This document shows positions 1 through 64,000 of a stretch of DNA of 64,000 bases, piece by piece. This DNA comes from Streptomyces sp. NBC_01353. GTDB lineage: Bacteria > Actinomycetota > Actinomycetes > Streptomycetales > Streptomycetaceae. Under the pieces are notes generated by a model that was not told where the DNA came from, made no database searches, and was given only the letters and a program-made list of their open reading frames with translations. Made by a program: the position numbers and the translations under genes. Each line of letters starts with the position of its first letter. Positions within the stretch are counted from its first letter, which is position 1. The stretch spans positions 1,240,001 through 1,304,000 of the forward strand of contig NZ_CP108352.1 of assembly GCF_036237275.1 (NCBI RefSeq), written 5' to 3'.

Positions 1-529
1 GCAGCTGCTGGCCCGTCTGGCCGCGGGCGTAGAAGGTACGGGAGACCTGGACGCCGCCGAACGAGCGGGTGTCGAGCAGTCCGCCGTACTCGCGGGCGAA
101 GGGGACGCCCTGGGCGACGCACTGGTCGATGATCTCGACCGAGATCTGCGCGAGGCGGTGGACGTTGGACTCACGGGCGCGGAAGTCGCCGCCCTTGACG
201 GTGTCGTAGAAGAGGCGGTGGATGGAGTCGCCGTCGTTGCGGTAGTTCTTCGCGGCGTTGATGCCGCCCTGCGCGGCGATGGAGTGGGCGCGGCGCGGGG
301 AGTCCTGGTAGCAGAACTGGACGACGTGGTAGCCCTGTTCGGCGAGGGTCGCGCCGGCGGAGCCGCCGGCGAGGCCGGTGCCGACGACGATGACCGTGTG
401 CTTGCGGCGATTGGCGGGGTTGACCAGCTTGGCCTGGAAGCGGCGGGTGTCCCAGCGCTCGGCGATGGGTCCGGCGGGGGCCTTGTGGTCGACGACCGGC
501 TCACCGGTCTCGAAGTCGAGGTAGCTCAT
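1..529 (-). CDS. sdhA: Succinate dehydrogenase flavoprotein subunit, N-terminal part (3' end outside window)
   Basis: Encodes the first 176 residues of the FAD subunit of succinate dehydrogenase (complex II), which oxidises succinate to fumarate at the inner face of the membrane. Visible are the dinucleotide-binding motif GTGLAG (residues 50-55) and the FAD-attachment context HSIAAQGG (82-89), with the His expected to carry covalent FAD in this family. The start is ATG at 529, one base past the sdhC stop, so the two genes are translationally linked. The longer N-terminal extension (about 40 residues before the Rossmann motif) is typical of the b558-type actinobacterial enzyme. The substrate-binding and C-terminal regions lie off the window to the left, where sdhB is expected. 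Confidence 0.95.
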
Positions 530-530
530 C

Positions 531-1253
531 TCAGCTCACCACTCCGGTCATGACGGCTACGGGTACGGAGATGAAGCCCACGGTCAGGACGAGCGCGAGG
601 CCGTTCGCGAGCGCCTTGAGGAGCCGCTCGCGGCGGGCGCTGCCGACGCCGAGGGTCTGGGCGGCGCTCCAGAAGCCGTGGCGGATGTGCAGGCCGACGG
701 CGAGCATGGCGACGATGTAGATCACGTTGCCGTACCAGGTGGAGAAGGTGTCCACGACGTTCTGGTACGGGTGGCCCTCCTGGAAGCCGCCGGGGTGGAG
801 GGTGCCGGTGGTCAGGTCCAGGATGTGCCAGACGATGAACAGGGCGACGATGATCCCGCCCCAGCGCATGGTGCGGGTGGCGTAGGAGGACCGCTTGCGC
901 CGGTGGACGTAGGCGGTGGGGCGGGCCTTGATGTCGCGACGGCTGAGCTGGTACGCGGACACGGCGTGGGCGACGACCGCGGCGAGCAGCACGATCCGGA
1001 CGAGCCAGAGGGCCCAGGAGTAGTGCAGGACGGGGTCGCCCATGGTGCGCAGCCAGTGACCGTACGCGTTGAACTCCTCGGGGCCGAAGAAGACCTTGAG
1101 GTTTCCCGCGACGTGGGCCACGAGGTAGCCGAGCATGAGCAGGCCACTGACGGCCATGACCGTCTTCTTGCCGATCGTGGATGCCCAGAAGCCGCGTGAG
1201 CGCGTGGGCGACGGTGGTCGTTCCGTCGGTGCCGTCTTCGTTGCCAGAGCCAT
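531..1253 (-). CDS. sdhC: Succinate dehydrogenase cytochrome b subunit (b558 type)
   Basis: 240-residue membrane anchor of complex II that binds haem and passes electrons to menaquinone. After a basic N-terminus there are five hydrophobic segments (about 30-50, 80-104, 131-149, 174-192, 214-236). Histidines in or near them at 47, 96, 143 and 189 fit the bis-His haem ligands of the TIGR02046-type single-subunit anchor. The length matches that family, which replaces the separate SdhC and SdhD of other bacteria. First gene of the sdhCA(B) operon; the promoter should lie in the 72-bp gap shared with the divergent LysR gene. Confidence 0.93.
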
Positions 1254-1312
1254 GCAACCGACGGTAGGTCCGAAGGGCCCGAGAGGTCCAAGACATGGTC
1301 CGGCTCATCTCG

Positions 1313-1327
1313 ATAGGCTGAGCCTAT
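1313..1327. promoter_or_regulatory. LysR-box palindrome overlapping the LysR start codon
   Basis: ATAGGCT-G-AGCCTAT is a perfect 7-1-7 inverted repeat with the T-N11-A spacing of LysR-family recognition sites. Its last bases are the AT of the ATG start of the LysR gene at 1326, and it lies 60 bp upstream of sdhC. Position and symmetry suggest autorepression and/or control of sdhCA. The regulator binding it is inferred. Confidence 0.7.
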
Positions 1328-2225
1328 GCAGTTCCAGCAGCTTCTGTACTTCGTGGCCGTGGCCGAGACCCGGCACTTCACCCGCGCCGCCGAGCGGGTG
1401 CATGTCTCCCAGCCCTCGCTCTCGCAGCAGATCAGGGCCCTGGAACAGGAGCTGGGGGCGGAGCTCTTCAGCCGGGCGCGGGGGAACATCGCGCTGACGG
1501 ACGCGGGCGAGGCGCTGCTGCCGCTGGCGCGGCGGATCCTCGCGGACACGGACACCGCGCGGCACGAGGTGCAGGAGCTGGTGCAGCTGAAGCGCGGGCG
1601 GGTGCGGCTCGGCGCGACGCCGAGCCTGTGCACGGGTCTGCTGCCGGACGTGCTGCGCGCCTTCCACGATCTGCACCCGGGGATCCAGCTCCTCATCGAG
1701 GAGGGCGGCTCGCACGATCTCGTACGGGAGCTGGCGCGCGGCGCTCTGGATCTGGCGCTGGTCGTGCTGCCGCTGCCGACGCCGTCACCGGCGCTGACGA
1801 CGGTGGAACTGCTGCGCGAGGACCTGGTGGTGGTGTCGAGCGCGGCGGCGCCGGCGCCGGGGCGGCCGGTGCGGATCGCGGATCTGCGGGACCAGCCGCT
1901 GGTGATGTTCCGGCACGGCTACGACCTGCGGGAGCTCACCGTGGCGGCGTGCCGGGCGGAGGGTTTCGAGCCGTCGTTCACGGTGGAGGGCGGCGAGATG
2001 GACGCGGTGCTGGGGTTCGTACGGGCGGGTCTCGGGGTGGCGGTGGTCCCGGCGATGGTCGCGGCGCGCGCGGGCCGCGACCTCAGGGTCACGTCCCTGG
2101 CCCGCCCGGGCCTGCGCCGCACGATCGCCCTGGCCCACCGCAGCGACGTGGCGCCACCGCGGGCGGCGCGGGAGCTCCAGCGGGTCCTGCTGGCCTCCCG
2201 CGTCCCCCCGCCGCCCAAGGCGTGA
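1326..2225 (+). CDS. LysR-family transcriptional regulator
   Basis: 299 residues. The N-terminal winged helix-turn-helix spans residues 1-60, with the typical helix RAAERVHVSQPSLSQQIRAL and the following LFSR motif. A periplasmic-binding-like effector domain follows (about 90-290). Divergent from sdhCA with a palindromic T-N11-A site at its own start codon, so it is likely to regulate itself and perhaps succinate dehydrogenase. The effector is unknown; a TCA-cycle metabolite is a guess from context. ATG 1326 is the only start that gives the conserved MQFQQLLYF N-terminus; the message may be nearly leaderless because the operator lies on the start. Confidence 0.93.
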   Translation: MQFQQLLYFVAVAETRHFTRAAERVHVSQPSLSQQIRALEQELGAELFSRARGNIALTDAGEALLPLARRILADTDTARHEVQELVQLKRGRVRLGATPSLCTGLLPDVLRAFHDLHPGIQLLIEEGGSHDLVRELARGALDLALVVLPLPTPSPALTTVELLREDLVVVSSAAAPAPGRPVRIADLRDQPLVMFRHGYDLRELTVAACRAEGFEPSFTVEGGEMDAVLGFVRAGLGVAVVPAMVAARAGRDLRVTSLARPGLRRTIALAHRSDVAPPRAARELQRVLLASRVPPPPKA

Positions 2226-2234
2226 CGGCTCTCG

Positions 2235-4397
2235 CTACACCGCGTCCGCGAGGAGCAGCGCGTGGATCCGGTCCGGGGCGCCCGGGCGGGCGTAGTACCA
2301 GCCCTGCGCCGTGTCGCAGCCCAGTTCTCGCAGTTGCTGCGCCTGCGCCCCCGTCTCCACCCCCTCGACCGTCACCGCCAGTTTCAGGCTGTGTGCCAGC
2401 GCGACGATGCCCTCCACGATCTTGACGTCGACCGGGTCCGCCGGGTGCTGCTGCATCCCCTGTGTGAAGGAACGGTCCAGTTTGAGGACGCTCACCGGCA
2501 GCCGGCGCAGGTTCGCCAGGTTCGAGTAGCCCGTGCCGAAGTCGTCCAGCGCGATGTCCACGCCCATCTCGGCGAGCTGCCGCAGCGGCTTCAGCAGGCC
2601 GTCGTCCGCGCCGATCAGCGCCGACTCGGTGACCTCCAGGCACAGGGCCCCCGGTTCCAGCCCCGAGCGCTCCAGGACGTCGACCGTGTCGGCGACCAGC
2701 CGCGGATGGTGCAGCTGCGTCGGCGAGAGGTTGACGTTGATCCGCAGCGGGCCGCCGTCGGAGTGCCGGGTCTGCCAGAAGCGGGCCTGGCGGACCGCCT
2801 CCTGAAGGACCCAGCGGCCGAGCGGCACGATCAGGCCGGTGTTCTCGGCGAGCGGGATGAACCGGTCGGGCCCGAGCACCCCGTGCTGCGGGTGGCACCA
2901 CCGTACGAGCGCTTCCGCGCCGTGCACAGTGCCGTCGCCGAGGTGCACCAGGGGCTGGTACTCGATGAAGAACTCGCCGCGCTCCAGCGCCGCCGGCAGC
3001 GCGGTGGTCAGCCCGTGCCGGGTGATCGCGCGCGCGTCGGCCTCCGCGTCGGCGAACTCGAAGCGGTTGCCGCCCGCCGACTTGGCGCGGTACATCGTGA
3101 TGTCGGCGCTGCGCAGCACCTCGGCCGGGGTCCGCTCCCCCGCCGGTCCCTCGACGACACCGACACTGCCCCGCACGGTCAGTTCACGGCCGTCGATCCG
3201 TACGGGCGAGGCGAGCGCGGCGAGGATACGGTTCGCCAGCTCGACGACCTCGCGCTCGGTGCCGGGTCCGGTGGTGAGGGCGACGAACTCGTCTCCGCCG
3301 AGCCGGGCCACCATCTCGCCCGGGGCCGTGGCGCAGCTCTGCAGCCGGTCGGCGACCTCGACGAGGAGCCGGTCCCCGGCCGAGTGCCCCAGGCTGTCGT
3401 TGATGGCCTTGAAGCCGTCGAGGTCGAGGTAGCAGAGCCCGAAGCGGGCGCCGTCGCCCGGGGCGAGCGCCTTCTCCAGGCGCTCGAAGAACAGGGTCCG
3501 GTTGGGCAGCCCGGTGAGCGCGTCGTGGGTGGCCTCGTACCGCAGCCGCAGATTGAGCAGCCGCCGTTCGGTGGTGTCCTCCAACAGCGCCAGCTGGTAC
3601 CGGGGGAAGCCCTCGGCGTCGCGCAGCAGCGAGACGGTGAGGTTGGTCCACAGCACGGTTCCGTCGCCCCGGTAGTACGGCTTCTCGACGCGGTAGTGGT
3701 CGCGCTCGCCGCGTACCAGCTCGTCGTAGAGCTTCCAGACGTGCGGACCGTCCTCGGGATGGGCCCATTCGTTGACCTTGCGGCTGCGGATCTGCTGGTC
3801 CAGACCGCCGAACATCCGGGTGAGGGTCTCGTTGACCTCCAGGACGTTGCCTTCGAGGTCGGCGATCCCGATCCCGACCGCCGCTCCGTCGAAGACCGCC
3901 CGGAAGCGGCTCTCGGTGGTGTGCAGGGCGACTTCGGCGGCGCTGCGGGCGTTGAGCGCGGAGCGGGCGATTGCCTCCTGCTCCAGGAGGGTCCGCTCGC
4001 GCAGGGCCTGGGCGAAGCCGGCCGCCATGGCGTGCTGGAGCCGTGAACAGCGGGCCCGTAGCTCCTCGGTGGAGGCGCCGTCCTCGCCGCAGTAGAGCAC
4101 CAGGTACGCGTCGATGACCCCGAGGGTGCGGCTGAGCGCGTCGGGGTCCGTGCAGTGGACTCCGACGAGCGCGGCACCCGCGCGGTGCGCGGGGGCGGTG
4201 TCGAAGGTCCGGGCGTGCAGCGCGGTCCGCAGCTCGCGGGCGAGCGGCAGCAGATGCTGCTCGAACTCGGCGCGGGTCATCGAGGTGGCCGTGACCGGAA
4301 AGATGGCCCGGCTCCAGATGGTCACGAACCGCCTGAGTCTGTCCTCGAGACCGTCCGGTTCCGCGCCGCAACCGGACGGCTGTGACGGCACCTTCAC
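2235..4397 (-). CDS. rmdA: PAS-GGDEF-EAL cyclic-di-GMP turnover protein, RmdA-like
   Basis: 720 residues. A helical N-terminal region (1-160) is followed by a PAS/PAC sensor (about 164-282), a GGDEF cyclase domain with intact GGDEF at 367-371, and an EAL phosphodiesterase domain with EALVRW at 495-500 and DDFGTGYSNL at 618-627. Both catalytic signatures are intact, so it could make or hydrolyse c-di-GMP; no RxxD inhibitory site is seen just before GGDEF. Domain order, length and position beside sdh match S. coelicolor RmdA (SCO0928), a c-di-GMP phosphodiesterase affecting aerial development. Starts at GTG 4397, overlapping the upstream methyltransferase stop by 4 nt (GTGA), so the two form an operon. 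Synteny is from memory. Confidence 0.9.
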   Translation of the reverse strand: MKVPSQPSGCGAEPDGLEDRLRRFVTIWSRAIFPVTATSMTRAEFEQHLLPLARELRTALHARTFDTAPAHRAGAALVGVHCTDPDALSRTLGVIDAYLVLYCGEDGASTEELRARCSRLQHAMAAGFAQALRERTLLEQEAIARSALNARSAAEVALHTTESRFRAVFDGAAVGIGIADLEGNVLEVNETLTRMFGGLDQQIRSRKVNEWAHPEDGPHVWKLYDELVRGERDHYRVEKPYYRGDGTVLWTNLTVSLLRDAEGFPRYQLALLEDTTERRLLNLRLRYEATHDALTGLPNRTLFFERLEKALAPGDGARFGLCYLDLDGFKAINDSLGHSAGDRLLVEVADRLQSCATAPGEMVARLGGDEFVALTTGPGTEREVVELANRILAALASPVRIDGRELTVRGSVGVVEGPAGERTPAEVLRSADITMYRAKSAGGNRFEFADAEADARAITRHGLTTALPAALERGEFFIEYQPLVHLGDGTVHGAEALVRWCHPQHGVLGPDRFIPLAENTGLIVPLGRWVLQEAVRQARFWQTRHSDGGPLRINVNLSPTQLHHPRLVADTVDVLERSGLEPGALCLEVTESALIGADDGLLKPLRQLAEMGVDIALDDFGTGYSNLANLRRLPVSVLKLDRSFTQGMQQHPADPVDVKIVEGIVALAHSLKLAVTVEGVETGAQAQQLRELGCDTAQGWYYARPGAPDRIHALLLADAV

Positions 4398-5206
4398 GCC
4401 TTGCGCCCCACCCCTGCGAAGCCGGAGAAGGCGTAAGGATCCTCCTCGTCGGCCGGGCTCTCGGGCCGCCAGTCGGGCATGGACACCAGACCCGGCTCGA
4501 CCAGCGGGCAGCCGGCGAAGAAGCGGCTGATCTCGGCGTGCGAGCGCATGACGAGAGGGTTGCGGATGTTCCGGTAGACCCCGACGGTGCCCTCGGCCTC
4601 GTCCTGCGAGAGCGGGATGCCTTCGTAGGAGGCGTGGGTCAGCACGACCAGGCTGCCGGGCGCGAGGGCCTCGACGAGCTCCGCGACGGCCTTCTCGGGT
4701 TCGTCCTCGTCCTCCAGGAAGTGCAGGACGGCGACGAGCAGCAGCGCCACCGGCTTGTCCATGTCGAGGAGTTGACCGACCTCGGGGCTGTGCAGGATCT
4801 GGAGCGGCTTGCGGAGGTCGGCCGCGAGGACGGTGGCGCGGTCCTGGCCCTCGAGCACGGCACGGCTGTGGGCGACGGCGACCGGGTCGTGGTCGACGTA
4901 GACGACTCTCGCGTCGGGGGACGCGGCCTGGGCGACCTCGTGGACGTTACCGAACGTCGGTATGCCCGAGCCGATGTCGAGGAACTGGGTGACGCCGCTG
5001 TCGACGGCGAAGCGCACGGCCCGGCGCATGAAGGCGCGATTCGCCTGCATGATCTTGGGGAGTCCCGGGATGAACTCCATGGCCTTGCGGGCCGCTTCCC
5101 GGTCCACCTCGAAATTGTGCGAGCCGCCCAGATAGAAGTCGTACATACGGGACACGCTCGGCACCGAAATATCGATACCCGGCGGGGCCCAGGCGGGACG
5201 CTCCAT
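4394..5206 (-). CDS. SAM-dependent methyltransferase, Methyltransf_19 (DUF574) family
   Basis: 270 residues. The family opening with PSVSRMYDFYLGGSHNFEVD is present, followed by the SAM-binding loop FLDIGSGIPTFGNVHE and a VYVDHDP acidic strand. This Streptomyces-expanded family has no firmly assigned substrate. The start is set at ATG 5206 because GGAG lies six bases upstream; a TTG at 5221 would add five residues but lacks a ribosome site. Upstream gene of the rmdA operon (4-nt overlap), so it may be co-expressed with c-di-GMP turnover; no mechanistic link is visible. Confidence 0.9.
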   Translation of the reverse strand: MERPAWAPPGIDISVPSVSRMYDFYLGGSHNFEVDREAARKAMEFIPGLPKIMQANRAFMRRAVRFAVDSGVTQFLDIGSGIPTFGNVHEVAQAASPDARVVYVDHDPVAVAHSRAVLEGQDRATVLAADLRKPLQILHSPEVGQLLDMDKPVALLLVAVLHFLEDEDEPEKAVAELVEALAPGSLVVLTHASYEGIPLSQDEAEGTVGVYRNIRNPLVMRSHAEISRFFAGCPLVEPGLVSMPDWRPESPADEEDPYAFSGFAGVGRKA

Positions 5207-5411
5207 CAATGTCTCCAACAAGTCGCCTCGGGGGATACGGCCATGTGTTCGCGGCCGGTGTTCGAGCCGAGGCTACTGATCGCCCGCCAGGAGAGCGAGG
5301 GGAAACGGAAATTCGCGGTCCGTTCTTGGTCACACGCCATTGGCACGTGCAGGCGGAACGCAGCATTCACGCCTACGGCTCGTGCAAATTCACGTGCATA
5401 CGGACGTGCGC

Positions 5412-5448
5412 CGACCCGCCGTCACGCGAGAGGAGTGACGGCGGGTCG
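5412..5448 (-). terminator. Rho-independent-type hairpin after the SCO0930-like gene
   Basis: Perfect 14-bp stem (arms 5412-5425 and 5435-5448) with a 9-nt loop, 27 bp downstream of the lipoprotein stop codon. GC-rich with no clear U-tract, as is usual in Streptomyces. Confidence 0.8.
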
Positions 5449-5475
5449 ACAGGCCGGGAGCGCGGCGCGGGGGAC

Positions 5476-6462
5476 CTACTTGGGCGCTCCGACCAGCTTT
5501 CCCTCGGGGGACACGGCGTACCAGGTGCCGCCCACACCCTGGCCGTTGGTGTCTCCGGGCGCCTCGTCGCCGGCGAAGGTGTACAGGGGCCAGCAGTCGA
5601 TCGTCTGCTGCTTGATGCCGTCGGGGCGACTGAAGGTCACGAAGCCCTTCTTGGTGATGCCCTTGGTGTCGTTCTTCTCGACGGGGGCGACAACCGGCCA
5701 CTTCTCCAGGCAGGCGCCGGTGCAGGCCGTCTTCATGGGCCAGGCGGAATCCTTCTTGAAGCGGTAAACCGTCATTCCTCGCGAATCCACCACGATGTCA
5801 CCGAGCTTGGGGTCCTTGCGCACCGAGAGCCCGGCGGCATCCACTTCGGATTCCTCGGTACCGCCCTCGTCGGCCCCGCCGCCCGCGGCCGGTGCGGCCT
5901 TCTTTCCGTCGGGGGCGGAGGCGAACCACGTGCCGCCGACACCCTGACCGTTGAGGTCGCCGGGCTTGGTGTCCTTGGCGTACCGGTACATCGGCCAGCC
6001 GTCGAGGGTGAGCTGCTTGGTGCCGTCGGTCCGGGTGACCTCGCCGAGCAGCGAGGGGTCCACGCCGGCCGGGGGCTTGGCGCCCGAAGCGCTCACCACG
6101 GGCCACGCCTTGGCGCAGTCGCCCTCGCAGGTGGCCTTGGGCGGGGAGGCGGAGTCCTTGTCGAAGCGGTAGAGGGTGAAACCCTCGCTGTCGGTGACGA
6201 CCTTGCCGAGCTGCTTGGTGTCCGCCACCGCCAGCTGCCCGGCGGGCTCGGCCGCGCCGCCGGCACCAGCGTCGGATCCATAGCCTCCGGAGGCGTAACC
6301 GCCGGAGCTGTAACCGTTGTCGGCCGGGGCGCCGGCCGGGTTCGCCGCTCCGGCGGGCTGGCCGCCGAGCGACGACTCGCCCTGCTCCTGACCGCACGCC
6401 GTCGTCAGCGCGAGCATGGCCGCCGCCGTGAGCGCGAGTGCCGCGTTGCCCCAGGTCTTCAT
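5476..6462 (-). CDS. SCO0930-family lipoprotein with two secreted-repeat (Lipoprotein_15) modules
   Basis: 328 residues from ATG 6462, preceded by GGGAG. The type II signal peptide ends LALTTACGQ, so Cys is lipidated and the protein sits on the outer face of the membrane. A Gly/Ser/Tyr-rich linker is followed by two homologous modules, each with a TLYRF or TVYRF strand, a Cys pair (CEGDC, CTGAC), a KxWPVV motif, a DGxKQ.T.D.WP.Y element and GVGGTW. The module corresponds to PF03640, a secreted repeat of unknown biochemical role. The two Cys pairs could form disulfides; that is inference. Followed by a strong hairpin terminator, so probably monocistronic. Confidence 0.88.
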   Translation of the reverse strand: MKTWGNAALALTAAAMLALTTACGQEQGESSLGGQPAGAANPAGAPADNGYSSGGYASGGYGSDAGAGGAAEPAGQLAVADTKQLGKVVTDSEGFTLYRFDKDSASPPKATCEGDCAKAWPVVSASGAKPPAGVDPSLLGEVTRTDGTKQLTLDGWPMYRYAKDTKPGDLNGQGVGGTWFASAPDGKKAAPAAGGGADEGGTEESEVDAAGLSVRKDPKLGDIVVDSRGMTVYRFKKDSAWPMKTACTGACLEKWPVVAPVEKNDTKGITKKGFVTFSRPDGIKQQTIDCWPLYTFAGDEAPGDTNGQGVGGTWYAVSPEGKLVGAPK

Positions 6463-6656
6463 GTCAACTCCCGTTTGTTCCTGGCTAGTTGGTGCGGCGC
6501 CTGGCGCCGTTCCCGGCCTTGAATACGGAGCGCGTCGGCATCGCACTCAAAGGGAGCGAAGAATTTTCCGCGGGAACGTCAAACCGCGCCCGGCGAGATC
6601 CCCACCATCCGGGGAATCCGGGCCGTTTCACGGCGCGGTGCCCCCGACTTGTGATC

Positions 6657-7205
6657 ATGCTCTTCGGCGTGTCTCTGTACGGATCGTCTCTCGCGCGGCC
6701 CTTGGCGGCCGCCGCGCTGTTGTGGCTCCTGGCCGCACCGGCGCCCGCCGCCGCCGATGCCTGCGCCTACGCCACGACCGGGCCCGGCGGCTCGAACACC
6801 TCGGTCGCGGTCATCGGGCCGGGGGCGTGCTCGCCCACCCCGACTCCTCCCCCGCCGCCGCGACCGGCGCCCAAGCCGACGCCGACGCCGAATCCCCCGC
6901 CGCCACCGGCGCCGCCGCCCCCTCCCGTACGCGCGGATCCCCCGCCCCCGCCGCGGCAGGAGCCCCCCAAGCCCGCCCCGCCGCGGCCGGCACCGGCGCC
7001 CGAGGCTCCCACGCCGCCCGCGCCGTCACCCCCGGCTCCCTCGCTGCGCCCGCGCCCAGCGGCCGCGACCCCCGTCGCTCTGCCCGCGTACCGCCGCGCC
7101 GCGCGGCCCGAACCCAAGAGCGGTCCCTCGCTCGTGTCGATGATGCTGCTTGTCACCGCCCCCGCGGTGCTCGCGACCGCGATCCTGCGCCCCCGCTCCC
7201 GCTGA
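6657..7205 (+). CDS. Secreted or membrane-anchored proline-rich protein
   Basis: 182 residues from ATG 6657 (GTG at 6651 is equally possible). A signal sequence ending about AAPAPAAADA is followed by a short segment with a Cys pair (DACAYA, GACSPT). A roughly 90-residue tract of PxPxP repeats comes next, then a C-terminal hydrophobic segment and an RPRSR tail. The layout suggests a cell-wall-spanning stalk fixed in the membrane at its C-terminus. No catalytic motif is visible. Upstream in-frame codons reach 6489, but they overlap the 5' region of the divergent lipoprotein gene and lack signal-peptide character. The next gene follows after 20 bp, so the two are probably co-transcribed. Confidence 0.7.
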   Translation: MLFGVSLYGSSLARPLAAAALLWLLAAPAPAAADACAYATTGPGGSNTSVAVIGPGACSPTPTPPPPPRPAPKPTPTPNPPPPPAPPPPPVRADPPPPPRQEPPKPAPPRPAPAPEAPTPPAPSPPAPSLRPRPAAATPVALPAYRRAARPEPKSGPSLVSMMLLVTAPAVLATAILRPRSR

Positions 7206-7225
7206 GCCCCGCCGAAGGAAACACC

Positions 7226-7990
7226 ATGTCCGAATGGCTTGTCCTGACCATCGCGATGGCCGCCGCCTGCGCGGTCGTCCTCACCATCGTCGTCATCAAC
7301 AACCGCAGGGTCCCCGACGACGACGATCCCAGCGAGACCCCCGACGTCATGGAGTACATGACGATGATGATCGGCGTGATCTACGCGATCGTGCTTGGTC
7401 TCGCCATCGCCGGCGTCTGGGAGGCGCGCGGCGCGGCGCAGGAGACCGTGCGCCAGGAGGCCCAGGCGCTGCACGAGATCTCGGCCCGGGTCGAGGTGTA
7501 CCCGGTCGACGTCCGTACCCGGATCCGCGCCGATGTCGACGCGTACGTCTCGTACGTGGTCGACGAGGAGTGGAGCCACATGTCCGAGCACGGCGAGCTC
7601 AGCGAGGAGGGCACCCGGCTCCTGGAGCAGGTGCGCCGGAGCGTGACCGACTACCAGCCGGCCAACGACCACGAGGGGCAGGCGTATCAGCCGCTCGTGG
7701 ACCAGGTGGCGGTGGTGGACGACACACGGGGCGCCCGGGGCCAGAACGCGGGGGCGACCATGCCCGGGGTGGTGTGGTTCGGCCTGATCATCGGAGCGCT
7801 GGTGACGGTCGGCCTGATCTTCACCCTGCAGATCCGGCGCACCGGCCGCGAACTGCTCCTCGCCGGTCTGTTCAGCGCGCTCATCGCCTTCCTGCTCTTC
7901 CTGATCTGGGACTTCGACGCGCCCTTCGGGCGCGGGATCTCGGCGACGGCCGCGCCGTTCACCGACCTGTTCCCGCACCTCACGCGCTAG
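7226..7990 (+). CDS. DUF4239-type membrane protein
   Basis: 254 residues from ATG 7226, with GAAGGAA six bases upstream. Two N-terminal hydrophobic segments (about 4-24 and 46-65) and two C-terminal ones (about 177-196, 207-225) enclose a charged, helical 100-residue region. This 2 + 2 membrane layout with a central soluble segment is that of the DUF4239 family (bestrophin-like topology, function unknown). It sits 20 bp downstream of the proline-rich protein gene. Family assignment is from sequence character, not a search. Confidence 0.8.
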   Translation: MSEWLVLTIAMAAACAVVLTIVVINNRRVPDDDDPSETPDVMEYMTMMIGVIYAIVLGLAIAGVWEARGAAQETVRQEAQALHEISARVEVYPVDVRTRIRADVDAYVSYVVDEEWSHMSEHGELSEEGTRLLEQVRRSVTDYQPANDHEGQAYQPLVDQVAVVDDTRGARGQNAGATMPGVVWFGLIIGALVTVGLIFTLQIRRTGRELLLAGLFSALIAFLLFLIWDFDAPFGRGISATAAPFTDLFPHLTR

Positions 7991-8157
7991 CCGGGGGCGA
8001 CACGAGTGGGCCGCACGGGTGACAAGAATGCCCCATTCGCCCGTCTGGGATCGCGGCTGTGGTAGTGCGCTCCTAGCGTTTCGGGTATCGAGGTGCACGC
8101 CCTGTCCTTGCGCGGAAACCCCTTCCGCGGCTGCTCCTCGGGGACCCGGAGGATTCC

Positions 8158-8718
8158 ATGCGCGCGATACGTGCCGTGTCCACTGCCCTGCTGGGGGCGG
8201 CCACTCTCGCCCTGGCCGCTCCCGTCGCCTCCGCGGCGGACGGCGCACCCGCACCGAACCCCAATGCCGCCGGAGCGAAGGCACCGGGCGATTTCGTCGT
8301 GACGCCCTCGCTGGTGGCGCCGGGCGGGCGGGTGACGCTCACCGCTCCCGGCTGCCGCAGTACGGCACTGGCGTCGTCGGGCATCTTCGACACGGTGACC
8401 ATCGCCCCCGGGTCCTCGGCCACCGCCACGGTGGACACGGACGCCCGGCGCGGTGCCGTCTACACGGTCGCGTTCAACTGCACCGGCGGCATCACCGACA
8501 CCGTCACCCTGACCATCAGCGGCACCACGGCGTCCGCGACCACCAGCTCGACCATCCTGACCACCCCACGGGGCGTCCAGGGCGGTCTCGGCGGTTCGGT
8601 CGAGGGGGTCGACACGGCGACGCTCGCGGCCGGGGCCGGCCTGGTCCTCGCCGCTGCCACCGGGACCGTCTTCGTCGTCCGGCGCCGGATGAACCCCGAC
8701 CGGGGCCGGCGTCACTGA
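8158..8718 (+). CDS. Exported protein with C-terminal membrane anchor
   Basis: 186 residues preceded by GGAGGA. Signal peptide 1-26 (VASAADG), then an Ig-like beta-rich domain with two cysteines (APGCRSTAL and FNCTGGIT, likely a disulfide). A low-complexity Thr/Ser stretch and a C-terminal hydrophobic segment ending VVRRRM follow. The architecture resembles a sortase substrate, but no LPxTG-like motif precedes the hydrophobic segment. It shares its plan with the convergent gene at 8848-9399, so the two look like diverged paralogues close to a class F sortase. Specific function unknown. Confidence 0.8.
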   Translation: MRAIRAVSTALLGAATLALAAPVASAADGAPAPNPNAAGAKAPGDFVVTPSLVAPGGRVTLTAPGCRSTALASSGIFDTVTIAPGSSATATVDTDARRGAVYTVAFNCTGGITDTVTLTISGTTASATTSSTILTTPRGVQGGLGGSVEGVDTATLAAGAGLVLAAATGTVFVVRRRMNPDRGRRH

Positions 8719-8774
8719 AGGGCGGCGACGGTGTCTCCCACCGATCGGCGCCCGAACCCGCAACACCCGCACAA

Positions 8775-8818
8775 GCCCGTCGCCCCCGAGTCCTGATCAG
8801 GACTCGGGGGCGACGGGC
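8775..8818. terminator. 44-nt perfect palindrome between convergent genes (bidirectional terminator)
   Basis: The sequence from 8775 to 8818 is its own reverse complement over all 44 bases, centred on TGATCA at 8796/8797. It lies 56 bp after one stop and 29 bp before the other, so it can terminate both convergent transcripts. Confidence 0.85.
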
Positions 8819-8847
8819 GTATACGGCCGACCGGGAGGTTCGGCCGG

Positions 8848-9399
8848 TCAGGCCCTTCCGCTGCTCATACGGCGCCGGGCGATGAAGAGACCACCACCGA
8901 GCGCGGCCGCGGCGACGAGCGAACCGCCGACGGCCATCTCCGCGGAGCTCGGCGCGAGCGAGCCGCCGATGCCGCCCATCGCGCCCTGACCGGCCAGCAC
9001 GCGGAACGTCTGGGTGAGCGTCCGGCCACCGCACTGGACGGCCAGGTTGTACTGGCCCGGCGTGGCGTTGTTGTGGATGCGGGCGGTGGCGGTGGAGACG
9101 CCGTTGACATTGCCGGAGAGGGTGACCGTCGGGAAGGCGTTGGACGTGACCGTGCCACCGGCGCAGCCCCTGACGGTGATCGTGAGGGTCGCCCCCTGGT
9201 GGACGGCGAACGGAGAGACGGTGACGCTGTTGGCACCGTCACCACCCCGACCGTCACCACCCCGACCATCACCACCCTGGTCGACCTGGTAGGAGCTGAC
9301 GGCCAGGTTGCTGGGTCCGTGGGCGGCGGCGATGGGGGCTGCGAGCCCGACCGCCGCGAACGCGGTGGCGGTCACCGCCAGAGTGCGTGCAGCACGCAT
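8848..9399 (-). CDS. Exported protein with C-terminal membrane anchor, paralogous plan to 8158-8718
   Basis: 183 residues from ATG 9399. Signal peptide 1-26 (ending IAAAHG), a GGDGR tandem repeat at about residues 43-54, an Ig-like domain with two cysteines (VRGCAGG, AVQCGGR), a linker, then a hydrophobic segment ending FIARRRM. Same design as its convergent neighbour, including the QG(A/G)MGGIGGS / QGGLGGSV-like linker before the anchor, but no LPxTG motif. The codons upstream of 9399 lack signal-peptide features, so ATG 9399 is preferred. The GGDGR units are 12-15-bp DNA repeats around 9240-9285 and could vary in number between strains. Confidence 0.8.
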   Translation of the reverse strand: MRAARTLAVTATAFAAVGLAAPIAAAHGPSNLAVSSYQVDQGGDGRGGDGRGGDGANSVTVSPFAVHQGATLTITVRGCAGGTVTSNAFPTVTLSGNVNGVSTATARIHNNATPGQYNLAVQCGGRTLTQTFRVLAGQGAMGGIGGSLAPSSAEMAVGGSLVAAAALGGGLFIARRRMSSGRA

Positions 9400-9766
9400 G
9401 GTTGAACCTCCAGTGGAAGACGCCCCAAAGCGGTGCTCCGGGAGATTCGACGAGTACGCCTTCCATGACGAACCCTCACAAGCAGTGGCGACCTGCGCAT
9501 TTCGGCACTGGGCCACCCCGGTGAGGCGACACGCCGAGGAATCGGCCCTGAATCTGACGGATCCGCAGGTCACAGACCGTCAGGGCGATTGTCCGATGAA
9601 TACTCGGATGGGTCATCGTCCCCGTCACCCGGCCTGCCCTCGGGTACGAAGGGGCCGACGCGCCCGGTTCCGCGCCCCGGCACCCGCCGCCACCCGTTCG
9701 CCCCGCTCTGATCGCCGGTTCGGCCCGCCGCCCTTACCGTTCTGACGACGCCACGAAGGGAGAACC

Positions 9767-10429
9767 ATGAGCCCCAAGGACTTCAGCGTCCTTGAGCCGA
9801 GAAGAAGACGCCCACCGTGGGGCGTCCTGGCTCTCGTCATGCTGTCCGGTCTGGCGATGATGCGCAACGGAGTGGACGTCGAGCTCGGCCCGCCGCAGCC
9901 GGCGGCCGCCGAGGCTCCCGACACGAGCCTGATCGGGGCTCCGCCCCCCATGTCCGCGGGCGTGGAGCCGCTGCCCCACGCCCCGGCCTCGCGCATCAGG
10001 ATCCCTTCGATCAGGGTCGCCGCGCCGATCATGGACGTGGGTCTCGACCCGGCCGGCTGGATCGAGGCGCCGCCCCCGCAGGACGCCAACCTGGCCGGCT
10101 GGTACCAGAACGGCATCGCGCCCGGCCAGCGCGGCACGGCCGTCGTCGTCGGTCATGTCGACAACGAGGCGGGCCCCGCGGTCTTCTACGGCCTGGGATC
10201 GCTGGAGAAGGGCCAGCACGTCGAGGTGGAGCGGTACGACGGCCGGGTCGCGGTCTTCGAGATCTACGGCATCGAGGTGTACGACAAGAACAACTTTCCC
10301 GGGGTCCAGGTCTACGCCGACACCGGGGAGCCCGAACTCCGGGTCATCACCTGCGGGGGCGGCTACTCCCGGGCGCAGGGGTACCAGGGCAACGTGGTGG
10401 TCTACGCACGCATGATCGGCTCCACCTGA
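9767..10429 (+). CDS. Class F sortase
   Basis: 220 residues, ATG preceded by AAGGGAG. A single N-terminal membrane segment (about 19-32) is followed by a Pro-rich linker and a sortase beta-barrel (about 75-218). The catalytic triad is visible as His130 in VVVGHVDN, Cys196 in VITCGGGYS and Arg215 in VVYARM. Lack of the TLxTC pattern of classes A and E and the ITCGGG motif point to actinobacterial class F. It should anchor or process an exported substrate at the membrane face. The two exported proteins just upstream are positional candidates but carry no recognisable sorting motif. Confidence 0.9.
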   Translation: MSPKDFSVLEPRRRRPPWGVLALVMLSGLAMMRNGVDVELGPPQPAAAEAPDTSLIGAPPPMSAGVEPLPHAPASRIRIPSIRVAAPIMDVGLDPAGWIEAPPPQDANLAGWYQNGIAPGQRGTAVVVGHVDNEAGPAVFYGLGSLEKGQHVEVERYDGRVAVFEIYGIEVYDKNNFPGVQVYADTGEPELRVITCGGGYSRAQGYQGNVVVYARMIGST

Positions 10430-10447
10430 GGGGTCGGCAGGTCCGCA

Positions 10448-10485
10448 CGAAGGCCCCCGGCGCAGCTCCGCGCCGGGGGCCTTCG
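10448..10485. terminator. Hairpin terminator between sortase and deacetylase genes
   Basis: Perfect 16-bp stem (10448-10463 with 10470-10485) and a 6-nt loop, 18 bp after the sortase stop and 10 bp before the convergent stop. It serves both genes. Confidence 0.88.
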
Positions 10486-10495
10486 CCGTACGGAC

Positions 10496-11353
10496 TCAGC
10501 GGCGGGGCACCGTGATGCTGTAGCCGGCGTCGAGCAGCTCGGGCAGGTACCGCCTCAGCGCGGCGACACTCTGCGAGCGGTTCCCGCCCGCGTCGTGCGA
10601 GAGGACGACGACACCGGGCGCCGCGCCGTCCAGGACCCGGCGCACGATGCTGTCGGTACCCGGCTCCTTCCAGTCCAGGGTGTCGACGGTCCAGGCGAGC
10701 GGCTCCATGCCCAGCTCGGCGCCGATCTCGAAGGAGTGCCGGTTCCATGCCCCGAACGGGGCGCGGTACCAGAGCGGGGCCGAGCCGAGGACCTTCTCGA
10801 CGAGCTCACTGGTGGAGCCCAGCTCGTCCCGGATACGGGAGGGCCGCAGCTTGGGGATCAGCGGGTGGGACCAGGAGTGGTTCCCGACCACGTGCCCGTC
10901 CGCGGCCATCTCCCGTACCAGGTCCTGGTTCTCGGCGACCTTCTCGCCGCACACGAAGAACATCGCCCGGCAGCCGTAGCGGCGCAGGGTGGCGAGGATC
11001 TCCGGGGTGTAGCGGGGGTCCGGCCCGTCGTCGAAGGTGAGCACCATCGAACGGCCCACGCCGGACATCTTCAGGAACGGCCGCTGCCGGACCGGGGGGA
11101 GCGCCTTGCGGAAGGCCGGGGGTGCGTCGGCCGTCATCGGCTGGAGCCGGTACGCGGAGGGCTTGAGCCGGGTGTTCGCGGGCGCGCCCGCCGCCGGTCC
11201 GTGGCCGGGAGCGGGCCCTCCGGCGACGTCCGGACGGCCGCTCGGTGGCGCGCCCGGCGGTGTGCCGAAACGATCCGCCGCGAGTACTCCGACCGTGGCT
11301 GTGGCCCCGAGGGCGGCGGCGATGCGCAGCACGGCCCGCCGCCCGGTGGGCAT
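10496..11353 (-). CDS. Tat-exported polysaccharide deacetylase (NodB domain)
   Basis: 285 residues. The N-terminus has a twin-arginine signal (TGRRAVLRIAAALG). After a Pro/Gly linker the NodB domain (about 90-285) shows LTFDDGPDPR with the catalytic Asp and metal-binding Asp, HSWSHP supplying the metal His pair, RAPFGAWN, and the late VVVLSHDAGG motif. It probably removes N- or O-acetyl groups from peptidoglycan or another cell-wall glycan outside the membrane. The start is chosen at ATG 11353 because AAGGA lies five bases upstream; an ATG at 11368 (MKKDQ...) adds five residues without a good ribosome site. Confidence 0.88.
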   Translation of the reverse strand: MPTGRRAVLRIAAALGATATVGVLAADRFGTPPGAPPSGRPDVAGGPAPGHGPAAGAPANTRLKPSAYRLQPMTADAPPAFRKALPPVRQRPFLKMSGVGRSMVLTFDDGPDPRYTPEILATLRRYGCRAMFFVCGEKVAENQDLVREMAADGHVVGNHSWSHPLIPKLRPSRIRDELGSTSELVEKVLGSAPLWYRAPFGAWNRHSFEIGAELGMEPLAWTVDTLDWKEPGTDSIVRRVLDGAAPGVVVLSHDAGGNRSQSVAALRRYLPELLDAGYSITVPRR

Positions 11354-11485
11354 CTGATCCTTTTTCATGACTAATAGCTCGCACGGCCGAACGTCGACGC
11401 CCCTCACCCACACCGACGGTCCGCCCGAAAACACTCGATGGGCGGACACCCTCGGAGGGTCACCGCCCGCGAGGCACGGCGCTCT

Positions 11486-12682
11486 CTACTCCCCCATCAC
11501 CAGTCCGTCCTTGGCCGCGCCCCGCCCCAGGACGACGTCGCGGATGGTGTCGCGTACGGCGGTGAGGGGTTCGCCCTTCCTGATGGCGGCGTTGAGGTTG
11601 ATCACCCGGCCCCGGCCGGTGTCGAACCACTGCGGGAGGAACTCGGCCCGGGTGACCTCCCAGCGCCCACCGGGAGCGGTGGGCGGGGCGAAGGTGAAGC
11701 GCCCGAGCGTGCCCTGGTTGCCCCGCGGGTCGAAGGCGCCCTCGTAGTTGACCATGTCGCCGGCGATCTGGTCGCCCATGCCGTAGACGATCCAGGTGCC
11801 GTTGACCTTCTCGTACGCCTGGGGGACATGGGCGTGGGTGCCGAGGATCAGGTCGATGTCGGGCCTGCCGCCGGTCCGCGAGGACGTGAGGGAGCGGCCG
11901 AGGGTGAGCTGGCGGTCGTCGGGGGCCGTCTGCCACTCGGTTCCCCAGTGGAGGCTGACCACGACGACATCGGCGCCTGCCTCACGGGCGGCCCGCGCGT
12001 CGGCGATGATCTTCCGCTCGTCGATCAGATCGACCGCCCACGGCTGCCCCTCGGGCAGCGGGAAGCCATTGGTGTCGTACGTGTACGCGAGTTGGGCGAC
12101 GGTCGCGGGCCCCGCCCTCAGCAGCGTGGGACGGGCCGCCTCCTCGGCCGTCCGGGCCGATCCCGCGTGCCGGACACCCGCCTTGTCGAGGGCGTCGAGC
12201 GTGCGGCGAAGGCCGGCGGGGCCGTCGTCCAGGGTGTGGTTGGAAGCGGTGGAGCAGGAGTCGTACCCGGTCTCCTTGAGGGCGGGGGCGACCTCGGGCG
12301 GTGACTTGAAGGCGGGGTAGCCGGTGTACGGCCCGCCTTCCGGCCCGTACACCGTCTCCATGTGGCAGATCGCCAGGTCCGCCCCGGCGACCACGTTCTT
12401 CACGCCGGAGAGCATGGGGCGGAAGTCGTAGCCCCGGCCGTTCGCGTCCATGGCGGCCTGGCGGATGATCGACTCGTGCGGCAGGACGTCGCCCGAGGCG
12501 ACGAGCGTGAAGCCGGTCCGTGCGAAGGGCGCACCGCCGGCCGACGAGGGGGATGCGGGGCTCGCCGGGTCCTGCCCCGCGGGCGGGCCCTGGGGGGTGC
12601 GGGCGTCCCCGGCGCAGCCGGTGGCCGCCGTGAGCAGGACGGCGAGGAAGGCCACCGCCCCCTGTCTCGTTCGCTGGGTCAT
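11486..12682 (-). CDS. CapA-family lipoprotein (metallophosphatase-like)
   Basis: 398 residues from ATG 12682. Lipoprotein signal with cleavage before Cys in LTAATGCAGD. The CapA/PgsA fold has FTLVASGDVLPHE near the start, GADLAICHMETVYG, SNHTLDDG and VSLHWGTEW, then ILGTHAHVPQ toward the C-terminus, which are the metal-binding Asp/His/Asn positions of this calcineurin-like family. In Bacillus CapA takes part in poly-gamma-glutamate capsule; in actinomycetes the role is unknown, and no capB or capC lies nearby. It follows the deacetylase gene's region on the same strand, with 132 bp between them. Confidence 0.87.
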   Translation of the reverse strand: MTQRTRQGAVAFLAVLLTAATGCAGDARTPQGPPAGQDPASPASPSSAGGAPFARTGFTLVASGDVLPHESIIRQAAMDANGRGYDFRPMLSGVKNVVAGADLAICHMETVYGPEGGPYTGYPAFKSPPEVAPALKETGYDSCSTASNHTLDDGPAGLRRTLDALDKAGVRHAGSARTAEEAARPTLLRAGPATVAQLAYTYDTNGFPLPEGQPWAVDLIDERKIIADARAAREAGADVVVVSLHWGTEWQTAPDDRQLTLGRSLTSSRTGGRPDIDLILGTHAHVPQAYEKVNGTWIVYGMGDQIAGDMVNYEGAFDPRGNQGTLGRFTFAPPTAPGGRWEVTRAEFLPQWFDTGRGRVINLNAAIRKGEPLTAVRDTIRDVVLGRGAAKDGLVMGE

Positions 12683-12942
12683 CCGCCGACTCCGCCCAAT
12701 TAGTCCTATGAACAGCTCTACAGATGAATTCACAGGGCGCGTAAGCCGCAGTCAAGAGTCAAAGCCGCATTAGATGGCAAACCTGCCGAAACGGACGAAG
12801 GGCCTCCGCCTGACCGTTCACCGCACCATTCGCCGCTCGGTGCGACCGCTCGTCGCAGACAGGTGCGCGTTCCCTGTCCCTTGCCGCCCACATGCGTTCG
12901 TATACGCCCCGGGACGACGAGCCGGCAGGAGAGGTGTGGAGC

Positions 12943-13518
12943 ATGACAACGGCGACGACGACGGCGACGACGACGACGGACGAGCGGGCCCTCGCGGAGC
13001 TGCAGCGTGACCACGGTCAGGCCCTGCTCGGCTTCCTGCTCGGCCTGACCTACGGCGACCGGCAGCGCGCGGAGGACCTGGTGCAGGAGACGCTGGTCCG
13101 CGCCTGGCTGCACCCGGAGGCGTTCGACGGACCCTACGAGTCGATGCGCCCCTGGCTGTTCACGGTGGCCCGGCGCCTGGCCATCGACGCCCGGCGCTCC
13201 CGGCTCGCCCGGCCCACCGAGATCGGCGACGGGATGCTGGCCGCCACCCCCGACCCGGCCGACGCCACGGAGTCCGCGGTCGCCGCGGTGGACGTCCGGG
13301 CAGCCGTACGGGGCCTGAGCGCCGAACACCGCGCGGTCCTGGTCCGGCTCTACTTCCACGGCCTGACCGTCAACGAGGCGGCCGCCGATCTCGGCATACC
13401 GGCGGGGACCGTCAAGTCCCGCTCGCACTATGCGCTGCGACAGCTCGGGCACTGCCTGCCGGGCTACCGGACCGGGCGCCGTACCGTTGCCCGTCCGCGG
13501 GCCACGGCCGCACAATGA
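12943..13518 (+). CDS. ECF-type RNA polymerase sigma factor
   Basis: 191 residues from ATG 12943, with AGGAGAGG seven bases upstream. Region 2 contains AEDLVQETLVRAW and the RPWLFTVARRLAIDARR segment; region 4 contains the helix-turn-helix GLTVNEAAADLGIPAGTVKSR. It recruits core polymerase to a small alternative regulon. No anti-sigma factor is encoded next to it; a thioesterase follows after four bases. The N-terminus is a Thr/Ala run encoded by ACG/GCG triplets. An in-frame ATG at 12892 would add 17 residues but has no ribosome site. Confidence 0.92.
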   Translation: MTTATTTATTTTDERALAELQRDHGQALLGFLLGLTYGDRQRAEDLVQETLVRAWLHPEAFDGPYESMRPWLFTVARRLAIDARRSRLARPTEIGDGMLAATPDPADATESAVAAVDVRAAVRGLSAEHRAVLVRLYFHGLTVNEAAADLGIPAGTVKSRSHYALRQLGHCLPGYRTGRRTVARPRATAAQ

Positions 13519-13522
13519 CCGC

Positions 13523-13936
13523 GTGACGCTGACTCTCTCCGCCGCGGAAAAGGTTCTCGCCGACAACTTCGCCCCCTGGGTGCTCGACCTGGGGCTCTCC
13601 GTGGTCTCGCTCGACGGGCAGGAGGCGGTCCTACGTCTCCCCTGGTCCGATCGGCTCGCCCGGGAGGGCGGTGGCCTCTCCGGTCAGGCGCTGATGGCCG
13701 CCGCCGACACGGCGACCGTGATCGCGGTCGCGGCGGCCCGCGGCGGCTTCGTGCCGATGACGACGGTGCAGCAGTCCATCAGCTTCCAGCGGGCGGTCGT
13801 CGCCGCGGACGTCCTGGTGCGGGCGCGACTCACCAAGGCGGGCAAGCGGATGGCGTTCGCCGACATCACGATGACGGCGGAGGGCTCGGACGAGACGGCC
13901 GCCCACGCGACGGCGGTGTACGCGCTGCTCGGCTGA
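13523..13936 (+). CDS. PaaI-like hotdog thioesterase
   Basis: 137 residues from GTG 13523, four bases after the sigma-factor stop, so probably translationally coupled. A single hotdog domain; GGGLSGQALMAAADTA carries the helix of PaaI-type acyl-CoA thioesterases, and MTTVQQSISFQRAV matches the strand after it. The likely substrate is an aryl- or acyl-CoA; none is indicated by neighbours. Coupling to a sigma factor might mean shared regulation. Confidence 0.85.
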   Translation: MTLTLSAAEKVLADNFAPWVLDLGLSVVSLDGQEAVLRLPWSDRLAREGGGLSGQALMAAADTATVIAVAAARGGFVPMTTVQQSISFQRAVVAADVLVRARLTKAGKRMAFADITMTAEGSDETAAHATAVYALLG

Positions 13937-14067
13937 GACCGGTCCCGCCCCGCCCCCGGCGCGCGACCGCCCCACCCTCCCCGGACGTCTCCCGTGTCCC
14001 CACCTTTCCCACCGGCACCGATCCGGCGGAGAAACGTATCCGAAACCACACGGGCGAGTTGAGCAAA

Positions 14068-14655
14068 GTGCGGCCCAGACGCGTCTTCCTCGGTGGAGGC
14101 TCGTGGTCGGGGGTCGTCGACCGACATGTCCGGGAGAAGGTGGGAGCGTTGCTGCCCGAGAGTACGAACGGCACCAGCGGAGGCGGACTCGCCGTCCCGA
14201 TGGCCTGGTTGTGTGCCGAGTTCACCGCGGACGATCTCCTGCGTACGGGGTGCCTGGTCGCGCCCGGCACCCTGGAGTACCGGGCCGGCCTGCAGACGCT
14301 GGCCCTCACCATCCATCTCTGCGCCGACGCGGACGCCTCCTCCGGGTCGTGGTCCGCGGGCCTCATCGACGAGTGGCTGTCCCGGACCGCCCACGACCAC
14401 CCCTGGCCGCAGTGGGTCCGCGAGCGCCTCGCCGCGCGGAGCCTCGCGGGCGAGGAGGGCCCCGACCTCGCCATGGCCAGGGAAACCTGGCGCCTGCTGG
14501 AAGCGACGCAGATCCGCGCGGCCGATCTGGGCGGACTGCCCTCGGCCGGGGCCTTCGCCCAGGTCGACGAGTCCGCGCAAGTATGGCTTCCCGCCTGGAA
14601 GTTGGGGCTCCCGCTGGGCCATCTGGCCCTGCACCTCTACGGCGCGGGCGGCTGA
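14068..14655 (+). CDS. Conserved hypothetical protein
   Basis: About 195 residues. No recognised domain or signal peptide; Trp-rich (WSG, WLSR, WPQW, WRLLE, VWLPAWKLG) with an acidic helical centre, so probably a soluble cytoplasmic protein. GTG 14068 gives a plausible N-terminus (VRPRRVFLGGGSW); TTG 14059 and later GTG codons are alternatives and none has a strong ribosome site. The last 19 bp overlap the 3' end of the convergent kinase gene. A function cannot be proposed. Confidence 0.55.
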   Translation: MRPRRVFLGGGSWSGVVDRHVREKVGALLPESTNGTSGGGLAVPMAWLCAEFTADDLLRTGCLVAPGTLEYRAGLQTLALTIHLCADADASSGSWSAGLIDEWLSRTAHDHPWPQWVRERLAARSLAGEEGPDLAMARETWRLLEATQIRAADLGGLPSAGAFAQVDESAQVWLPAWKLGLPLGHLALHLYGAGG

Positions 14656-15854
14656 GGAGTCGTACGGTGCACCCCGGAGCGGTACTTGGGGATCCGTACC
14701 GTCACCTTCATCCCCGCGTCGACCCCGGTCTCGATGACAAGGCCGTGCTCCGCCCCGTACACCTGGCGCAGCCGCTCGTCGACGTTGGACAGGCCGATCC
14801 CGGAGCCGGTGGGCCGCTCCCCGAGCAGGACCGCGCGCAGGACGGCCGGGTCCATGCCCACGCCGTCGTCCTCGATGACGACCACGGCCTCCGCGCCCGC
14901 GTCCCGGGCTGAGATCGTGACCCGGCAGACGTTCACGCTGTCCTCGAGACCGTGCTTGACGGCGTTCTCCACCAGCGGCTGGAGACAGAGGAACGGCAGC
15001 GTGACCGGCAGCACCTCGGGCGCGATCTGGAGCGTCACCTTGAGACGGTCACCGAAGCGGGCGCCGGCGAGCGCCAAGTACTGCTCGATGGCACGGAGTT
15101 CGTCGGCGAGCTGGGCGAACTCCCCGTGCCGGCGGAAGGAGTAGCGGGTGAAGTCCGCGAACTCGAGCAGCAGGTCCCGCGCCCGCTCGGGGTCGGTACG
15201 GACGAACGAGGCGATGGCGGCGAGGGAGTTGAAGATGAAGTGCGGTGATATCTGGGCCCGCAGGGCGCGGATCTCCGCCTCCACGATCCTGGTGCGCGAG
15301 CGGTCCAGCTCGGCCAGTTCCAGCTGTACGGAGACCCAGCGGGCGACCTCGGTCGCGGCCCGCACCAGCACGGCCGACTCCCGCGAACCGTAGGCGACGA
15401 GCGCGCCGAGCACCCCGTCCTCGCCGGTGAGCGGGGCGATCACCGCCCAGCGCAGCGGGCAGGCGACATCGGCGCAGCCGGTGTGCTCCGACCTGCTGCG
15501 GCCCGAGTCGAGGATCCCGGCGACCTGGTCCATGACGTGCTCGCGGTGGTGCCCCTCGCCGGGCCCGTCCCAGGCGAGGACGGCGGACCGGTCGGTCAGA
15601 CAGAGCGCCTCCGTCCCCAGGAGTGAGCGCAGCCGTCGGACGGCCTTGCGCGCGGTGTCCTCGGTGAGTCCGCCGCGCAGGGGCGGCGCGGCGAGCGAGG
15701 CGGCGTGCAGGGTGTGGAAGGTGGCCCGTTCGACGGGGGTGCCGAGGTCGAGGTCGGCGGCGCCGCGGCGGGCGGCGAGCCGGCCGAGGACGAAGCCGAC
15801 CGCCAGGAGCACGGCCCCGGCGGCGGTGGCCGCGGCGTACACGATCGGGGTCAT
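14637..15854 (-). CDS. LytS-family sensor histidine kinase
   Basis: 405 residues from ATG 15854, overlapping the symporter stop by 4 nt (ATGA). One N-terminal membrane segment (4-26), a GAF-like region (about 60-180), then the His_kinase motif QISPHFIFNSLAAI with phospho-accepting His205. The ATPase domain has PLVENAVKHGL, EDDGVGM and GSGIGLSNVDERL. It should phosphorylate the LytTR response regulator encoded at the other end of the same cluster. The sensor part is cytoplasmic and GAF-like rather than a multi-TM 5TM domain, so sensing may run through the symporter. The reading frame stays open far upstream of 15854, but that part is antisense overlap, not coding. Confidence 0.9.
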   Translation of the reverse strand: MTPIVYAAATAAGAVLLAVGFVLGRLAARRGAADLDLGTPVERATFHTLHAASLAAPPLRGGLTEDTARKAVRRLRSLLGTEALCLTDRSAVLAWDGPGEGHHREHVMDQVAGILDSGRSRSEHTGCADVACPLRWAVIAPLTGEDGVLGALVAYGSRESAVLVRAATEVARWVSVQLELAELDRSRTRIVEAEIRALRAQISPHFIFNSLAAIASFVRTDPERARDLLLEFADFTRYSFRRHGEFAQLADELRAIEQYLALAGARFGDRLKVTLQIAPEVLPVTLPFLCLQPLVENAVKHGLEDSVNVCRVTISARDAGAEAVVVIEDDGVGMDPAVLRAVLLGERPTGSGIGLSNVDERLRQVYGAEHGLVIETGVDAGMKVTVRIPKYRSGVHRTTPQPPAP

Positions 15855-17830
15855 CGCTCCCGCCCTCCCGGCCGGTGATCGACCGCGCGATACCGCTCGT
15901 CGGACGTCGGCACGGCCGCCGTCCCGCGCACGGATTCCGTGCCGCGCACGGCCGCCGTCCCTCGCACGGCCTCCGTGCCACGCTCGGATTCCGTGCCCCG
16001 CAGGGAGTCCGCCCCGCGCCCGGATTCCGTCCCCCGCGGGAACTCGGCCCCGCGTTCGGGTTCCGCCCTGAGCTCCGGGTCCGTCCGGAGCTCCGTCTCG
16101 GGGATCTCGTCCCTCGGGCCCGTACGCCCGGTGAACTCCTCCGGCAGATGCAGCCGGGCGAGCAGAGCAGGGGTGCCGGCCGGGATGTGACGTGGGGTGG
16201 CCAGCGACACAAGGATCATCGTGAGGAAGCCCAGCGGCACCGACCAGACCGCCGGCCAGGCCATCAGGGTGTGCGGCCAGCCCTCTTCGGGCAGACCGGC
16301 CCGCGTCGCCATCACCGCCGCGAGCGCGGAACCGCCGCCCAGCAGCAGTCCGGCCATGGCGCCGGGCGGAGTGAGCCGTCGCCACCAGATGCCGAGGACG
16401 AGCAACGGGCAGAAGGACGAGGCGGAGACGGCGAAGGCGAGGCCGACGGCGTCCGCGACCGGCACCTTCGAGGCGAGGACCCCGACGGCCAGCGGGACGG
16501 CGGTGGCGAGCAGGGTCGCGAGCCGGAAGTGCCGTACCCCACGGGACGGAAGCACGTCCTGGGTGAGGACGCCGGCGACCGACATCGTGAGCCCCGAGGC
16601 GGTGGACAGGAACGCGGCGAAGGCACCGCCGGCGAGCAGCGCGCCCAGCAGATCGCCGAGCACCCCACCGAGCATCCGGTCCGGCAGGACGAGCACGGCG
16701 GCGTCGGCGGCTCCGGTCAGGGCCAGTTCGGGGGCGTAGATCCGGCCGAGGGCCCCGTACACCGGCGGGAGCAGATAGAACACGCCGACCAGGCCGATGA
16801 CGACCAGGGTGGTGCGCCGCGCGGCGCGGCCGTGCGGGCTGGTGTAGAAGCGGACGGCGACATGGGGCAGCCCCATGGTGCCGAGGAAGGTGGCGAGGAT
16901 CAGTCCGTACGTGGCGTAGAGCTGGTGGCCGTCGCGCCCGCCGGCCAGTGGTTGGGACCAGCCGAGGGGGTCGGCGCCGGTGGAGGCCCGGGCAGGGACG
17001 GGCGCGCCCGCGGGGAAGGCGAGTTCGGTGCCGCCCTCGACCCGGTGGGCGCCCTTGTCGAGGGTGAGGGTCCGCCGCTCGTACGCGGTGTCGTCGACGC
17101 GGCCGGTGACGGTGAGCGTGAGCGGGGCGTCGACATCGATCCGTACGGTGTCGGCGACGCGGACGACGGTGTGCTCGCGGAAGACCGCCGGGGCGTCGAA
17201 GCGGACGCGGGGGGCATCGTCGCCGAACCAGGCCGCGGCGAGGAAGAGGGCGGGCACGAGCAGGGCGGTGAGCTTGAGCCAGTACTGGAAGGCCTGGACG
17301 AAGGTGATGCTGCGCATCCCGCCCGCGGCGACGATCCCGGTGACGGCGAGGGCGACGAGCAGTCCGCCGACCCAGTCGGGGGCTCCGGTGAGGATCTCCA
17401 GGGTGAGCCCGGCGCCCTGGAGCTGTGGGAGGAGGTAGAGCCAGCCGATGCCGACGACGAAGAGGCTGGCGAGCCGGCGCGCGGTCGGGGACTCGAGCCG
17501 GGCCTCGGCGAAGTCGGAGAGGGTGTACGCCCCCGAGCGGCGCAGCGGGGCGGCGACCAGGACGAGCAGGACCAGATAGCCGGCGGTGTAGCCGACGGGG
17601 TACCAGAGCATGTCCGGGCCCTGGACGAGGACGAGTCCGGCGATGCCGAGGAAGGAGGCGGCGGAGAGGTACTCGCCGCTGATGGCGGCGGCGTTGAGGC
17701 CCGGACGGACGGTGCGCGAGGCGACGTAGAAGTCGGAGGTGGTACGGGATATGCGCAGCCCGAGGGCGCCGATGAGCACGGTCGCCAGGACGACGACGGT
17801 GACGGCGGCCACCGCGTAGGTGTGGTTCAC
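15851..17830 (-). CDS. Sodium/solute symporter (SSS family, acetate/pyruvate type)
   Basis: 659 residues with about 13 hydrophobic segments. The SSS signature region ISGEYLSAASFLGIAG (about 51-66) and GGMRSITFVQAFQYWLK fit the ActP/MctC monocarboxylate subgroup. A roughly 80-residue soluble insertion (about 210-290) lies between membrane segments, as in actinobacterial members. The C-terminal tail (about 570-659) is hydrophilic and includes eight six-residue repeats of the form RGTESV. It lies between a DUF485-like gene (15 bp upstream) and the LytS kinase (4-nt overlap), which suggests uptake of a small carboxylate under control of the adjacent two-component system. The substrate is inferred. 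Confidence 0.88.
   Translation of the reverse strand: MNHTYAVAAVTVVVLATVLIGALGLRISRTTSDFYVASRTVRPGLNAAAISGEYLSAASFLGIAGLVLVQGPDMLWYPVGYTAGYLVLLVLVAAPLRRSGAYTLSDFAEARLESPTARRLASLFVVGIGWLYLLPQLQGAGLTLEILTGAPDWVGGLLVALAVTGIVAAGGMRSITFVQAFQYWLKLTALLVPALFLAAAWFGDDAPRVRFDAPAVFREHTVVRVADTVRIDVDAPLTLTVTGRVDDTAYERRTLTLDKGAHRVEGGTELAFPAGAPVPARASTGADPLGWSQPLAGGRDGHQLYATYGLILATFLGTMGLPHVAVRFYTSPHGRAARRTTLVVIGLVGVFYLLPPVYGALGRIYAPELALTGAADAAVLVLPDRMLGGVLGDLLGALLAGGAFAAFLSTASGLTMSVAGVLTQDVLPSRGVRHFRLATLLATAVPLAVGVLASKVPVADAVGLAFAVSASSFCPLLVLGIWWRRLTPPGAMAGLLLGGGSALAAVMATRAGLPEEGWPHTLMAWPAVWSVPLGFLTMILVSLATPRHIPAGTPALLARLHLPEEFTGRTGPRDEIPETELRTDPELRAEPERGAEFPRGTESGRGADSLRGTESERGTEAVRGTAAVRGTESVRGTAAVPTSDERYRAVDHRPGGRER
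15911..16054 (-). repeat. 18-bp tandem repeat in the symporter tail
   Basis: Eight in-frame 18-bp units encode the hexapeptides RGAEFP, RGTESG, RGADSL, RGTESE, RGTEAV, RGTAAV, RGTESV and RGTAAV near the C-terminus. Units keep frame, so copy-number change would only lengthen or shorten the cytoplasmic tail. Confidence 0.8.
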
Positions 17831-17845
17831 GTCCGGCCCCCGCGG

Positions 17846-18265
17846 TCAGCGGCCCTCGACGAGGCCGGCGAAGTCGCGTTCGTTGCGTTCGGCGCGGCGG
17901 ACGTACCAGCGGGCGACGGCCCAGATGACCGGGTAGACGCCGACGCCGAGGGCGGCCCAGACGACGGCCTCGGGTGCGGGGAGCGCGAGGAGCAGCGGCA
18001 GCGGGCCGACGAGGAGGGCGAGGGCGCCGAGGGCGGTGAGGGCGGCCTTCAGCTGGCTCCGCATCAGGGAGCGCACATAGGTGTGGCCGAGGGTGGTCTG
18101 CTCGCTGATCTCGGAGCGGGCGGGGGGATGGCCGGGCGGACGGCCGTGCGGGTACGGCGGGGGCGGGCCGCCCGCACGGTCGCGGAGGGCGGAGGCGCGC
18201 GTGACCGTCTCGCGCCGGGGCCGGCGCGGCGGTGGCTGCTCGGACGTCGGTGTCCGCTCCGTCAT
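17846..18265 (-). CDS. DUF485-like small membrane protein, partner of the SSS symporter
   Basis: 139 residues. A Pro/Arg-rich cytoplasmic N-terminus (1-62) is followed by two hydrophobic segments (about 73-93 and 99-118) and a basic tail with RRAERNERDF. It matches the position and two-TM form of the YjcH/DUF485 proteins found next to acetate permeases. The symporter starts 15 bp downstream, so the pair is likely co-translated. DUF485 proteins have no proven activity; a role as accessory subunit is inferred from context. Confidence 0.75.
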   Translation of the reverse strand: MTERTPTSEQPPPRRPRRETVTRASALRDRAGGPPPPYPHGRPPGHPPARSEISEQTTLGHTYVRSLMRSQLKAALTALGALALLVGPLPLLLALPAPEAVVWAALGVGVYPVIWAVARWYVRRAERNERDFAGLVEGR

Positions 18266-18366
18266 CTGTCGACCTCGCAGGGGCTGTGGAGTGAACGGAG
18301 TCTACGCAGCGGTGATGACGCAGGGTAGAGGCGTCGGCCGGCTTCCGGGGAACGGCCCCGCTGTCG

Positions 18367-19122
18367 TCAGCCGCCCGCGCGGCGCATGAGGAGGTCCCGC
18401 AGTTGGCGGGAGTGGCGGCGACTGACGGCCAGCTCGGTGCTGCCGACCCGGACGGAGGTGGCGCCGCCGTCGAGCCGCAGTTCGTCGATGCGGCCGAGGG
18501 CGACGAGATGGCTGCGGTGGATGCGGACGAAGCCGCGATCGGCCCACCGCTCCTCCAGCGTGGACAGCGGGATGCGGACCAGGTGGCTGCCCTCGTCGGT
18601 GTGCAGGCGGGCGTAGTCGCCCTGGGCCTCGACGTACGCGATGTCGTCGACGGCCACGAAGCGGGTGACCCCGCCGAGTTCGACCGGTATCTGCTCGGGC
18701 GCCGTGAGCGGGGCCGCGGGTACGGCGGAGGCATGGACCAGCTCACGGACCCGGCGGACGGCCTCGGCGAGCCGCTCGCGGCGCACGGGCTTCAGGACGT
18801 AGTCCACGGCCTTGAGGTCGAAGGCCTGGACGGCGAAGCCCTCGTGGGCGGTGACGAAGACGATCAGCGGGGGCCGGGCGAAGCCGGCGAGCAGCCGGGC
18901 GAGGTCGAGGCCGGTGAGGCCGGCCATGTGGATGTCGAGGAAGACGACGTCGATGGCGTCGTCACCGTCCGGCCCGGCGTCGAGGGCGCGGCCGATCCTG
19001 CGCAGCGCCTCGGTCGCGTCGGTGGCGCCCTCGGCGCTGCGGACCCGCGGATCGGCACGCAGGAGGTAGAGCAGCTCGCCGAGGGCCGGCTCTTCGTCGT
19101 CGACGGCCAGTACGCGCACCAT
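18367..19122 (-). CDS. LytTR-family response regulator
   Basis: 251 residues. Receiver domain 1-120 with acidic pair DDEE at 8-11, phospho-acceptor Asp63 in VVFLDIHM and Lys in VDYVLKPVRR. The LytTR DNA-binding domain (about 150-250) contains DDIAYVEAQGDYARLHT and FVRIHRSHLV. First gene of a cluster with the DUF485-like protein, the symporter and the LytS kinase, all on the minus strand. By analogy with BtsSR and YpdAB of enterobacteria, which control pyruvate transporters, it probably controls the symporter. That analogy is inference; no LytTR binding site was identified. Confidence 0.9.
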   Translation of the reverse strand: MVRVLAVDDEEPALGELLYLLRADPRVRSAEGATDATEALRRIGRALDAGPDGDDAIDVVFLDIHMAGLTGLDLARLLAGFARPPLIVFVTAHEGFAVQAFDLKAVDYVLKPVRRERLAEAVRRVRELVHASAVPAAPLTAPEQIPVELGGVTRFVAVDDIAYVEAQGDYARLHTDEGSHLVRIPLSTLEERWADRGFVRIHRSHLVALGRIDELRLDGGATSVRVGSTELAVSRRHSRQLRDLLMRRAGG

Positions 19123-19172
19123 GCGGCGGAGTCTATGCGAGTGGCCGCGAGCGGCTTTTCGAGCTCGGGCGG

Positions 19173-20045
19173 CTACTTGAGCAGTTTCGACATCCGGCGG
19201 TCTGCGAGCGGTTTACCGCCGGTCTGACAGGTGGGGCAGTACTGGAGGGAGGAGTCGCTGAAGGACACCTCGCGGATGGTGTCACCGCAGACCGGGCACT
19301 CCTCGCCGGTCCGGCCGTGGACGCGCAGGCCGCTCTTCTTCTCGGCCTTCAGCTTGCCCGCGGCCAGTCCGTGGGAGCGCTCGACGGCCTCGCTCAGGGT
19401 GGTACGGATCGCCTCGTGGAGAGCGGCGGTCTCCTCCTCGGTGAGGTTCTGGGTCGGTTTGAAGGGGGACATCTTCGCCACGTGCAGGATCTCGTCGCTG
19501 TACGCGTTGCCGATACCGGCGATCACGCTCTGGTCCCGCAGAGCGCCCTTGATCTGGCGCCGTTCCGCGGCGAGCAGGGCGGTGAAGGTGGCGAGGTCGA
19601 AGTCGTCCGCGAGCGGGTCGGGACCGAGGCGGGCGACGCCCGGCACGTCCTGCGGGTCGCGGACGAGGTGGACGGCGAGCCGCTTGGTGGTGCCGGCCTC
19701 GGTGAGGTCGAAGCCGTCGCCCTCGGTGAGCGCGGTGCGCAGGGCGAGCGGCCCTTTGCCGGGGCGCGGCGGCCCCGAGGGCAGCGGGTCCTTCCACTGG
19801 AGCCAGCCCGCGCGGGCGAGGTGGACGAGGAGATGGAGCTCGCCCGCCTCGCCGTCGGTGGTGATGTCCAGGAACTTGCCGTGCCGGGCGACTCCGGTGA
19901 CGGTGGCGCCCTCGACGGCGCCGATGGGTGGGTCGTACGTCTTGAGCACGCTGATCGCGACGGGCAGCACGCGGGCGATCTGCTTGCCCACCAGATGCTC
20001 GTCGAGGAACTCGCGCAGCGCTTCCACCTCGGGCAGTTCGGGCAT
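19173..20045 (-). CDS. Formamidopyrimidine-DNA glycosylase family protein (Fpg/Nei)
   Basis: 290 residues. The chain opens MPELPEVEALREFL, and catalysis in this family needs Pro at position 2 as N-terminal nucleophile with Glu3, which fixes the start at ATG 20045. RQIKGALRDQSVIAGIGNAYSDEILHVAK spans the helix-two-turn-helix, and the C-terminal zinc finger has CPVCG and CPTCQ. It excises oxidised bases and nicks the abasic site. A second, divergent Fpg besides the housekeeping MutM is usual in Streptomyces; substrate preference cannot be read from sequence. Confidence 0.92.
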   Translation of the reverse strand: MPELPEVEALREFLDEHLVGKQIARVLPVAISVLKTYDPPIGAVEGATVTGVARHGKFLDITTDGEAGELHLLVHLARAGWLQWKDPLPSGPPRPGKGPLALRTALTEGDGFDLTEAGTTKRLAVHLVRDPQDVPGVARLGPDPLADDFDLATFTALLAAERRQIKGALRDQSVIAGIGNAYSDEILHVAKMSPFKPTQNLTEEETAALHEAIRTTLSEAVERSHGLAAGKLKAEKKSGLRVHGRTGEECPVCGDTIREVSFSDSSLQYCPTCQTGGKPLADRRMSKLLK

Positions 20046-20082
20046 GACTCCACCTTCCCGCACGGGCCGTCAGGATGCGCGT

Positions 20083-21441
20083 TCAGACACCCCCGAGGTC
20101 TTCGAGCAGGTCGAGTTCGTCGCCGAGGGCGGCGGCCAGGGCCTCGATGTCGGGGACGGCCTTGCCGTCGGCGACCAGGCCGACGTGGACCCGGCCGGCG
20201 TACGGGGACATGGCGACGGCGAGCGCTTGGCCGCGGGCGATCGGGGCCATCGGGAAGAGCTCGCGCAGCGGGGCGCCGCCGAGGGAGAGGGCCGAGCGGG
20301 GCAGCGGAACGTTGGTGACCAGGACGTCGAAGAGGAGCCGGGCGGCTCCGGAGGCCAGCGGCGCGCCGAAGCGGTGGGCGAGCGAGGGCAGTTGGTCGGC
20401 GAGTACGGCGACGGCTCCGGCGCCGCGCAGCGGACCGTCGGCCTTGTTGCGGTCCATGGCCCGCCGCACGGAGGCCAGCCGGGTCGCGGGGTCGGGCTCG
20501 GTGACGGGGAGGGTGAGGAGGTAGGCGGAGAGGCTGTTGCCGGAGCCGGCGGGTGAGCCGGGGCGCCGTCGGGAGACGGGGACGAGGGCGCGCGGATCGG
20601 CGGCGGGAAGCGGTTCGCCGCGTCCGTCGAGCCAGCGGCGCAGGGCTCCGGCGACAACGGCGAGGAGCACGTCGTTGGCGGTGCCGCCGGTGGTGCGGCG
20701 CACGTGGTGGACGCGTTCCAGGTCCAGGACGGCGGTGGCGACGCGGCGGGTCCCGCTGGAGTGGGCGGCGAGGGCGGAGGGCGCCCGGACGTCGATCTGG
20801 CCTGCGCGGAGGAAGGAGGCGCCGACCACGGAGGCGCCGACGTCGACGGCCCGGCCGATGTCCTCGATGCGTTCCCGGGCGGCGCCCATGATCCGCCCGG
20901 GACCGGGGAGCCAGGAGCGCGGCGGTACGTTGCGGGCGCGGCGCCCTCCGTACCTCCGGGTCGCGGCGATCTCGTCGAAGATCCCGGCTCCGATGGCGAC
21001 GGCCCTCATGCCGTCGGCGAGGGCGTGGTGCAGTTTGACGAGAACGGCGAACGAGCCGTCGGGGGCGCCGGTGAGCAGATACATCTCCCAGGGCGGCAGC
21101 CCGCGTTCGACCGGCCGTTCCATGAGTTCGCCCGCGAGCCGGGCCGCTTCGGCGGCGAAGTCGGCGCCGGGCAGCGCGATCTCCCGCACGTGGCGTCCTA
21201 CGTCGAACCGCTTGTCCGTGGTCCAGGCGGCGCCTCCGACGGGCAGCAGGACGTCGCGGACCTTCATGCGCAGCCGGGGGATCGCGGCGGCGCGGCGCGC
21301 GAGCAGGTCCAGGACGGCGGACGGATCGCCGTGGGCGGGGAGCGGGCCGAAGTGGGCGAGCGCGCCCAGGTGCATGGGGTGGTCGGTGGATTCGAGGTGC
21401 CAGAACGCCAGATCAAGAGGTGCCAGAAGCTCACTGCTCAA
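20083..21441 (-). CDS. WS/DGAT-type O-acyltransferase
   Basis: 452 residues from TTG 21441. The catalytic motif HHALADG (residues 138-144) fits the HHxxxDG of wax ester synthase/diacylglycerol acyltransferases. The N-terminal MSSELLAPLDLAFWHLES and the C-terminal FDVLVTNVPLP (the PLW/NVPGP-like block) are also present. It would join acyl-CoA to fatty alcohol or diacylglycerol to make storage lipid. TTG 21441 gives the family N-terminus and has GAGGA 11 bases upstream; an upstream TTG at 21507 would overlap the previous gene's stop and add 22 atypical residues. Confidence 0.87.
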   Translation of the reverse strand: MSSELLAPLDLAFWHLESTDHPMHLGALAHFGPLPAHGDPSAVLDLLARRAAAIPRLRMKVRDVLLPVGGAAWTTDKRFDVGRHVREIALPGADFAAEAARLAGELMERPVERGLPPWEMYLLTGAPDGSFAVLVKLHHALADGMRAVAIGAGIFDEIAATRRYGGRRARNVPPRSWLPGPGRIMGAARERIEDIGRAVDVGASVVGASFLRAGQIDVRAPSALAAHSSGTRRVATAVLDLERVHHVRRTTGGTANDVLLAVVAGALRRWLDGRGEPLPAADPRALVPVSRRRPGSPAGSGNSLSAYLLTLPVTEPDPATRLASVRRAMDRNKADGPLRGAGAVAVLADQLPSLAHRFGAPLASGAARLLFDVLVTNVPLPRSALSLGGAPLRELFPMAPIARGQALAVAMSPYAGRVHVGLVADGKAVPDIEALAAALGDELDLLEDLGGV

Positions 21442-21503
21442 GTGATCACATGTCCTCAGAGGGTGGCAGGGGATCGCAGTCAATCGCGTACGGTCGGTTA
21501 CGG

Positions 21504-23609
21504 TCAAGTACGATCAATGTACGCAGGGTTAACAATGAATTCGCACCAGACGCACTTGCCGCTGCCGCGCGATTCGACGCCCCAGACGTCCGAGATCCGG
21601 TCGACGAGCATCAGACCCCGGCCCGACACGCCCGACTCCCCCGCCTCTCTCCGTCGCGGCAGCGCGCTGGAGCGGTCCTCGACCTCCACCCGCAGCCGCC
21701 GTTCCGGGCCCGCCAGCATCCGCAGGGTCACGATCGCCCCGCCGTCGGTGTGCATCAGCGCGTTGGTGATCAGTTCGTCGGAGACCAGCTCGATCTCGTC
21801 CGAGCGCTCCCCGGCACCCCAGGCCCGTACGGCAGCCCGGATCATGTGACGCGCGGAGCTCAGCGCCTCCGGGTCGCTCTGCGCCACATGCTGCTGGAGC
21901 CGGCCGCCGGACTGCGGATAGTACGACCCCTGGCGGCGCAGCAGGAGGATCGCCACGTCGTCCTCGCCGCCCCGCTCGTCCACGACCTCGCAGAGGTGGT
22001 CGGCCAGTTCCTGAAGGTCCCGCGGCCCGCGCCTGACCAGCGAGGACAGCCATGTCAGCCCTTCGTCGAGATCCGAGCCCGGCTTCTCCACCAGGCCGTC
22101 GGTGTACAGCAGCAGGGTCTGCCCGGGGGACAGCTCCAGGGTGGTCACGGGATGGTCGAGACGGGCGAACTCGGCCGAGAGGCCCAGGGGCAGTCCGCCC
22201 TCCACCGGCAGCCGACGGCAGCTGCCGTCGGTGTCCTGGAGCAACGGGTCGACATGCCCGGCGCGCACCACCTGGACGACGCCGGTGGCGAGGTCCGCCT
22301 CGACATAGGTGCAGGTGGCGAAGCGGTCGGTGTCCAGCTCGTGGAGGAAGACGGAGGCCCTGGCCATCACGGTCGCCGGGGTGTGCCCCTCGGCGGCGTA
22401 GGCCCGCAGGACGATCCGCAGCTGTCCCATGACGGCCGCGGCATGGGTGTCGTGTCCCTGTACGTCTCCGATGACGGCGCCGACCCGGCCGCCCGGCAGC
22501 GGGATGACGTCGTACCAGTCGCCGCCGATGTCCCGGCCGAGGCGGGCCGACCGGTAGCGGACGGCTATCTGGGCGCCGGGCACGTCGGGGATACGGCGCG
22601 GCAGCATCGCCTGCTGGAGCCCCTCGGCCAGGTCGTGCTCCTGCTCGTAGAGCATGGCGCGCTGGAGGCTCTGCGCGATGCTGCTGCCGAGCGCCACCAG
22701 CAGATTGCGCTCGTCGGCGCTGAAGCCGGTCTTGTCGCTGTAGAGCAGTCCGAGCGCGCCGATCGGCCGGGCCTGGGCGATCAGCGGCAGATAGGCCGCC
22801 GAGGTGATGCCGAGTCCGCTGATGTGCGGCCACAGGATCGGGTACGAGTCGGCGAAGTCCTTCGGCGACTCGATGAACCTCGGGCGCAGGGTCCGGACCA
22901 CCTCGCTCATCGGGTACGGCTCGTCCACCCGGGTGAATCGCGTGCCGGGCACGAAGGCGCCGGTGGGCCCCTCGGCGACCAGATGGATGCGGCCGGCCTC
23001 CAGGAGTCCCATGACGAGGCTGGTGGCACCGAAGTACTGGAGGCCGTGCGAGGCGCCGAGCAGGTCGATGATGTCCTGCACGGTCCGGGCGTGGGCCAGG
23101 GCCGCGGTGGTGCCCTCCACGACGCTGGTGCGTCTGCGGCGCCCTTCGTCCAGGCCGAGCCGGGCGGCCTGCTCGGTCACCTCCTCGGAGGCGTCCCGGA
23201 CGATGCCGATGATCCGGACGGGGCGGCCGGTCTCGTCTCGCTGGATCTGCCCCTCGGTGTGCGTCCAGCGCGGGCTGCCGTCCCGCAGCCGGACGCGGAA
23301 GTACGCGCCGTAGTGTTCGCTGCCGTCCTTGAGCGCGTGGGAGACCAGGGTGTCGAGCTGCCGTCCTTCGTCGGGCATCACGCGGGAGGAGAGGGTGAGC
23401 GGGTTGCCGTCGTACTCCTCGGACCCGATGTCGAAGATCCTGAGGGCGCCCTCGTCCATGGCCAGCAGGCCGGTGACAAGGTCCCAGTCGAAGCTTCCCA
23501 TCCGGAACGCACGACCGTAGTCACGGAGGAAGCAGCACGTCACACCCCCTGCTCCTGATGCGCAGCGGCATGGGTCCGCCGCCTCGCCTCCCCCCGTGCC
23601 CGCGCTCAT
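21504..23609 (-). CDS. PAS-GAF-SpoIIE phosphatase with C-terminal RsbW-like ATPase domain
   Basis: 701 residues. PAS domain (about 30-155, fold of RIFDIGSEEYDG), GAF domain (about 175-340), PP2C-type SpoIIE phosphatase (about 365-560, metal motifs RDIGGDWYDV and VIGDVQGHD, DERGGEDDVAILLL) and an HATPase_c domain (about 580-695, ELVSDELITNALMHT, GRGLMLVD). The combination suggests a switch that dephosphorylates an anti-anti-sigma factor and itself carries an anti-sigma-like kinase domain, as in several Streptomyces stress modules. No partner anti-anti-sigma gene lies nearby. The first 30 residues contain three Cys and may not be translated if a downstream start is used. Confidence 0.9.
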   Translation of the reverse strand: MSAGTGGGEAADPCRCASGAGGVTCCFLRDYGRAFRMGSFDWDLVTGLLAMDEGALRIFDIGSEEYDGNPLTLSSRVMPDEGRQLDTLVSHALKDGSEHYGAYFRVRLRDGSPRWTHTEGQIQRDETGRPVRIIGIVRDASEEVTEQAARLGLDEGRRRRTSVVEGTTAALAHARTVQDIIDLLGASHGLQYFGATSLVMGLLEAGRIHLVAEGPTGAFVPGTRFTRVDEPYPMSEVVRTLRPRFIESPKDFADSYPILWPHISGLGITSAAYLPLIAQARPIGALGLLYSDKTGFSADERNLLVALGSSIAQSLQRAMLYEQEHDLAEGLQQAMLPRRIPDVPGAQIAVRYRSARLGRDIGGDWYDVIPLPGGRVGAVIGDVQGHDTHAAAVMGQLRIVLRAYAAEGHTPATVMARASVFLHELDTDRFATCTYVEADLATGVVQVVRAGHVDPLLQDTDGSCRRLPVEGGLPLGLSAEFARLDHPVTTLELSPGQTLLLYTDGLVEKPGSDLDEGLTWLSSLVRRGPRDLQELADHLCEVVDERGGEDDVAILLLRRQGSYYPQSGGRLQQHVAQSDPEALSSARHMIRAAVRAWGAGERSDEIELVSDELITNALMHTDGGAIVTLRMLAGPERRLRVEVEDRSSALPRRREAGESGVSGRGLMLVDRISDVWGVESRGSGKCVWCEFIVNPAYIDRT

Positions 23610-23718
23610 GGGGCCACGCTAGGCGCAGGCCAGGCGGCGCGCACGGCGAAGAAGAGCCGGGGGTCCGGGTGGAGGTTCGGGCCCGGGGTCCAGGTGGAGG
23701 TCCGGGTGGGGACACACC

Positions 23719-24915
23719 TCATCCCTCGAAGGTTTCCGGCTGCTGGGCGCCGGTGTCGCTGGGGAACAGGTCCTCGAAGGAGGGCGGGTCCGACTCGGGT
23801 TCCGGCTCGACAGGCGAATCCGGGGAGGCCGGCTCCGACCAGGTCGGCGTGGGGCACCCCGGCGGGATCGACGGGCTCGGGGAGGTCGGGTCGGGAGTCG
23901 TCGTGTCCGGACTGCCGGTCGGGCTCTCGTACGGCGACGACGGGCAATCGGTCGTGGACGGGGAGTCGCTCGGCGGCGGGGTGGAACCGTCGGGCGAGGT
24001 GTCGTCTCCGGGGGTGGTCGAGCCGTCGGGGCTCACGGAGGCACTGCGGTCGGGTGCGGGAGAGGTGTCGGTGACCGACGGGGACGGCACCGGGGTCGGC
24101 GAGCCGGTGAGGTCGCAGGCGGCGGGGTCACAAGGCGGGACGACGGCGGGATGCCTGTCCCGCTCACCGTCGGTGCCCGTCTTCCGCTCGATCCAGGTGT
24201 TGTCGACGACGTTCACGATGACCAGGCTGTTGACGACCGTCGTGGTCGGCCTGATGACGACGACCCGGTCGGGGCGGAAGCCGCCCCAGGGCTGTCCACG
24301 GTGCGTGGCGCCCTGGACCGCGACCGGCGAGCGCAGCGGGTTTCCGCAGGCGCAGCGGACGCGGGGCGCACCGTACTGGTCGACGAGCACCGCCGTACCG
24401 GACTGGAGGACGGACTGGAACGAGGTGACGTCTCCGTCGCGGTAGCCGTGGCCGGTGACGCGGGTGTCGGCGCGCAGGAGGACGGGGGTGAGGCCGCGCA
24501 GCCAGCCGGCGAGGCGGGACTCTGGGATGCCGGCGGCCTCCGCGAAGGCACGGGCCTTGGCCTGGTCGCCGGCGAGGAAGGCGACCTGCCGCTCGACATC
24601 GCAGCTGGCGGCGGAGCGGTTGCCGCCGTAGAGGCCGGGGGTGGAGCCGCTGATCTCGCGGATCACCTGGGTCGTGGCGGTGGGCGGCGGGGCGGTGCTC
24701 GGGGCCGGCACGCCGGCGGTCCTCGCCGTGGAGGCGGTGAAGGGGTCGGAGCCCTGGGCGGCGACCGGCTGGAGGAAGACGTCCTGCGAGTCGGCGGCCG
24801 TCCCGGCGCCACCACGGTCGCCGTCGGACGAGCAGCCCCCGAGCACCAGCGCCGAGACCAGCGCGACGAGTGCGGCGACATGGGGCAGTCGCGGCCGGCG
24901 TATGGGTGAGCGCAC
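23719..24915 (-). CDS. DUF6777-type lipoprotein with long Ser/Pro/Thr/Asp-rich tail
   Basis: 398 residues from GTG 24915, with AGGAG six bases upstream, which decides the start over an ATG at 24984. Lipoprotein signal ending VLGGCSSD. The globular part (about 35-250) contains GSTPGLYGGNR, SCDVERQVAFL and CACGNPL, marking a Streptomyces family named DUF6777 that I recognise only from memory. The last 150 residues are a low-complexity, acidic Pro/Ser/Thr/Asp stalk. Exposed at the cell surface; function unknown. No coupling with neighbours. Confidence 0.82.
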   Translation of the reverse strand: MRSPIRRPRLPHVAALVALVSALVLGGCSSDGDRGGAGTAADSQDVFLQPVAAQGSDPFTASTARTAGVPAPSTAPPPTATTQVIREISGSTPGLYGGNRSAASCDVERQVAFLAGDQAKARAFAEAAGIPESRLAGWLRGLTPVLLRADTRVTGHGYRDGDVTSFQSVLQSGTAVLVDQYGAPRVRCACGNPLRSPVAVQGATHRGQPWGGFRPDRVVVIRPTTTVVNSLVIVNVVDNTWIERKTGTDGERDRHPAVVPPCDPAACDLTGSPTPVPSPSVTDTSPAPDRSASVSPDGSTTPGDDTSPDGSTPPPSDSPSTTDCPSSPYESPTGSPDTTTPDPTSPSPSIPPGCPTPTWSEPASPDSPVEPEPESDPPSFEDLFPSDTGAQQPETFEG

Positions 24916-25036
24916 GTGGATCTCCTGCCTCTTTCCACCCCGAGACATTCCTTCATGTCTGTCGCACCGCGCGGTCGCCCGCAAGTGGAGTGCGGCCGGC
25001 CGGGGGACGGTCGGCCGGCCGCGTACGGGAGACGCA

Positions 25037-25052
25037 CTTGAACACGTTCAAG
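25037..25052. promoter_or_regulatory. Palindromic operator 1 over the -35 box
   Basis: CTTGAACACGTTCAAG is a perfect 16-bp palindrome; its 14-bp core is repeated exactly at 25081-25094. Binding would cover the -35 hexamer. Confidence 0.75.
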
Positions 25053-25066
25053 AAAAGCCCTACGCT
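25038..25066 (+). promoter_or_regulatory. Sigma-70-type promoter of the yndJ-like operon
   Basis: -35 TTGAAC (25038-25043) and -10 TACGCT (25061-25066) with a 17-nt spacer, 45 bp ahead of the ATG at 25111. The -35 box is the first half of an operator palindrome. Confidence 0.7.
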
Positions 25067-25080
25067 CGACCCCGTTGGGT

Positions 25081-25094
25081 TTGAACACGTTCAA
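25081..25094. promoter_or_regulatory. Palindromic operator 2 in the leader
   Basis: TTGAACACGTTCAA repeats the core of operator 1 at 43-bp spacing, about four helical turns, between the predicted transcription start and the ribosome site. TetR-family repressors use palindromes of this type. Confidence 0.75.
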
Positions 25095-25110
25095 TCAGGG
25101 GGTGGGCGGC

Positions 25111-25992
25111 ATGTCCGTGCTGGTCGATCTCATCGTGATGCTCGGCATGTTCGTCATCGTCCCGATGGGCCTGGGGCTCATCGACGGCCCCCGGCCGCGC
25201 GGACTGCACCTGCTCCGCCGCGCCTGGCCGCTGCTGGCCGCCCCCGGTGCCCTGGCCCTGTGGCTCCCGCGCTCCCCCACCGCCGCCGCGCTCGCCACGG
25301 TCTACGCACTGGCCACCCTCGCGCTGGCGCTCTGCGCACCGGCCCGGCTCGCGGCGCTCCCCCGGCCGAAGGCCGGCCTGTCGCTCCGCTCCCTCCCGCC
25401 CTCGGAGATCGCCGTGCTCACGGCACTGGTGACCCCCTCGGTCGCGGGCCTCGCCCTGGTCGCCGAACGTGCGGGGCACGAGCTGTTCGGCTTCGACCTC
25501 GACATCCTGGCCCTGACCGTGCCCCACTTCCACTTCGCCGGCTTCGCCGCCGCCCTGGTGGCCGGCCTGGTCTGCCGTACGTCCGACGGACCCGCCACGC
25601 GCTTCGCCGCGCTCAGCGTTCCACTCGGCACCCTGCTCGTGCTGGTCGGCTACTTCGTCGACGACTGGGCCGAGCTCGCCGGGGCGCTCGTCCTCACCGC
25701 CGGAATGTGGGCCGTCGCCCTGGAGACCTGGCGGGAGCTGCGCACCGGCGCCCGCGACCCGGTCACCCACGGCCTCCTTGCCGTCTCGGCCGTGGTGCTC
25801 GTGGCGACCATGCTGCTCGCCCTGAGCTGGGCACTCGGCGAGGCGACCGGCCTCCCCCACCCGAACCTGACCTGGATGGCCGCCACCCACGGCCTCGGCA
25901 ACGCCCTCGGTTTCGCGCTCTGCTCGCTGCTCGCCCGGCGCCGCCTGCGGGCGACCGCCCCGAAGAAGGAGACCGCATCATGGCCCGTCTGA
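25111..25992 (+). CDS. YndJ-family multi-pass membrane protein
   Basis: 293 residues from ATG 25111. About eight hydrophobic segments and short loops; the PHFHFAGFAAAL and HGLGNALGF segments match the Bacillus YndJ family, for which no biochemical function is known. Expressed from a promoter with two identical operators. The 3' end overlaps the DUF1990 gene by 13 nt, so they are translationally coupled; this YndJ/DUF1990 pairing recurs in Gram-positive genomes. The in-frame TTG at 25075 lies inside the operator region and is less likely. Confidence 0.82.
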   Translation: MSVLVDLIVMLGMFVIVPMGLGLIDGPRPRGLHLLRRAWPLLAAPGALALWLPRSPTAAALATVYALATLALALCAPARLAALPRPKAGLSLRSLPPSEIAVLTALVTPSVAGLALVAERAGHELFGFDLDILALTVPHFHFAGFAAALVAGLVCRTSDGPATRFAALSVPLGTLLVLVGYFVDDWAELAGALVLTAGMWAVALETWRELRTGARDPVTHGLLAVSAVVLVATMLLALSWALGEATGLPHPNLTWMAATHGLGNALGFALCSLLARRRLRATAPKKETASWPV

Positions 25993-26525
25993 TCCGCGAC
26001 CTCGCCACACCCACCGCCCCCGCGCCCCTGAACTACCGGGACGTCGGCGCCACCGGCCGGGACCGTCTTCCGGCCGGCTACCACCACCTCCACCACACGG
26101 TCCGCATCGGGCGGGGCCGGGACGCCTTCGAGACCGCCGGTACCGCCGTCACCACCTGGCGGATGCACCGTGCCTCGGGCGCCCGGGTCCACAGCGAGGC
26201 GGTCCGCGCCGAGCCCGGCGTCTTCGTCGAGGTCTCGATGGGCCTCGGCCCGGTCCGGTTCGCCGCACCCTGCGAGGTGATCTGGACCGCGTACGAGAAG
26301 GACCGCACCGGATTCGCCTACGGCACCCGCACCGGCCACCCCGAGAGCGGCGAGGAGTCCTTCGTCGTCGACCTGCACGACGACGGCTCGGTCTGGTTCA
26401 CGGTCACCGCCTTCAGCCGTCCCGCCGCCTGGTACACCCGCCTCGCGGGACCGCTCGTCCCCGTCCTCCAGCACGCCTACGCACGCCACCTCGGCCGCAC
26501 GCTCCAGCGCGTCGTCGCGGGATGA
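25980..26525 (+). CDS. DUF1990-family protein
   Basis: 181 residues from ATG 25980 inside the end of the yndJ-like gene. Typical family features: NYRDVGATGRDRLPAGYHHL near the N-terminus, then GRGRDAFETAGTAVTTWRM, VEVSMGLGPVRFAAPCEVIW, FAYGTRTGHPESGEESF and FSRPAAWYTRLAGP. Members form a hot-dog/beta-barrel-like lipid-binding shape; function unproven. Probably acts with the membrane protein encoded upstream. The longer open frame upstream of 25980 is not coding. Confidence 0.85.
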   Translation: MARLIRDLATPTAPAPLNYRDVGATGRDRLPAGYHHLHHTVRIGRGRDAFETAGTAVTTWRMHRASGARVHSEAVRAEPGVFVEVSMGLGPVRFAAPCEVIWTAYEKDRTGFAYGTRTGHPESGEESFVVDLHDDGSVWFTVTAFSRPAAWYTRLAGPLVPVLQHAYARHLGRTLQRVVAG

Positions 26526-26589
26526 CGCCGGGGTCACGCCCGGGGTTACGCTCCCTTTGTAGGCATACGTTCCGACCCAGGAGGCGGCC

Positions 26590-26763
26590 GTGAGCCAGTA
26601 CGACGAGTACAACTACAGCACTCCCTCGCAGGCCGAGGGCGAGCGCCTCGAAGAGGACATGGACACGCTGCAGCGGGACCACCGCCACCCCCTGACCGCC
26701 CGCACCACACCGTCCCAGGCGGAGGGTCTCCGCTCGCAGGACGAGGAGGAGAGGAAGGACTGA
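26590..26763 (+). CDS. 57-residue hydrophilic small protein with duplicated TPSQAEG motif
   Basis: GTG start at 26590 with a full AGGAGG five bases upstream; stop at 26763. Very hydrophilic and acidic (DEY, EEDMD, DEEERKD), with TPSQAEG at residues 11-17 and again at 40-46, so it may be two half-units. No Cys and no membrane segment. The ribosome site and codon bias support translation. A short AT-richer stretch at 26545-26575 could be its promoter. Function unknown; it sits 24 bp before the LMF-like gene and may be co-transcribed with it. Confidence 0.7.
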   Translation: MSQYDEYNYSTPSQAEGERLEEDMDTLQRDHRHPLTARTTPSQAEGLRSQDEEERKD

Positions 26764-26787
26764 CCTCCCGGGCCGATACTGGAAGGG

Positions 26788-28209
26788 ATGGAGTGGTTCA
26801 CGGCACCGGACTACTGGCTGAGCCGGATCGTCTTCCAACGGGGGCTCGCCGGGCTCTATCTCGTGGCCTTCCTCTCGGCCGCTCTCCAGTTCCGGGCCTT
26901 GATCGGCGAGCGCGGAATGCTCCCCGTACCGGAGTATCTGCGCCGGGTGGAGCCGCGTCAGGCGCCCAGCCTCTTTCACTGGCACTACTCGGACCGCCTG
27001 TTCGCGGCGGTCTCATGGGGTGGCGCGGCCGTGGCCCTCGCCCTGGTGGCGGGCGCGGGCGACGCAGTGCCGCTCGCCGTCTCGATGCTGCTGTGGGCGG
27101 TGCTTTGGGCGCTCTACCTCTCCATCGTCAACGTCGGCCAGACCTGGTACAGCTTCGGCTGGGAGTCGTTGCTCCTGGAGGCCGGCTTCCTTGCGGTCTT
27201 CCTCGGCAACGACGACACCGCGCCGCCCGTCCTCGTCCTGTGGCTGCTGCGCTGGCTGCTCTTCCGCGTCGAGTTCGGCGCGGGACTCATCAAGATCCGC
27301 GGCGACGCCTGCTGGCGGAATCTGACCTGTCTCTACTTCCACCACGAGACCCAGCCGATGCCCGGCCCGCTCAGCTGGTTCTTCCACCATCTCCCCCGCC
27401 CGCTGCACCGGGTGGAGGTGGCCGCCAACCATGTCGTCCAGCTGCTGGTCCCGGTGCTGCTCTTCACCCCTCAGCCGGTGGCGACGGTGGCGGCCTGCCT
27501 GATGGTGGCGACCCAGCTCTGGCTGGTCCTCTCGGGCAACTTCGCCTGGCTGAACTGGCTGACCATCGTCCTCGCGCTCTCCGCCATCGACGGCTCGCTC
27601 CTCGTCGGCGAGCACCCGCAACCCTCCCCTCCGATCTGGTACGTGGTCGTGGTCGTCGCCGTGACCGCGCTGGTCCTCGTCCGCAGCTACCGGCCGGTCC
27701 GCAACCTGCTGTCGCGGCGGCAGGCGATGAACCGCTCGTACGACCCGTTCCACCTGGTCAACACGTACGGCGCGTTCGGCACGGTCGGCCGGATCCGGGA
27801 CGAGATCGTCATCGAGGGCACCGCCGACCCACTGCGGGACGGGGACGCGGAGTGGAAGGAGTACGGCTTCAAGGGGAAGCCCGGTGATCCGCGCCGGCTG
27901 CCGCGCCAGTTCGCCCCGTACCATCTGCGGCTCGACTGGCTGATGTGGTTCGCGGCGCTCTCCCCCGCGTACGCCCGCGACTGGTTCGGGCCGTTCGTCG
28001 AGCGGCTCCTCGACGGGGACCGGGACACGCTGCGGCTGCTGCGCCACAACCCGTTCCCGGACGCGCCGCCGGCCCGTATCAGAGCCCGCCTGTACCGCTA
28101 CCGCTACACGACCTGGCGCGAGCTGCGGGAGACCGGGGAATGGTGGCACCGCACGCTCGTACGGGAGTACCTGCCACCCGTCGAGCTGCGGACCGTGGCG
28201 CGGCGCTGA
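26788..28209 (+). CDS. Lipase maturation factor (LMF1/LMF2)-like membrane protein
   Basis: 473 residues with about ten hydrophobic segments. The family blocks are clear: QTWYSFGWESLLLEAGFLAVFLG, LLRWLLFRVEFGAGLIKIRGDACWRNLTCLYFHHETQPMPGPLSW, GNFAWLNWLT, and a soluble C-terminal portion with VNTYGAFGTVGRIRDEIVIEGT and RLDWLMWF. Eukaryotic LMF1 helps lipases fold in the endoplasmic reticulum; the bacterial role is unknown but could be chaperoning of exported enzymes. Length is within the usual range. Ends at a strong hairpin. Confidence 0.9.
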   Translation: MEWFTAPDYWLSRIVFQRGLAGLYLVAFLSAALQFRALIGERGMLPVPEYLRRVEPRQAPSLFHWHYSDRLFAAVSWGGAAVALALVAGAGDAVPLAVSMLLWAVLWALYLSIVNVGQTWYSFGWESLLLEAGFLAVFLGNDDTAPPVLVLWLLRWLLFRVEFGAGLIKIRGDACWRNLTCLYFHHETQPMPGPLSWFFHHLPRPLHRVEVAANHVVQLLVPVLLFTPQPVATVAACLMVATQLWLVLSGNFAWLNWLTIVLALSAIDGSLLVGEHPQPSPPIWYVVVVVAVTALVLVRSYRPVRNLLSRRQAMNRSYDPFHLVNTYGAFGTVGRIRDEIVIEGTADPLRDGDAEWKEYGFKGKPGDPRRLPRQFAPYHLRLDWLMWFAALSPAYARDWFGPFVERLLDGDRDTLRLLRHNPFPDAPPARIRARLYRYRYTTWRELRETGEWWHRTLVREYLPPVELRTVARR

Positions 28210-28231
28210 AGGCACCCCGGGCCCGGACATG

Positions 28232-28268
28232 CCTGTGCCCCCGGTCGCGGGGCGGCCGGGGGCACAGG
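28232..28268. terminator. Hairpin terminator between the LMF-like gene and the small ORF
   Basis: Perfect 13-bp stem (28232-28244 with 28256-28268) and an 11-nt loop, 22 bp after the LMF-like stop and 19 bp before the convergent small-ORF stop. It can serve both. Confidence 0.85.
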
Positions 28269-28287
28269 GCGAAGCGACAGTTACGAC

Positions 28288-28458
28288 TCAGTCGATACCG
28301 GGCAGGATGTGCGGCTCCGCGAGGTCGTCCTCGTAGCCCGCCAGCCGGATCGGAGCCGCATGGGCCCACACGTCGAGGCTGCCCAGCTCACCGGAGCGGT
28401 GTGGCCGCTCCGGATGTTCGGCCGGTCGCTGTTCCTGCTTCGTCAATTCTGGTGTCAC
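28288..28458 (-). CDS. 56-residue small protein ending LPGID
   Basis: GTG 28458 with GGGAG six bases upstream. The first half is charged and Pro-rich (KQEQRPAEHPERPHR); the second half is patterned (GSLDVWAHAAPIRLAGYED, DLAEPHILPGID) with one Trp, one Tyr and no Cys. Not recognised. A leader-like first half and distinctive C-terminus resemble RiPP precursors, but no modifying enzyme is encoded within several genes on either side, so a simple conserved small protein is as likely. Its 276-bp upstream region carries two CGGTTTACCGAG repeats. Confidence 0.6.
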   Translation of the reverse strand: MTPELTKQEQRPAEHPERPHRSGELGSLDVWAHAAPIRLAGYEDDLAEPHILPGID

Positions 28459-28688
28459 CGCGCACTCCCTTGTGTCGCGTACCAATGAGGACATGGCCGT
28501 TCGGTCGCGGTGGCGCCGTTCTTCGGGCGGGACCGCGGCCTTGGTGGCAGGCCAGTCCCCAGGCAAGCCGTGGGGGTTTTGTGAAACCCCGGTGGCCGAC
28601 CGTGGACATCAGAGTAACCAAATGAGCGCCTGAGTGCTCTATGGGGCCCAGAAGTGTGACGCGATCGAGTGAATTTCGGACATCTGGG

Positions 28689-28728
28689 CGGTTTACCGAG
28701 GCTTGGTTGCCGAAATCGGTTTACCGAG
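28689..28728. repeat. Two CGGTTTACCGAG direct repeats
   Basis: Identical 12-mers at 28689-28700 and 28717-28728, 28 bp apart; each contains the palindrome CGGT-TT-ACCG. They lie just past the SDR stop and upstream of the small ORF, so they could be operator sites or the end of the SDR transcript. Confidence 0.6.
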
Positions 28729-28734
28729 AGCCGA

Positions 28735-30219
28735 TCACCAGTTGCCCGGCGCGTAGTCCTTGAGGAAGACGCCGTACAGGTCCTCGCCCGCCTCGCCGCG
28801 CACGACGGGGTCGTAGACGCGGGCGGCGCCGTCGACCAGGTCGAGCGGGGCGTGGAAGCCCTCCTCGGCAAGGCGCAGCTTGTCGAAGTGCGGACGCTCG
28901 TCGGTGATCCAGCCGGTGTCGACCGAGGTCATGAGGATGCCGTCGGTCTGGAACATCTCCTGGGCGCTGGTCCGCGTCACCATGTTGATCGCGGCCTTGG
29001 CCGCATTGGTGTTCGGGTGCCCCGCGCCCTTGTAGCCGCGGCCGAAGACGCCCTCCATCGCCGAGACGTTGACGACGTAGGCCCGCCCGCTGGACGCCTT
29101 CTTGGCGGCCTCGGCCATGACCTGCCGCAACTTGCTCATCAGGATGAACGGCGCCGTGTAGTTGCAGAGCTGGGTCTCGAGCAACTCCACCGGGGAGATC
29201 TGCTCGATGGTCTGCACCCAGGTGTTGGTCTCGACGACGTCCGGCACCAGACCGCCCGCGTCGATGGCGCTGCCGTCGCGGTGCCGCTCGACACTGGCGT
29301 TGCCCGCGACCAGCGCGAGGTCGGCGACCTTCTGCGCGTCCAGGCCGCTGACGCCGACGGGCAGCGCGGTCGGCCCGCCGAGTTCACCGACCGCGCCGGA
29401 GTTGAAGGCGCCGATCACGTGGTGGGCGGGGAGTTCACCGACGGGCAGCGGGGCGCTCTCGCCCTCGACCAGGGCGGCGTAGGCGGAGGGCAGGCGGCGC
29501 ACGGTCTGCGTCGCGTTGTTGATGAGGATGTCCAGCGGACCGTCCTCGGCGATCTGGTCGGCCAGGGCGACCGCCTGCGCGGGGTCGCGCAGGTCGATGC
29601 CGACGACCTCGAGCCGGTGCATCCAGTCCGCCGAGTCCTCCATGGCCTTGAAGCGGCGGATGGCGTCCTTGGGGAACCGGGTCGTGATCGTGGTGTGGGC
29701 GCCGTCGCGCAGCAGCCGCAGCGCGATGTACATGCCGATCTTGGCCCGGCCGCCGGTGAGCAGCGCGCGCTTGCCGGCGAGGTCGGTGCGGGCGTCACGC
29801 CGTGATCGGTTCAGTGCGGCGCAGTCCTGGCAGAGCTGGTGGTAGAAGTAGTCGACCTCGACGTACCGCGTCTTGCAGGTGTAGCAGGAGCGGGGGCGCT
29901 GGAGTATCCCGGCGATCCGGCCGGCCTCGGTGACGGAGGAGGGCAGGATGCCCTCGGTCTCGTCGTCGATCCGCTGCGCGGAGCCGGTCGCGGTGGCCTC
30001 GGTGACCGCCTTGTCGTGCGCGGTCTTCGCGGCGCGGCGCTCCTGGCGGCGGCGCTGCTTGACCGTGCGGTAGATACCGGCGGTGGCGCGCCGGACGGCG
30101 ATCGCGTCCGGGTGGTCGACCTCCAGTTCGTCGAGCTCGTCGAGCACGCTCAGGCAGACGGCCAGGCGCTCGGGGTCGATACCCGGCCCGTACTCCTGGG
30201 TTTCTTCGGTCACCGTCAT
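28735..30219 (-). CDS. SDR-family oxidoreductase with N-terminal zinc-ribbon extension
   Basis: 494 residues from ATG 30219. An N-terminal helical region (1-90) leads to a CxxC...CxxC module (SCYTCKTRY, LCQDCAAL; about 110-136), probably zinc-binding. The Rossmann/SDR domain (about 148-470) follows with TGGRAKIGMYIALRLL, LDILINNA and VVNVSAMEG. The expected catalytic YxxxK reads TNAAK, so the Tyr is replaced by Thr while Lys is kept. The domain order resembles a conserved Streptomyces/plant SDR subgroup whose reaction is not known. The SDR fold supports NAD(P) binding; catalysis is uncertain without the Tyr. Confidence 0.85.
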   Translation of the reverse strand: MTVTEETQEYGPGIDPERLAVCLSVLDELDELEVDHPDAIAVRRATAGIYRTVKQRRRQERRAAKTAHDKAVTEATATGSAQRIDDETEGILPSSVTEAGRIAGILQRPRSCYTCKTRYVEVDYFYHQLCQDCAALNRSRRDARTDLAGKRALLTGGRAKIGMYIALRLLRDGAHTTITTRFPKDAIRRFKAMEDSADWMHRLEVVGIDLRDPAQAVALADQIAEDGPLDILINNATQTVRRLPSAYAALVEGESAPLPVGELPAHHVIGAFNSGAVGELGGPTALPVGVSGLDAQKVADLALVAGNASVERHRDGSAIDAGGLVPDVVETNTWVQTIEQISPVELLETQLCNYTAPFILMSKLRQVMAEAAKKASSGRAYVVNVSAMEGVFGRGYKGAGHPNTNAAKAAINMVTRTSAQEMFQTDGILMTSVDTGWITDERPHFDKLRLAEEGFHAPLDLVDGAARVYDPVVRGEAGEDLYGVFLKDYAPGNW

Positions 30220-30282
30220 GGCCTCTGTCGTTCCTCGATCGCTCGTACGCTCGCGCGCGCCCATGTCCTCAAAAGAGAAACT

Positions 30283-31002
30283 TTACGGAGCGGGAGGCCG
30301 TGTCTCCAAACCCGTGGCGGGAGCGTGGTCGAACACACAGTCGCCGCAGAGTCCGCCGCCGGGGCAGCGGTAGTAGAGGCAGCAGCTGGTGCGTCGTAGG
30401 GCGGGTCCCTGGACGGTGCGGGCCAGCTCGGGGTGGTCGAGCAGCCCGGTCACGAGTTCGGCGGCGCGGCGGGCGACCTCGGGCCGGCCCTGGGCGCGGG
30501 CCCAGCGGGTCAGCTCACGCAGCGCTCCGGCCAGCGCCGAGCCGGCGTTCCCCCACAGCAACCGGGGCGAGATCCGCCCGTCGCGGCGGAGTGCGTCGTG
30601 GAGCGGGACGAGGTGGGCGAGCTGGACGGCCTCGCGGAGGTCGGCCACGGTCGCGGGGCGGGTGTCCGTGCCCGCCCACCACAGGTCGTCGGGCGAGGCC
30701 AGGGACCCGTCCCAGTACAGGTCCGCCGGGTCGAGGGCCGGGAACTCGCCGTGGAGGGCGGCAGGGCCGAGGGCGGTCGACCAGAGCCTGGCGGCGAGCC
30801 CGAGGTGGGCGATCGAGGCGGCGACCCGTCGTTCGGGGGCCCGGAGCCGGGCGCCCACGCGGTCGACGCGGGCGGAGAGGGGGCCGGTCTCCCCCGCGTA
30901 CAGACGCGCGAGCGGAACATGCGCGCCGTCCGTCTCCGGCGCGGTCGTCCGCAGTGCGAAGAAGCCGCCGACCGAACTGCTCTCGACAAGATCCACCGTC
31001 AC
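30283..31002 (-). CDS. FhuF-like (2Fe-2S) protein, putative ferric-siderophore reductase
   Basis: 239 residues from GTG 31002 with AGGAGG three bases upstream. An alpha-helical N-terminal two-thirds and a C-terminal cluster motif CCLYYRCPGGGLCGDC, the four-Cys pattern of FhuF C-terminal domains that hold a 2Fe-2S centre. It would reduce ferric siderophore in the cytosol to release iron. The SDR gene follows after 63 bp on the same strand. No iron box was identified upstream, where the repeat arrays lie. Confidence 0.85.
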   Translation of the reverse strand: MTVDLVESSSVGGFFALRTTAPETDGAHVPLARLYAGETGPLSARVDRVGARLRAPERRVAASIAHLGLAARLWSTALGPAALHGEFPALDPADLYWDGSLASPDDLWWAGTDTRPATVADLREAVQLAHLVPLHDALRRDGRISPRLLWGNAGSALAGALRELTRWARAQGRPEVARRAAELVTGLLDHPELARTVQGPALRRTSCCLYYRCPGGGLCGDCVFDHAPATGLETRPPAP

Positions 31003-31039
31003 TGCCTCCTGACGCGGTCGCCGGGGTACGGCGTCGATT

Positions 31040-31115
31040 CACGGCCGTCGGGTGCACGGTTGTCGGATGCATGGTTGTCCGGTGCACGGCCGTCGGGGTG
31101 CATGGTTGCTCGGTG
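31040..31115. repeat. Five-copy 15-bp tandem array
   Basis: Units of consensus CAYGGYYGTCGGGTG start at 31040, 31055, 31070, 31085 (16 bp) and 31101. They lie in the intergenic region between the divergent FhuF-like and carbonic anhydrase genes. Confidence 0.85.
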
Positions 31116-31144
31116 CACCGGCTCCCGGCAAAACCCCGGTCGCG

Positions 31145-31206
31145 TTCGGGTCATGCATGGTCATTTTCGGGTCATGGATGGTCATCTTCGAGTCATGCTC
31201 GCTCCA
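31145..31206. repeat. 21-bp tandem array, two and a half copies
   Basis: TTCGGGTCATGCATGGTCATT at 31145 and a near copy at 31166, then a degenerate third copy from 31187. It lies 43 bp ahead of the carbonic anhydrase start. Each full unit contains two GTCAT half-sites. Confidence 0.8.
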
Positions 31207-31248
31207 AGTGAGGCTCCGCGACCGCCCATCACCGTAACGCTCGACCGC

Positions 31249-31965
31249 ATGACACCTCCCACGAACCCCTTCTCCTCCACCGCTCCCGGCCGTCGCGCGG
31301 TGCTCGCCCTGACCGCCGCGGCCGCGACGGCGGCCATCCCCGCCTCCGCCCGGGCCGCCACGCCCCCGGCCCGCCGGTCCCGACCCGAGGGACCGCTCAC
31401 CGCCGCCGCGGCCCTGGCCGAACTCCGGGCCGGGAACGCCCGGTTCGCGGCGCTCCGGCAGATCCACCCGCACGAGGACGCCGCCCGGCGCGCCGCCGTG
31501 GCCGTCTCCCAGCACCCGTTCGCGCTCGTCCTCGGCTGTGTCGACTCGCGGGTGCCGCCCGAGCTCGTCTTCGACCAGGGGCTCGGGGACCTGCTGGCGA
31601 TACGGTCGGCCGGGCAGGCCCTCGACGAGGCGGTGCTCGGCTCGATCCAGTTCGGCGTCGATGAGCTGGGCGTCCCGCTGGTCCTCGTCCTGGGGCACGA
31701 GCGCTGCGGTGCCGCGACCGCCGCCGTGGAGTACGTACGGACAGGCAAGCCCGTCGAGGGACACCTCGCCAGGATCGTGGAGGAGCTCGCGCCCGCGGCG
31801 CGCGCCGCCCGTGATCTGCCGGGCGACTGGGTGGAGAACACGGTGCGGGCCAATGTGGACCGGATTCGACGCCGACTGGCTCGGGATGAGGCTTTCGACA
31901 AGGCCCGGATCGTCGGTGCCCGCTTCGACCTGGATACCGGAAAGGTCGCTTTCCACCCCTCCTGA
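31249..31965 (+). CDS. Tat-exported beta-carbonic anhydrase
   Basis: 238 residues. Twin-arginine signal PGRRAVLALTAAAATA with cleavage near ARAA. The zinc site of the beta class is present: Cys in LGCVDSRVPPE with its Asp/Arg dyad, and His/Cys in GHERCGAA. It interconverts carbon dioxide and bicarbonate outside the membrane. ATG 31249 gives a compact Tat signal; an upstream ATG at 31195 would start within a repeat unit. Preceded by two tandem arrays and divergent from the FhuF-like gene. Confidence 0.92.
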   Translation: MTPPTNPFSSTAPGRRAVLALTAAAATAAIPASARAATPPARRSRPEGPLTAAAALAELRAGNARFAALRQIHPHEDAARRAAVAVSQHPFALVLGCVDSRVPPELVFDQGLGDLLAIRSAGQALDEAVLGSIQFGVDELGVPLVLVLGHERCGAATAAVEYVRTGKPVEGHLARIVEELAPAARAARDLPGDWVENTVRANVDRIRRRLARDEAFDKARIVGARFDLDTGKVAFHPS

Positions 31966-32004
31966 CCTGCGCGGGTGTACATCCCAAGGCGTACGTGACG
32001 GTCC

Positions 32005-32024
32005 CGTACTGCGACAGCAGTACG
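32005..32024. promoter_or_regulatory. Inverted repeat CGTACTGC-GACA-GCAGTACG
   Basis: Perfect 8-4-8 inverted repeat 59 bp before the DMT transporter ATG and 40 bp after the carbonic anhydrase stop. Could be an operator for the transporter or a short terminator; the small stem favours an operator. Confidence 0.5.
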
Positions 32025-32082
32025 TCCGAAGGCGTTCCCAGGTACGACGACGTGAACGCTCGGAAGAGAGATCGTTGTATGT

Positions 32083-33066
32083 ATGAACCCCCTCCTGCTG
32101 TCCGTACTCCTGTCACTGGTCTCGGCGGTCGCCTACGCGGCCGCGGCGATCGTGCAGGAGCGCGTCGCGACCGCCGCCGGCGGCCCGACCTACGCACCAC
32201 TGCGCAGCCCGGCCTGGTGGGGGTCCGTGCTGCTCAACGGCCTCGGTGCGGCGCTCCATGTCGCGGCGCTGGCCTACGGTCCGCTCAGCCTGGTCCAGCC
32301 GCTGGGCGCCCTTACGATCGTCTTCGCCCTCCCTATGGCAGCCCTCTTCGTGGGCCGCCGGGCCGGGCACACGGCCTGGCGCGGCGCCCTCATGGCCACG
32401 GTCGGACTCGCCGGGCTGCTCAGCCTGACGGTCGGCGCCGAATCCCAGGCGCTGGGCGGCGCCGAGCGATGGCTCCTCGCCGCGGGGACCTTCGGTGTGG
32501 TGGGCGGGCTGTTCACCGCCGCACATCTCCTGGGCCGCTCGGTGCTGCGCAGCATCGTGCTCGCCGCCGCGGCGGGTGTGTCGTTCGGCATCGCCTCGGT
32601 CTTCACCAAGACCGTGGCCGTGGAGTGGTCGCCGGACGCGCCGTTCGCCCAGTGGACCAGCCTGCTCGTCCTCTCGGCCCTGGCGGTGACCGGGCTGCTG
32701 CTCTCCCAGGCCTCCTATCGGGGCGCGGGCCTCGCGGCGCCGCTGGCCACGGTCACGGTCGTCAACCCGGTGGTCGCCGCCGCGGTGGGCCTCACGCTGT
32801 TCGGCGAGAGCTTCCGGTACGGAGCGGCCGGCACCGTCGCCGCGCTGATCTGTGGTGCGGTGGCGGCGGGCGGTCTGATCCAGCTCACGACGGACCGGCT
32901 GACAGCCTCCGACGACTCGCTCTCGGTGTCAGATGAACGGCTGGTGTCAGATCGCGACGCCCCGTGCCCTGAGGTAGGCCAGGGGGTCGATGTCGGAACC
33001 GTACCCGGGACCCGTGCGCACCTCGAAGTGGAGATGCGGTCCCGAGCTGTTGCCGGTCGATCCTGA
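32083..33066 (+). CDS. DMT-family (EamA-like) transporter
   Basis: 327 residues with about nine hydrophobic segments in the two-half EamA plan; SAVAYAAAAIVQERVAT in the first half and LLSQASYRGAGLAAPLATVTVVNPVVAAAVGLTLFGE in the second are characteristic. Substrate unknown. The hydrophilic last 55 residues read into the 3' end of the convergent M23 peptidase gene, giving a 120-bp antisense overlap, with no earlier stop in frame. The inverted repeat at 32005-32024 is a candidate regulatory site. Confidence 0.82.
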   Translation: MNPLLLSVLLSLVSAVAYAAAAIVQERVATAAGGPTYAPLRSPAWWGSVLLNGLGAALHVAALAYGPLSLVQPLGALTIVFALPMAALFVGRRAGHTAWRGALMATVGLAGLLSLTVGAESQALGGAERWLLAAGTFGVVGGLFTAAHLLGRSVLRSIVLAAAAGVSFGIASVFTKTVAVEWSPDAPFAQWTSLLVLSALAVTGLLLSQASYRGAGLAAPLATVTVVNPVVAAAVGLTLFGESFRYGAAGTVAALICGAVAAGGLIQLTTDRLTASDDSLSVSDERLVSDRDAPCPEVGQGVDVGTVPGTRAHLEVEMRSRAVAGRS

Positions 33067-34272
33067 ACGGGCGATGCGCTGCCCGGAGTTGACCCGCTGG
33101 CCTTCGCGGACGGTGAGCGCGGACAGGTGCGCGTACTGGCTGTAGCGCCCGTCGTCGTGGCGGATGACGACCTCGTAGCCGTACGCGCCGCCCCAACCGG
33201 CGGAGACGACGCTGCCGGTGGCCACCGCCTTCACGGACGTGCCGGTGGGGACGGGGAAGTCGACTCCGGTGTGGTACCCGCTGGACCAGGAGGTGCCGGA
33301 GACGCGGTAGCGGGTGCCGATGGAGGCGGCGACGGGGGCGCTGAAGCGGTCGGCCTGGGGGGCGGGCCTCGCGGCCGGCTTGGTGACGGGCTTGGCAGCG
33401 GGTTTGGCCGCCGGCTTGGCGACGGGTTTGACGGCGGGCCTGGTGGCCGGCTGGGCCTGCGGGGCGGTGGGCGCTTGGGTGGCCTTCGGAGCCGGCTTGG
33501 CCGGAGTCGGCCGGGTCGTGGGCGGCTTGGCCGTGGCCGACTTCGCCGTGGGCGCGGGCTTGGCGACCGGGGGTTCCGCCGTGGGCGGCTTGACGGGGGC
33601 GGTGATCCGGAGGGTCAGCGTCTGGCCCGGGTGGATCAGGTCGGGGTCGCCGCCGACGACAGCCCGATTCGCCTCGTACAACCTTTGCCAGCCGCCCTTG
33701 ACCCGCTCCTCCCTGGCGATCCGGGAGAGTGAGTCGCCGGGGGCGACGGTGTACATCTCGCGGATCGTCGGCACGGTGGTCGGGGTCGCGGCCGGAGGCT
33801 CGGCCGCGGGCGTCCGCTGGGCCTGCCCACTGCGCTGCGCCGTTGCGTCACGCTGCGCCGGTACGGACGCGGGTCGTACGCCCGCCCTCTCCGGCGCCTG
33901 CCCGAGTCCCGCCCGCGAGGAGCAGGTCGGCCAGGCTTCCGGACCCTGCCCCTTGAGGACCTTCTCCGCGATGGCGATCTGCTGGTCCTTGGAGGCGAGG
34001 TCGGCGCGGGGCGCGTAGTGCGTACCGCCGTACCGCTCCCAGGTGGACTGACTGAACTGCAACCCGCCGAAGTAGCCGTTGCCGGTGTTGATCCGCCAAT
34101 TGGAGGAGGACTCGCAGGCGGCGACCTTCTCCCAGACGTCGAGCGAGGCGGCCTGCGCCGTCCCGGCGCCCACCAGCGGTAACGCCATTCCGGCGCCGCC
34201 CGCCGTGACGGTCAGCGAGGCGCGGTTGATCCGGCTCGGCTGGTACCGGCGGTGTCGTCCCCGTACGGCCAT
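32947..34272 (-). CDS. Rpf-LysM-M23 cell-wall hydrolase
   Basis: 441 residues. Signal region 1-41 (ending TAQAASL). Rpf-type transglycosylase domain (about 42-115: WEKVAACESSSNWRINTGNG, QFSQSTWERYGG with catalytic Glu53). LysM domain (about 170-215: YTVAPGDSLSRIAREE). A flexible AKP/KPxAKP-repeat linker (about 220-305). LytM/M23 peptidase domain (about 310-441) with HTGVDFPVP and HLHFEV zinc ligands. It combines glycan cleavage with peptide cross-link cleavage, useful in spore germination or growth. c-di-AMP riboswitches often precede Rpf/M23 genes in Streptomyces, but none was recognised in its leader. The gene ends within the tail of the convergent DMT transporter. Confidence 0.92.
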   Translation of the reverse strand: MAVRGRHRRYQPSRINRASLTVTAGGAGMALPLVGAGTAQAASLDVWEKVAACESSSNWRINTGNGYFGGLQFSQSTWERYGGTHYAPRADLASKDQQIAIAEKVLKGQGPEAWPTCSSRAGLGQAPERAGVRPASVPAQRDATAQRSGQAQRTPAAEPPAATPTTVPTIREMYTVAPGDSLSRIAREERVKGGWQRLYEANRAVVGGDPDLIHPGQTLTLRITAPVKPPTAEPPVAKPAPTAKSATAKPPTTRPTPAKPAPKATQAPTAPQAQPATRPAVKPVAKPAAKPAAKPVTKPAARPAPQADRFSAPVAASIGTRYRVSGTSWSSGYHTGVDFPVPTGTSVKAVATGSVVSAGWGGAYGYEVVIRHDDGRYSQYAHLSALTVREGQRVNSGQRIARSGSTGNSSGPHLHFEVRTGPGYGSDIDPLAYLRARGVAI

Positions 34273-34381
34273 GGGCCCCCCTCGTACGCGTCAGCGGAAG
34301 CGCATCGGCAGTCGCCCAAGGTAAGGGAAGGTCACAGGCCGTGACAAGGGCCGGGGCGAAACCCCAAGTCCCTTGTGTCAC

Positions 34382-34576
34382 CTACGAATCAGAGCGTGCG
34401 GGCCCCGGCTCGGGCTGAGGCTCGGGTCCCGGTACGGGAGCGGGCCCCGGGGGCTCCGGAACCGGGTTCGGGGGCGGCACGGGCGGCGGTTCCGGCACCG
34501 GGGTCGGCGGTGACGGCACCGGCCCCGGCGGCGGGATCGGCGAGGGCGGCACCGGATCGGGGTACGGGTGGGTCAT
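34382..34576 (-). CDS. Proline-rich small protein (64 residues)
   Basis: ATG 34576 opens MTHPYPDPVPPSPIPPPGP and continues with Pro-x repeats to PARSDS; nearly half the residues are Pro. No signal peptide and no Cys. It resembles the start of the frameshifted Pro-rich gene at 53465-53738 (MGTPPNDPVPPSPTPAP), so the two are probably related. An extended polyproline conformation is expected; function unknown. Confidence 0.6.
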   Translation of the reverse strand: MTHPYPDPVPPSPIPPPGPVPSPPTPVPEPPPVPPPNPVPEPPGPAPVPGPEPQPEPGPARSDS

Positions 34577-34651
34577 GACGGGCCTCTCGGTCGACGGGGC
34601 CGTACGGCTCCAGGCTCTCCCGGAGCGTCTGCCCGCGCCCGCCGGGGCCAT

Positions 34652-35293
34652 TCATCCGTGTCGGCGCACCGCCGTGGCCGCGGCGGCGAGGCCGAGGCGG
34701 GGGCTGGAGAGGACGGGAAGTGGGGTCGTGGTCCGATCGGCGGCGTCAGCCATGGACGCCTGGGCCAGGACGACGACGCCCCCGACGGTGGGGTCGATAC
34801 GGTCCACGGCCGCGGCGACCGTGTCGAGATAGCCGTCCCGGTCGCCGGCCTCGAACCGCTCCCAGGCGCCGTCCACGACGAGCGTGGTGACGAACGAGGT
34901 CCTGTCTCCCGACTCCTCCCGGAGCAGGTCGAGCGTGGGCGCGAGGGTGGACTCCACGCTCGCGACCACCACGATCCGGTCCGACCCGACCGCCTCGGCA
35001 GCCATCGGACGGTCCACCCGCAGGACGGGCACGCCCAGTTCGACGGCGGTCCGCTCGGCGACGCCGCCGATGGTCGAGCACGTGCAGAGTACGGCGAGGG
35101 CGCCGTCCGCGACGGCCTCGGCGAGGGCGTCACGCACAGCGCCGGCCACGGCTTCAGGCCCCTCGACGCGGGCGCGTACGAGCAGGTCCTCGACGACGAG
35201 GTGACGCAGGTCGAGCTCCGGGTGGTGCCGGTCGCGCAGACCGTCGAAGACGGGCACGTGAACGGCGGAGGTGTGCAGCAGCGCGAGCGTCAC
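34652..35293 (-). CDS. Aspartate/glutamate racemase-like protein
   Basis: 213 residues. First conserved Cys in AVLCTCSTIGG; the family's second catalytic Cys is not obvious and the late VVLAQASMADA block has Ala-Ser in its place, so racemase activity is uncertain. Alternatives are a hydantoin-racemase-like protein or a maleate isomerase relative. Start ATG 35293 overlaps the stop of the GNAT gene by 4 nt (ATGA), so it belongs to the panD operon. Confidence 0.75.
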   Translation of the reverse strand: MTLALLHTSAVHVPVFDGLRDRHHPELDLRHLVVEDLLVRARVEGPEAVAGAVRDALAEAVADGALAVLCTCSTIGGVAERTAVELGVPVLRVDRPMAAEAVGSDRIVVVASVESTLAPTLDLLREESGDRTSFVTTLVVDGAWERFEAGDRDGYLDTVAAAVDRIDPTVGGVVVLAQASMADAADRTTTPLPVLSSPRLGLAAAATAVRRHG

Positions 35294-35634
35294 CAGAGCT
35301 CCGGAGTGGCCTTGAGCTGCTGCTTGGCGGCGCGGACGACGTCCTCCGGGGGCACCGGCGCCTCATCGGGGTGCTTCTCGGCCCACTTGGCGGCGTACGG
35401 GCAGAGCGGCACGACGGGTACGCCCGCACGCGCTGCCATCCCGTAGAACTCCCGCACGAGCGACCCGGCGATGCCCTTGCCCTCGTTGCCCTCCTCCACG
35501 ATCGTGTGGACGGCGACGAGGGCGTGGGGTTCGACGTCGAGGACGAAGTAGACGATCACGCCGACATAGGCGCCGTCCTCGAACGCCTCGAGGCGCCCCT
35601 TCTCCCGGTCGTCCCTGATCTCCGGATCGGCCAT
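35290..35634 (-). CDS. GNAT-like acetyltransferase, YjdJ/CG type
   Basis: 114 residues from ATG 35634. This is the short acetyltransferase form (PF14542-like), with VGVIVYFVLD, LVAVHTIVEEGNEGKGIAGSLVREFYG (the acetyl-CoA pyrophosphate loop, GNEGKGIAGSL) and VPLCPYAAKWAEKHPDE. It starts 23 bp after the panD stop and overlaps the racemase-like gene. In enterobacteria a different GNAT protein, PanZ, activates PanD; this family is not PanZ, but the neighbourhood invites the comparison. Confidence 0.87.
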   Translation of the reverse strand: MADPEIRDDREKGRLEAFEDGAYVGVIVYFVLDVEPHALVAVHTIVEEGNEGKGIAGSLVREFYGMAARAGVPVVPLCPYAAKWAEKHPDEAPVPPEDVVRAAKQQLKATPELW

Positions 35635-35657
35635 GCGATGCGTCTCCCTCGTACGGT

Positions 35658-36083
35658 TCAGGCGCCTGCCGGCACGGCGTGCGGGCTGCGCCGGGTGTCG
35701 CTCCCGGGCACCGGAGCGGAGGCGTCGGCCCCGAGCTCTATGATCCGGTTGTCCGCGTCCACATGCACCACGCGCGGCACGAGCGCGCGGGCCTCGGCGT
35801 CCTCGACCTGGGCGTAACTGATGAGGATCACAAGATCGCCGGGGTGGACCAGATGGGCGGCCGCCCCGTTGATCCCGATCACCCCGGACCCCCGCTCGCC
35901 CTCTATGACGTAGGTCTCCAGCCGCGCACCGTTGTCGATGTCGACGATGTGCACGAGCTCCCCGGGCAGCAGATCGGCCGCCTCCATGAGGTCGGCATCG
36001 ACGGTGACGGAGCCGACGTAGTGCAGATCCGCCTGGGTCACGGTGGCCCGGTGGATCTTGGACTTGAACATTGTCCGAAACAT
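35658..36083 (-). CDS. panD: Aspartate 1-decarboxylase
   Basis: 141 residues. [25 protein letters not shown] is diagnostic; autocatalytic cleavage between Gly24 and Ser25 (in YVGSVT) makes the pyruvoyl cofactor. It converts aspartate to beta-alanine for pantothenate and coenzyme [24 protein letters not shown] and the late VILISYAQV complete the family pattern. Start could be ATG 36083 or the in-frame ATG at 36071 (MFKSKIHR); the first gives four extra residues. First gene of a panD-GNAT-racemase operon. Confidence 0.93.
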
Positions 36084-36439
36084 GACGAAGCTCCCGATTT
36101 GTCTGCTCCCTGCCTGCTTTTTTGCAGGTCAAGGGCGGTGCCCGGAGCCTACTAGGATTCGCAGGTTCGGTCAGCTGTCCCCAGGTGTTTCAGGGCTCAC
36201 ATTGACCACTTGCCGACCTTCCTGACGCACCGCCAGGTCGGATCGGGAGGGCGATGCTCGCCCATCCGAACAGCGGTCGAACCGTGGTGGCTTCGGCAGC
36301 AACCTCATCCAACGCGTCCCCGTCCTGTGCTACTGAACTGAGCGTGGGACTGGAAGGGAAGGCTGACGATCCTCTTACGGATCCGTGACGCGCGGCCCGT
36401 CGAACACCTCGCCGGGACGGGGCGGCATAGCTTCGGGGC
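36084..36439. other. Gene-free interval between panD and the epimerase stub
   Basis: 356 bp holding the divergent promoter region of panD. The part from about 36190 to 36430 has weaker codon bias and open frames on both strands but no protein similarity that I recognise. No hairpin or repeat stands out. Confidence 0.5.
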
Positions 36440-36667
36440 ATGCGCGTACTTGTGACCGGTGGAGCGGGCTTCATCGGCTCGCACATCGTCGCCGAGCTGA
36501 TCGGACGCGGGCACGACCCGGTGGTCTTCGACATGACGGAGGAAGGGCGGGACGTACGGGATCCTGCTCTCCCCATCGCTCACTGCCATGGCTCCAGGTT
36601 GTCACCCGGCTGGGCCCGGGTGTGGCACGGGTTCCCCCTCCTCCGGGATGGCGTCCGCGTTTCGTAA
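36440..36667 (+). pseudogene. NAD-dependent epimerase/dehydratase, N-terminal stub
   Basis: Opens MRVLVTGGAGFIGSHIVAEL, the Rossmann start of extended SDR epimerases, and keeps family character through VVFDM and GRDVRDP (about residue 42). It then becomes unrelated and stops after 75 codons instead of about 310. The remainder (active-site YxxxK region and sugar-binding domain) is missing, so this is a deletion remnant ahead of the GT2/DUF2064/methyltransferase genes. Confidence 0.75.
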
Positions 36668-36714
36668 GGACTGGAAGGGCCGTTTCCCGCTACTCGGTTC
36701 CTACGGTGTGGAGG

Positions 36715-37431
36715 GTGACTTCATCTGCTTGCGCACCGCCCCGCGCGGACCTCGTGCTGCCGTGCCTCGACGAGGCCGAAGCCCTCCCCTGGGTGTTGGG
36801 GCGCGTGCCCGCCGGATGGCGGGCCATCGTCGTCGACAACGGGTCGACCGACGGCTCCGCGGAGATCGCCCGAAGTCTCGGGGCGACCGTCGTGCACGAG
36901 AGCCGACGTGGTTTCGGTGCGGCCTGTCACGCCGGGCTGCTCGCGGCGCGGGCCGACTTGGTCTGCTTCTGCGACTGCGACGCCTCCATGGACCCGGGGC
37001 TGCTCGCCCCGATGGCCGCACGGGTGGCGTCGGGTGAGGCCGACCTGCTGCTCGGCCGCCGCCGCCCGCAGGGCTTCGGCGCATGGCCCGCGCACGCCCG
37101 CGCCGGGAACCTGGCCCTCGTACGGATGCTGCGCCACCGCACCGGCCTGCGGCTCCACGACCTCGGCCCGATGCGGGTGGCGCGCCGGGAGGCGCTGCTC
37201 GGGCTGGAGCTGACCGACCGGCGCAGTGGCTATCCGCTCCAAATGGTGGTGCGCGCCGCGGACGAGGGCTGGCGGGTCTCCGAGACGGACGTCCCATACC
37301 TGCCCCGCTCCGGGAAGTCCAAGGTCACCGGGACCTGGCGGGGCACCTGGCACGCCGTCCGCGACATGCGCCGGGTCCTGGCCGAGCCGCCCGGCACACG
37401 GTCCGTCGCGGCCGGGGAGGTCTCCGTATGA
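36715..37431 (+). CDS. Glycosyltransferase family 2 protein
   Basis: 238 residues. GT-A fold signature: ADLVLPCLDEAEALPWVL, AIVVDNGSTDGSAEIARSLG, VHESRRGFGAACHAGLLAA and the DCDASMDPGLL metal site. Resembles DPM/UgtP-type actinobacterial transferases of this cluster. Start set at GTG 36715 (VTSSACAPP); GTG 36706 is possible. Ends with a 4-nt overlap with the next gene (ATGA). The acceptor is not evident. Confidence 0.85.
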   Translation: MTSSACAPPRADLVLPCLDEAEALPWVLGRVPAGWRAIVVDNGSTDGSAEIARSLGATVVHESRRGFGAACHAGLLAARADLVCFCDCDASMDPGLLAPMAARVASGEADLLLGRRRPQGFGAWPAHARAGNLALVRMLRHRTGLRLHDLGPMRVARREALLGLELTDRRSGYPLQMVVRAADEGWRVSETDVPYLPRSGKSKVTGTWRGTWHAVRDMRRVLAEPPGTRSVAAGEVSV

Positions 37432-38048
37432 GCACCCTCCTCGTCATCGCCAAGGCGCCGGTTGCGGGTCGGGTCAAGACGCGCCTCACCCCGCACTTCA
37501 CCCCGCAGCAGGCGGCCGATCTGGCACGCGCCGCACTCGAGGACACCCTTGCAGCCGTGCTCGCCACTCCGGCCGGGCACCGCGTCCTGGTGCTCGACGG
37601 GCGACCAGGGTCCTGGGTGCCCGAGGGCATCGAAGTCGTTCCGCAGACCGCGGGCGGCCTCGACGTCCGACTGGCCGCGGCCTTCTCCCACGTCGACGGA
37701 CCCGCCCTGCTCATCGGCATGGACACGCCCCAGGTCACCCCGGATCTCCTCGCCCAGGGCCTCGACTTCAGCGAGACCGACGCCTGGTTCGGTCCCGCCG
37801 ACGACGGCGGGTTCTGGGCGCTCGGCCTGGCCGAGCCCGACCCGGCGCTGCTCCTCGGTGTCCCCATGTCGGTGGCTCGCACCGGGCGGGAGCAACGCCG
37901 ACGGCTGACCGCGTCCGGGCGCGCGGTACGGGACCTGCCCGAGCTGTGCGACGTGGACACCCCGGCCGACGCGGCACAGGTCGCGGCCGCCATACCCGGC
38001 ACACGCTTCGCCACCCTCCACGGTGGCCTCTGCGCGGTGACGCGATGA
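37428..38048 (+). CDS. DUF2064 / TIGR04282-type glycosyltransferase-like protein
   Basis: 206 residues. STLLVIAKAPVAGRVKTRLTP is the family signature, followed by QTAGGLDVRLAAAF, LLIGMDTPQVTPDLL and DAWFGPADDGGFWALGL, a GT-A-like nucleotide-binding fold. Known as the arsenosugar biosynthesis glycosyltransferase family in cyanobacteria, but its members in actinomycetes sit in this GT2-DUF2064-methyltransferase-molybdopterin-GT87 arrangement and their products are unknown. Overlaps both neighbours by 4 nt. Confidence 0.85.
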   Translation: MSTLLVIAKAPVAGRVKTRLTPHFTPQQAADLARAALEDTLAAVLATPAGHRVLVLDGRPGSWVPEGIEVVPQTAGGLDVRLAAAFSHVDGPALLIGMDTPQVTPDLLAQGLDFSETDAWFGPADDGGFWALGLAEPDPALLLGVPMSVARTGREQRRRLTASGRAVRDLPELCDVDTPADAAQVAAAIPGTRFATLHGGLCAVTR

Positions 38049-38701
38049 CCACTCAGCTGACCGAGCCCGCCCTCGCCTGGCGTGCCGACCCGTACGCCGA
38101 GGCGCTCCGCTCCGGCCGGGGCCCGCTCTACCTGCGCCGAGGCGACGGCTGGCTGCTGCCCCTGGAGGTCGAGCGATGGTGCGCCGAACCCGACGCGGCC
38201 GACGCCACCGTCCTCGACCGCTGCGACGGCCCTGTCCTGGACATCGGCTGCGGACCCGGCCGCCTCGTCACCGCCCTCGCCGCACGCGGACACCGCGCTC
38301 TGGGTGTGGATGTCACCCCGGAAGCGGTGGCCCGCACGGTCCGCGCGGGAGGCAGCGCCCTGTGCAGATCGGTCTTCGATCCCCTGCCTCGTGAGGGCCG
38401 CTGGGACACCGTGCTGCTCATCGACGGCAACATCGGCATCGGAGGCGATCCGGCCGCCCTGCTGCGCCGCGCCGCGCGACTGGCCTCACCGACCGGCTCC
38501 CTGCTGGTCGAGGTGGCCACCACCGAGGTCGACGAACGCGTCGAGGTCCACGTCGACGACGGCCACGGCGGCCGCGGAGCGCCCTTCCGGTGGGCCCGGC
38601 TCGGCACTCGGGCCCTGTGCGCCGAGGCCCCGGAGGCCGGCTGGACCCGCGCCCTCACCTGGCAGACCGCGGGCCGCAGCTTCGTGGGCCTACGCCGCTG
38701 A
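38045..38701 (+). CDS. Class I SAM-dependent methyltransferase
   Basis: 218 residues. SAM motif I VLDIGCGPGRLVTALAARG with the acidic residue in ALGVDVTPEA; motif IV region DTVLLIDGNIGIGGDP. ATG 38045 overlaps the DUF2064 stop by 4 nt, so it is the last gene of the GT2 operon; a hairpin follows. The substrate is not evident; product of this cluster is unknown. Confidence 0.87.
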   Translation: MTTQLTEPALAWRADPYAEALRSGRGPLYLRRGDGWLLPLEVERWCAEPDAADATVLDRCDGPVLDIGCGPGRLVTALAARGHRALGVDVTPEAVARTVRAGGSALCRSVFDPLPREGRWDTVLLIDGNIGIGGDPAALLRRAARLASPTGSLLVEVATTEVDERVEVHVDDGHGGRGAPFRWARLGTRALCAEAPEAGWTRALTWQTAGRSFVGLRR

Positions 38702-38713
38702 CGACGCGACGTA

Positions 38714-38744
38714 GGGGGCCGACGCCGGACACGCGTCGGCCCCC
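38714..38744. terminator. Hairpin terminator between convergent genes
   Basis: Perfect 12-bp stem (38714-38725 with 38733-38744) with a 7-nt loop, 12 bp after the methyltransferase stop and 19 bp before the convergent membrane protein stop. Confidence 0.85.
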
Positions 38745-38763
38745 TTCTCCATCGGCCCCCGGC

Positions 38764-39168
38764 TCACCGCCGCCGAGCCGCCTGTCGCAGGCATGCGCGC
38801 ACCGCGACGTACGCGACCGTGATCACGGCGACGGCCGCCATCGCGAGAAGCCAGTTCCGCGCGTAGTCCAGCGGCAGAACCGTCGCGTTGGCCACGCCTT
38901 CGGGGCGCAGGAGCGGCGGCAGGGCGATGGCCGTCAGCGAGCCCGCGACGATCAGCGCGGCGCGCGGAACTCCACGCAGACGCAGACCCGCCGCCGCGGC
39001 GAGCGCGGCGATCGCGAAGACGAGCGGGGCGATCAGCCCGTCGTGCACGAGGACCCCACCCGCGAGCCACACGCCGATCCGCCACGGCTCGGGTTGCTCC
39101 AGCACCAGGGCACCGCCGAGGGCCATCAGGACGATGCCACAGCCGCCCAGCACGTACCGGAACACCAT
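38764..39168 (-). CDS. Small membrane protein partnered with molybdopterin oxidoreductase (copy 1)
   Basis: 134 residues from ATG 39168, 4-nt overlap with the oxidoreductase stop. Three to four hydrophobic segments (about 4-22, 29-60, 72-90, 105-127), ending in a basic RQAARRR. GGVLVHDGLIAPLVF resembles the ALLHDLVLLPFY block of the second copy at 43727-44245, so the two are paralogues. Probably part of the membrane complex. Confidence 0.8.
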   Translation of the reverse strand: MVFRYVLGGCGIVLMALGGALVLEQPEPWRIGVWLAGGVLVHDGLIAPLVFAIAALAAAAGLRLRGVPRAALIVAGSLTAIALPPLLRPEGVANATVLPLDYARNWLLAMAAVAVITVAYVAVRACLRQAARRR

Positions 39169-40310
39169 CACAGCACCTCCAGTCGGCCGACCCACTTGGT
39201 CTGGAGCACTCCGGGCCGGTTCGGGGCGATGATCCGCGCCGGGTAGCCGTGGTCCAGGGACAGGACTTCGCCGTTCAGGCCCAACGCCAGCAGCGTGAGC
39301 GGGTCCTGGACGTACATGCGGCCCATCTCCATCACCCGGTACGCGCCCGCCCTCTCCAGTGACACCACCCGACACCGTGCCCCCGGGCCGCCCCCCGCCC
39401 CGTCCAGCAGGTCGCGCACCCGTACCCCCGTCCAGCGAGCGGACTTGCTCCAGCCCTCGACGCATGCGATGGGCAGGCTCACCTCGTACTGCGGCATCGC
39501 GTGCAGTTCCTCCAGAGTGAGCCGGTACGGGCGCGGCCCGGCGACGGTCAACCGCCAGTCGGTCAGCGACGCCGCGGTGACGCGTGCCGCGGCGGCCGTG
39601 CGGTTGACCGGCAGTCCCTGCGGCCCGTGGTCCGGACTGCGCGGGCCGAACAGCTCCAGCGGACCGAGCGCGGTGACGGACTGGCCGACGGTCGTCAGCG
39701 TGACGGCGCCGACTCCGGCCGCGACGGCCGCCAGCAGCTGGCGGCGGTCCGGTCCGTCGGCGGCGGGGAGGGCGAGGGTGCCGGGTGAGCGGCGGGTGAA
39801 GTGGTCCCGGATCCGCGGCCATTGAACGGCGACGTGGATCAGCATCGCCCCCACCAGGAGCCAGCCGACGGCGTAATGCACGGGCACGAAGGAGAACGGC
39901 CACGGGTACCACTGGAAGGTGTTCAGCAGCCCGGTGAACAGCTCGAAGATCCCCGCGGCGACGAGCACGGCCACCGAGAGGCGTTCCAGCGCGTGCCGGA
40001 CCGACCGGACCGGAGGCCACGCGAAGAGCCTGGGGTAGACCGCCCACAACTTGGCCGACAGCAGCGGGATCGCGGCGATGCCGGAGGTCACATGCAGCCC
40101 CTGGGTGAGCCGGTACCCCCAATACGGGCGGCTCGGCAGCCGGTCGGCGAGCCAGGCGGGCGGGTGCTGGAGGTAGTGGCTGAGCACGCCGGTCGCGAAA
40201 CAGACGACGATGGCAAGCCCGAGCCAGCGGCCGATCGCGGTCGCGGTACGGGCATCATGCAGACGCGCCTTGAAGGTGATCGGCGGTCCAGGAGGCGGAG
40301 TGAAGCGCAT
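39168..40310 (-). CDS. Cytochrome-b561-like / molybdopterin-dependent oxidoreductase fusion (copy 1)
   Basis: 380 residues. The N-terminal half has four hydrophobic segments with His residues (HYLQHPPAW, LTQGLHVTSG, VHYAVGW, MLIHVAVQW), a b561-like electron-transfer part. The C-terminal half (about 215-380) is a sulfite-oxidase-fold Moco domain with the Mo-ligating Cys in PIACVEGWSKSARWTGV, and LDHGYPARIIAPNRPGVLQTKWVGRLEV at the end. It probably moves electrons between quinone/cytochrome and an external substrate; the substrate is unknown. The Tat-like DRRQLLAAVAAGVGAVTLTT segment links the two halves. Confidence 0.87.
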   Translation of the reverse strand: MRFTPPPGPPITFKARLHDARTATAIGRWLGLAIVVCFATGVLSHYLQHPPAWLADRLPSRPYWGYRLTQGLHVTSGIAAIPLLSAKLWAVYPRLFAWPPVRSVRHALERLSVAVLVAAGIFELFTGLLNTFQWYPWPFSFVPVHYAVGWLLVGAMLIHVAVQWPRIRDHFTRRSPGTLALPAADGPDRRQLLAAVAAGVGAVTLTTVGQSVTALGPLELFGPRSPDHGPQGLPVNRTAAAARVTAASLTDWRLTVAGPRPYRLTLEELHAMPQYEVSLPIACVEGWSKSARWTGVRVRDLLDGAGGGPGARCRVVSLERAGAYRVMEMGRMYVQDPLTLLALGLNGEVLSLDHGYPARIIAPNRPGVLQTKWVGRLEVL

Positions 40311-40393
40311 GAGCCCATGACACCCCCGGCAAGGCCCCCGTGGGTGGTCGGAACACCTTACGAAACACGGACGCGCGGGGCGCCCGACCCCAC

Positions 40394-40413
40394 TTCCAGG
40401 ACCGTTCCTGGAA
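40394..40413. promoter_or_regulatory. Palindrome TTCCAGGA-CCGT-TCCTGGAA ahead of the GT87-like gene
   Basis: Perfect 8-bp arms around a 4-nt centre, ending 10 bp before the GTG start at 40424, in the divergent region between the oxidoreductase and GT87-like genes. It is positioned to cover the ribosome site or promoter. Confidence 0.6.
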
Positions 40414-40423
40414 CGCTGCGGAC

Positions 40424-41872
40424 GTGAACCCGCGCACCGCCCTCACCGCCACGGCCCTCGCCGCACTCACCACCGTCCTCGTCCTCACCATCCGGTACGA
40501 CGGCTACTTCGCCGACCCCGGCGGACTGTTCTGGTGGTACGCGGCCTGCTGGGTACTGTTCGCCGGCGCTCTGCTCGCGCTGCGCCGGGTTCCGTCCTCC
40601 CATGTCCTACCCCTGCTCGTGGCCGGGGCGATCGCCGTCACGGTGACCGGACTGGTGGCGCCGCCCCGGACCAGCACCGACTCGTACCGCTACGCCTGGG
40701 ACGGCCGCGTCCAGTCGGCCGGCGTCTCCCCGTACGACCATGCTCCGCAGGACCCGGAGCTGGTCCGGCTGCGTGACTCGTGGCTCTTTCCCACGGGGGC
40801 GGCCTGCACCCGCCCGGACCGTGCCCGCATCCCCCCTACCGGACGGGTACGGCAATGCACGCGTCTCAACCGGCCCGCCGTGCACACCATCTACCCGCCC
40901 GTCGCCGAGGCGTACTTCCTGACCGTCGACCAGCTCTCCCCGGAGGGGGCCCGGCACAAGCCGCTCCAGATCGGCTCCGGTCTGATCTCCCTGGGCGTGA
41001 CCGGTGCGGTGCTGCTGATCCTGCGCCGGCGGGGCATTGACCTGCGCCGGGCCGCGTACTGGGCGTGGTGCCCCGTCGTGCCCATCGAAGCGGTCAACAA
41101 CGCGCACGTGGACGTCCTCGGGGCGCTGTTGGCCGTGATCGGACTCGGACTCGTCGCCGTCCTTCCTGATCGCCGGTCGGCCGGCGGGCTGGTCCTCGGC
41201 GCCGCCATCGCCACCAAGCTCATGCCCGCCGTCGTCCTGCCTGGCGCGCTGTCAGGAGTCCGCCGCGTCCGCGACGCGGCCGCCGTGCTGCTGCCCGCCG
41301 CCGCGTTCACCGCGCTCGCCTACCTCCCGTACGTCCTCATCTCGGACGGTTCCGTCTTCGGCTACCTCGGCGGCTATGTGGAGGAGGAAGGCTACGACGA
41401 CCCCGCGGACGGACCCCGGTACGCGCTGCTCCGCCTGGTCCTGCCCGACAGCTGGGCGCTCCCCGTGGTCCTCGTCGTCATGGCGGGCGTGTCCCTGTAC
41501 GTGATGTGGCGCGGTGACCCGCACCGGCCATGGAGCGGCGCACTCCTGGTCACCGGCTGGGCCTTCGCCCTCCTCACGCCCGGCTACTCCTGGTACGCCC
41601 TGCTCCTGGTCGCCCTCGTCGCATTGGACGGACGCTGGGAATGGCTCGGCGTCGCCCTGGCCGGCCCGGCCGTCTACGTCTTCGGCCGGGTCTTCGACCA
41701 CCGGGAGCCGACGGCCGCGACCGCGTACGGTCTCGCGGCCCTCCTCGTCCTCGCGGCCGCTGCCGTGCGGCGGCGCCGCGGAACCGGAACGAGTCAGCCC
41801 GAAGACGTCTCCATCCAGGCATCGGGGCCGGGCTCGCCGCCCTCGGCCCGGACCGCGAGCCGGCCGACGTAG
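40424..41872 (+). CDS. GT87-like polyprenyl-phosphate-dependent mannosyltransferase family protein
   Basis: 482 residues from GTG 40424. About 10-12 hydrophobic segments; the first loop holds STDSYRYAWDGRVQSAGVSPYDHAP, a GT-C-type acidic-site loop, and AVHTIYPPVAEAYF plus AIATKLMPAVVLPG are typical of GT87 relatives of PimE. It would transfer a mannose-like sugar from a lipid-linked donor outside the membrane. The last 79 bp overlap the convergent SRPBCC gene and encode a low-complexity tail. Linked by position to the GT2/methyltransferase operon. Confidence 0.82.
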   Translation: MNPRTALTATALAALTTVLVLTIRYDGYFADPGGLFWWYAACWVLFAGALLALRRVPSSHVLPLLVAGAIAVTVTGLVAPPRTSTDSYRYAWDGRVQSAGVSPYDHAPQDPELVRLRDSWLFPTGAACTRPDRARIPPTGRVRQCTRLNRPAVHTIYPPVAEAYFLTVDQLSPEGARHKPLQIGSGLISLGVTGAVLLILRRRGIDLRRAAYWAWCPVVPIEAVNNAHVDVLGALLAVIGLGLVAVLPDRRSAGGLVLGAAIATKLMPAVVLPGALSGVRRVRDAAAVLLPAAAFTALAYLPYVLISDGSVFGYLGGYVEEEGYDDPADGPRYALLRLVLPDSWALPVVLVVMAGVSLYVMWRGDPHRPWSGALLVTGWAFALLTPGYSWYALLLVALVALDGRWEWLGVALAGPAVYVFGRVFDHREPTAATAYGLAALLVLAAAAVRRRRGTGTSQPEDVSIQASGPGSPPSARTASRPT

Positions 41873-42261
41873 TGGCGCCAGCCCTCGGCGTGCGCGGCGC
41901 ATGCCTCCGGGGAGGGGAGTCCGCTGTGGACCAGGCGCAGCAAGGTGCCCTCGGCCGTGGGCTCCAGGGTGATCTCCACCGTGCTGGATCCGGGCGGGAC
42001 GGGCATGGGGCCTGTCTCCCAGCCCCAGGTGAAGACGAGCCGCTTGGGCGGGTCGACGGCGAGGAAGCGGCCGGAGGCGATGTTCTCGCCGGTGACGCGG
42101 GTGCGGTACGCGCCGCCGGGCTCGAAGGAGAAGGTGCCGTCGGCGCCCATCCAGGACAGCCACTTCTCGCGGTCGGTGAAGAAGCCGAAGACGGTCTCGG
42201 GGCGGGCGGCGATGTGCCGCTCCAGGGTGACGCTGTCCGTGGCACACGGAGGTGTCGTCAT
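41794..42261 (-). CDS. SRPBCC (AHSA1-like) domain protein
   Basis: 155 residues from ATG 42261. AHSA1 pattern: TLERHIAARPETVFGFFTDREKWLSWMG, FEPGGAYRTRVTGENIASGRFLAVDPPKRLVFTWGWE, TLLRLVHSGLPS and EGWRHYVGRL. The upstream gene, an ArsR regulator, is now only a tail that overlaps this start by ATGA, as in intact ArsR-SRPBCC operons. The regulator loss probably changes expression. Confidence 0.87.
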   Translation of the reverse strand: MTTPPCATDSVTLERHIAARPETVFGFFTDREKWLSWMGADGTFSFEPGGAYRTRVTGENIASGRFLAVDPPKRLVFTWGWETGPMPVPPGSSTVEITLEPTAEGTLLRLVHSGLPSPEACAAHAEGWRHYVGRLAVRAEGGEPGPDAWMETSSG

Positions 42262-42420
42262 GAGTGCTTCTCGTTCCGTTCGGCCTCTTCGGCGAGCCGG
42301 GCCAGGGTGTCGAGCTTCGTGGTCCACATGGCCTGGAGGTAGTCGGCGAGTGGGCCCAGCGCCTACCGGTCGGCGCGGTAGAACCGCTTGGTTCCGTCCT
42401 TGCGCAGCGTAACGAGACCG
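42258..42420 (-). pseudogene. ArsR-family regulator, C-terminal remnant with nonsense codon
   Basis: Reading toward the SRPBCC gene: GLVTLRKDGTKRFYRADR, then a TAG at 42363-42365 where a Glu codon is expected (family RADPEALGPL), then ALGPLADYLQAMWTTKLDTL and a helix to the ATGA overlap at 42261. The helix-turn-helix and promoter are absent because the coding sequence ends at a junction near 42415-42425 with a gene on the other strand. Confidence 0.75.
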
Positions 42421-42815
42421 ACATCGCCGGCGACCGGGCCACGGTCCTGGAGGCGCTCAACACCCACGACGGCCTCACCGGCTGGTGGACGAAAGACGTG
42501 AACCGCAAGGACGAGGTCCTCTTCTTCAACTTCCCGGGCATCCCCGAGCCCTTCCAGCTCCGCCGCGAGCAGGCCGACGAGGACGCCGTCGTCTGGGTGA
42601 ACATCGGCGCCTTCCCGCCCCACTGGGCCGGCACCACCATCACGTGGAACCTCTCCGACGCCCCCGGAGGCGGTACCCGCGTCGCCTTCTCCCACTCCGG
42701 CTTCCCGGACGGCGAGGCCGAGCTCCCGATGATCAGCGAGACCTGGGGCACCCTGATGACCCGCCTGAAGGACTACGCCGAAACGGGCAAGGCCAACCCG
42801 TTCTTCACCACCTGA
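42415..42815 (+). pseudogene. SRPBCC (AHSA1-like) gene lacking its 5' end
   Basis: Family sequence begins abruptly at DIAGDRATVLEALNTHDGL and runs intact to a stop at 42815 (GWWTKDVN, FPPHWAGTTITW, GTRVAFSHSGFPDGEAELP, WGTLMTRLKDYAETG). About 10-15 N-terminal residues, the start codon and ribosome site are missing; upstream bases belong to the truncated ArsR gene on the other strand. Any translation would need a start inside the antisense ArsR tail. The next gene follows after eight bases. Confidence 0.7.
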
Positions 42816-42823
42816 GGATCCCG

Positions 42824-43273
42824 ATGAAGGTCGACGTCCTGACCGAGACGGTGATCGCCGTATCGTGCGACCGGGTCGCCGCCTACGCGGCCGACCCCGC
42901 GCACGCCCCGGAGTGGTACGCCAACATCGACTCCGTCGCATGGCAGACCCCGCCGCCCGTCGCGATCGGCTCCCGCATCGCGTTCACCGCCCGCTTCCTC
43001 GGCCGGCGCCTCACCTACACCTACGAGATCACCGTTTACGAGCCGGGCCGGAGGCTGGTGATGCGTACCAGCGAGGGCCCCTTCCCCATGGAGACCACCT
43101 ACACGTGGGAACCGCACGGGGAAGCCGGCGACCGCACCCGCATGACACTGCGGAACCGGGGCGAGCCCAGCGGCTTCGCCGCACTCGCCGCCCCCGCGAT
43201 GGCGTCCGCGATGCGCCGCGCCCAGAGCAAGGACCTGGCACGCCTCAAGGCGCTGCTGGACCGGCAGGTCTGA
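42824..43273 (+). CDS. SRPBCC-family protein (polyketide cyclase-like)
   Basis: 149 residues from ATG 42824. SRPBCC fold: VDVLTETVIAVSCDRVAAYAADPAHAPEWYANIDSV, RIAFTARFLGRRLTYTYEITVYEPGRRLVMRTSEGPFPMETTYTW, and a terminal helix MRRAQSKDLARLKALLD. Binds a hydrophobic ligand in this superfamily; not assignable further. It may have lost its promoter, since it lies 8 bp after the 5'-truncated SRPBCC gene. Confidence 0.85.
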   Translation: MKVDVLTETVIAVSCDRVAAYAADPAHAPEWYANIDSVAWQTPPPVAIGSRIAFTARFLGRRLTYTYEITVYEPGRRLVMRTSEGPFPMETTYTWEPHGEAGDRTRMTLRNRGEPSGFAALAAPAMASAMRRAQSKDLARLKALLDRQV

Positions 43274-43300
43274 GGCCGGCCATCTGGCCTCGATCACCCG

Positions 43301-43630
43301 TCACTTGGGCGGCAGTGTGCTCGCGAAACCCACGGCCGTCGTAATCCAGTGGTCGAGGACCTGATCCTCCGCGAGCGCGGGGCCGCCGATGGTCACCCAG
43401 CCGCGCATCGGCTTGCCGGTGAAGTCCATCGGGCGGGCCTCCGGGCGGGCCAGGGCCACCTCGGCGTGCTCGGGGCCCACCCGGGCGATCAGCTCGTCGC
43501 CGACCACGCCCACGGTCATGTTCCCGCCGAGCAGGAAGGCCAGGCCGCCGAACATGCGCTTCTCGGTGAGGTCCGGCCGCTCACCGAGCCCTTCCCGGAG
43601 CCGCTGGGCCAGCCCTTCGTCATACGTCAT
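43301..43630 (-). CDS. TfoX/Sxy N-terminal-domain protein
   Basis: 109 residues from ATG 43630 (MTYDEGLAQRLRE); ATG 43639 adds three residues. Family block EKRMFGGLAFLLGGNMTVGVVGDELIARVGP, then GWVTI and a C-terminal helix DQVLDHWITTAVGFA. In Gram-negatives Sxy regulates competence; the isolated N-terminal domain in actinomycetes has no known role. Confidence 0.88.
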   Translation of the reverse strand: MTYDEGLAQRLREGLGERPDLTEKRMFGGLAFLLGGNMTVGVVGDELIARVGPEHAEVALARPEARPMDFTGKPMRGWVTIGGPALAEDQVLDHWITTAVGFASTLPPK

Positions 43631-43726
43631 GGAACCCACTCTTCCGCACCACCCGACGACGCGCCGTGCGGGAGAGGCAGTCGGCCGACCGGCACCGCTC
43701 GGGTCTCGAGCCGCCGGCCCTCGCCG

Positions 43727-44245
43727 TCACCGCGCGGCTTCGCGCGCTCGTCGCTCGCGTCGTGCCGATCGTCGTCGAGGCGCCGATTCATGCCACCTTC
43801 GGACGAGGAGCGTCGCTGCCGAGACGACGAAGAGCGCAGCTGTGATCAGCAGCCAGCGCTCCAGGAACCCGTCGGCCGGGAGCCCCGTGTACGCGGTGTA
43901 GCGGTCGACCCGGCCCAGGATCAGCGGCCACCAGACCAGCAGCAGAAGCCCCGATACGAAAACCGGAACACGGACGTAGTTGACGCTCGGCCTCGGCGGC
44001 CCCTCCCCCGCACCTGCCTTCTCCCCGAACAGGCGCTGCGCGGCCCGGTCGGTCACCGCATAGAAGGGGAGCAGGACGAGGTCGTGGAGGAGTGCCGCAC
44101 CGACGAACCACAGGGCCACGCCCAGGGTGTCCCCCTTGAGCAGCCGGACGCCGGCGTACGCGGCGAGCGCGAAGGAGGCCAGCACGAGGAGCAGGTGGAG
44201 CGGGGAAGCTCCGTAGCGGCGGCGGAAGGCGGCCATGGGGCTCAT
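43727..44245 (-). CDS. Small membrane protein partnered with molybdopterin oxidoreductase (copy 2)
   Basis: 172 residues from ATG 44245, overlapping the oxidoreductase stop by 4 nt. Four hydrophobic segments (about 16-36, 43-63, 93-112, 128-147), with ALWFVGAALLHDLVLLPFY matching the equivalent region of the 38764-39168 protein. C-terminus very Arg-rich (RRRSARRERRAREAAR). Same gene order and overlap as copy 1. Confidence 0.82.
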   Translation of the reverse strand: MSPMAAFRRRYGASPLHLLLVLASFALAAYAGVRLLKGDTLGVALWFVGAALLHDLVLLPFYAVTDRAAQRLFGEKAGAGEGPPRPSVNYVRVPVFVSGLLLLVWWPLILGRVDRYTAYTGLPADGFLERWLLITAALFVVSAATLLVRRWHESAPRRRSARRERRAREAAR

Positions 44246-45594
44246 GCCGACTCTCCGAAGGTGATCCGGGTGACCCATTTGGTGTTGTGGACGCCGGGCG
44301 CGCCCGGGACGATCACGCGGGCCGGGTAGCCGTGGTCCCGCGAGAGCACGGCTCCGTTGACGCGTACGGCCAGAAGTGAACGCCGGTCGCGTACCTGGTT
44401 GTCCCTCAGGACGACGGAGCTGAACGCCCCTCCCCGCTGTACCGATTCCACCAGGGCCCGCGGGGTGTCCGTGCCACGCCCGACCAGTGCGGCCAAGTCC
44501 GTGAGCCGAACGCCGCTCCACAGCTGGTCGGGGGTCGACCAGCCCTCGACGCAGGCGATGGGCAACGCCGCTTCGTGCTGCTCCATGGCCAGGAGCGCAT
44601 CTCGGGTCAGCACGACCTGGCGGCCCGCGCCGCGTACGGTCAGCCGCCAGGCGCGGCCGATGTCGCTGGGCCGGATCCCCACGGATGCCGCGGTCTTGTT
44701 GATCTGGAAACCGTTCGGTCCTGGGCCGGGATCCCTGCCGTGCGGGGCAAGCAGCGCCGTCTGGCGCCACCAGCCGCCCACGCTCTGCCCGGCGGTCACC
44801 ACGAACAGCGCCAGGGACCCCAGTCCGACCATGCCCAGGGCGCCCCGCCGTGAGATGGTCGGCGGCGCCGGCCGGGGCGACGCAAGGCCGGTTGCCTCCT
44901 CCGTACCGGCTTCCGGCAGCTCGCGTCCGTACCTCACCGCGCGCAGGGCACGCGGCAGTCGGAAGGCCACGTGCACGACGAAGGCGCCGATGAACACCCA
45001 CGCCCCGTAGAAGTGGAGGACGTAGAAGGAGCCCGGGAAGATGTAGTGCAACTGCACATTGAGGATGCCTGTGGCGAACTCGAAGCCGGCGCCGCCCACC
45101 AGCAGGAGCAAGGACAGGCGCTCGATGCCGTGGCTGACCGACCGTACGGGCGGCCACTGGAACAGCTTGGGGATGACCGACCACAACTTCGCCAGCAGGA
45201 CCGGCACGAGGACGACGCCCAGGACCACGTGTACGCCCTGGTTCACCCGGTAGAGCCAGTACGGCGAGGTCGGCCAGGAGAACAGGTAGAAGCCGAGCCA
45301 CCCCTTGTCCGGCGTCTGGTCGTTGACCGGCGACAGATCCGGGTTGTACGCGGCGTACGACAGCAGGCCCGTGACGAACAGCAGCGTGATGCCGACCAGC
45401 AGGACGAGTCCGAGCACAGCGGTCAGCCACAGCCCCCGCAGCGGGCTGCGCCAGAACTCCGGCCGCGTCGGCCCCGGCGGCGGCCCCGACACGGCAGCCC
45501 ACAGACGCGTCACCGGAGCCGGCCGCTTCGCAGGCTCCGACGGCACCCGGGATGGGGGCTCGGGCCGATTCCGCTCGCCGTCGCTCGCCTCCAC
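44242..45594 (-). CDS. Cytochrome-b561-like / molybdopterin-dependent oxidoreductase fusion (copy 2)
   Basis: 450 residues. Four to five hydrophobic segments with His residues (VNQGVHVVLG, SVSHGIERL, VLHFYGAWV, VVHVAFRLP), a link with ISRRGALGMVGLGSLALFVV (twin-Arg-like), then the sulfite-oxidase-fold Moco domain with Cys in PIACVEGWSTPDQLWSGV and RDHGYPARVIVPGAPGVHNTKWV. Start chosen at GTG 45594 because GGAGGT lies six bases upstream; GTG 45600 would sit directly on that site. Paralogous to 39168-40310, about 5 kb away. Confidence 0.87.
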   Translation of the reverse strand: MEASDGERNRPEPPSRVPSEPAKRPAPVTRLWAAVSGPPPGPTRPEFWRSPLRGLWLTAVLGLVLLVGITLLFVTGLLSYAAYNPDLSPVNDQTPDKGWLGFYLFSWPTSPYWLYRVNQGVHVVLGVVLVPVLLAKLWSVIPKLFQWPPVRSVSHGIERLSLLLLVGGAGFEFATGILNVQLHYIFPGSFYVLHFYGAWVFIGAFVVHVAFRLPRALRAVRYGRELPEAGTEEATGLASPRPAPPTISRRGALGMVGLGSLALFVVTAGQSVGGWWRQTALLAPHGRDPGPGPNGFQINKTAASVGIRPSDIGRAWRLTVRGAGRQVVLTRDALLAMEQHEAALPIACVEGWSTPDQLWSGVRLTDLAALVGRGTDTPRALVESVQRGGAFSSVVLRDNQVRDRRSLLAVRVNGAVLSRDHGYPARVIVPGAPGVHNTKWVTRITFGESA

Positions 45595-45826
45595 CGGCAC
45601 ACCTCCGCACACTCGCCGATCGTCGGAGACGAACATCCCGCACCGGAAACCGGGCCGAGCCCGTGACACGCCCACCCGAGGCCGCCCAGTGCCTCCCATG
45701 GGCGCCGTACAACGCCGATGCACCTCACCTGCGTGGCGTCCCAGCGACCGGTCACCCCTGACCGGCGTCCGCAACTCCCTCCGCGCCGGCCTTCACGTGG
45801 TCAAGGCTCCACGCGACCGCTGTGGT

Positions 45827-46222
45827 TCACAGCTTGAGGCGCCGATAGGCAGCGCGAGCGTGGATGAGTCGGGCGATCGCCGTTCCGATGCCTGCTGCCG
45901 CGAGGAGGCAGGCCAGGCGTCCGAGGTCGTAGGGGGCTGCCCAGGTGAGCCGGCCCATGGGCGGCGTGGCGAAGGCCTTGAGGATGAGCCAGCAGGCCAC
46001 GGCGGTGCCGGGTGCAGCGACAAAGCGGGCCCCTGTGCTCACCAGAGCCACCAACAGGGACAGCGCCATGAGATCGAGAGTGGCATCGCCTTGTTGGTCG
46101 AGGAAGTTGAAGGCGGTAACCAGGGCCAGGGCCGCAAGGGAGGTCACGGCCCAGACCGACGGCGTGGTGACGGGGTCGGGTACGGGACGAACGCCGAAGC
46201 TGATCCTCTTCCACTGGAGCAT
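45827..46222 (-). CDS. DUF4118-like membrane protein
   Basis: 131 residues from ATG 46222, with GGAGGAGG just upstream. Four hydrophobic segments (about 25-42, 50-66, 72-86, 99-117). The TSLAALALVTAFNFLDQQGDATLDLMALSLLVALVSTG pattern resembles the four-helix sensor domain of KdpD-type kinases (DUF4118), here without a kinase. No partner kinase is adjacent. The family call is a moderate inference. Confidence 0.68.
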   Translation of the reverse strand: MLQWKRISFGVRPVPDPVTTPSVWAVTSLAALALVTAFNFLDQQGDATLDLMALSLLVALVSTGARFVAAPGTAVACWLILKAFATPPMGRLTWAAPYDLGRLACLLAAAGIGTAIARLIHARAAYRRLKL

Positions 46223-46261
46223 GCGCGCCTCCTCCCCTCTTGGCTTCCCGCCGTTGGGGCC

Positions 46262-46596
46262 TGTGCAATGGTGCGCCAGGCGCGTCGCCCACCTCGCCGA
46301 CGTCACCGCCGTCACCGACCCGAACGGCAAGACGGTGGTCCACCGGGTGACCGGTGAGCTGTTTGTTCTTCGTTTCGTCCAACGACCTGGTCGGCCGGTT
46401 CGCGTACGCCGCCGAACCCGGACAAGGTCGTCATCGACCTGTCCGCCGCGCACATCTGGGACGCCTCTTCCGTGGCCACCCTCGACGCCATCGAGACGAA
46501 GTACGCCCAGCGCGACAAGACCGTTGAGATCACCGGCCCAACGACCCCAGCGCAGACCTCCAAAGCAAGCTGACCGGCGAGCTCACCAGCCACTGA
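46262..46596 (+). pseudogene. SulP-family transporter, frameshifted C-terminal STAS remnant
   Basis: In successive frames the region reads VAHLADVTAVTDPNGKTVVH, VTGELFFVSSNDLVGRFAYA, then DKVVIDLSAAHIWDASSVATLD, AIETKYAQRDKTVEITG and finally DPSADLQSKLTGELTSH with a stop at 46594-46596. This is the STAS domain end of a sulfate/bicarbonate permease. At least three indels are needed (about 46357, 46414 and 46535). The transmembrane part is absent, so it is a decayed tail. Confidence 0.8.
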
Positions 46597-46985
46597 CCGG
46601 AGGCGAGCACGCCCGCACAAAGGATCCCTGGCCTTCGAGGGCCGGGGTCCTTGATTCCTCCCAGCATGGCCCTCGACGCCGAGTGGTTCCGTAATGGCGT
46701 GGGCTCGATTCCCGTCACCCCCTGAACGACCGCGCCGACGACTGTGCCGGGAACACGTGAGCAGCTCGCCGGCCGGGACGGGCCACACTCGGCGGGAGGA
46801 TGACCGGCGCGGCTCGAGAAGGGGCCGGCAAGGCGTGCCTCGTGTGAGGTGGCAGCGCTCCCGCGGGTGGGTCCCAGCCACCGGTCCGGCGAGCAACACT
46901 GTGAGTAGGCGGACATCGGACTGATCCGATCGCCGCGAGCGCCCGAAGGGCCTGCGGCTCGGCGGGGAACCGCCTGCTTCAGCCA
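46597..46985. other. Gene-free interval with a hairpin and a tRNA T-arm-like segment
   Basis: About 390 bp without a supported gene. It holds an imperfect stem-loop at 46620-46652 (terminator-like) and, at 46702-46723, GGCTCGATTCCCGTCACCCC, which looks like the T-loop and acceptor end of a tRNA or tmRNA without the rest. The last 30 bp carry the promoter/ribosome region of the site-2 protease gene. Confidence 0.5.
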
Positions 46986-46997
46986 TGGGAGACGGCG

Positions 46998-48143
46998 ATG
47001 AACGGCTCGGTTCGGATCGGACGAGTTCTCGGCGTGCCGCTGCGCATTCACTGGACCGTGCCCCTGCTCGTGGTCCTCTTCGGATACAGCCTGGGAAGCC
47101 AGACGCTCCCCGTCTGGCTTCCGGACCGGTCGAACGCCACGTACACGGTCGCCGGCCTGGTGGGGGCCCTGCTCCTCATCGGAAGCCTGCTGGCTCATGA
47201 GGCCGCGCACGCGTTCATCGCCCGGAGGAAGGACATCCCTGTCCAGGACGTCACGCTCTGGGCGCTGGGCGGGATGACGCAGATGGGCAAGCCGCGCACG
47301 GCCGGCGCGGCCTTCCTGGTAGCCGTCGGCGGGCCGCTCACCAGCCTTGTCGTCGGCGCGGTGGCGCTCGGGGCAGGCGTCGGGGTGAACGCGCTGTTCG
47401 GCTGGGCGGTGCCGGCCGCGGTCCTGGTGTGGCTGGCGTGGGTGAACTTCCTGCTGGGTGTCTTCAATCTGCTGCCCGCTGCGCCGCTGGACGGGGGACG
47501 TGTGGTGCAGTCGGTGATCTGGTGGCGAACCGGAGACCGGGACCGGGCCGAACGAGCGGCCGCACGCAGTGGCCAGGTACTCGGCTTCCTGCTGATCGCC
47601 GGCGGTTGGGTCTCCGTCCTGCGCGGCGCACTGGGCGGCCTGTGGCTGATGATCATCGGCTTCTTCGTCCTGATCGTCGCCGGCGCGGAGCGACGGCAGG
47701 CCGGAATGGCCTCAGCCCTGCACGGGGTACGAGCGGCCGACGCCATGTCGAGCCCCGTGGAGACCTGCCCCGACTGGCCCACCGTTGAACGCTGCGTCGA
47801 CGACGTGGCGATGCGGGCCCGCCATGCCGCCCTGCCCCTGATCGACTTCGAAGGTCGCCCCAGCGGCCTGGTCGACCTTTCGCAGTTCGCGAGGATCCCC
47901 GTGACGCAGCGCAACGAACTGCGCGTTCGTGATGTGGCGACCCCGCTGTCGCAGTGCACCACCTGCGCGCCGGACGACCTCCTGGAAGATGTACTCGAAA
48001 AGGCCCGCCCGAGCAGGAGCGGCATACGGATCCTCGTCGCCGACGGCCGGCTCCTGGTGGGCATCATCACCGCACGCGACATCGCCCGCCTCGTCCAGCG
48101 CCACTCACTGCGCGGTACGAACGGCGCTCCGAACAACGGATGA
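46998..48143 (+). CDS. Site-2 protease (M50) family protein with CBS domains
   Basis: 381 residues, ATG with GGGAG seven bases upstream. Six hydrophobic segments; zinc-binding HEAAH at about 74-78 and second motif NLLPAAPLDGGRV (about 159-171) carry the catalytic residues of intramembrane metalloproteases. A C-terminal pair of CBS motifs (about 245-365) probably senses adenylates. Such proteins cleave membrane-bound regulators; no substrate is apparent nearby. Intact and well coded, beside an otherwise decayed stretch. Confidence 0.92.
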   Translation: MNGSVRIGRVLGVPLRIHWTVPLLVVLFGYSLGSQTLPVWLPDRSNATYTVAGLVGALLLIGSLLAHEAAHAFIARRKDIPVQDVTLWALGGMTQMGKPRTAGAAFLVAVGGPLTSLVVGAVALGAGVGVNALFGWAVPAAVLVWLAWVNFLLGVFNLLPAAPLDGGRVVQSVIWWRTGDRDRAERAAARSGQVLGFLLIAGGWVSVLRGALGGLWLMIIGFFVLIVAGAERRQAGMASALHGVRAADAMSSPVETCPDWPTVERCVDDVAMRARHAALPLIDFEGRPSGLVDLSQFARIPVTQRNELRVRDVATPLSQCTTCAPDDLLEDVLEKARPSRSGIRILVADGRLLVGIITARDIARLVQRHSLRGTNGAPNNG

Positions 48144-48308
48144 ACCCGGGTGCTCGTCAACCGGTGGCGCGCGCCTCCGCCGGCACCACCGACTGCGGCG
48201 GCGAGCATGGTTTCTCCCGCCCCCGTATCCCGCGCATTCCGTTCCCTTCCCTCGCTGATCCGGGGGCGGCAGTGCCCTTCCTCACGGGTCACGAGCCCGA
48301 TCAGTGGG

Positions 48309-48413
48309 ATGTTCCGCGAGCTGGCCCTGGACGCGGAGAAGATCGCGCGCGGGATCGCACATCAGCGTGCCTGGTCCGCGCGCCGCCGCGAGGCGCGGCG
48401 GCGGGCGGACTGA
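48309..48413 (+). CDS. Possible 34-residue basic peptide ORF
   Basis: MFRELALDAEKIARGIAHQR followed by a basic ARRREARRRAD tail. GGAT lies just before the ATG and no strong ribosome site is seen. The amphipathic character and charge could be coincidental in GC-rich DNA. Listed because the segment is otherwise unexplained; low confidence. Confidence 0.25.
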   Translation: MFRELALDAEKIARGIAHQRAWSARRREARRRAD

Positions 48414-48428
48414 CCGGTCAGGCGACGG

Positions 48429-49010
48429 TCAGGCGGCGCAGTCGTACTGCTTGGTCAGGTTCTCGGCGGCCTCGACGAGGATGGTGCGCGAGTCCTTCAT
48501 GAGGGACGCGTAGTTCCAGTCCCGTCCCACGATGGCCACCGGCGACACCGTGAGGGACACCGTGATGTACCGCGCGTCCGGTCTCCTCATCTTCTTCGCG
48601 CACCCGTCCGGCAGCTGGACCTCGCTCTCCCGCTGGCCCACCCAGCCCGTGAGGCCCTCCCCGATGTGGGCGGAGCCCTCCGGGGGATCGCTCAGCGTAT
48701 TGCTGTAGTCCACATCCAGGGAGTACTGGACCCGCATGGTGTCACCCCCCGGGTTCGCCCGATTGACGGAGCAGGTGGTGAAGAAGATCGGGTCCGCCTC
48801 CCTGGCTTCGGATCCCGAGCTGTTCTCCCTTACGAGGACAGCCCCTCCCTTGCCGTCCTCGAGCAGAGCCGCGGTCTTCTCCGTCAGCATCCCAAGACAC
48901 AGGTTCTGCTCCCGCAGCTTCTTGAGCTCCGTCGGCCACAGGTTGATCGCCGTGACGACAGCCGCCGCAACGACAAGCACGGCGGGCAGAAGTAGGTACT
49001 TCCTGTTCAC
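48429..49010 (-). CDS. Membrane-anchored protein downstream of the DUF6571-like gene
   Basis: 193 residues from GTG 49010, one base overlapping the TAG of the upstream gene. One N-terminal membrane segment (about 5-26) with the rest outside. Cys at CLGML, TTCSVN, DGCAKK and near the C-terminus (YDC) suggest two disulfides. No known domain. Probably the third gene of the WXG/DUF6571-like locus. Confidence 0.75.
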   Translation of the reverse strand: MNRKYLLLPAVLVVAAAVVTAINLWPTELKKLREQNLCLGMLTEKTAALLEDGKGGAVLVRENSSGSEAREADPIFFTTCSVNRANPGGDTMRVQYSLDVDYSNTLSDPPEGSAHIGEGLTGWVGQRESEVQLPDGCAKKMRRPDARYITVSLTVSPVAIVGRDWNYASLMKDSRTILVEAAENLTKQYDCAA

Positions 49011-51253
49011 TACGGCTGTCCCATCTTCATCTGGGCGTCCTGGATGCCGTTCTGGTACCACTGCTCGGCGGTCGGCTGAAGGCCGTCCTCGTACTCGCCC
49101 GGGCTCACGTCCAGCTCCGTCTTCGGGTCGAGTCCCTTCTCCGTCGCCATCTTCCGCATCATGGCGTACATCTGGTTCTCGCCGTTCTCGAAGTGGTCAA
49201 CCATGTTGTTGCGAGTCGCCGCGTCGACCTTGGAGTTGAGTTCGTTCATGTACGCGGCCGTGCCGACGTCGACCGAGCGCTGGATCGCGTCACCGGCGAT
49301 GGGAATGGCCGTGAAGGGTGCGCCGATGACGTGGTAGTTCATCATCTTGTTCCAGCCGTTGGCGTCCTTCTCTGCCTGGCCGAGGTCGTAGATGACGTCG
49401 CCCCGCACGCCGTCGAGATGGCCGAGTACGGACGCCGACTGCTTGACCCAGGCGCGCAGCTCGGGGTCTTCCTTGCGGTACGAGTCCTCGGGGAAGCGGT
49501 TCAGCCCCTCGCCGATGACCACGGTCTGCGAGTGATGCATGACGCCGAACGCCTTGGGGTCCTCGGCGACACCGCGCATGAGCCGGGTGAGGTCGCCCCG
49601 CTCGATCGTGAGGTTGTTGAACTCGGTGGGCCCGTCCATGTTCTTGCCGAGGATCTGGTGCACGTCGGAGGCGTAGTCCCCGATCATGTTGCCCATGCTC
49701 GTGCGCATGGCCACGGGCACGGGGCTCTGATTCCCGTGGTGGTCCTCGCCGGTGTACTCCTTGGCGATCCGCTCGAAGATCGCGGTCTCCGCGCGGTCGT
49801 GGTGCGCGGGGACGCCGTGCAGCGGGCTGCCCGGCTCACGGCCGGTGGCCGCGGCCTCCAGGGCGGCGCCGAACTCGGTGCGGGCCGAGGTGCGCTGTGT
49901 CTCCTCGGGCATCTTGAACTCGACGTCTCCGCCGGGCCACTTGCGGTCCTCGAGGAAATACTTGAGGTTGTCCGTGGTGTTCGGGTCGAAGTAGTGGGTG
50001 GCGGCGGAGGGGTTGCGGCTCATGGCGTTCATCAGACCCTTCATCGGGTCCTCCTGCGTGCCCTGCCAATGCTTCAGGTGGCCGTCGTAGGCGTCGTCGT
50101 TGCCCGTCTCCCACTCACGGATGGTGTCGCCGACCTCGGTCAGGAAGGCTTCGCTGTAGCGCGGGTCGTCCTTGTCCTTGTCGTACGGGGAGGCATTCTT
50201 GTCGTTCGGGTCGTACGCCTTGTCGCCGGCGTCGGCGGCCATCAGGTCGGTGAGGTCCTTCAGACCCGCTGCGCCGCCCCCGATGTATCCGGGGTGCCGG
50301 TTGGAGAGGCCGTTGCCGTCGCGGGCCGTGGTGATGAGCTTGTCGGTCCAGGCCGAAGTGACGCCGCCGGGGGAACCGATCGAGGAATCGGGGCCGGTGG
50401 CGGTGGCGAGGGAGCCGGACAGTGCCTTGTAGAGGCGGGCGTCGGTGCCGGAGAGCTGACCGTCACGGCCGCCGGACTCCAGGCTGCCGGCGAGCAGCAG
50501 CACCGCCTCCTGCTGGTCGCGGCCCCGGTAGCTGAGGTTCGTCATGAGCTGCTCGGCGAAGGCCGGCGAGTCCTTGCCGCCCTCGGCCAACGTCAGCAGC
50601 CGCTCGCGCTCCTTGTCGTCGAGGTGCTCCCAGCGGGCATACAGCTTGGCGGCCTCGCGGCCGTTCTCGGCCTGCTGCTGCTCCTCCGCGCGCATCTTCT
50701 TCGCGTCGGCAACGCCGCCGAGATCCGTGCTGCCGAAGTCGTTGGGATGGTTCTTGATCAGGGCGCGCAGGCCCCAGGCACACAGCTCGTCCGCTTCGGC
50801 GGCACGCTTGAGAATGCCCTCCAGCTTCTCGCGCAGGGCGTTGAACTGTGCCTCGGTGGCCACGTTCTCGGTGCTGTCCTTCGACCGGCGGTCGGGATGG
50901 ACGCTGTGGCTGAGCACCCCGTTGGGGTAGATGGTGATGCCCGGCGGCGGGTTCTCGTAGGCGGCTTTGAGGTCGCTCTGGGCGGTCTTGAGCAGGGTGT
51001 CCGCGTCCTTGAGGAGGTCGCGTACGGACTCGGCCTCGGTGACGGCGTCGCTGAACTCTTTGGCCGTTTTGGTGACGAACTCCTTGGTGACGCTGGCGTT
51101 CTCGCCCTTCCAGGTGGACTTGTCGGCCTTGGACTTCATGGCCTTGGCGTCGGTCTGGAGTGACGTCAGCTTGGTGATCATCTCGGTCCACTGCGTGACC
51201 GCGGTGTCGAGCGGGCCGAACTTGGCGTTGAGGAGCTGCTCGAAGGAAGGCAT
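49010..51253 (-). CDS. DUF6571-like large protein with WXG100-like N-terminus
   Basis: 747 residues. The N-terminal 100 residues are a helical hairpin with a W-x-G turn (STWKGENAS at 46-54), typical of WXG100/ESX-associated proteins; then a charged central region and a long alpha-helical C-terminal part. No signal peptide and no catalytic motif recognised. The Streptomyces DUF6571 family has this size and start; assignment is from memory. Flanked by a short WXG-like gene and a membrane-anchored protein, suggesting an ESX-like secreted or surface-associated complex, although no FtsK-type ATPase (EccC) is encoded in the window. Confidence 0.78.
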   Translation of the reverse strand: MPSFEQLLNAKFGPLDTAVTQWTEMITKLTSLQTDAKAMKSKADKSTWKGENASVTKEFVTKTAKEFSDAVTEAESVRDLLKDADTLLKTAQSDLKAAYENPPPGITIYPNGVLSHSVHPDRRSKDSTENVATEAQFNALREKLEGILKRAAEADELCAWGLRALIKNHPNDFGSTDLGGVADAKKMRAEEQQQAENGREAAKLYARWEHLDDKERERLLTLAEGGKDSPAFAEQLMTNLSYRGRDQQEAVLLLAGSLESGGRDGQLSGTDARLYKALSGSLATATGPDSSIGSPGGVTSAWTDKLITTARDGNGLSNRHPGYIGGGAAGLKDLTDLMAADAGDKAYDPNDKNASPYDKDKDDPRYSEAFLTEVGDTIREWETGNDDAYDGHLKHWQGTQEDPMKGLMNAMSRNPSAATHYFDPNTTDNLKYFLEDRKWPGGDVEFKMPEETQRTSARTEFGAALEAAATGREPGSPLHGVPAHHDRAETAIFERIAKEYTGEDHHGNQSPVPVAMRTSMGNMIGDYASDVHQILGKNMDGPTEFNNLTIERGDLTRLMRGVAEDPKAFGVMHHSQTVVIGEGLNRFPEDSYRKEDPELRAWVKQSASVLGHLDGVRGDVIYDLGQAEKDANGWNKMMNYHVIGAPFTAIPIAGDAIQRSVDVGTAAYMNELNSKVDAATRNNMVDHFENGENQMYAMMRKMATEKGLDPKTELDVSPGEYEDGLQPTAEQWYQNGIQDAQMKMGQP

Positions 51254-51265
51254 GGCGGCGGCTCC

Positions 51266-51725
51266 TTACCGGAAGTACTTGTTGATCTGCGAGGCGGACA
51301 CGGCGCCGTCCTTGCCGGGCGCCACGGGGCCGATGATGCGCATCTGCGTCTGGATCCAGTCGTCGTCCGCGTTGCGGGACGCCTTGGTGTGGTCCAGGTG
51401 GTTGGAGATGTGCGCGCATGCCTGGAGGAGGGTCTTCACCTGCTTCTCCCAGGTCTGGTTCACCTCGGTGAGGGCGGAACCGCAGTCGAAGCCGTCGCCC
51501 TTCAGGCTCGTCCCGGCGCTCTCGCTCGCCGAGCTTGCGTGCTTACCGCCCGGCTCCAGGCCGTTGAACAGACCGTAGGCGGCATGGCCGATGTCACCGA
51601 GCTCGTCGTCCTCCACCACATAGTCGGCGGAACCCGGGCTTCGGCGTGGAACCGCCCGTGCTGTCGGCCTTGTTCAGGCGCATGGCGACACTCTTCGCCG
51701 CACCCCACTCGTCGTCGAACGGCAT
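51266..51725 (-). pseudogene. WXG-like small protein gene with a single-base frameshift
   Basis: ATG 51725 opens MPFDDEWGAAKSVAMRLNKA and reads to STPKPG; after one extra T (+ strand A at 51631/51632) the family continues in the next frame as SADYVVEDDELGDIGHAAYGLF and on to INKYFR. Removing one base restores about 152 residues. A helical secreted-effector-like protein next to the DUF6571-like gene. Either a real loss of function or a sequencing error in the AAC-CCG context. Confidence 0.72.
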
Positions 51726-52342
51726 CGTCGACACCCCCGTGTCGTGAGAAATTGGCTCACGCAAAGCTATCCGCTTGATCGTCAACCCGCCATAGGCGAT
51801 CGATCACTTGCACGGGTTCTTGATGTGGATCTCGTTGCCTCCGCACATTCGCGATCAACACCGTCCTGTCCACCTGCTCGACTTCAGAGGGCCTGCGGCA
51901 AGGCCTGGCGGAGTGTTGTGACCGACAGCGGCAATGTTGTCGCCCCCGTCTGCCTGAGGCTGGGGGATGGTGTCACCTTCCTCCAGGTCGGTCCGGGGAG
52001 GCGGGGGAGGAATGGACCAAGGCCGTCATCGACATCACCGACGCCCACGGGGAACGCCTCTACAAGGAAGTCACCCGTGAGGACGTCGAGAACGCCTCGT
52101 CGCGAGCCCGCGCCGAGGCCGGGGCGCCGATCGTCATCCTCTGGCCCTCGTGCGCTGGAGTCATTACGTTCCGCGAGCAGGAACAGGACTGCAGCGGCGG
52201 CGATGAAGCCGAGGCCCACGTTCATGCAGGCCATGACCGTCTCGTAGGAGGCGTCGGCGGTCCGGGGGATGCCGTTGACGAGCAAGAGGGCGCAGAGGCA
52301 TTCAGGCGGAGCTCCGGGCACAGGAGCGAGCCCTGGTGGCTC
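51726..52342. other. Degenerate interval with gene debris
   Basis: 617 bp with no intact gene. On the minus strand a fragment reads NGIPRTADASYETVMACMN then VGLGFIAAAAVLFLLAE, one membrane-helix-like piece of a transporter. On the plus strand EEWTKAVIDITDAHGERLYK and EVTREDVENASSRARAEAG form another fragment of unknown family. Neither has a start or full-length frame. Confidence 0.6.
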
Positions 52343-52660
52343 TCACTCGAAGTTGTCACGCGCCAGGCGGAGCGCGAGCTCTTGGAGGATCAGTTCGGTG
52401 TGCGGCCCCGAGTCCGTCTCGTCGTAGGCGTCGGCGACCGCCGAGAAGGCGAGGATGAAGCCATTGACCAGGGCACTGAGGGGCTCGGAGAGCTGAGCGA
52501 GCACCGCCAGGCTGGCTTCCTCCGCGCTCGCGTCCGCCGGCACGGCGAACTGCGCGGGAATCACCTCGCCGAGCAGGTCCGATGCGACGCCCACGTCGAC
52601 CCCGCCCCGCAGAGCCGTCAACGCTGCGATGGCCTTGATCTTGATCTCGTTCTCCGTCAC
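52343..52660 (-). CDS. Hypothetical helical protein
   Basis: 105 residues. Mostly Ala/Leu/Asp/Glu helices (KIKAIAALTALRG, AEEASLAVLAQLSEPLSALVNGF) with no Cys, no signal peptide and no known motif. A normal codon bias supports coding. No operon partner is obvious. Function unknown. Confidence 0.55.
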   Translation of the reverse strand: MTENEIKIKAIAALTALRGGVDVGVASDLLGEVIPAQFAVPADASAEEASLAVLAQLSEPLSALVNGFILAFSAVADAYDETDSGPHTELILQELALRLARDNFE

Positions 52661-52937
52661 GCACAGAGCCTAGGAGCCGGCGAGGGTGCGACGACGCATT
52701 CCACCCCGACCAGATCCGCACCCGGCCGCGAGGGAGCCGCCTCAAGGCCATCGAGCGACAGACACGAGTGGCATGAAAGCCTCACCCTCCACCCTCACAG
52801 ATGCTTGGCGCAGCCCGTCTCCTTCCGCCGCGACGGGACCTCAAGGCGAAGTGGACAGTCAACGCTGCGGCTCCGAGAGGTGCCAACGGGGGTGCCGAGG
52901 CGTTCATCGAAGAACGACCTCCAGCGAGCGCATTGGG

Positions 52938-53417
52938 TCAGGGGGTGTTCTCCGCAGCCGAAGCGCCGGGGGCTGGGGCCTCCAGGCGGACTATGACGAC
53001 AGGGCAGGACGCGTGGACAGCGCACTGCTGGCTGACGGACCCCAGCAGCAGGCTGGCGAAGCCGCCCCGCCCCCGGCTCCCCACGACCAGCAACTCGGCA
53101 CCGACGGATGCTCCGATCAGCACCTTGGCGGGGTTGCCCCTGACCACGTGTTCCACCATCGGCACCTCACCGCCCTGGGGAAGCACGGCTCTGAGCTCGT
53201 CCGACAGGGCTTGCCGGGCCTGCTCCTCGTCGAAGTCGGCGTCCACCGCGGGAGCGGACCATGCCGTAGCTCCGGGCACGTCATAGGCCGCCACCGCGTC
53301 CACGGTCGCCCCGATCAGCCGCGCATGTCGCACCGCCCACCGCAATGCCTCTTGTGAGGCCGGCGAGCCGTCGACACCTACAACCACGTGGGGACTCTGA
53401 TCATTGCGGATGGTCAT
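52938..53417 (-). CDS. Universal stress protein (UspA family)
   Basis: 159 residues. VVVGVDGSPASQEALRWAVRHA opens the fold; ATP-binding G2xG9GS pattern in GSRGRGGFASLLLGSVSQQC; VVIV strand at the end. Single-domain USP; in actinomycetes these are often under dormancy/hypoxia control. Lies between degenerate segments and the Pro-rich gene. Confidence 0.9.
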   Translation of the reverse strand: MTIRNDQSPHVVVGVDGSPASQEALRWAVRHARLIGATVDAVAAYDVPGATAWSAPAVDADFDEEQARQALSDELRAVLPQGGEVPMVEHVVRGNPAKVLIGASVGAELLVVGSRGRGGFASLLLGSVSQQCAVHASCPVVIVRLEAPAPGASAAENTP

Positions 53418-53464
53418 GGCTACGTCCCTCCTCGTTCAGTGCCGCCTGCGGTTGGCGGCGGGTG

Positions 53465-53738
53465 TCAGTCAGCCTGGTCAGCGACGACGGCGCGGCGGAT
53501 GACGGGTTCCGGGGCCGGTACGGGACCGGGCAGAGGGCCGGGCTGCGGGTGCGGCTCGGGTCGTGGGGCGGGTGGCGGCTGGGGATCAGGTTCAGGTTGG
53601 GGTGGTGCGGGCGGGGTCGGATCCGGCCCGCCCGGCGCGGGGACCGGACCTGGCACCGGGCCCCGGCTGCGGACCAGGCCCTGGGCCAGGCGCTGGGGTA
53701 GGACTCGGGGGTACCGGATCGTTCGGAGGAGTACCCAT
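53465..53738 (-). pseudogene. Proline-rich protein gene with one-base frameshift
   Basis: ATG 53738 has GGGAG six bases upstream and reads MGTPPNDPVPPSPTPAPGPG to PQPG. One base in the C-run at 53661-53664 (+ strand) then breaks the frame; the other frame continues as PVPGPVPAPGGPDP and on to a stop at 53465. Removing one base gives about 90 residues, half of them Pro, similar to the 34382-34576 protein. Homopolymer position makes sequencing error or a real slip both possible. Confidence 0.65.
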
Positions 53739-54038
53739 GGCTCTCCCTCCCGCTCGGGCCCGCCGTGAAGTGCGGGCTCTCGGCACGCGGCTACCCGGGC
53801 GCCGCCTGCTGACACAGACGCACGGGAACGGCGCGGTACATCGTGCCCGCGCCTGCACCTCGCTGCCGTGAATCACCGGCGTCCAACGAGAGCGAGCCGG
53901 ATCCGTCGTCGCCGGAATCGATTCGGTTACCCCTTAAGGAAGTCGCCCCGACACCCACAGGATCGTTGCATAGGCTGAACGTAGCCAGGCGCCTTCGTCG
54001 GGTTCGCCGCACGGGACAGTGTCGGGCGGGCGCCGAGG

Positions 54039-54774
54039 GTGCCACCACTGGATCACCGGGGAGCCTTGTCCAACCCGCCGCCAGCCGGAACACGCGCACT
54101 GTCCGTTCTCCCTTACCTCGTCATGGCGGTCACCGCGCTCGCCGACGTCACCGCCGGGCCGACCGTCGGTCTGCTACCGCTGGTCGCGCTGGGACCCGCG
54201 TTCGCCGGGCGCACAGGCGGGCCGCGTCGTATCGCGGCGATCGGGGCGCCGGCCCTCTTCCTGTGCCTGGCGCTGGGCTGGTACGACGGTCTCTTTCCCG
54301 GACGCCGAGGTACGACGGCACTGGTCTCGGTGGCCGGGTCACCGCCGCGGGTCTGCTCGCGCCGTCATGCGTGAGCGCCGTGAGGCCGAGCTGGCCAGTG
54401 TCCGGTCGATCGCCGAGGTGGCGCAGCGTGTCCTGCTCCGCCCCGTGCCCCGGACGGCCGGCGGGCTGAGTGCCGCCGTCTCGTACACGGCCGCCGTCGC
54501 CGAGGCACGCATCGGTGGGGACCTGTACGAGGTCGTCACGTCACCCGGTGGCGTACGGGTCATCGTCGGCGACGTCCAGGGCAAGGGGCTCGACGCGGTC
54601 GAGACGGCGGCCGATGTGCTCGGGGCCTTTCGTGAGGCGGCCCACGACGAGCCCGGTCTCACGGGCGTCGGCAGTGAGGGCGGTGTTCCGCCCCGGCGAC
54701 CAGCTGCTCCTGTGCACGGACGGCGTCACCGAAGCGCGCGACGGCCGGGCCGGCTTGAGGCCGCCGACCGCTGA
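54039..54774 (+). pseudogene. Membrane-anchored SpoIIE (PP2C-type) phosphatase, decayed
   Basis: The first frame has a membrane region (VLPYLVMAVTALADVTAG, LLPLVALGPAFAG, ALFLCLALGW) typical of Streptomyces SpoIIE phosphatases. The second frame then continues MRERREAELASVRSIAEVAQ, VLLRPVPRTAGGL and GGDLYEVVTS to GDVQGKGLDAVETAADVLGA. The third resumes FRPGDQLLLCTDGVTEARDG and stops soon after. Indels near 54338 and 54360 and an internal deletion near 54675 remove most of the phosphatase domain. Confidence 0.8.
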
Positions 54775-54780
54775 GGCGTC

Positions 54781-55020
54781 TCACGGCTGTGCGGAGGGTG
54801 CGTACGTCGGCGGTTCGTACGTGTACGTGGGCGGGTTCCAGGTCGGCGTGGGTGACGGAGCGAAGGGCCCGGCACGGTTCTCCATCATCACAAGCATGAG
54901 GATGGCGAACACCGAGCTGGCGATGATCAGGCCGAGGCCGATGGGGTTGCGGGGGTTGTAGGTGTAGCGGTTCGTCCCCCATGAGCTCTTCTTGAAGACA
55001 GGCTCGTCATCGTGATTCAC
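54781..55020 (-). CDS. Small single-pass membrane protein
   Basis: 79 residues. Cytoplasmic-looking N-terminus, one hydrophobic segment (about 28-46), then a Pro/Tyr-rich tail with TYTYEPPTYAPS. No known domain. Third gene of the antiporter-CBS operon, 33 bp after the CBS gene on the same strand. Confidence 0.7.
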   Translation of the reverse strand: MNHDDEPVFKKSSWGTNRYTYNPRNPIGLGLIIASSVFAILMLVMMENRAGPFAPSPTPTWNPPTYTYEPPTYAPSAQP

Positions 55021-55053
55021 AGGACGTTCCTCCGTAGTCGGGCATCGAGGTTG

Positions 55054-55506
55054 TCAGCGGAAGTGGGCGAGCAGCGCGGCTGCCGTGACCGACCCCAGCA
55101 GGTGCGGCCGGTCGTCAGTGTCGTACTCGACGACAGCGACGACGGGGCTGCCGGTCCGGGCCATGACGGCGGCCATCTGCAGGGGTGACGCGTGCGGGCT
55201 GACAAGGGAGAGGGCGGGGCGCCGCCGGGGCAGTACATCGGCGACCGTCAACGCAGCCATGTTCTGGCGGACTTCGTCGTCGAGGCGGCCGGCGATCGCG
55301 GTGGCGCGCAGAGGGTCTTCACGCACCGAGTCGGGCAGGATCCCGGCCAGGAGGTGATGCCCTTCCACGAACGCGACCGGATGGCCCTCGCGGGTCACCA
55401 GCAGGAGGGCGGGCGTCTCCTCGCCGGCCAGGAGCTCGGCGGCTCGGAGCACGGCCTCGTCGGCGGACACGGAAGCGCAACGGCGAGCGAGGTCACGTGC
55501 GTGCAT
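55054..55506 (-). CDS. CBS-domain protein
   Basis: 150 residues. Two CBS motifs: ADEAVLRAAELLAGEETPALLLVTR with FVEGHHLLAGILP, and ADVLPRRRPALSLVSPHASP with VVAVVEYDTDDRPHLLGSVTAAALL. The CBS pair probably binds an adenine nucleotide. ATG 55506 lies 14 nt inside the antiporter gene, so expression is coupled; it may gate or sense for the antiporter. Confidence 0.85.
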   Translation of the reverse strand: MHARDLARRCASVSADEAVLRAAELLAGEETPALLLVTREGHPVAFVEGHHLLAGILPDSVREDPLRATAIAGRLDDEVRQNMAALTVADVLPRRRPALSLVSPHASPLQMAAVMARTGSPVVAVVEYDTDDRPHLLGSVTAAALLAHFR

Positions 55507-56740
55507 GAGCGCTCGCTTCCGTGGTGGTGATCGTTGCGCGTGCCTTTGTCCCCTCGCCGCCGGCCTCGACGATGTCGTCCACGTGGAACAGGCGGGCGAC
55601 AGGGACGTCCGTACTGCTGTGGGCGATGATCGAGAAGGCGATGCATACAGCGATGACGGTGTACGCCTCCTGCCCCTGCGGGATGCCGGCCTGGAGCACC
55701 AGCAGTCCGTAGACGACCGACGCGAATCCCTTCGGGCCGAACCAGGCCGCGACGAGCTTCTCCCGGCGGTCGATCCTCGTACCCAGCAGCGACAGAAGCA
55801 GTGACGCGGGGCGGATCAGCACGATCGCGAGGATCACCGCCACGTACCCGCCGAGAGACAGGTCCCCGAAGAGCTGCGGGGTGAGCAGCGCGCCGAACAC
55901 CAGGAGGGCAGCGAACTTGGCGAGCTCCGCCAGTGACTCGCCCAAGGGCTCGAACGACTTCTGGGACTCGGGTGAGACGGCTGTGAGGACCGCGCCCGCG
56001 GAGAAGGCGGCGAGGTAGGGGTTGGCGTGGGTGAGGTGGCAGGCTGCGTACAGGATGACGCCGATGGCCAGCGGCAACAGGGGCTGGAGCTTGGGCTCGG
56101 CCCCCAGCAGCCGGAACCGTACGAGCCCGCTGACGATCAGCGGCATCAGGACACCGAAGACGAGACCAAGCCCCAGCTCCAGGCCGATCTCCCCGAAGGA
56201 CGCCTCGGCGTGGGGCGAGGTGGGACCGGCTGCGGCGATGAGGATCAGAACGACCGGCAGCGCGAGTCCGTCGTTGATCCCGCTCTCCACGTTGAGGAGT
56301 TCACGCAGCCGGGCCGGGACTTCCTTCCGCCCGACGATCGCCGAGGCGAAGACCGGGTCGGTCGGCGCGAGGACCGCGCCGACGAGGAACGACGTCGTCC
56401 AGTCCAGGCCCACCAGGTAGTGGGTGATCAGCGCCATCCCCACGAACGCGAGCGGCATACCCAGCCCCAACGCCCGCGCCGGGTTGCGCCAGTTGGCCCG
56501 GAGCTTGGCGAAGGAGACGTGCATTCCGTCGGTGAACAGGACGGCGAACAGGGCGAGGTCGGCGGTGACCGACACGATCTCACTGTCGGGAGTGATGTGG
56601 ATCAGTCCGAGGAATCCGTCACTGACCAGTGCCCCGCCAACCAGGAAGAGCAGTGATGTCGACAGAACGGTACGGGCGGCGAGGCCGGAGAGCAGGACTG
56701 CGATCAGCAGCGCGGCCCCGAAGACGGCAACAAGAACCAT
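55493..56740 (-). CDS. Cation:proton antiporter (CPA1, NhaP-like)
   Basis: 415 residues with 12-13 hydrophobic segments. CPA1 signature region FLVGAVLAPTDPVFASAIVG and the NVESGINDGLALPVVLIL segment with the functional Asp. It exchanges Na+ or K+ for protons. Its leader contains a 24-nt element also found before nhaA. Operon with a CBS protein and a small membrane protein. Confidence 0.9.
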   Translation of the reverse strand: MVLVAVFGAALLIAVLLSGLAARTVLSTSLLFLVGGALVSDGFLGLIHITPDSEIVSVTADLALFAVLFTDGMHVSFAKLRANWRNPARALGLGMPLAFVGMALITHYLVGLDWTTSFLVGAVLAPTDPVFASAIVGRKEVPARLRELLNVESGINDGLALPVVLILIAAAGPTSPHAEASFGEIGLELGLGLVFGVLMPLIVSGLVRFRLLGAEPKLQPLLPLAIGVILYAACHLTHANPYLAAFSAGAVLTAVSPESQKSFEPLGESLAELAKFAALLVFGALLTPQLFGDLSLGGYVAVILAIVLIRPASLLLSLLGTRIDRREKLVAAWFGPKGFASVVYGLLVLQAGIPQGQEAYTVIAVCIAFSIIAHSSTDVPVARLFHVDDIVEAGGEGTKARATITTTEASAHART

Positions 56741-57075
56741 GGTGGAAGTCCCCCTGTCGGCACGTGAGAACAGAGAGAGCTCTCCCCCTGCTCGCCGACC
56801 AGGCTTCCCGGCACACCGCTAGCGAACTTACACGCTTCTTACGTGATGTTGGCATGTCCTTGACGGGCAGCCGGAGGCGGGGGTGGTTGCCGGGAGTCGG
56901 CAACGTGCCACTGGTTCGGTCCTCACCGGGGGCAGCCCAGTGATCCTCGACAGCCGCCGTCGAGATCGTCCCCCGATGTCTCCGCACCCCCTCCGAAGCC
57001 CCGGAACAGTGCCCCGCCTGCGAGCACGAGCAGCAGCGCTCCGGTGGATACCTTCACGCAGCCGCTCGCTTCGTG
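56741..57075. other. Gene-free interval upstream of the NhaP-like gene
   Basis: 335 bp that contain the shared 24-nt leader element (56794-56817) and a TAAGAA block (56836-56841). The part from about 56880 to 57075 has no gene, repeat or hairpin that I can support. Confidence 0.6.
56794..56817 (-). promoter_or_regulatory. Shared leader element, copy 1 (NhaP-like gene)
   Basis: In transcript sense it reads GGTGTGCCGGGAAG then CCTGGTCGGC, starting 54 bp before the antiporter start. It can fold as GCCG...CGGC around an inner CCGG/CTGG pairing. A TAAGAA block lies 18 bp further upstream, as in copy 2. Confidence 0.75.
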
Positions 57076-57327
57076 TCATGGCCGGGCAGCGAGGCCGGCG
57101 ACCAGTAGTCCGGCGAGGACCGCCCACGGCATGCTCGCGGGGCCTATCGACGCCCAGCCGATCGCGCCGAGAAGAAGCCCCGCGAACGCACCCACTGCGA
57201 GCGCCCGAGGCTCGCCGAGGAACGCCCACTGCCGTGCCCCGCTCCCGGGAACTCTCAGCTCGTGGACGGCCGTACGAATGACCAGCAGGGCGATGACGAT
57301 CGCCACTCCGAGCACCGCGGATCCCAC
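57076..57327 (-). CDS. Small membrane protein downstream of nhaA
   Basis: 83 residues from GTG 57327. Two to three hydrophobic segments (about 3-18, 42-58, 66-80) and no soluble domain. It starts 5 bp after the nhaA stop, so it is probably co-translated; it may be an accessory or pH-related partner of NhaA. Function unknown. Confidence 0.68.
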   Translation of the reverse strand: MGSAVLGVAIVIALLVIRTAVHELRVPGSGARQWAFLGEPRALAVGAFAGLLLGAIGWASIGPASMPWAVLAGLLVAGLAARP

Positions 57328-57332
57328 AGCCG

Positions 57333-58640
57333 CTACCCCCCGTTCGCCGCGCCGGTAGGCGAGCCGGTCTGGTAGATGTCGGGGATGCCGTCGGCGTCGT
57401 CGTCGCGCTCCTCCTCTTCGTACAGGCGCTTGTAGAGGCGGTTGCGGCGGCGCAGGAGGATGGCTGCCAGGGCAGCGGCGATCAGTGAGCCGACGAGTAC
57501 GGCGGCTTTGATGTGCTCGGCTGTGGCCGGGTCGGGGAAGGCGAGTTCGCCGATCAGGAGGGCGACGGTGAAACCGATGCCGGCCAGGGTCGCGAGTCCG
57601 AAGACATCGGCCCAGGCGAGGTCGGGGTTGAGCTGAGCTCTGGTGAAGCGCGCGGCGAGGTACGTGCCGAGGAAGATACCGAGGATCTTGCCGACGACGA
57701 GGCCGATGACGACGCCGAGAGGTTCGGGATCCGTGAACACGCGGGTCAGCGCGCCCCCTGACACAGTGACGCCGGCGGCGAACAGCGCGAAGAGGGGGAC
57801 CGCCACGCCCGCCGAGACGGGGTGGACGAGGTGCGAGACGCGCGCGCCCGGGGACGCGGCTTCACCCTTGTCGCGGGTGGTGCGCAGAATGAGGCCCATG
57901 GCGACGCCGGCCACGGTGGCGTGGACGCCGGAGTTGTACATCAGCGCCCAGGTGGCGACGCCGAGTGGCACGTACCACCACCAGCCGCGTACCCGGAAGC
58001 GCTGGAGAACGTAGAAGAGAACGAGGCCGGCGAATGCCCCTGCCAGGGCCCAGAAGTTGAGGTCCGAGGTGAAGAAGATCGCGATGATGAGGATGGCGCC
58101 GAGGTCGTCGACGACGGCCAGCGTGAGCAGGAACGCCCTGAGCGCGGACGGCAGATGGGTGCTGATGACCGCCAGGACCGCGAGCGCGAAGGCGATGTCG
58201 GTGGCCATCGGCACGGCCCAGCCGTCGAGCCTTCCGCCGCCCGCGGCGGCAGTGAGCGCATAGAGCGCCGCGGGTACCGCCATGCCGCACAGGGCCGCGA
58301 CGACAGGGAGGGCGGCCGTGGCTGGGGTACGCAGTTCGCCGACGACGAGCTCGCGCTTCAGCTCGATGCCCGCCACCAGGAAGAAGACCACGAGGAGACC
58401 GTCGGCCGTCCAGTGCCCGACAGACAGGTCCAGGCCCAGGGCGGGGATGCCGAAGTGGAAGTCCCGCACGGACTCGTACGCCTCGCTCCAGGGGCTGTTC
58501 GCCCACACCAGCGCGACGACGGCGGCGGCGAGCAGGACGAGTCCGCCGACGGTCTCCGTGCGCAGGGCTTCGGTGACGGCCTGACGTTCGGGCCACGGCA
58601 GCAGTCCGAAGACCACTTTGCGGGGGCGTGCCTGAGTCAC
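57333..58640 (-). CDS. nhaA: Na+/H+ antiporter NhaA
   Basis: 435 residues from GTG 58640; GGAGGT eight bases upstream decides this start over ATG 58661 or 58742. Eleven to twelve hydrophobic segments with NhaA signatures: VFFLVAGIELKRELVVGELR, VVAALCGMAVPAALYAL, PMATDIAFALAVLAVI and VVDDLGAILIIAIFF (the paired functional Asp). Exchanges two H+ for one Na+. Its leader carries the shared 24-nt element. Followed after 5 bp by a small membrane protein gene. Confidence 0.93.
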   Translation of the reverse strand: MTQARPRKVVFGLLPWPERQAVTEALRTETVGGLVLLAAAVVALVWANSPWSEAYESVRDFHFGIPALGLDLSVGHWTADGLLVVFFLVAGIELKRELVVGELRTPATAALPVVAALCGMAVPAALYALTAAAGGGRLDGWAVPMATDIAFALAVLAVISTHLPSALRAFLLTLAVVDDLGAILIIAIFFTSDLNFWALAGAFAGLVLFYVLQRFRVRGWWWYVPLGVATWALMYNSGVHATVAGVAMGLILRTTRDKGEAASPGARVSHLVHPVSAGVAVPLFALFAAGVTVSGGALTRVFTDPEPLGVVIGLVVGKILGIFLGTYLAARFTRAQLNPDLAWADVFGLATLAGIGFTVALLIGELAFPDPATAEHIKAAVLVGSLIAAALAAILLRRRNRLYKRLYEEEERDDDADGIPDIYQTGSPTGAANGG

Positions 58641-58691
58641 GGGAAGGTACCTCCGGGGCATGTCGGCAAACGGGCACACAGGCCCTCGGAC

Positions 58692-58715
58692 GCCGACCAG
58701 ACTTCCCGGCACACC
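58692..58715 (-). promoter_or_regulatory. Shared leader element, copy 2 (nhaA)
   Basis: Differs from copy 1 at one of 24 positions. It starts 52 bp before the nhaA GTG, with TAAGAA 17 bp further upstream (58733-58738), the same layout as copy 1. Confidence 0.75.
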
Positions 58716-58803
58716 AGCATCGTGTTCATGCGTTCTTAACACCCTATCGGGTGGCCGGGGGTCCCACCAGGACGTCTCTCACCTGCTGGAACGCTGGGAC
58801 AGA

Positions 58804-58853
58804 TGAGAGGGCCCGTCCCCCACCAAGGCGCGAGGTGGGAGCGGGCCCTCTCA
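58804..58853 (-). terminator. Hairpin terminator after the AgcS gene
   Basis: Outer 12-bp perfect stem (58804-58815 with 58842-58853) and an inner stem of CCCACC with GGTGGG. It lies 23 bp after the AgcS stop. Confidence 0.85.
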
Positions 58854-58876
58854 GGAACCGGGCCGCCGGGGGGCGG

Positions 58877-60427
58877 TCAGACGGTGGTCTTCACCGGCTC
58901 CTGGTCGGGGTCGGCGTCGGCGTCGGTGTCGGTGTCGAGACCGGCGTCGCGCTTCTTCACGAAGGCGAGGAAGGAGTTCAGCTCCCGCTTGACGACCGGG
59001 GCGAGGAGGTACAGGCCGATGATGTTGATGACGGCGAGCATGAAGAGCACCGCGTCGGCCATGTCGATCAGGGTCTGCAGGGTCAGCAGCGAACCGGCCA
59101 CCGCGAAGAGCGTGTAGAGGACCTTGAAGGTGAACTCGCTGGCCTTGGAGCGGCCGAAGAGGTGGGTCCACGCCTTCATGCAGTAGTAGCCCCAGGTCAG
59201 CACGGTGGAGATCGCGAACAGCATGACCGCGATGGTCAGGATGTACGGGAACCAGGGAAGGACGGTGGCGAAGGCGTCGGAGGTGATGGTCACGCCGCCG
59301 ATGGACTCACCGCCCTTACGGACGTCGACATAGCTGGCCGGGTTGGCGATGACGATGGTCAGCGCGGTCATGGTGCAGATGACGACCGTGTCGATGAACG
59401 GCTCGAGCAGGGCGACCAGGCCCTCGCTCGCGGGGTGCTTGGTCTTCACCGCGGAGTGGGCGATCGGGGCGGAGCCGAGACCGGCCTCGTTGGAGAACGC
59501 GGCCCGCTTGAAGCCGATGATCAGCGCGCCGAGGACACCGCCGGCGACGCCCTGAGGGTTGAAGGCGCCCTCGATGATCGTGGCGATCGCGGCGGGGACG
59601 GCGGTGACGTGGACGGCGATGACGACGAGGCAGGCGGCGATGTAGATGCCGGCCATCGCCGGGACCAGCTTGCTGGTGACCGAGGCGATGGAGCGGATGC
59701 CGCCGAGGAGCACGATGCCGACGAGGGCGGCGATGAGGATGCCGAAGAAGAGCGCGCCGGCGGAGGAGCCCAGGGCGCCGTTCTCGCCGCCGGTGACGGA
59801 GACGAGCTGGGCGTAGGACTGGTTGACCTGGAAGAGGTTGCCACCGAACAGGCCGAAGAACAGGATCATGAACGAGGCGAGCACGGCGAGAACCTTGCCG
59901 AGCGTCTTGCCGTTCTTACCGAAGCGCTCGGCCAGGCCCTTGGGCAGGTAGTGCATCGGACCGCCGGAGACGGTGCCGTCGGCGTGGACCTCGCGGTACT
60001 TCACACCGAGGGTGACCTCGACGAACTTCGTCGCCATGCCGAGCAGGCCGCAAAGGATCATCCAGAACGTGGCGCCGGGGCCACCGATGGAGACGGCGAC
60101 GGCCACACCGGCGATGTTGCCGAGTCCGACCGTGCCGGATACGGCGGCGGTCAGCGCCTGGAAGTGGTTGACCTCACCGGCCGACCCCTTCTCGTCGTAC
60201 TTGCCCCGCACCACGTTCACGGCGAGCTTGAACTTGCGCAGCTGCACGAGGCCGAACCAGCCGGTGAAGACCAGACCCGCGACGACGAGCCAGGCCACGA
60301 TGAGGGGAAGCTCCGTACCCCCGACGGGAACGGAGTAGAAGACGACCTCGCCCAGCCACTTGGCTATGGGCTCGAAGAAGCCGCTGACGGCCTTGTCGAC
60401 GGACTGGGTGAAGGAATCGAGTGACAC
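58877..60427 (-). CDS. Alanine/glycine:cation symporter (AgcS family)
   Basis: 516 residues from GTG 60427. About 11 hydrophobic segments; AgcS blocks FQALTAAVSGTVGLGNIAGV, GGPGATFWMILCGLLGMATKFVEVTLGVKYR, GPMHYL and GFKRAAFSNEAGLGSAPIAH are all present. Imports alanine or glycine with Na+. The acidic tail DTDTDADADPDQE is unusual. Monocistronic, with its own terminator; no copy of the shared leader element lies upstream. Confidence 0.92.
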   Translation of the reverse strand: MSLDSFTQSVDKAVSGFFEPIAKWLGEVVFYSVPVGGTELPLIVAWLVVAGLVFTGWFGLVQLRKFKLAVNVVRGKYDEKGSAGEVNHFQALTAAVSGTVGLGNIAGVAVAVSIGGPGATFWMILCGLLGMATKFVEVTLGVKYREVHADGTVSGGPMHYLPKGLAERFGKNGKTLGKVLAVLASFMILFFGLFGGNLFQVNQSYAQLVSVTGGENGALGSSAGALFFGILIAALVGIVLLGGIRSIASVTSKLVPAMAGIYIAACLVVIAVHVTAVPAAIATIIEGAFNPQGVAGGVLGALIIGFKRAAFSNEAGLGSAPIAHSAVKTKHPASEGLVALLEPFIDTVVICTMTALTIVIANPASYVDVRKGGESIGGVTITSDAFATVLPWFPYILTIAVMLFAISTVLTWGYYCMKAWTHLFGRSKASEFTFKVLYTLFAVAGSLLTLQTLIDMADAVLFMLAVINIIGLYLLAPVVKRELNSFLAFVKKRDAGLDTDTDADADPDQEPVKTTV

Positions 60428-60799
60428 GGTGGGGACCTCAGTACGCAGGACCGGCGCGCGGGAGGCAGCGCCAGTGGGGAGTGCGGTCTGTGAGCGAACG
60501 CCGTTGTCCGATCAGCGACGCGAGGTGTCGACGTCCGCGGACTCGGAGCGTGATCACCTTGGTCGTGCAGGCCGGTGTGTGCCGGCGGCTCCACGAGGCG
60601 GCGATGGGTTGGTGCCACCTGCGAAGTTGCGCATTCCTACCACGCCCCACCTGCTGCGTCGTGTGGCGCACCTCACACAACGGAAGGTGATCTTCCGAAA
60701 GCCCAGCAAGCGTGACCCGACCGTTATCCGAACACGTACCTCCGTTCACAGGACACTTATTTCCGCAGGTCAGTAGCGCGCAGAGCTACGCACATGTCT
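60428..60799. other. Gene-free interval upstream of the AgcS gene
   Basis: 372 bp with no supported coding sequence on either strand. The end near 60428 should hold the AgcS promoter. No strong hairpin or repeat was recognised. Confidence 0.5.
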
Positions 60800-61075
60800 T
60801 CAGGTGCCATGAAGGGACCCGCGCCGGAGCCGTCCGAGAGGAGCCAGAGCCAGTCCGAGCCCGAAGCGTCCTGTGCGGGTCCGACGGAGCTCGATGTCAC
60901 GGTTCACGATCGACGTGACGCGACGCGTGACGTCGACCTTCCGCATCTTGGACACGATCAGTGCCTTGCCCTGTTCCACCTTGCGGAACAGCCGGCTGAG
61001 CACGAACAGGAGGGTGAAGGTGACGAGCAGGGCGACGGCGACGAGCCCGCCGATGCCCACGGTGATGGCATCCAT
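60800..61075 (-). pseudogene. Flotillin (SPFH) gene, truncated
   Basis: 91 codons. MDAITVGIGGLVAVALLVTF, then LFRKVEQGKALIVSKMRKVDVT match the membrane anchor and first SPFH strand of Streptomyces flotillins; at residue 50 the sequence jumps to RRVTSIVNRDIELRRT and a basic tail, ending where about 480 residues are usual. The SPFH and coiled-coil regions are missing. GAGGA lies upstream, so the stub may still be translated. Confidence 0.75.
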
Positions 61076-61138
61076 GAGAAGTCCTCGGGTGAGGTGAAGT
61101 GTGGTGGGCGGAAGCCCGGAAGAGCACGACCGACGGAG

Positions 61139-61540
61139 TCAGGTCAGGTCGGCGACGTCTTCCCGGGAAGGCCCGGGTTCGTCAGGGAAGAGCGCGGCAA
61201 GCGGTCGTACGAGGCGACGCGTCACACGCCAGGAGACGAAGGGCGCGAGAAAGAGCAGGAGCAGGGAGAGCAGTGGGGGCAGAGCGCCTGGCAGAGCGGC
61301 AGCTGCGAGCAGCACGGCGCCGGACAGGCTCAGAAACCAGCCGACGGCGACGAAGATCGAGGCCGCCACCGCGACGGGCAGACCGGCGAGGTGCAGCGCG
61401 TCGGTGTCCACGTCGGAGTCGAACGCGTCACAGCCCGCCGCACCACAGAGCACCAGCAGCCAGAAGCCGACGACCACGACCAGCGCCGCGGTCAACAGCA
61501 GCGTGGGGAATCCGAGGGCGGCGTTCAGCAACTCCCCCAT
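61139..61540 (-). CDS. YqiJ/NfeD-like membrane protein next to the flotillin remnant
   Basis: 133 residues. Four hydrophobic segments (about 12-34, 53-72, 72-90, 90-106) separated by an acidic stretch (CDAFDSDVDTDA). The form matches the membrane half of YqiJ-like proteins encoded beside flotillins, without the C-terminal OB-fold. The flotillin it should partner is truncated 63 bp downstream, so the pair may be non-functional. Confidence 0.72.
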   Translation of the reverse strand: MGELLNAALGFPTLLLTAALVVVVGFWLLVLCGAAGCDAFDSDVDTDALHLAGLPVAVAASIFVAVGWFLSLSGAVLLAAAALPGALPPLLSLLLLFLAPFVSWRVTRRLVRPLAALFPDEPGPSREDVADLT

Positions 61541-61766
61541 GGCCTACCCCCTGACGCGTGACAGCTTCCGGCCCCGGCATCGGCTCTCCATCCACACCCC
61601 CGGCAGGCCCATCGTGGCACCGCGAGTGCGCCTCGCACATTGCCGTCGTCCGGCAGTCTTTACGCCTTCTTGATGCCGGTGGCAGCCCCTCGTTGGAGCC
61701 ATGTCACCCTTGGTCTCCGCGCGTCAGGAACTCGTCAACGACGCAACGTGAATTCGGGGAGGGCCC

Positions 61767-62828
61767 GTGACGGAACGGGAGTCGGCCGAGGAGTACCTGG
61801 AGGGGTACGCCGAGATGCTGAAGGGCGTCTGCGTCACCGGACGAAGGCTGACCCGTGAGGAGCTGGAGGGGCTGCGGGCCCGCGGCGAGCGGGCCGCGGA
61901 GGCCGGCATGGGTCTGCGCTCTCTCGTCCGCGCCCACCTCTCCGCCGCGAGGACGACCAACTCCGAGCTGTCGCAGGGGGCTCACGACCATCTTCTGGCG
62001 GCCGTCGAGCAGGCAGTCGACGCTTTCGCCGAAGGGCACGAGCGGGCACAACGTCTGGCGGTACGTCAGGAAGAGGCGGCGCGACGCGAGTTCATCGACG
62101 ACCTGCTGTATGGACGCAGCGATCTCGGCCGCCTGGCCGAGCGCGCCGAACGCTTCGGGCTGCTCCTCTCCCACGCCCACGCCGTGGCCGTCGCCCAGGG
62201 GCCGGAGCCGTACGCCGACGGATACCCGGTCTCCCGCAGCGTCGAGTCCTCGCTCGTCGCCCGCTTCGGCAACCGGCGCATCCTCCTCACGACCAAGGAC
62301 GGCCGGCTGATCTGCGTCGCGCCCGCCGACGAGCCCGACGTGCTCACCCACTTCGCCAAGCAGGCGTATGCCGCCACCGACGGCGGCCAGGTCGCGATCG
62401 GCCGCCCCCACTCCGGAGCGGGAGGAGTCGTCCACTCCTACGAGGAAGCCCTCAACGCGCTCGACCTCGCTGCCCGCATGGACCTGAACGACCCCGTCCT
62501 GCACGCCGCGGACCTCCTGGTCTACCCCGTCCTCACCCGCGACCGGCAGGCCATGGCCGACCTGGTCCTCAGCGTGCTCGGCCCACTCCAGCAGGCCCGC
62601 GGCGGCGCCGAGCCACTCCTGGACACCCTCACCGCGTACTTCGACAGCGGCTGCGTGGCCGCCGAGGCCGCCCGACGCCTCTCCCTGAGCGTCCGCGCCA
62701 TCACGTACCGGCTCGACCGCATCCACCGGCTGACGGGCGCCGACCCGGGCGACCCCGCCCAGCGCTACACCCTCCAGACCGCCGTCGTCGGAGCCCGCCT
62801 CCTTGGGTGGCCCGACCAGGAACTCTGA
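61767..62828 (+). CDS. PucR-type transcriptional regulator
   Basis: 353 residues from GTG 61767 with GGGAGG five bases upstream. N-terminal helical sensory region (1-100), GGDEF-like central region (about 110-270) and a C-terminal PucR helix-turn-helix: LLDTLTAYFDSGCVAAEAARRLSLSVRAITYRLDRIHRLTG. Its target is not evident; the divergent or adjacent ion-transport genes are candidates by position. Confidence 0.88.
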   Translation: MTERESAEEYLEGYAEMLKGVCVTGRRLTREELEGLRARGERAAEAGMGLRSLVRAHLSAARTTNSELSQGAHDHLLAAVEQAVDAFAEGHERAQRLAVRQEEAARREFIDDLLYGRSDLGRLAERAERFGLLLSHAHAVAVAQGPEPYADGYPVSRSVESSLVARFGNRRILLTTKDGRLICVAPADEPDVLTHFAKQAYAATDGGQVAIGRPHSGAGGVVHSYEEALNALDLAARMDLNDPVLHAADLLVYPVLTRDRQAMADLVLSVLGPLQQARGGAEPLLDTLTAYFDSGCVAAEAARRLSLSVRAITYRLDRIHRLTGADPGDPAQRYTLQTAVVGARLLGWPDQEL

Positions 62829-62905
62829 CCACTGGGCACATCGCGGCCGCGCAGGGCGGGCAGACTGACCGTAGGAGTTCCTCAGCAGCGGCGGAGGGGG
62901 TCACG

Positions 62906-63208
62906 ATGAGTCACCCCGCAGACGACGAGCGCATCCTTGCCGGCATGGAGCGCGAGCTCACACACGACGACCCCGCCCTCAGCGCCACGATGGAGACACT
63001 GAACCAGCAGTTCCCCGAGCAACCGGAGCGGCCTGCGAAGGCTCGCCTTCCACGGCGCGACCCCCGACTCGTGACAGCGGTCGTCCTGGCCGTCATCGCA
63101 GTGCTGGCGCTGATCCTGACAGCCGCCCTGAACACAACGCCCGCGCCACCCGACGGGGAGGTCACCCGGCCGGCGGCGCATTCCGCCGTGGTGAGCACGC
63201 ACCAGTGA
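62906..63208 (+). CDS. DUF3040-like membrane protein
   Basis: 100 residues. The N-terminal helical region has DDERILAGMERELTHDDPALSATMETL, close to the DUF3040 family start; a basic stretch precedes a hydrophobic segment (about 54-74), and the C-terminus is Pro/Thr-rich. ATG 62906 fits. Family function unknown. Confidence 0.78.
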   Translation: MSHPADDERILAGMERELTHDDPALSATMETLNQQFPEQPERPAKARLPRRDPRLVTAVVLAVIAVLALILTAALNTTPAPPDGEVTRPAAHSAVVSTHQ

Positions 63209-63250
63209 TCGAGTTCAGCGACGCTTCGACCGCGAGAAGCGCGCCAAGTG

Positions 63251-63274
63251 ACCGACCAGACTTCCCGGCTCACC
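63251..63274 (-). promoter_or_regulatory. Shared leader element, copy 3 (orphan)
   Basis: Two differences from copy 2 in 24 bases, one keeping the GCCG/CGGU stem by a G-U pair. Same strand as copies 1 and 2, but it lies 18 bp after the KtrA-like stop with no minus-strand gene following it. The TAAGAA block is absent. Confidence 0.65.
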
Positions 63275-63291
63275 AGCAGTGGACCCAGCGG

Positions 63292-64000
63292 TCAGGGCAG
63301 ATCTGTGAACGCCTCCACGGCCTGGGTCTTGCCCGTGACCACGATGATGTCGCCCTTCTCGACGACCGTCTCGGCGGTCGCGTAGGTGAAGTCCTCCCCG
63401 GGCCGCTTGATGCCGACGACGGTCACGCCGTACTCACTGCGGACCCGGGAGCGTCCTAGGGGCTGTCCAGTGGCCACGCTCGGGGCGATGGTCTTGACGA
63501 GGGCGTAGTCGTCGTCGAACTCGATGAAGTCGAGCATCCGGCCGGTGACGAGGTGAGCGACCCGCTCGCCCATCTCGTGCTCGGGAAGGACGACGTGGTG
63601 GACGCCGAGACGTTCGAGGATCTTACCGTGCTGGCGGCTGATCGCCTTGGCCCAGATGTTCGGGACGCCGGCTTCGAGGAGGTTGGAGCTGACCAGGATG
63701 CTGGCCTCGATGTCGGTGCCGATGCCGACGACGGCGCTGGTGAACTCATGGACACCGAGCTGGCCCAGGACGTCCGGGTCGGTGGAGTCGGCGACGACGG
63801 CGTGGGTGAGCAGGTCGCTGTACTTCTGGACGAGGCGGGCGTCGGTGTCGATGCCGAGGACGTCCCAGCCCCGGTGCATCAGCTCGTTGGCGAGGGAGAA
63901 TCCGAAGCGGCCGAGACCGATGACGGCGACACGTTGGTCCGTCGCTGTCTGGTGCTGCTCGGTCAGCCGCTGGCGTCGGCGCTTGCGCAGGTTGTGCAGG
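63292..64000 (-). CDS. KtrA/TrkA-type K+ transport regulatory subunit (5' end outside window)
   Basis: 236 residues in the window, open to the edge. RCK_N domain with VAVIGLGRFGFSLANELMHRG (GxGxxG), Asp in LGIDTDARLV, and VVADSTDP; then an RCK_C domain (about 160-236, GVTVVGIKRPGEDF) that binds c-di-AMP in relatives. It gates a KtrB/TrkH-type channel, expected upstream to the right of the window. Confidence 0.88.
   Translation of the reverse strand, partial: LHNLRKRRRQRLTEQHQTATDQRVAVIGLGRFGFSLANELMHRGWDVLGIDTDARLVQKYSDLLTHAVVADSTDPDVLGQLGVHEFTSAVVGIGTDIEASILVSSNLLEAGVPNIWAKAISRQHGKILERLGVHHVVLPEHEMGERVAHLVTGRMLDFIEFDDDYALVKTIAPSVATGQPLGRSRVRSEYGVTVVGIKRPGEDFTYATAETVVEKGDIIVVTGKTQAVEAFTDLP

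Follow-up and report, generated by a model that had tools for sequence, protein, structure and literature searches.

Does the 24-nt sequence that recurs in the leaders of two Na+/H+ antiporter genes of Streptomyces sp. NBC_01353, and once more beside a gene for a K+ regulator, act as a shared control element, and if so, is it read as RNA or as DNA? To our knowledge, the tuning of Na+ and pH homeostasis in Actinobacteria, including the antibiotic-producing streptomycetes, is poorly understood, and one short conserved element standing before NhaA, CPA1, Mrp, NhaD-like, K+ and proton-pump genes would offer a testable phylum-wide regulon.

Recurrence and gene context

The window (the whole stretch of DNA analysed, 64,000 nucleotides) holds three copies of the element (Table 1), all on the minus strand and readable as GGTGNGCCGGGAAGYCTGGTCGGY. 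Relative to copy 2 (zero mismatches), copy 1 differs at one position and copy 3 at two, and 100 rounds of dinucleotide shuffling of the window gave no chance match; the recurrence in one orientation, first reported in a sequence-only reading of this DNA, is confirmed as real. That reading placed two copies a little over 50 bp ahead of antiporter starts, and indeed copy 1 lies 53 nt from the start of the CPA1 gene (56740) and copy 2 lies 51 nt from the probable GTG start of nhaA (58640). The TAAGAA blocks that it noted are also present, 18 and 17 nt upstream of these two copies, and are not part of the element; the upstream feature conserved across sites is a TANNNT -10 box. The proposed link to a K+ regulator fared less well, for copy 3 does follow a ktrA-like gene, but the link is weak since the copy sits after that gene. 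Copy 3 lacks a TANNNT box, and the sole notable frame on the same strand after it is a doubtful one of 106 aa that matches no other downstream gene; it thus looks like an orphan that is not equivalent to copies 1 and 2.

Table 1. Copies of the element and neighbouring features in the window
Feature	Position	Strand	Basis
CBS-domain-like gene; overlaps the CPA1 gene at the latter's end	55054..55506	-	PF00571, just under curated cut-off
CPA1 Na+/H+ antiporter gene (PF00999)	55493..56740	-	domain match
Possible competing stem: GCCGAC, complement of GUCGGC in copy 1	56756..56761	-	sequence; CGAC here, not CGACC
Copy 1, GGTGTGCCGGGAAGCCTGGTCGGC, leader of CPA1 antiporter gene	56794..56817	-	whole-genome pattern search, shuffles, covariance model
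Probable -10 box TAAGTT, its end 7 nt from copy 1	56825..56830	-	sequence and TANNNT rule
nhaA (PF06965), GTG start by our own reading	57333..58640	-	domain match
Possible competing stem: GCCGAC, complement of GUCGGC in copy 2	58662..58667	-	sequence; CGAC, not CGACC
Copy 2, GGTGTGCCGGGAAGTCTGGTCGGC, nhaA leader; TANNNT box absent at the usual place	58692..58715	-	pattern search, shuffles, covariance model
Copy 3, GGTGAGCCGGGAAGTCTGGTCGGT, orphan; without -10 box or convincing same-strand gene just downstream	63251..63274	-	shuffles, downstream-gene survey, TANNNT rule, covariance model
ktrA-like gene (TrkA_N, TrkA_C), running past the window end; stops 17 nt short of copy 3	63292..63999	-	domain match

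A search of the whole host genome (up to 3 mismatches) yielded five sites, four of which directly precede Na+/H+ antiporter genes, and the pattern read backwards gave none under the same limit. Across the phylum, 82 of the 296 genomes sampled carry the pattern, with nearly every letter retained in many Actinobacteria; a reversed pattern, run as a control, hit 2 of the 296. The covariance search of actinobacterial genomes, proposed earlier as a check, found the element in 43 of 149 genomes; when the same kind of model was used to seek a diverged, wider family, it returned near-consensus sites only, none below 35 bits at E 0.001. The element is missing from 14 of 30 NhaA loci, and these 14 contain no covariance-model match better than E 0.24.

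At 194 non-redundant sites, the next gene (named after representatives) most often encodes NhaA (106), followed by CPA1 (17), CBS (11), Mrp (8) and APC-type permease (4) proteins, with single sites ahead of NhaD-like, TrkH, H+-PPase, Na/Ca exchanger and TrkA_N genes. Certain sites precede genes without an evident ion role, such as those for a methyltransferase, a glycosyltransferase or an acyltransferase. The association with cation transport nevertheless holds at most sites collected phylum-wide, and the copies lie mostly beside ion genes; scattering near unrelated ones had been named beforehand as a finding that would speak against a regulatory role. A match to a transposon or terminator family, named as another such finding, was not noticed in the data gathered here. 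Moreover, the position ahead of Na+/H+ antiporter genes (the NhaA and CPA1 sites above) is that of alkali-cation riboswitches.

The proposed hairpin P1 and its covariation

The consensus, 5'-GGNGN-GCCG-GGAAGYCUGGU-CGGC, contains the GCCG:CGGC helix recognized in the sequence-only reading, here termed P1, and an 11-nt loop that is almost invariant; in copy 3, the stem is retained through a G-U pair. Compensatory changes occur at three of the four stem pairs. Where the partner was left free, changes were compensated in 3/3 cases at pair 1-17 and 2/3 at pair 2-16 (5/6 in all), and further variants at pair 1-17 carry U-A (G231) or G-C (G028). At pair 0-18, four genomes, all from a single genus and all having a -10-like box, carry U-A in place of G-C; this may represent a single event. 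For the 11 variant sites, nine 3' arms were read out and those of G092 and G162 were taken from the 296-genome survey. Uncompensated arm variants were seen in G520, G429, G468, G096 and G092, and those of G429, G468 and G096, which lack a -10 box, may be chance matches. A lack of covariation in homologues had been foreseen as an objection; instead, there is a conserved structure with covariation, as expected of a riboswitch, with modest support, the variants being few and some of them related.

Energy models point to a different fold, in which the isolated 25-mer adopts GCCGG:CUGGU and not P1 at minimum energy. This alternative hairpin was rejected as the conserved structure, for it forms the minimum-energy core, yet shows no compensatory change. 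In the alignment used for this comparison (44 of 130 distinct 28-mers, hand-chosen, with doubtful broken-loop ones from L061 and L065 omitted), GCCG:CGGC has two compensated pairs and all cells paired. Its score was 0.068; a control slid by +3 columns scored slightly higher (0.072), but with 59% of cells paired.

It is conceivable that the arms are conserved as DNA, in an operator or initially transcribed promoter element that spans +1 to +24 and serves as the target of a transcription factor or RNA polymerase. By our own reading, the AG-Y-CT centre and the GCCG/CGGC arms form an imperfect DNA palindrome, which would equally explain the compensatory arm changes, and the distance to the -10 box is fixed. 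A palindromic operator would be expected to show symmetric half-sites around a free spacer, however, and here the arms are symmetric while the non-palindromic spacer matches them in conservation (most spacer columns do lie inside the search patterns). The flanking, closing pair is asymmetric as well: among 213 sites, it is U.G at 97 and C.A at 57, and the symmetric combinations are avoided (U-A 13, C-G 1). Both U.G and C.A occur within ten genera. Together with the downstream bias described below, these features make a DNA operator a doubtful explanation.

Probable transcript start and possible downstream pairing

At 137 of the 194 sites, the end of a TANNNT box lies 5-9 nt ahead of the element's GG, with a spacing of exactly 7 nt in 96 hits, so the mRNA probably begins with the element, which would make up its first ~24 nt, with the likely +1 at the element's first base. 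Such a location at the 5' end would also suit a general mRNA-stabilising hairpin that carries no signal. Mere stability would require neither the mostly narrow set of ion genes nor an almost invariant loop, and we consider this very improbable.

A nearly leaderless short peptide, GUG-NGC-CGG-GAA-GYC-UGG-UCG, regulating by attenuation or coupling, might likewise begin beside the likely +1, where 142 of 181 sites have GTG as the putative start codon. The remaining 39 have GAG, GCG or GGG, however, and third positions hardly vary (of 194 sites: CGG 190, GAA 193, TCG 192); stop codons lying no more than 5 nt from the gene start are found in this frame in 15.5% of cases vs 10.5% in each other frame. 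With neither a conserved start codon nor synonymous variation, the leader peptide or attenuator is extremely unlikely, and it was rejected.

The element's GGUCG has its complement, CGACC, in 61 of 157 leaders, at a density of 11.3 per kb as against 2.6 per kb for the 372 5' regions used as controls, a fourfold enrichment, whereas GGTCG is depleted (1.4 vs 2.8 per kb). Such asymmetry suits pairing between RNA segments and does not suit a site in DNA. In folding of 142 leaders, the 3' arm is predicted to pair downstream with a mean probability of 0.82 vs 0.60 in shuffles. The predicted probability of P1 is near zero in whole leaders, and when P1 is forced, the ribosome-binding region opens slightly (0.41 to 0.46). 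A universal downstream expression platform is ruled out by the absence of CGACC from 96 of 157 leaders. When matching changes in the competing stem were sought by eye at the arm-variant sites, nothing clear emerged.

The leaders without a platform would suit a hairpin that senses nothing and serves as the recognition site of an RNA-binding protein governing translation or decay of ion-homeostasis mRNAs. Short hairpins with an almost invariant loop are typical protein sites, and P1 covariation and the +1 placement fit equally well. We know of no candidate protein, and the enrichment of CGACC suggests that some leaders at least use an RNA-RNA switch; a protein site seems somewhat unlikely. If a protein does read the element, a new RNA-binding regulator of ion balance would be indicated.

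On the basis of what was computed here (conservation, gene set, P1 covariation, the strand-asymmetric complement and the position after the -10 box), we tentatively propose, as quite possibly correct, a cis-regulatory RNA of ion homeostasis at the 5' end of the mRNA, acting as a very small ON switch, plausibly a riboswitch, with a guessed effector. P1, closed below by a wobble-like U.G or C.A pair, would present the 11-nt loop, and in many leaders the 3' arm, GGUCG, may alternatively pair with CGACC just upstream of the ribosome-binding site. The effector would stabilise P1, which would dissolve the competing stem and let the genes for antiporters and related ion functions be translated more strongly. 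We infer that control is translational and that its sign is ON; the signal is most likely a Na+/H+ imbalance, such as Na+ itself, although Na+ sensing is a guess.

The bolder claim, a putative 24-nt riboswitch for Na+ or Na+/H+ balance that is flush with the transcription start and widespread in Actinobacteria, is unlikely. A 24-nt aptamer would be unusually small, and a Na+ riboswitch of this kind, with its U.G or C.A closing pair and 11-nt purine-rich loop, would rank among the smallest natural sensors; its targets would be antiporters belonging to several unrelated families, along with K+ uptake and proton pumps. Should RNA alone do the sensing, mRNAs would carry a very small aptamer right at their 5' ends.

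Comparison with known RNA classes

Rfam 15 gave no match at the gathering score in the window and two tRNAs only in 20 further loci, so the comparison with Rfam models suggested earlier assigned the element to no known class there. A relaxed scan of 56500-63500 (to E 10) returned three matches, all far below family cut-offs, and nhaA-I, nhaA-II and DUF1646 were not among them. Sequence and word searches of the available papers found no description of the element in print, a 2017 survey of 224 candidates being covered only through Rfam, and no such element appears in the available parts of PMC8632094, PMC9646797, PMC9337991, PMC12892944, PMC2864571, PMC3087709 and PMC11109978. The sequence resembles a regulatory RNA for salt and pH balance that has not been described before.

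The nearest comparisons concern position. According to the accessible part of PMC9646797, whose main text lacks the word 'Actinobacteria', certain leader RNAs are most often associated with nhaA genes, as is the element here; the Li+-I aptamer probed there is the 73 nhaA construct with stems P1 and P2, whereas the element is 24 nt with one hairpin. The DUF1646 motif (Na+-I riboswitch) shares an association with Na+-relevant genes (PMC9337991, in part) and differs in that the element has no Rfam match. The orphan leader RNAs nqrA-II, which is Na+-related, and dauA, found before STAS genes in Streptomyces, are described as four stem-loops and a three-stem junction, unlike the single hairpin here (PMC11109978, in the portion available; that work searched Streptomyces avermitilis, and 'antiporter' is absent from its main text). 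A STAS gene follows one site of the element (L122), a likeness to dauA drawn by description only.

Elsewhere, the ydaO (c-di-AMP) riboswitch controls K+ transporters. The element likewise precedes some K+ transporter genes, and it differs from ydaO in having no Rfam match in the window or the 20 further loci. Separately, in another genome of the host's genus, the element was seen ahead of what we read as a ktrB-like gene together with a ktrA relative.

Occurrence and novelty of the element

The three 24-nt copies that the sequence-only reading had described are indeed present on the minus strand of the window, where they read GGTGNGCCGGGAAGYCTGGTCGGY, against 0 expected by shuffling, and the third does follow a KtrA-like gene. 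Across the whole host genome (8.57 Mb), a search at ≤3 mismatches found five element sites, and the reversed pattern found none. Four of the five lie ahead of antiporter genes (nhaA at three sites, CPA1 at one). The remaining site, copy 3, lacks a TANNNT box, and no gene shortly after it on its strand is convincing. Each of the three NhaA matches from a Pfam search of the host genome adjoins the element.

Element copies and associated features (window coordinates unless a fetched locus is named)
Feature	Coordinates	Remarks
Copy 1	56794-56817	
Copy 2	58692-58715	
Copy 3	63251-63274	17 nt past ktrA-like gene end
TGTAAAGAACGCGTCAAG-like blocks	56836-56841; 58733-58738	
Region resembling an ion-homeostasis island	55054-63999	CPA1, CBS-like gene, NhaA, probable Na+/alanine symporter, ktrA
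Probable Na+/alanine symporter (candidate)	58877-60427	named by our own reading only
Tandem copies, genome G128	L222:4291-4314, 4616-4639	325 bp apart, before a ktrB-like/ktrA pair
Tandem copies, genome G128	L223:6545-6568, 7049-7072	504 bp apart, before a CPA1 gene

At ≤2 mismatches, 82 of 296 sampled genomes of the phylum carry the element, and a reversed control pattern matches 2 of the same 296. A covariance model built on 44 element variants recovered it in 43 of 149 genomes, a looser loop-only pattern with visible background matched, within the class, at least 163 of 246, and a scan of named genomes gave at least 119 stretches carrying the element. Among the matches listed, titles were Actinobacteria throughout, bar two Chloroflexi MAG contigs (L043 and L123), one copy lying ahead of a PP2C phosphatase gene; horizontal spread or a binning error could possibly account for these.

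The element, which the sequence-only reading did not recognise as a known riboswitch class, has no Rfam 15 match. In the literature compared, a body that stops short of one major survey, element sequence strings returned no paper and nothing equivalent appeared. We rate the element as a new class among known cation-gene leader RNAs, where its size and 5′-terminal placement are unusual.

Upstream sequence and downstream genes

Fetched loci (190) held 201 sites at ≤2 mismatches, or 194 once duplicates were removed, a sample biased by the use of motif searches to find loci and by the many Streptomyces among them. A TANNNT hexamer ends 5-9 nt ahead of the first GG at 137 of the 194; 96 matches have a spacing of exactly 7 nt, and beyond 9 nt no spacing has more than 6. 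The box also stands out in column profiles (168 sites), where little else upstream is conserved. This fixed short distance suggests, from sequence, that the element is probably the first stretch of the transcript. The box is absent at 57/194 sites, including four of the five host sites (L002-L005). An extra upstream block resembling TGTAAAGAACGCGTCAAG, the TAAGAA block noticed earlier, is common to Streptomyces copies (two in the window; L005, L034, L064, L130, L122) and is probably a separate promoter or operator. Nocardia, Amycolatopsis and Lentzea copies have another block in common, close to CTTTACGGCATCTTTACGCG (L048, L056, L098, L126, L145).

First downstream genes were grouped by BLAST cluster; each cluster takes its name from one or two representatives scanned against Pfam, rather than from all its members. 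NhaA leads (106/194 sites), followed by CPA1 (17), CBS-domain (11), Mrp-type (8), DrrA-type ABC (6) and APC-type permease (4) genes, the last name being weak: one representative lacked a Pfam match and the other gave only AA_permease_2, below cut-off. PPDK, alpha/beta hydrolase and DUF6653 clusters have 3 sites each, singletons account for 20 sites, and 13 are unassigned. Ion-related singletons include a CitMHS_2 protein (NhaD-like in our reading), TrkH, an H+-pyrophosphatase, a Na/Ca exchanger and TrkA_N; a methyltransferase, glycosyltransferase, acyltransferase, PP2C and SpoIIE have no evident ion role.

When NhaA loci were fetched without the motif (the 30 top-scoring matches from 60 genomes), the element lay upstream in 16 and was absent from 14, at which the covariance model gave no credible version. 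Element-free NhaA genes at L197, L198, L202 and L217 sit in longer open frames (631-688 aa), a hint that these may be a fused NhaA type; L215, with both the element and a long frame (1051), is a counterexample.

Covariation in stem P1 and the closing pair

In the modelled RNA, the GCCG:CGGC helix P1 closes a near-invariant 11-nt loop. One stem base was forced to differ with its partner left free, in 296 genomes per test. Compensation followed in 3/3 changes at pair 1-17 and in 2/3 at pair 2-16, the exception being a G.G site in G520. With 3′ arms read, pair 1-17 is U-A in G231 and G-C in G028, and pair 0-18 is U-A at four sites (G419, G458, G150, G484; loci L225-L228), all from a single genus. 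The upstream sequences of these four are similar, with a CTGAAAGTT-like block and a -10-like box in common, so that a single event may perhaps underlie them. Arm variants in G429, G468 and G096 show no compensation and no -10 box. Pair 0-18 of G092 is likewise uncompensated, and pair 1-17 of G162 is U.G. Across a 44-row alignment of our choosing, every cell of P1 is paired (100%) and double changes fall at two pairs, a value reached by 0 of 500 shuffles. P1 is not favoured by energy folding, which counts against the model. An alternative hairpin was rejected, having, unlike P1, no double-change pairs.

Just below P1, columns -1/19 covary more strongly than any others in the scanned leader, the -10 box aside. 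Over 213 sites at ≤2 mismatches (6 weaker sites dropped), this closing pair is U.G at 97, C.A at 57, A.A at 15 and U-A at 13, and more rarely A.C (8), U.C (8), A.G (7), C.C (3), U.U (3), C-G (1) or C.U (1). A U.G wobble is isosteric with a protonated C.A wobble, and both pairs are present within each of ten genera, a pattern that is hard to explain for double-stranded DNA.

In four of four fetched loci with U→G at loop position 11 (L011, L012, L205, L207), position -3 is C or A, against which G042 and G251 keep T; a loop contact made by the 5′ tail is no more than a possibility.

Downstream complement, mode of action and signal

CGACC, complementary to GGUCG of the element, is the top-ranked enriched 5-mer after it (80/168 sites vs 26 expected). 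It occurs in 61/157 leaders and lies a median of 17 nt from the start codon. Its density is 11.3 per kb, compared with 2.6 per kb in 372 control 5′ regions; GGTCG is depleted in the same comparison (1.4 vs 2.8 per kb). Window copies 1 and 2 are each followed by GCCGAC, complementary to GUCGGC. Over 142 leaders, the pairing probability between the 3′ arm and downstream sequence is 0.82 vs 0.60 in shuffles; with P1 forced, openness of the ribosome site rises little, from 0.41 to 0.46. These results support a putative competing stem in a subset of leaders; support for its regulatory sign is weak.

We favour action at the RNA level over a DNA operator because the closing pair is asymmetric, the conserved loop is non-palindromic and the complement is on one strand. 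Such an RNA could either sense a small ligand or ion or be read by a protein; given the downstream gene set, Na+/H+ balance would be the natural signal. The S. coelicolor nhaA gene SCO3564 is reported, after earlier work, to have a role in the alkaline stress response (PMC12892944). The S. venezuelae orthologue appears in a table of genes induced by nitrogen limitation and in a section on glnR mutation (PMC3087709), so transcription factors may also act on the same gene. Any tie between the TAAGAA block and glnR-related regulation of this orthologue is pure speculation.
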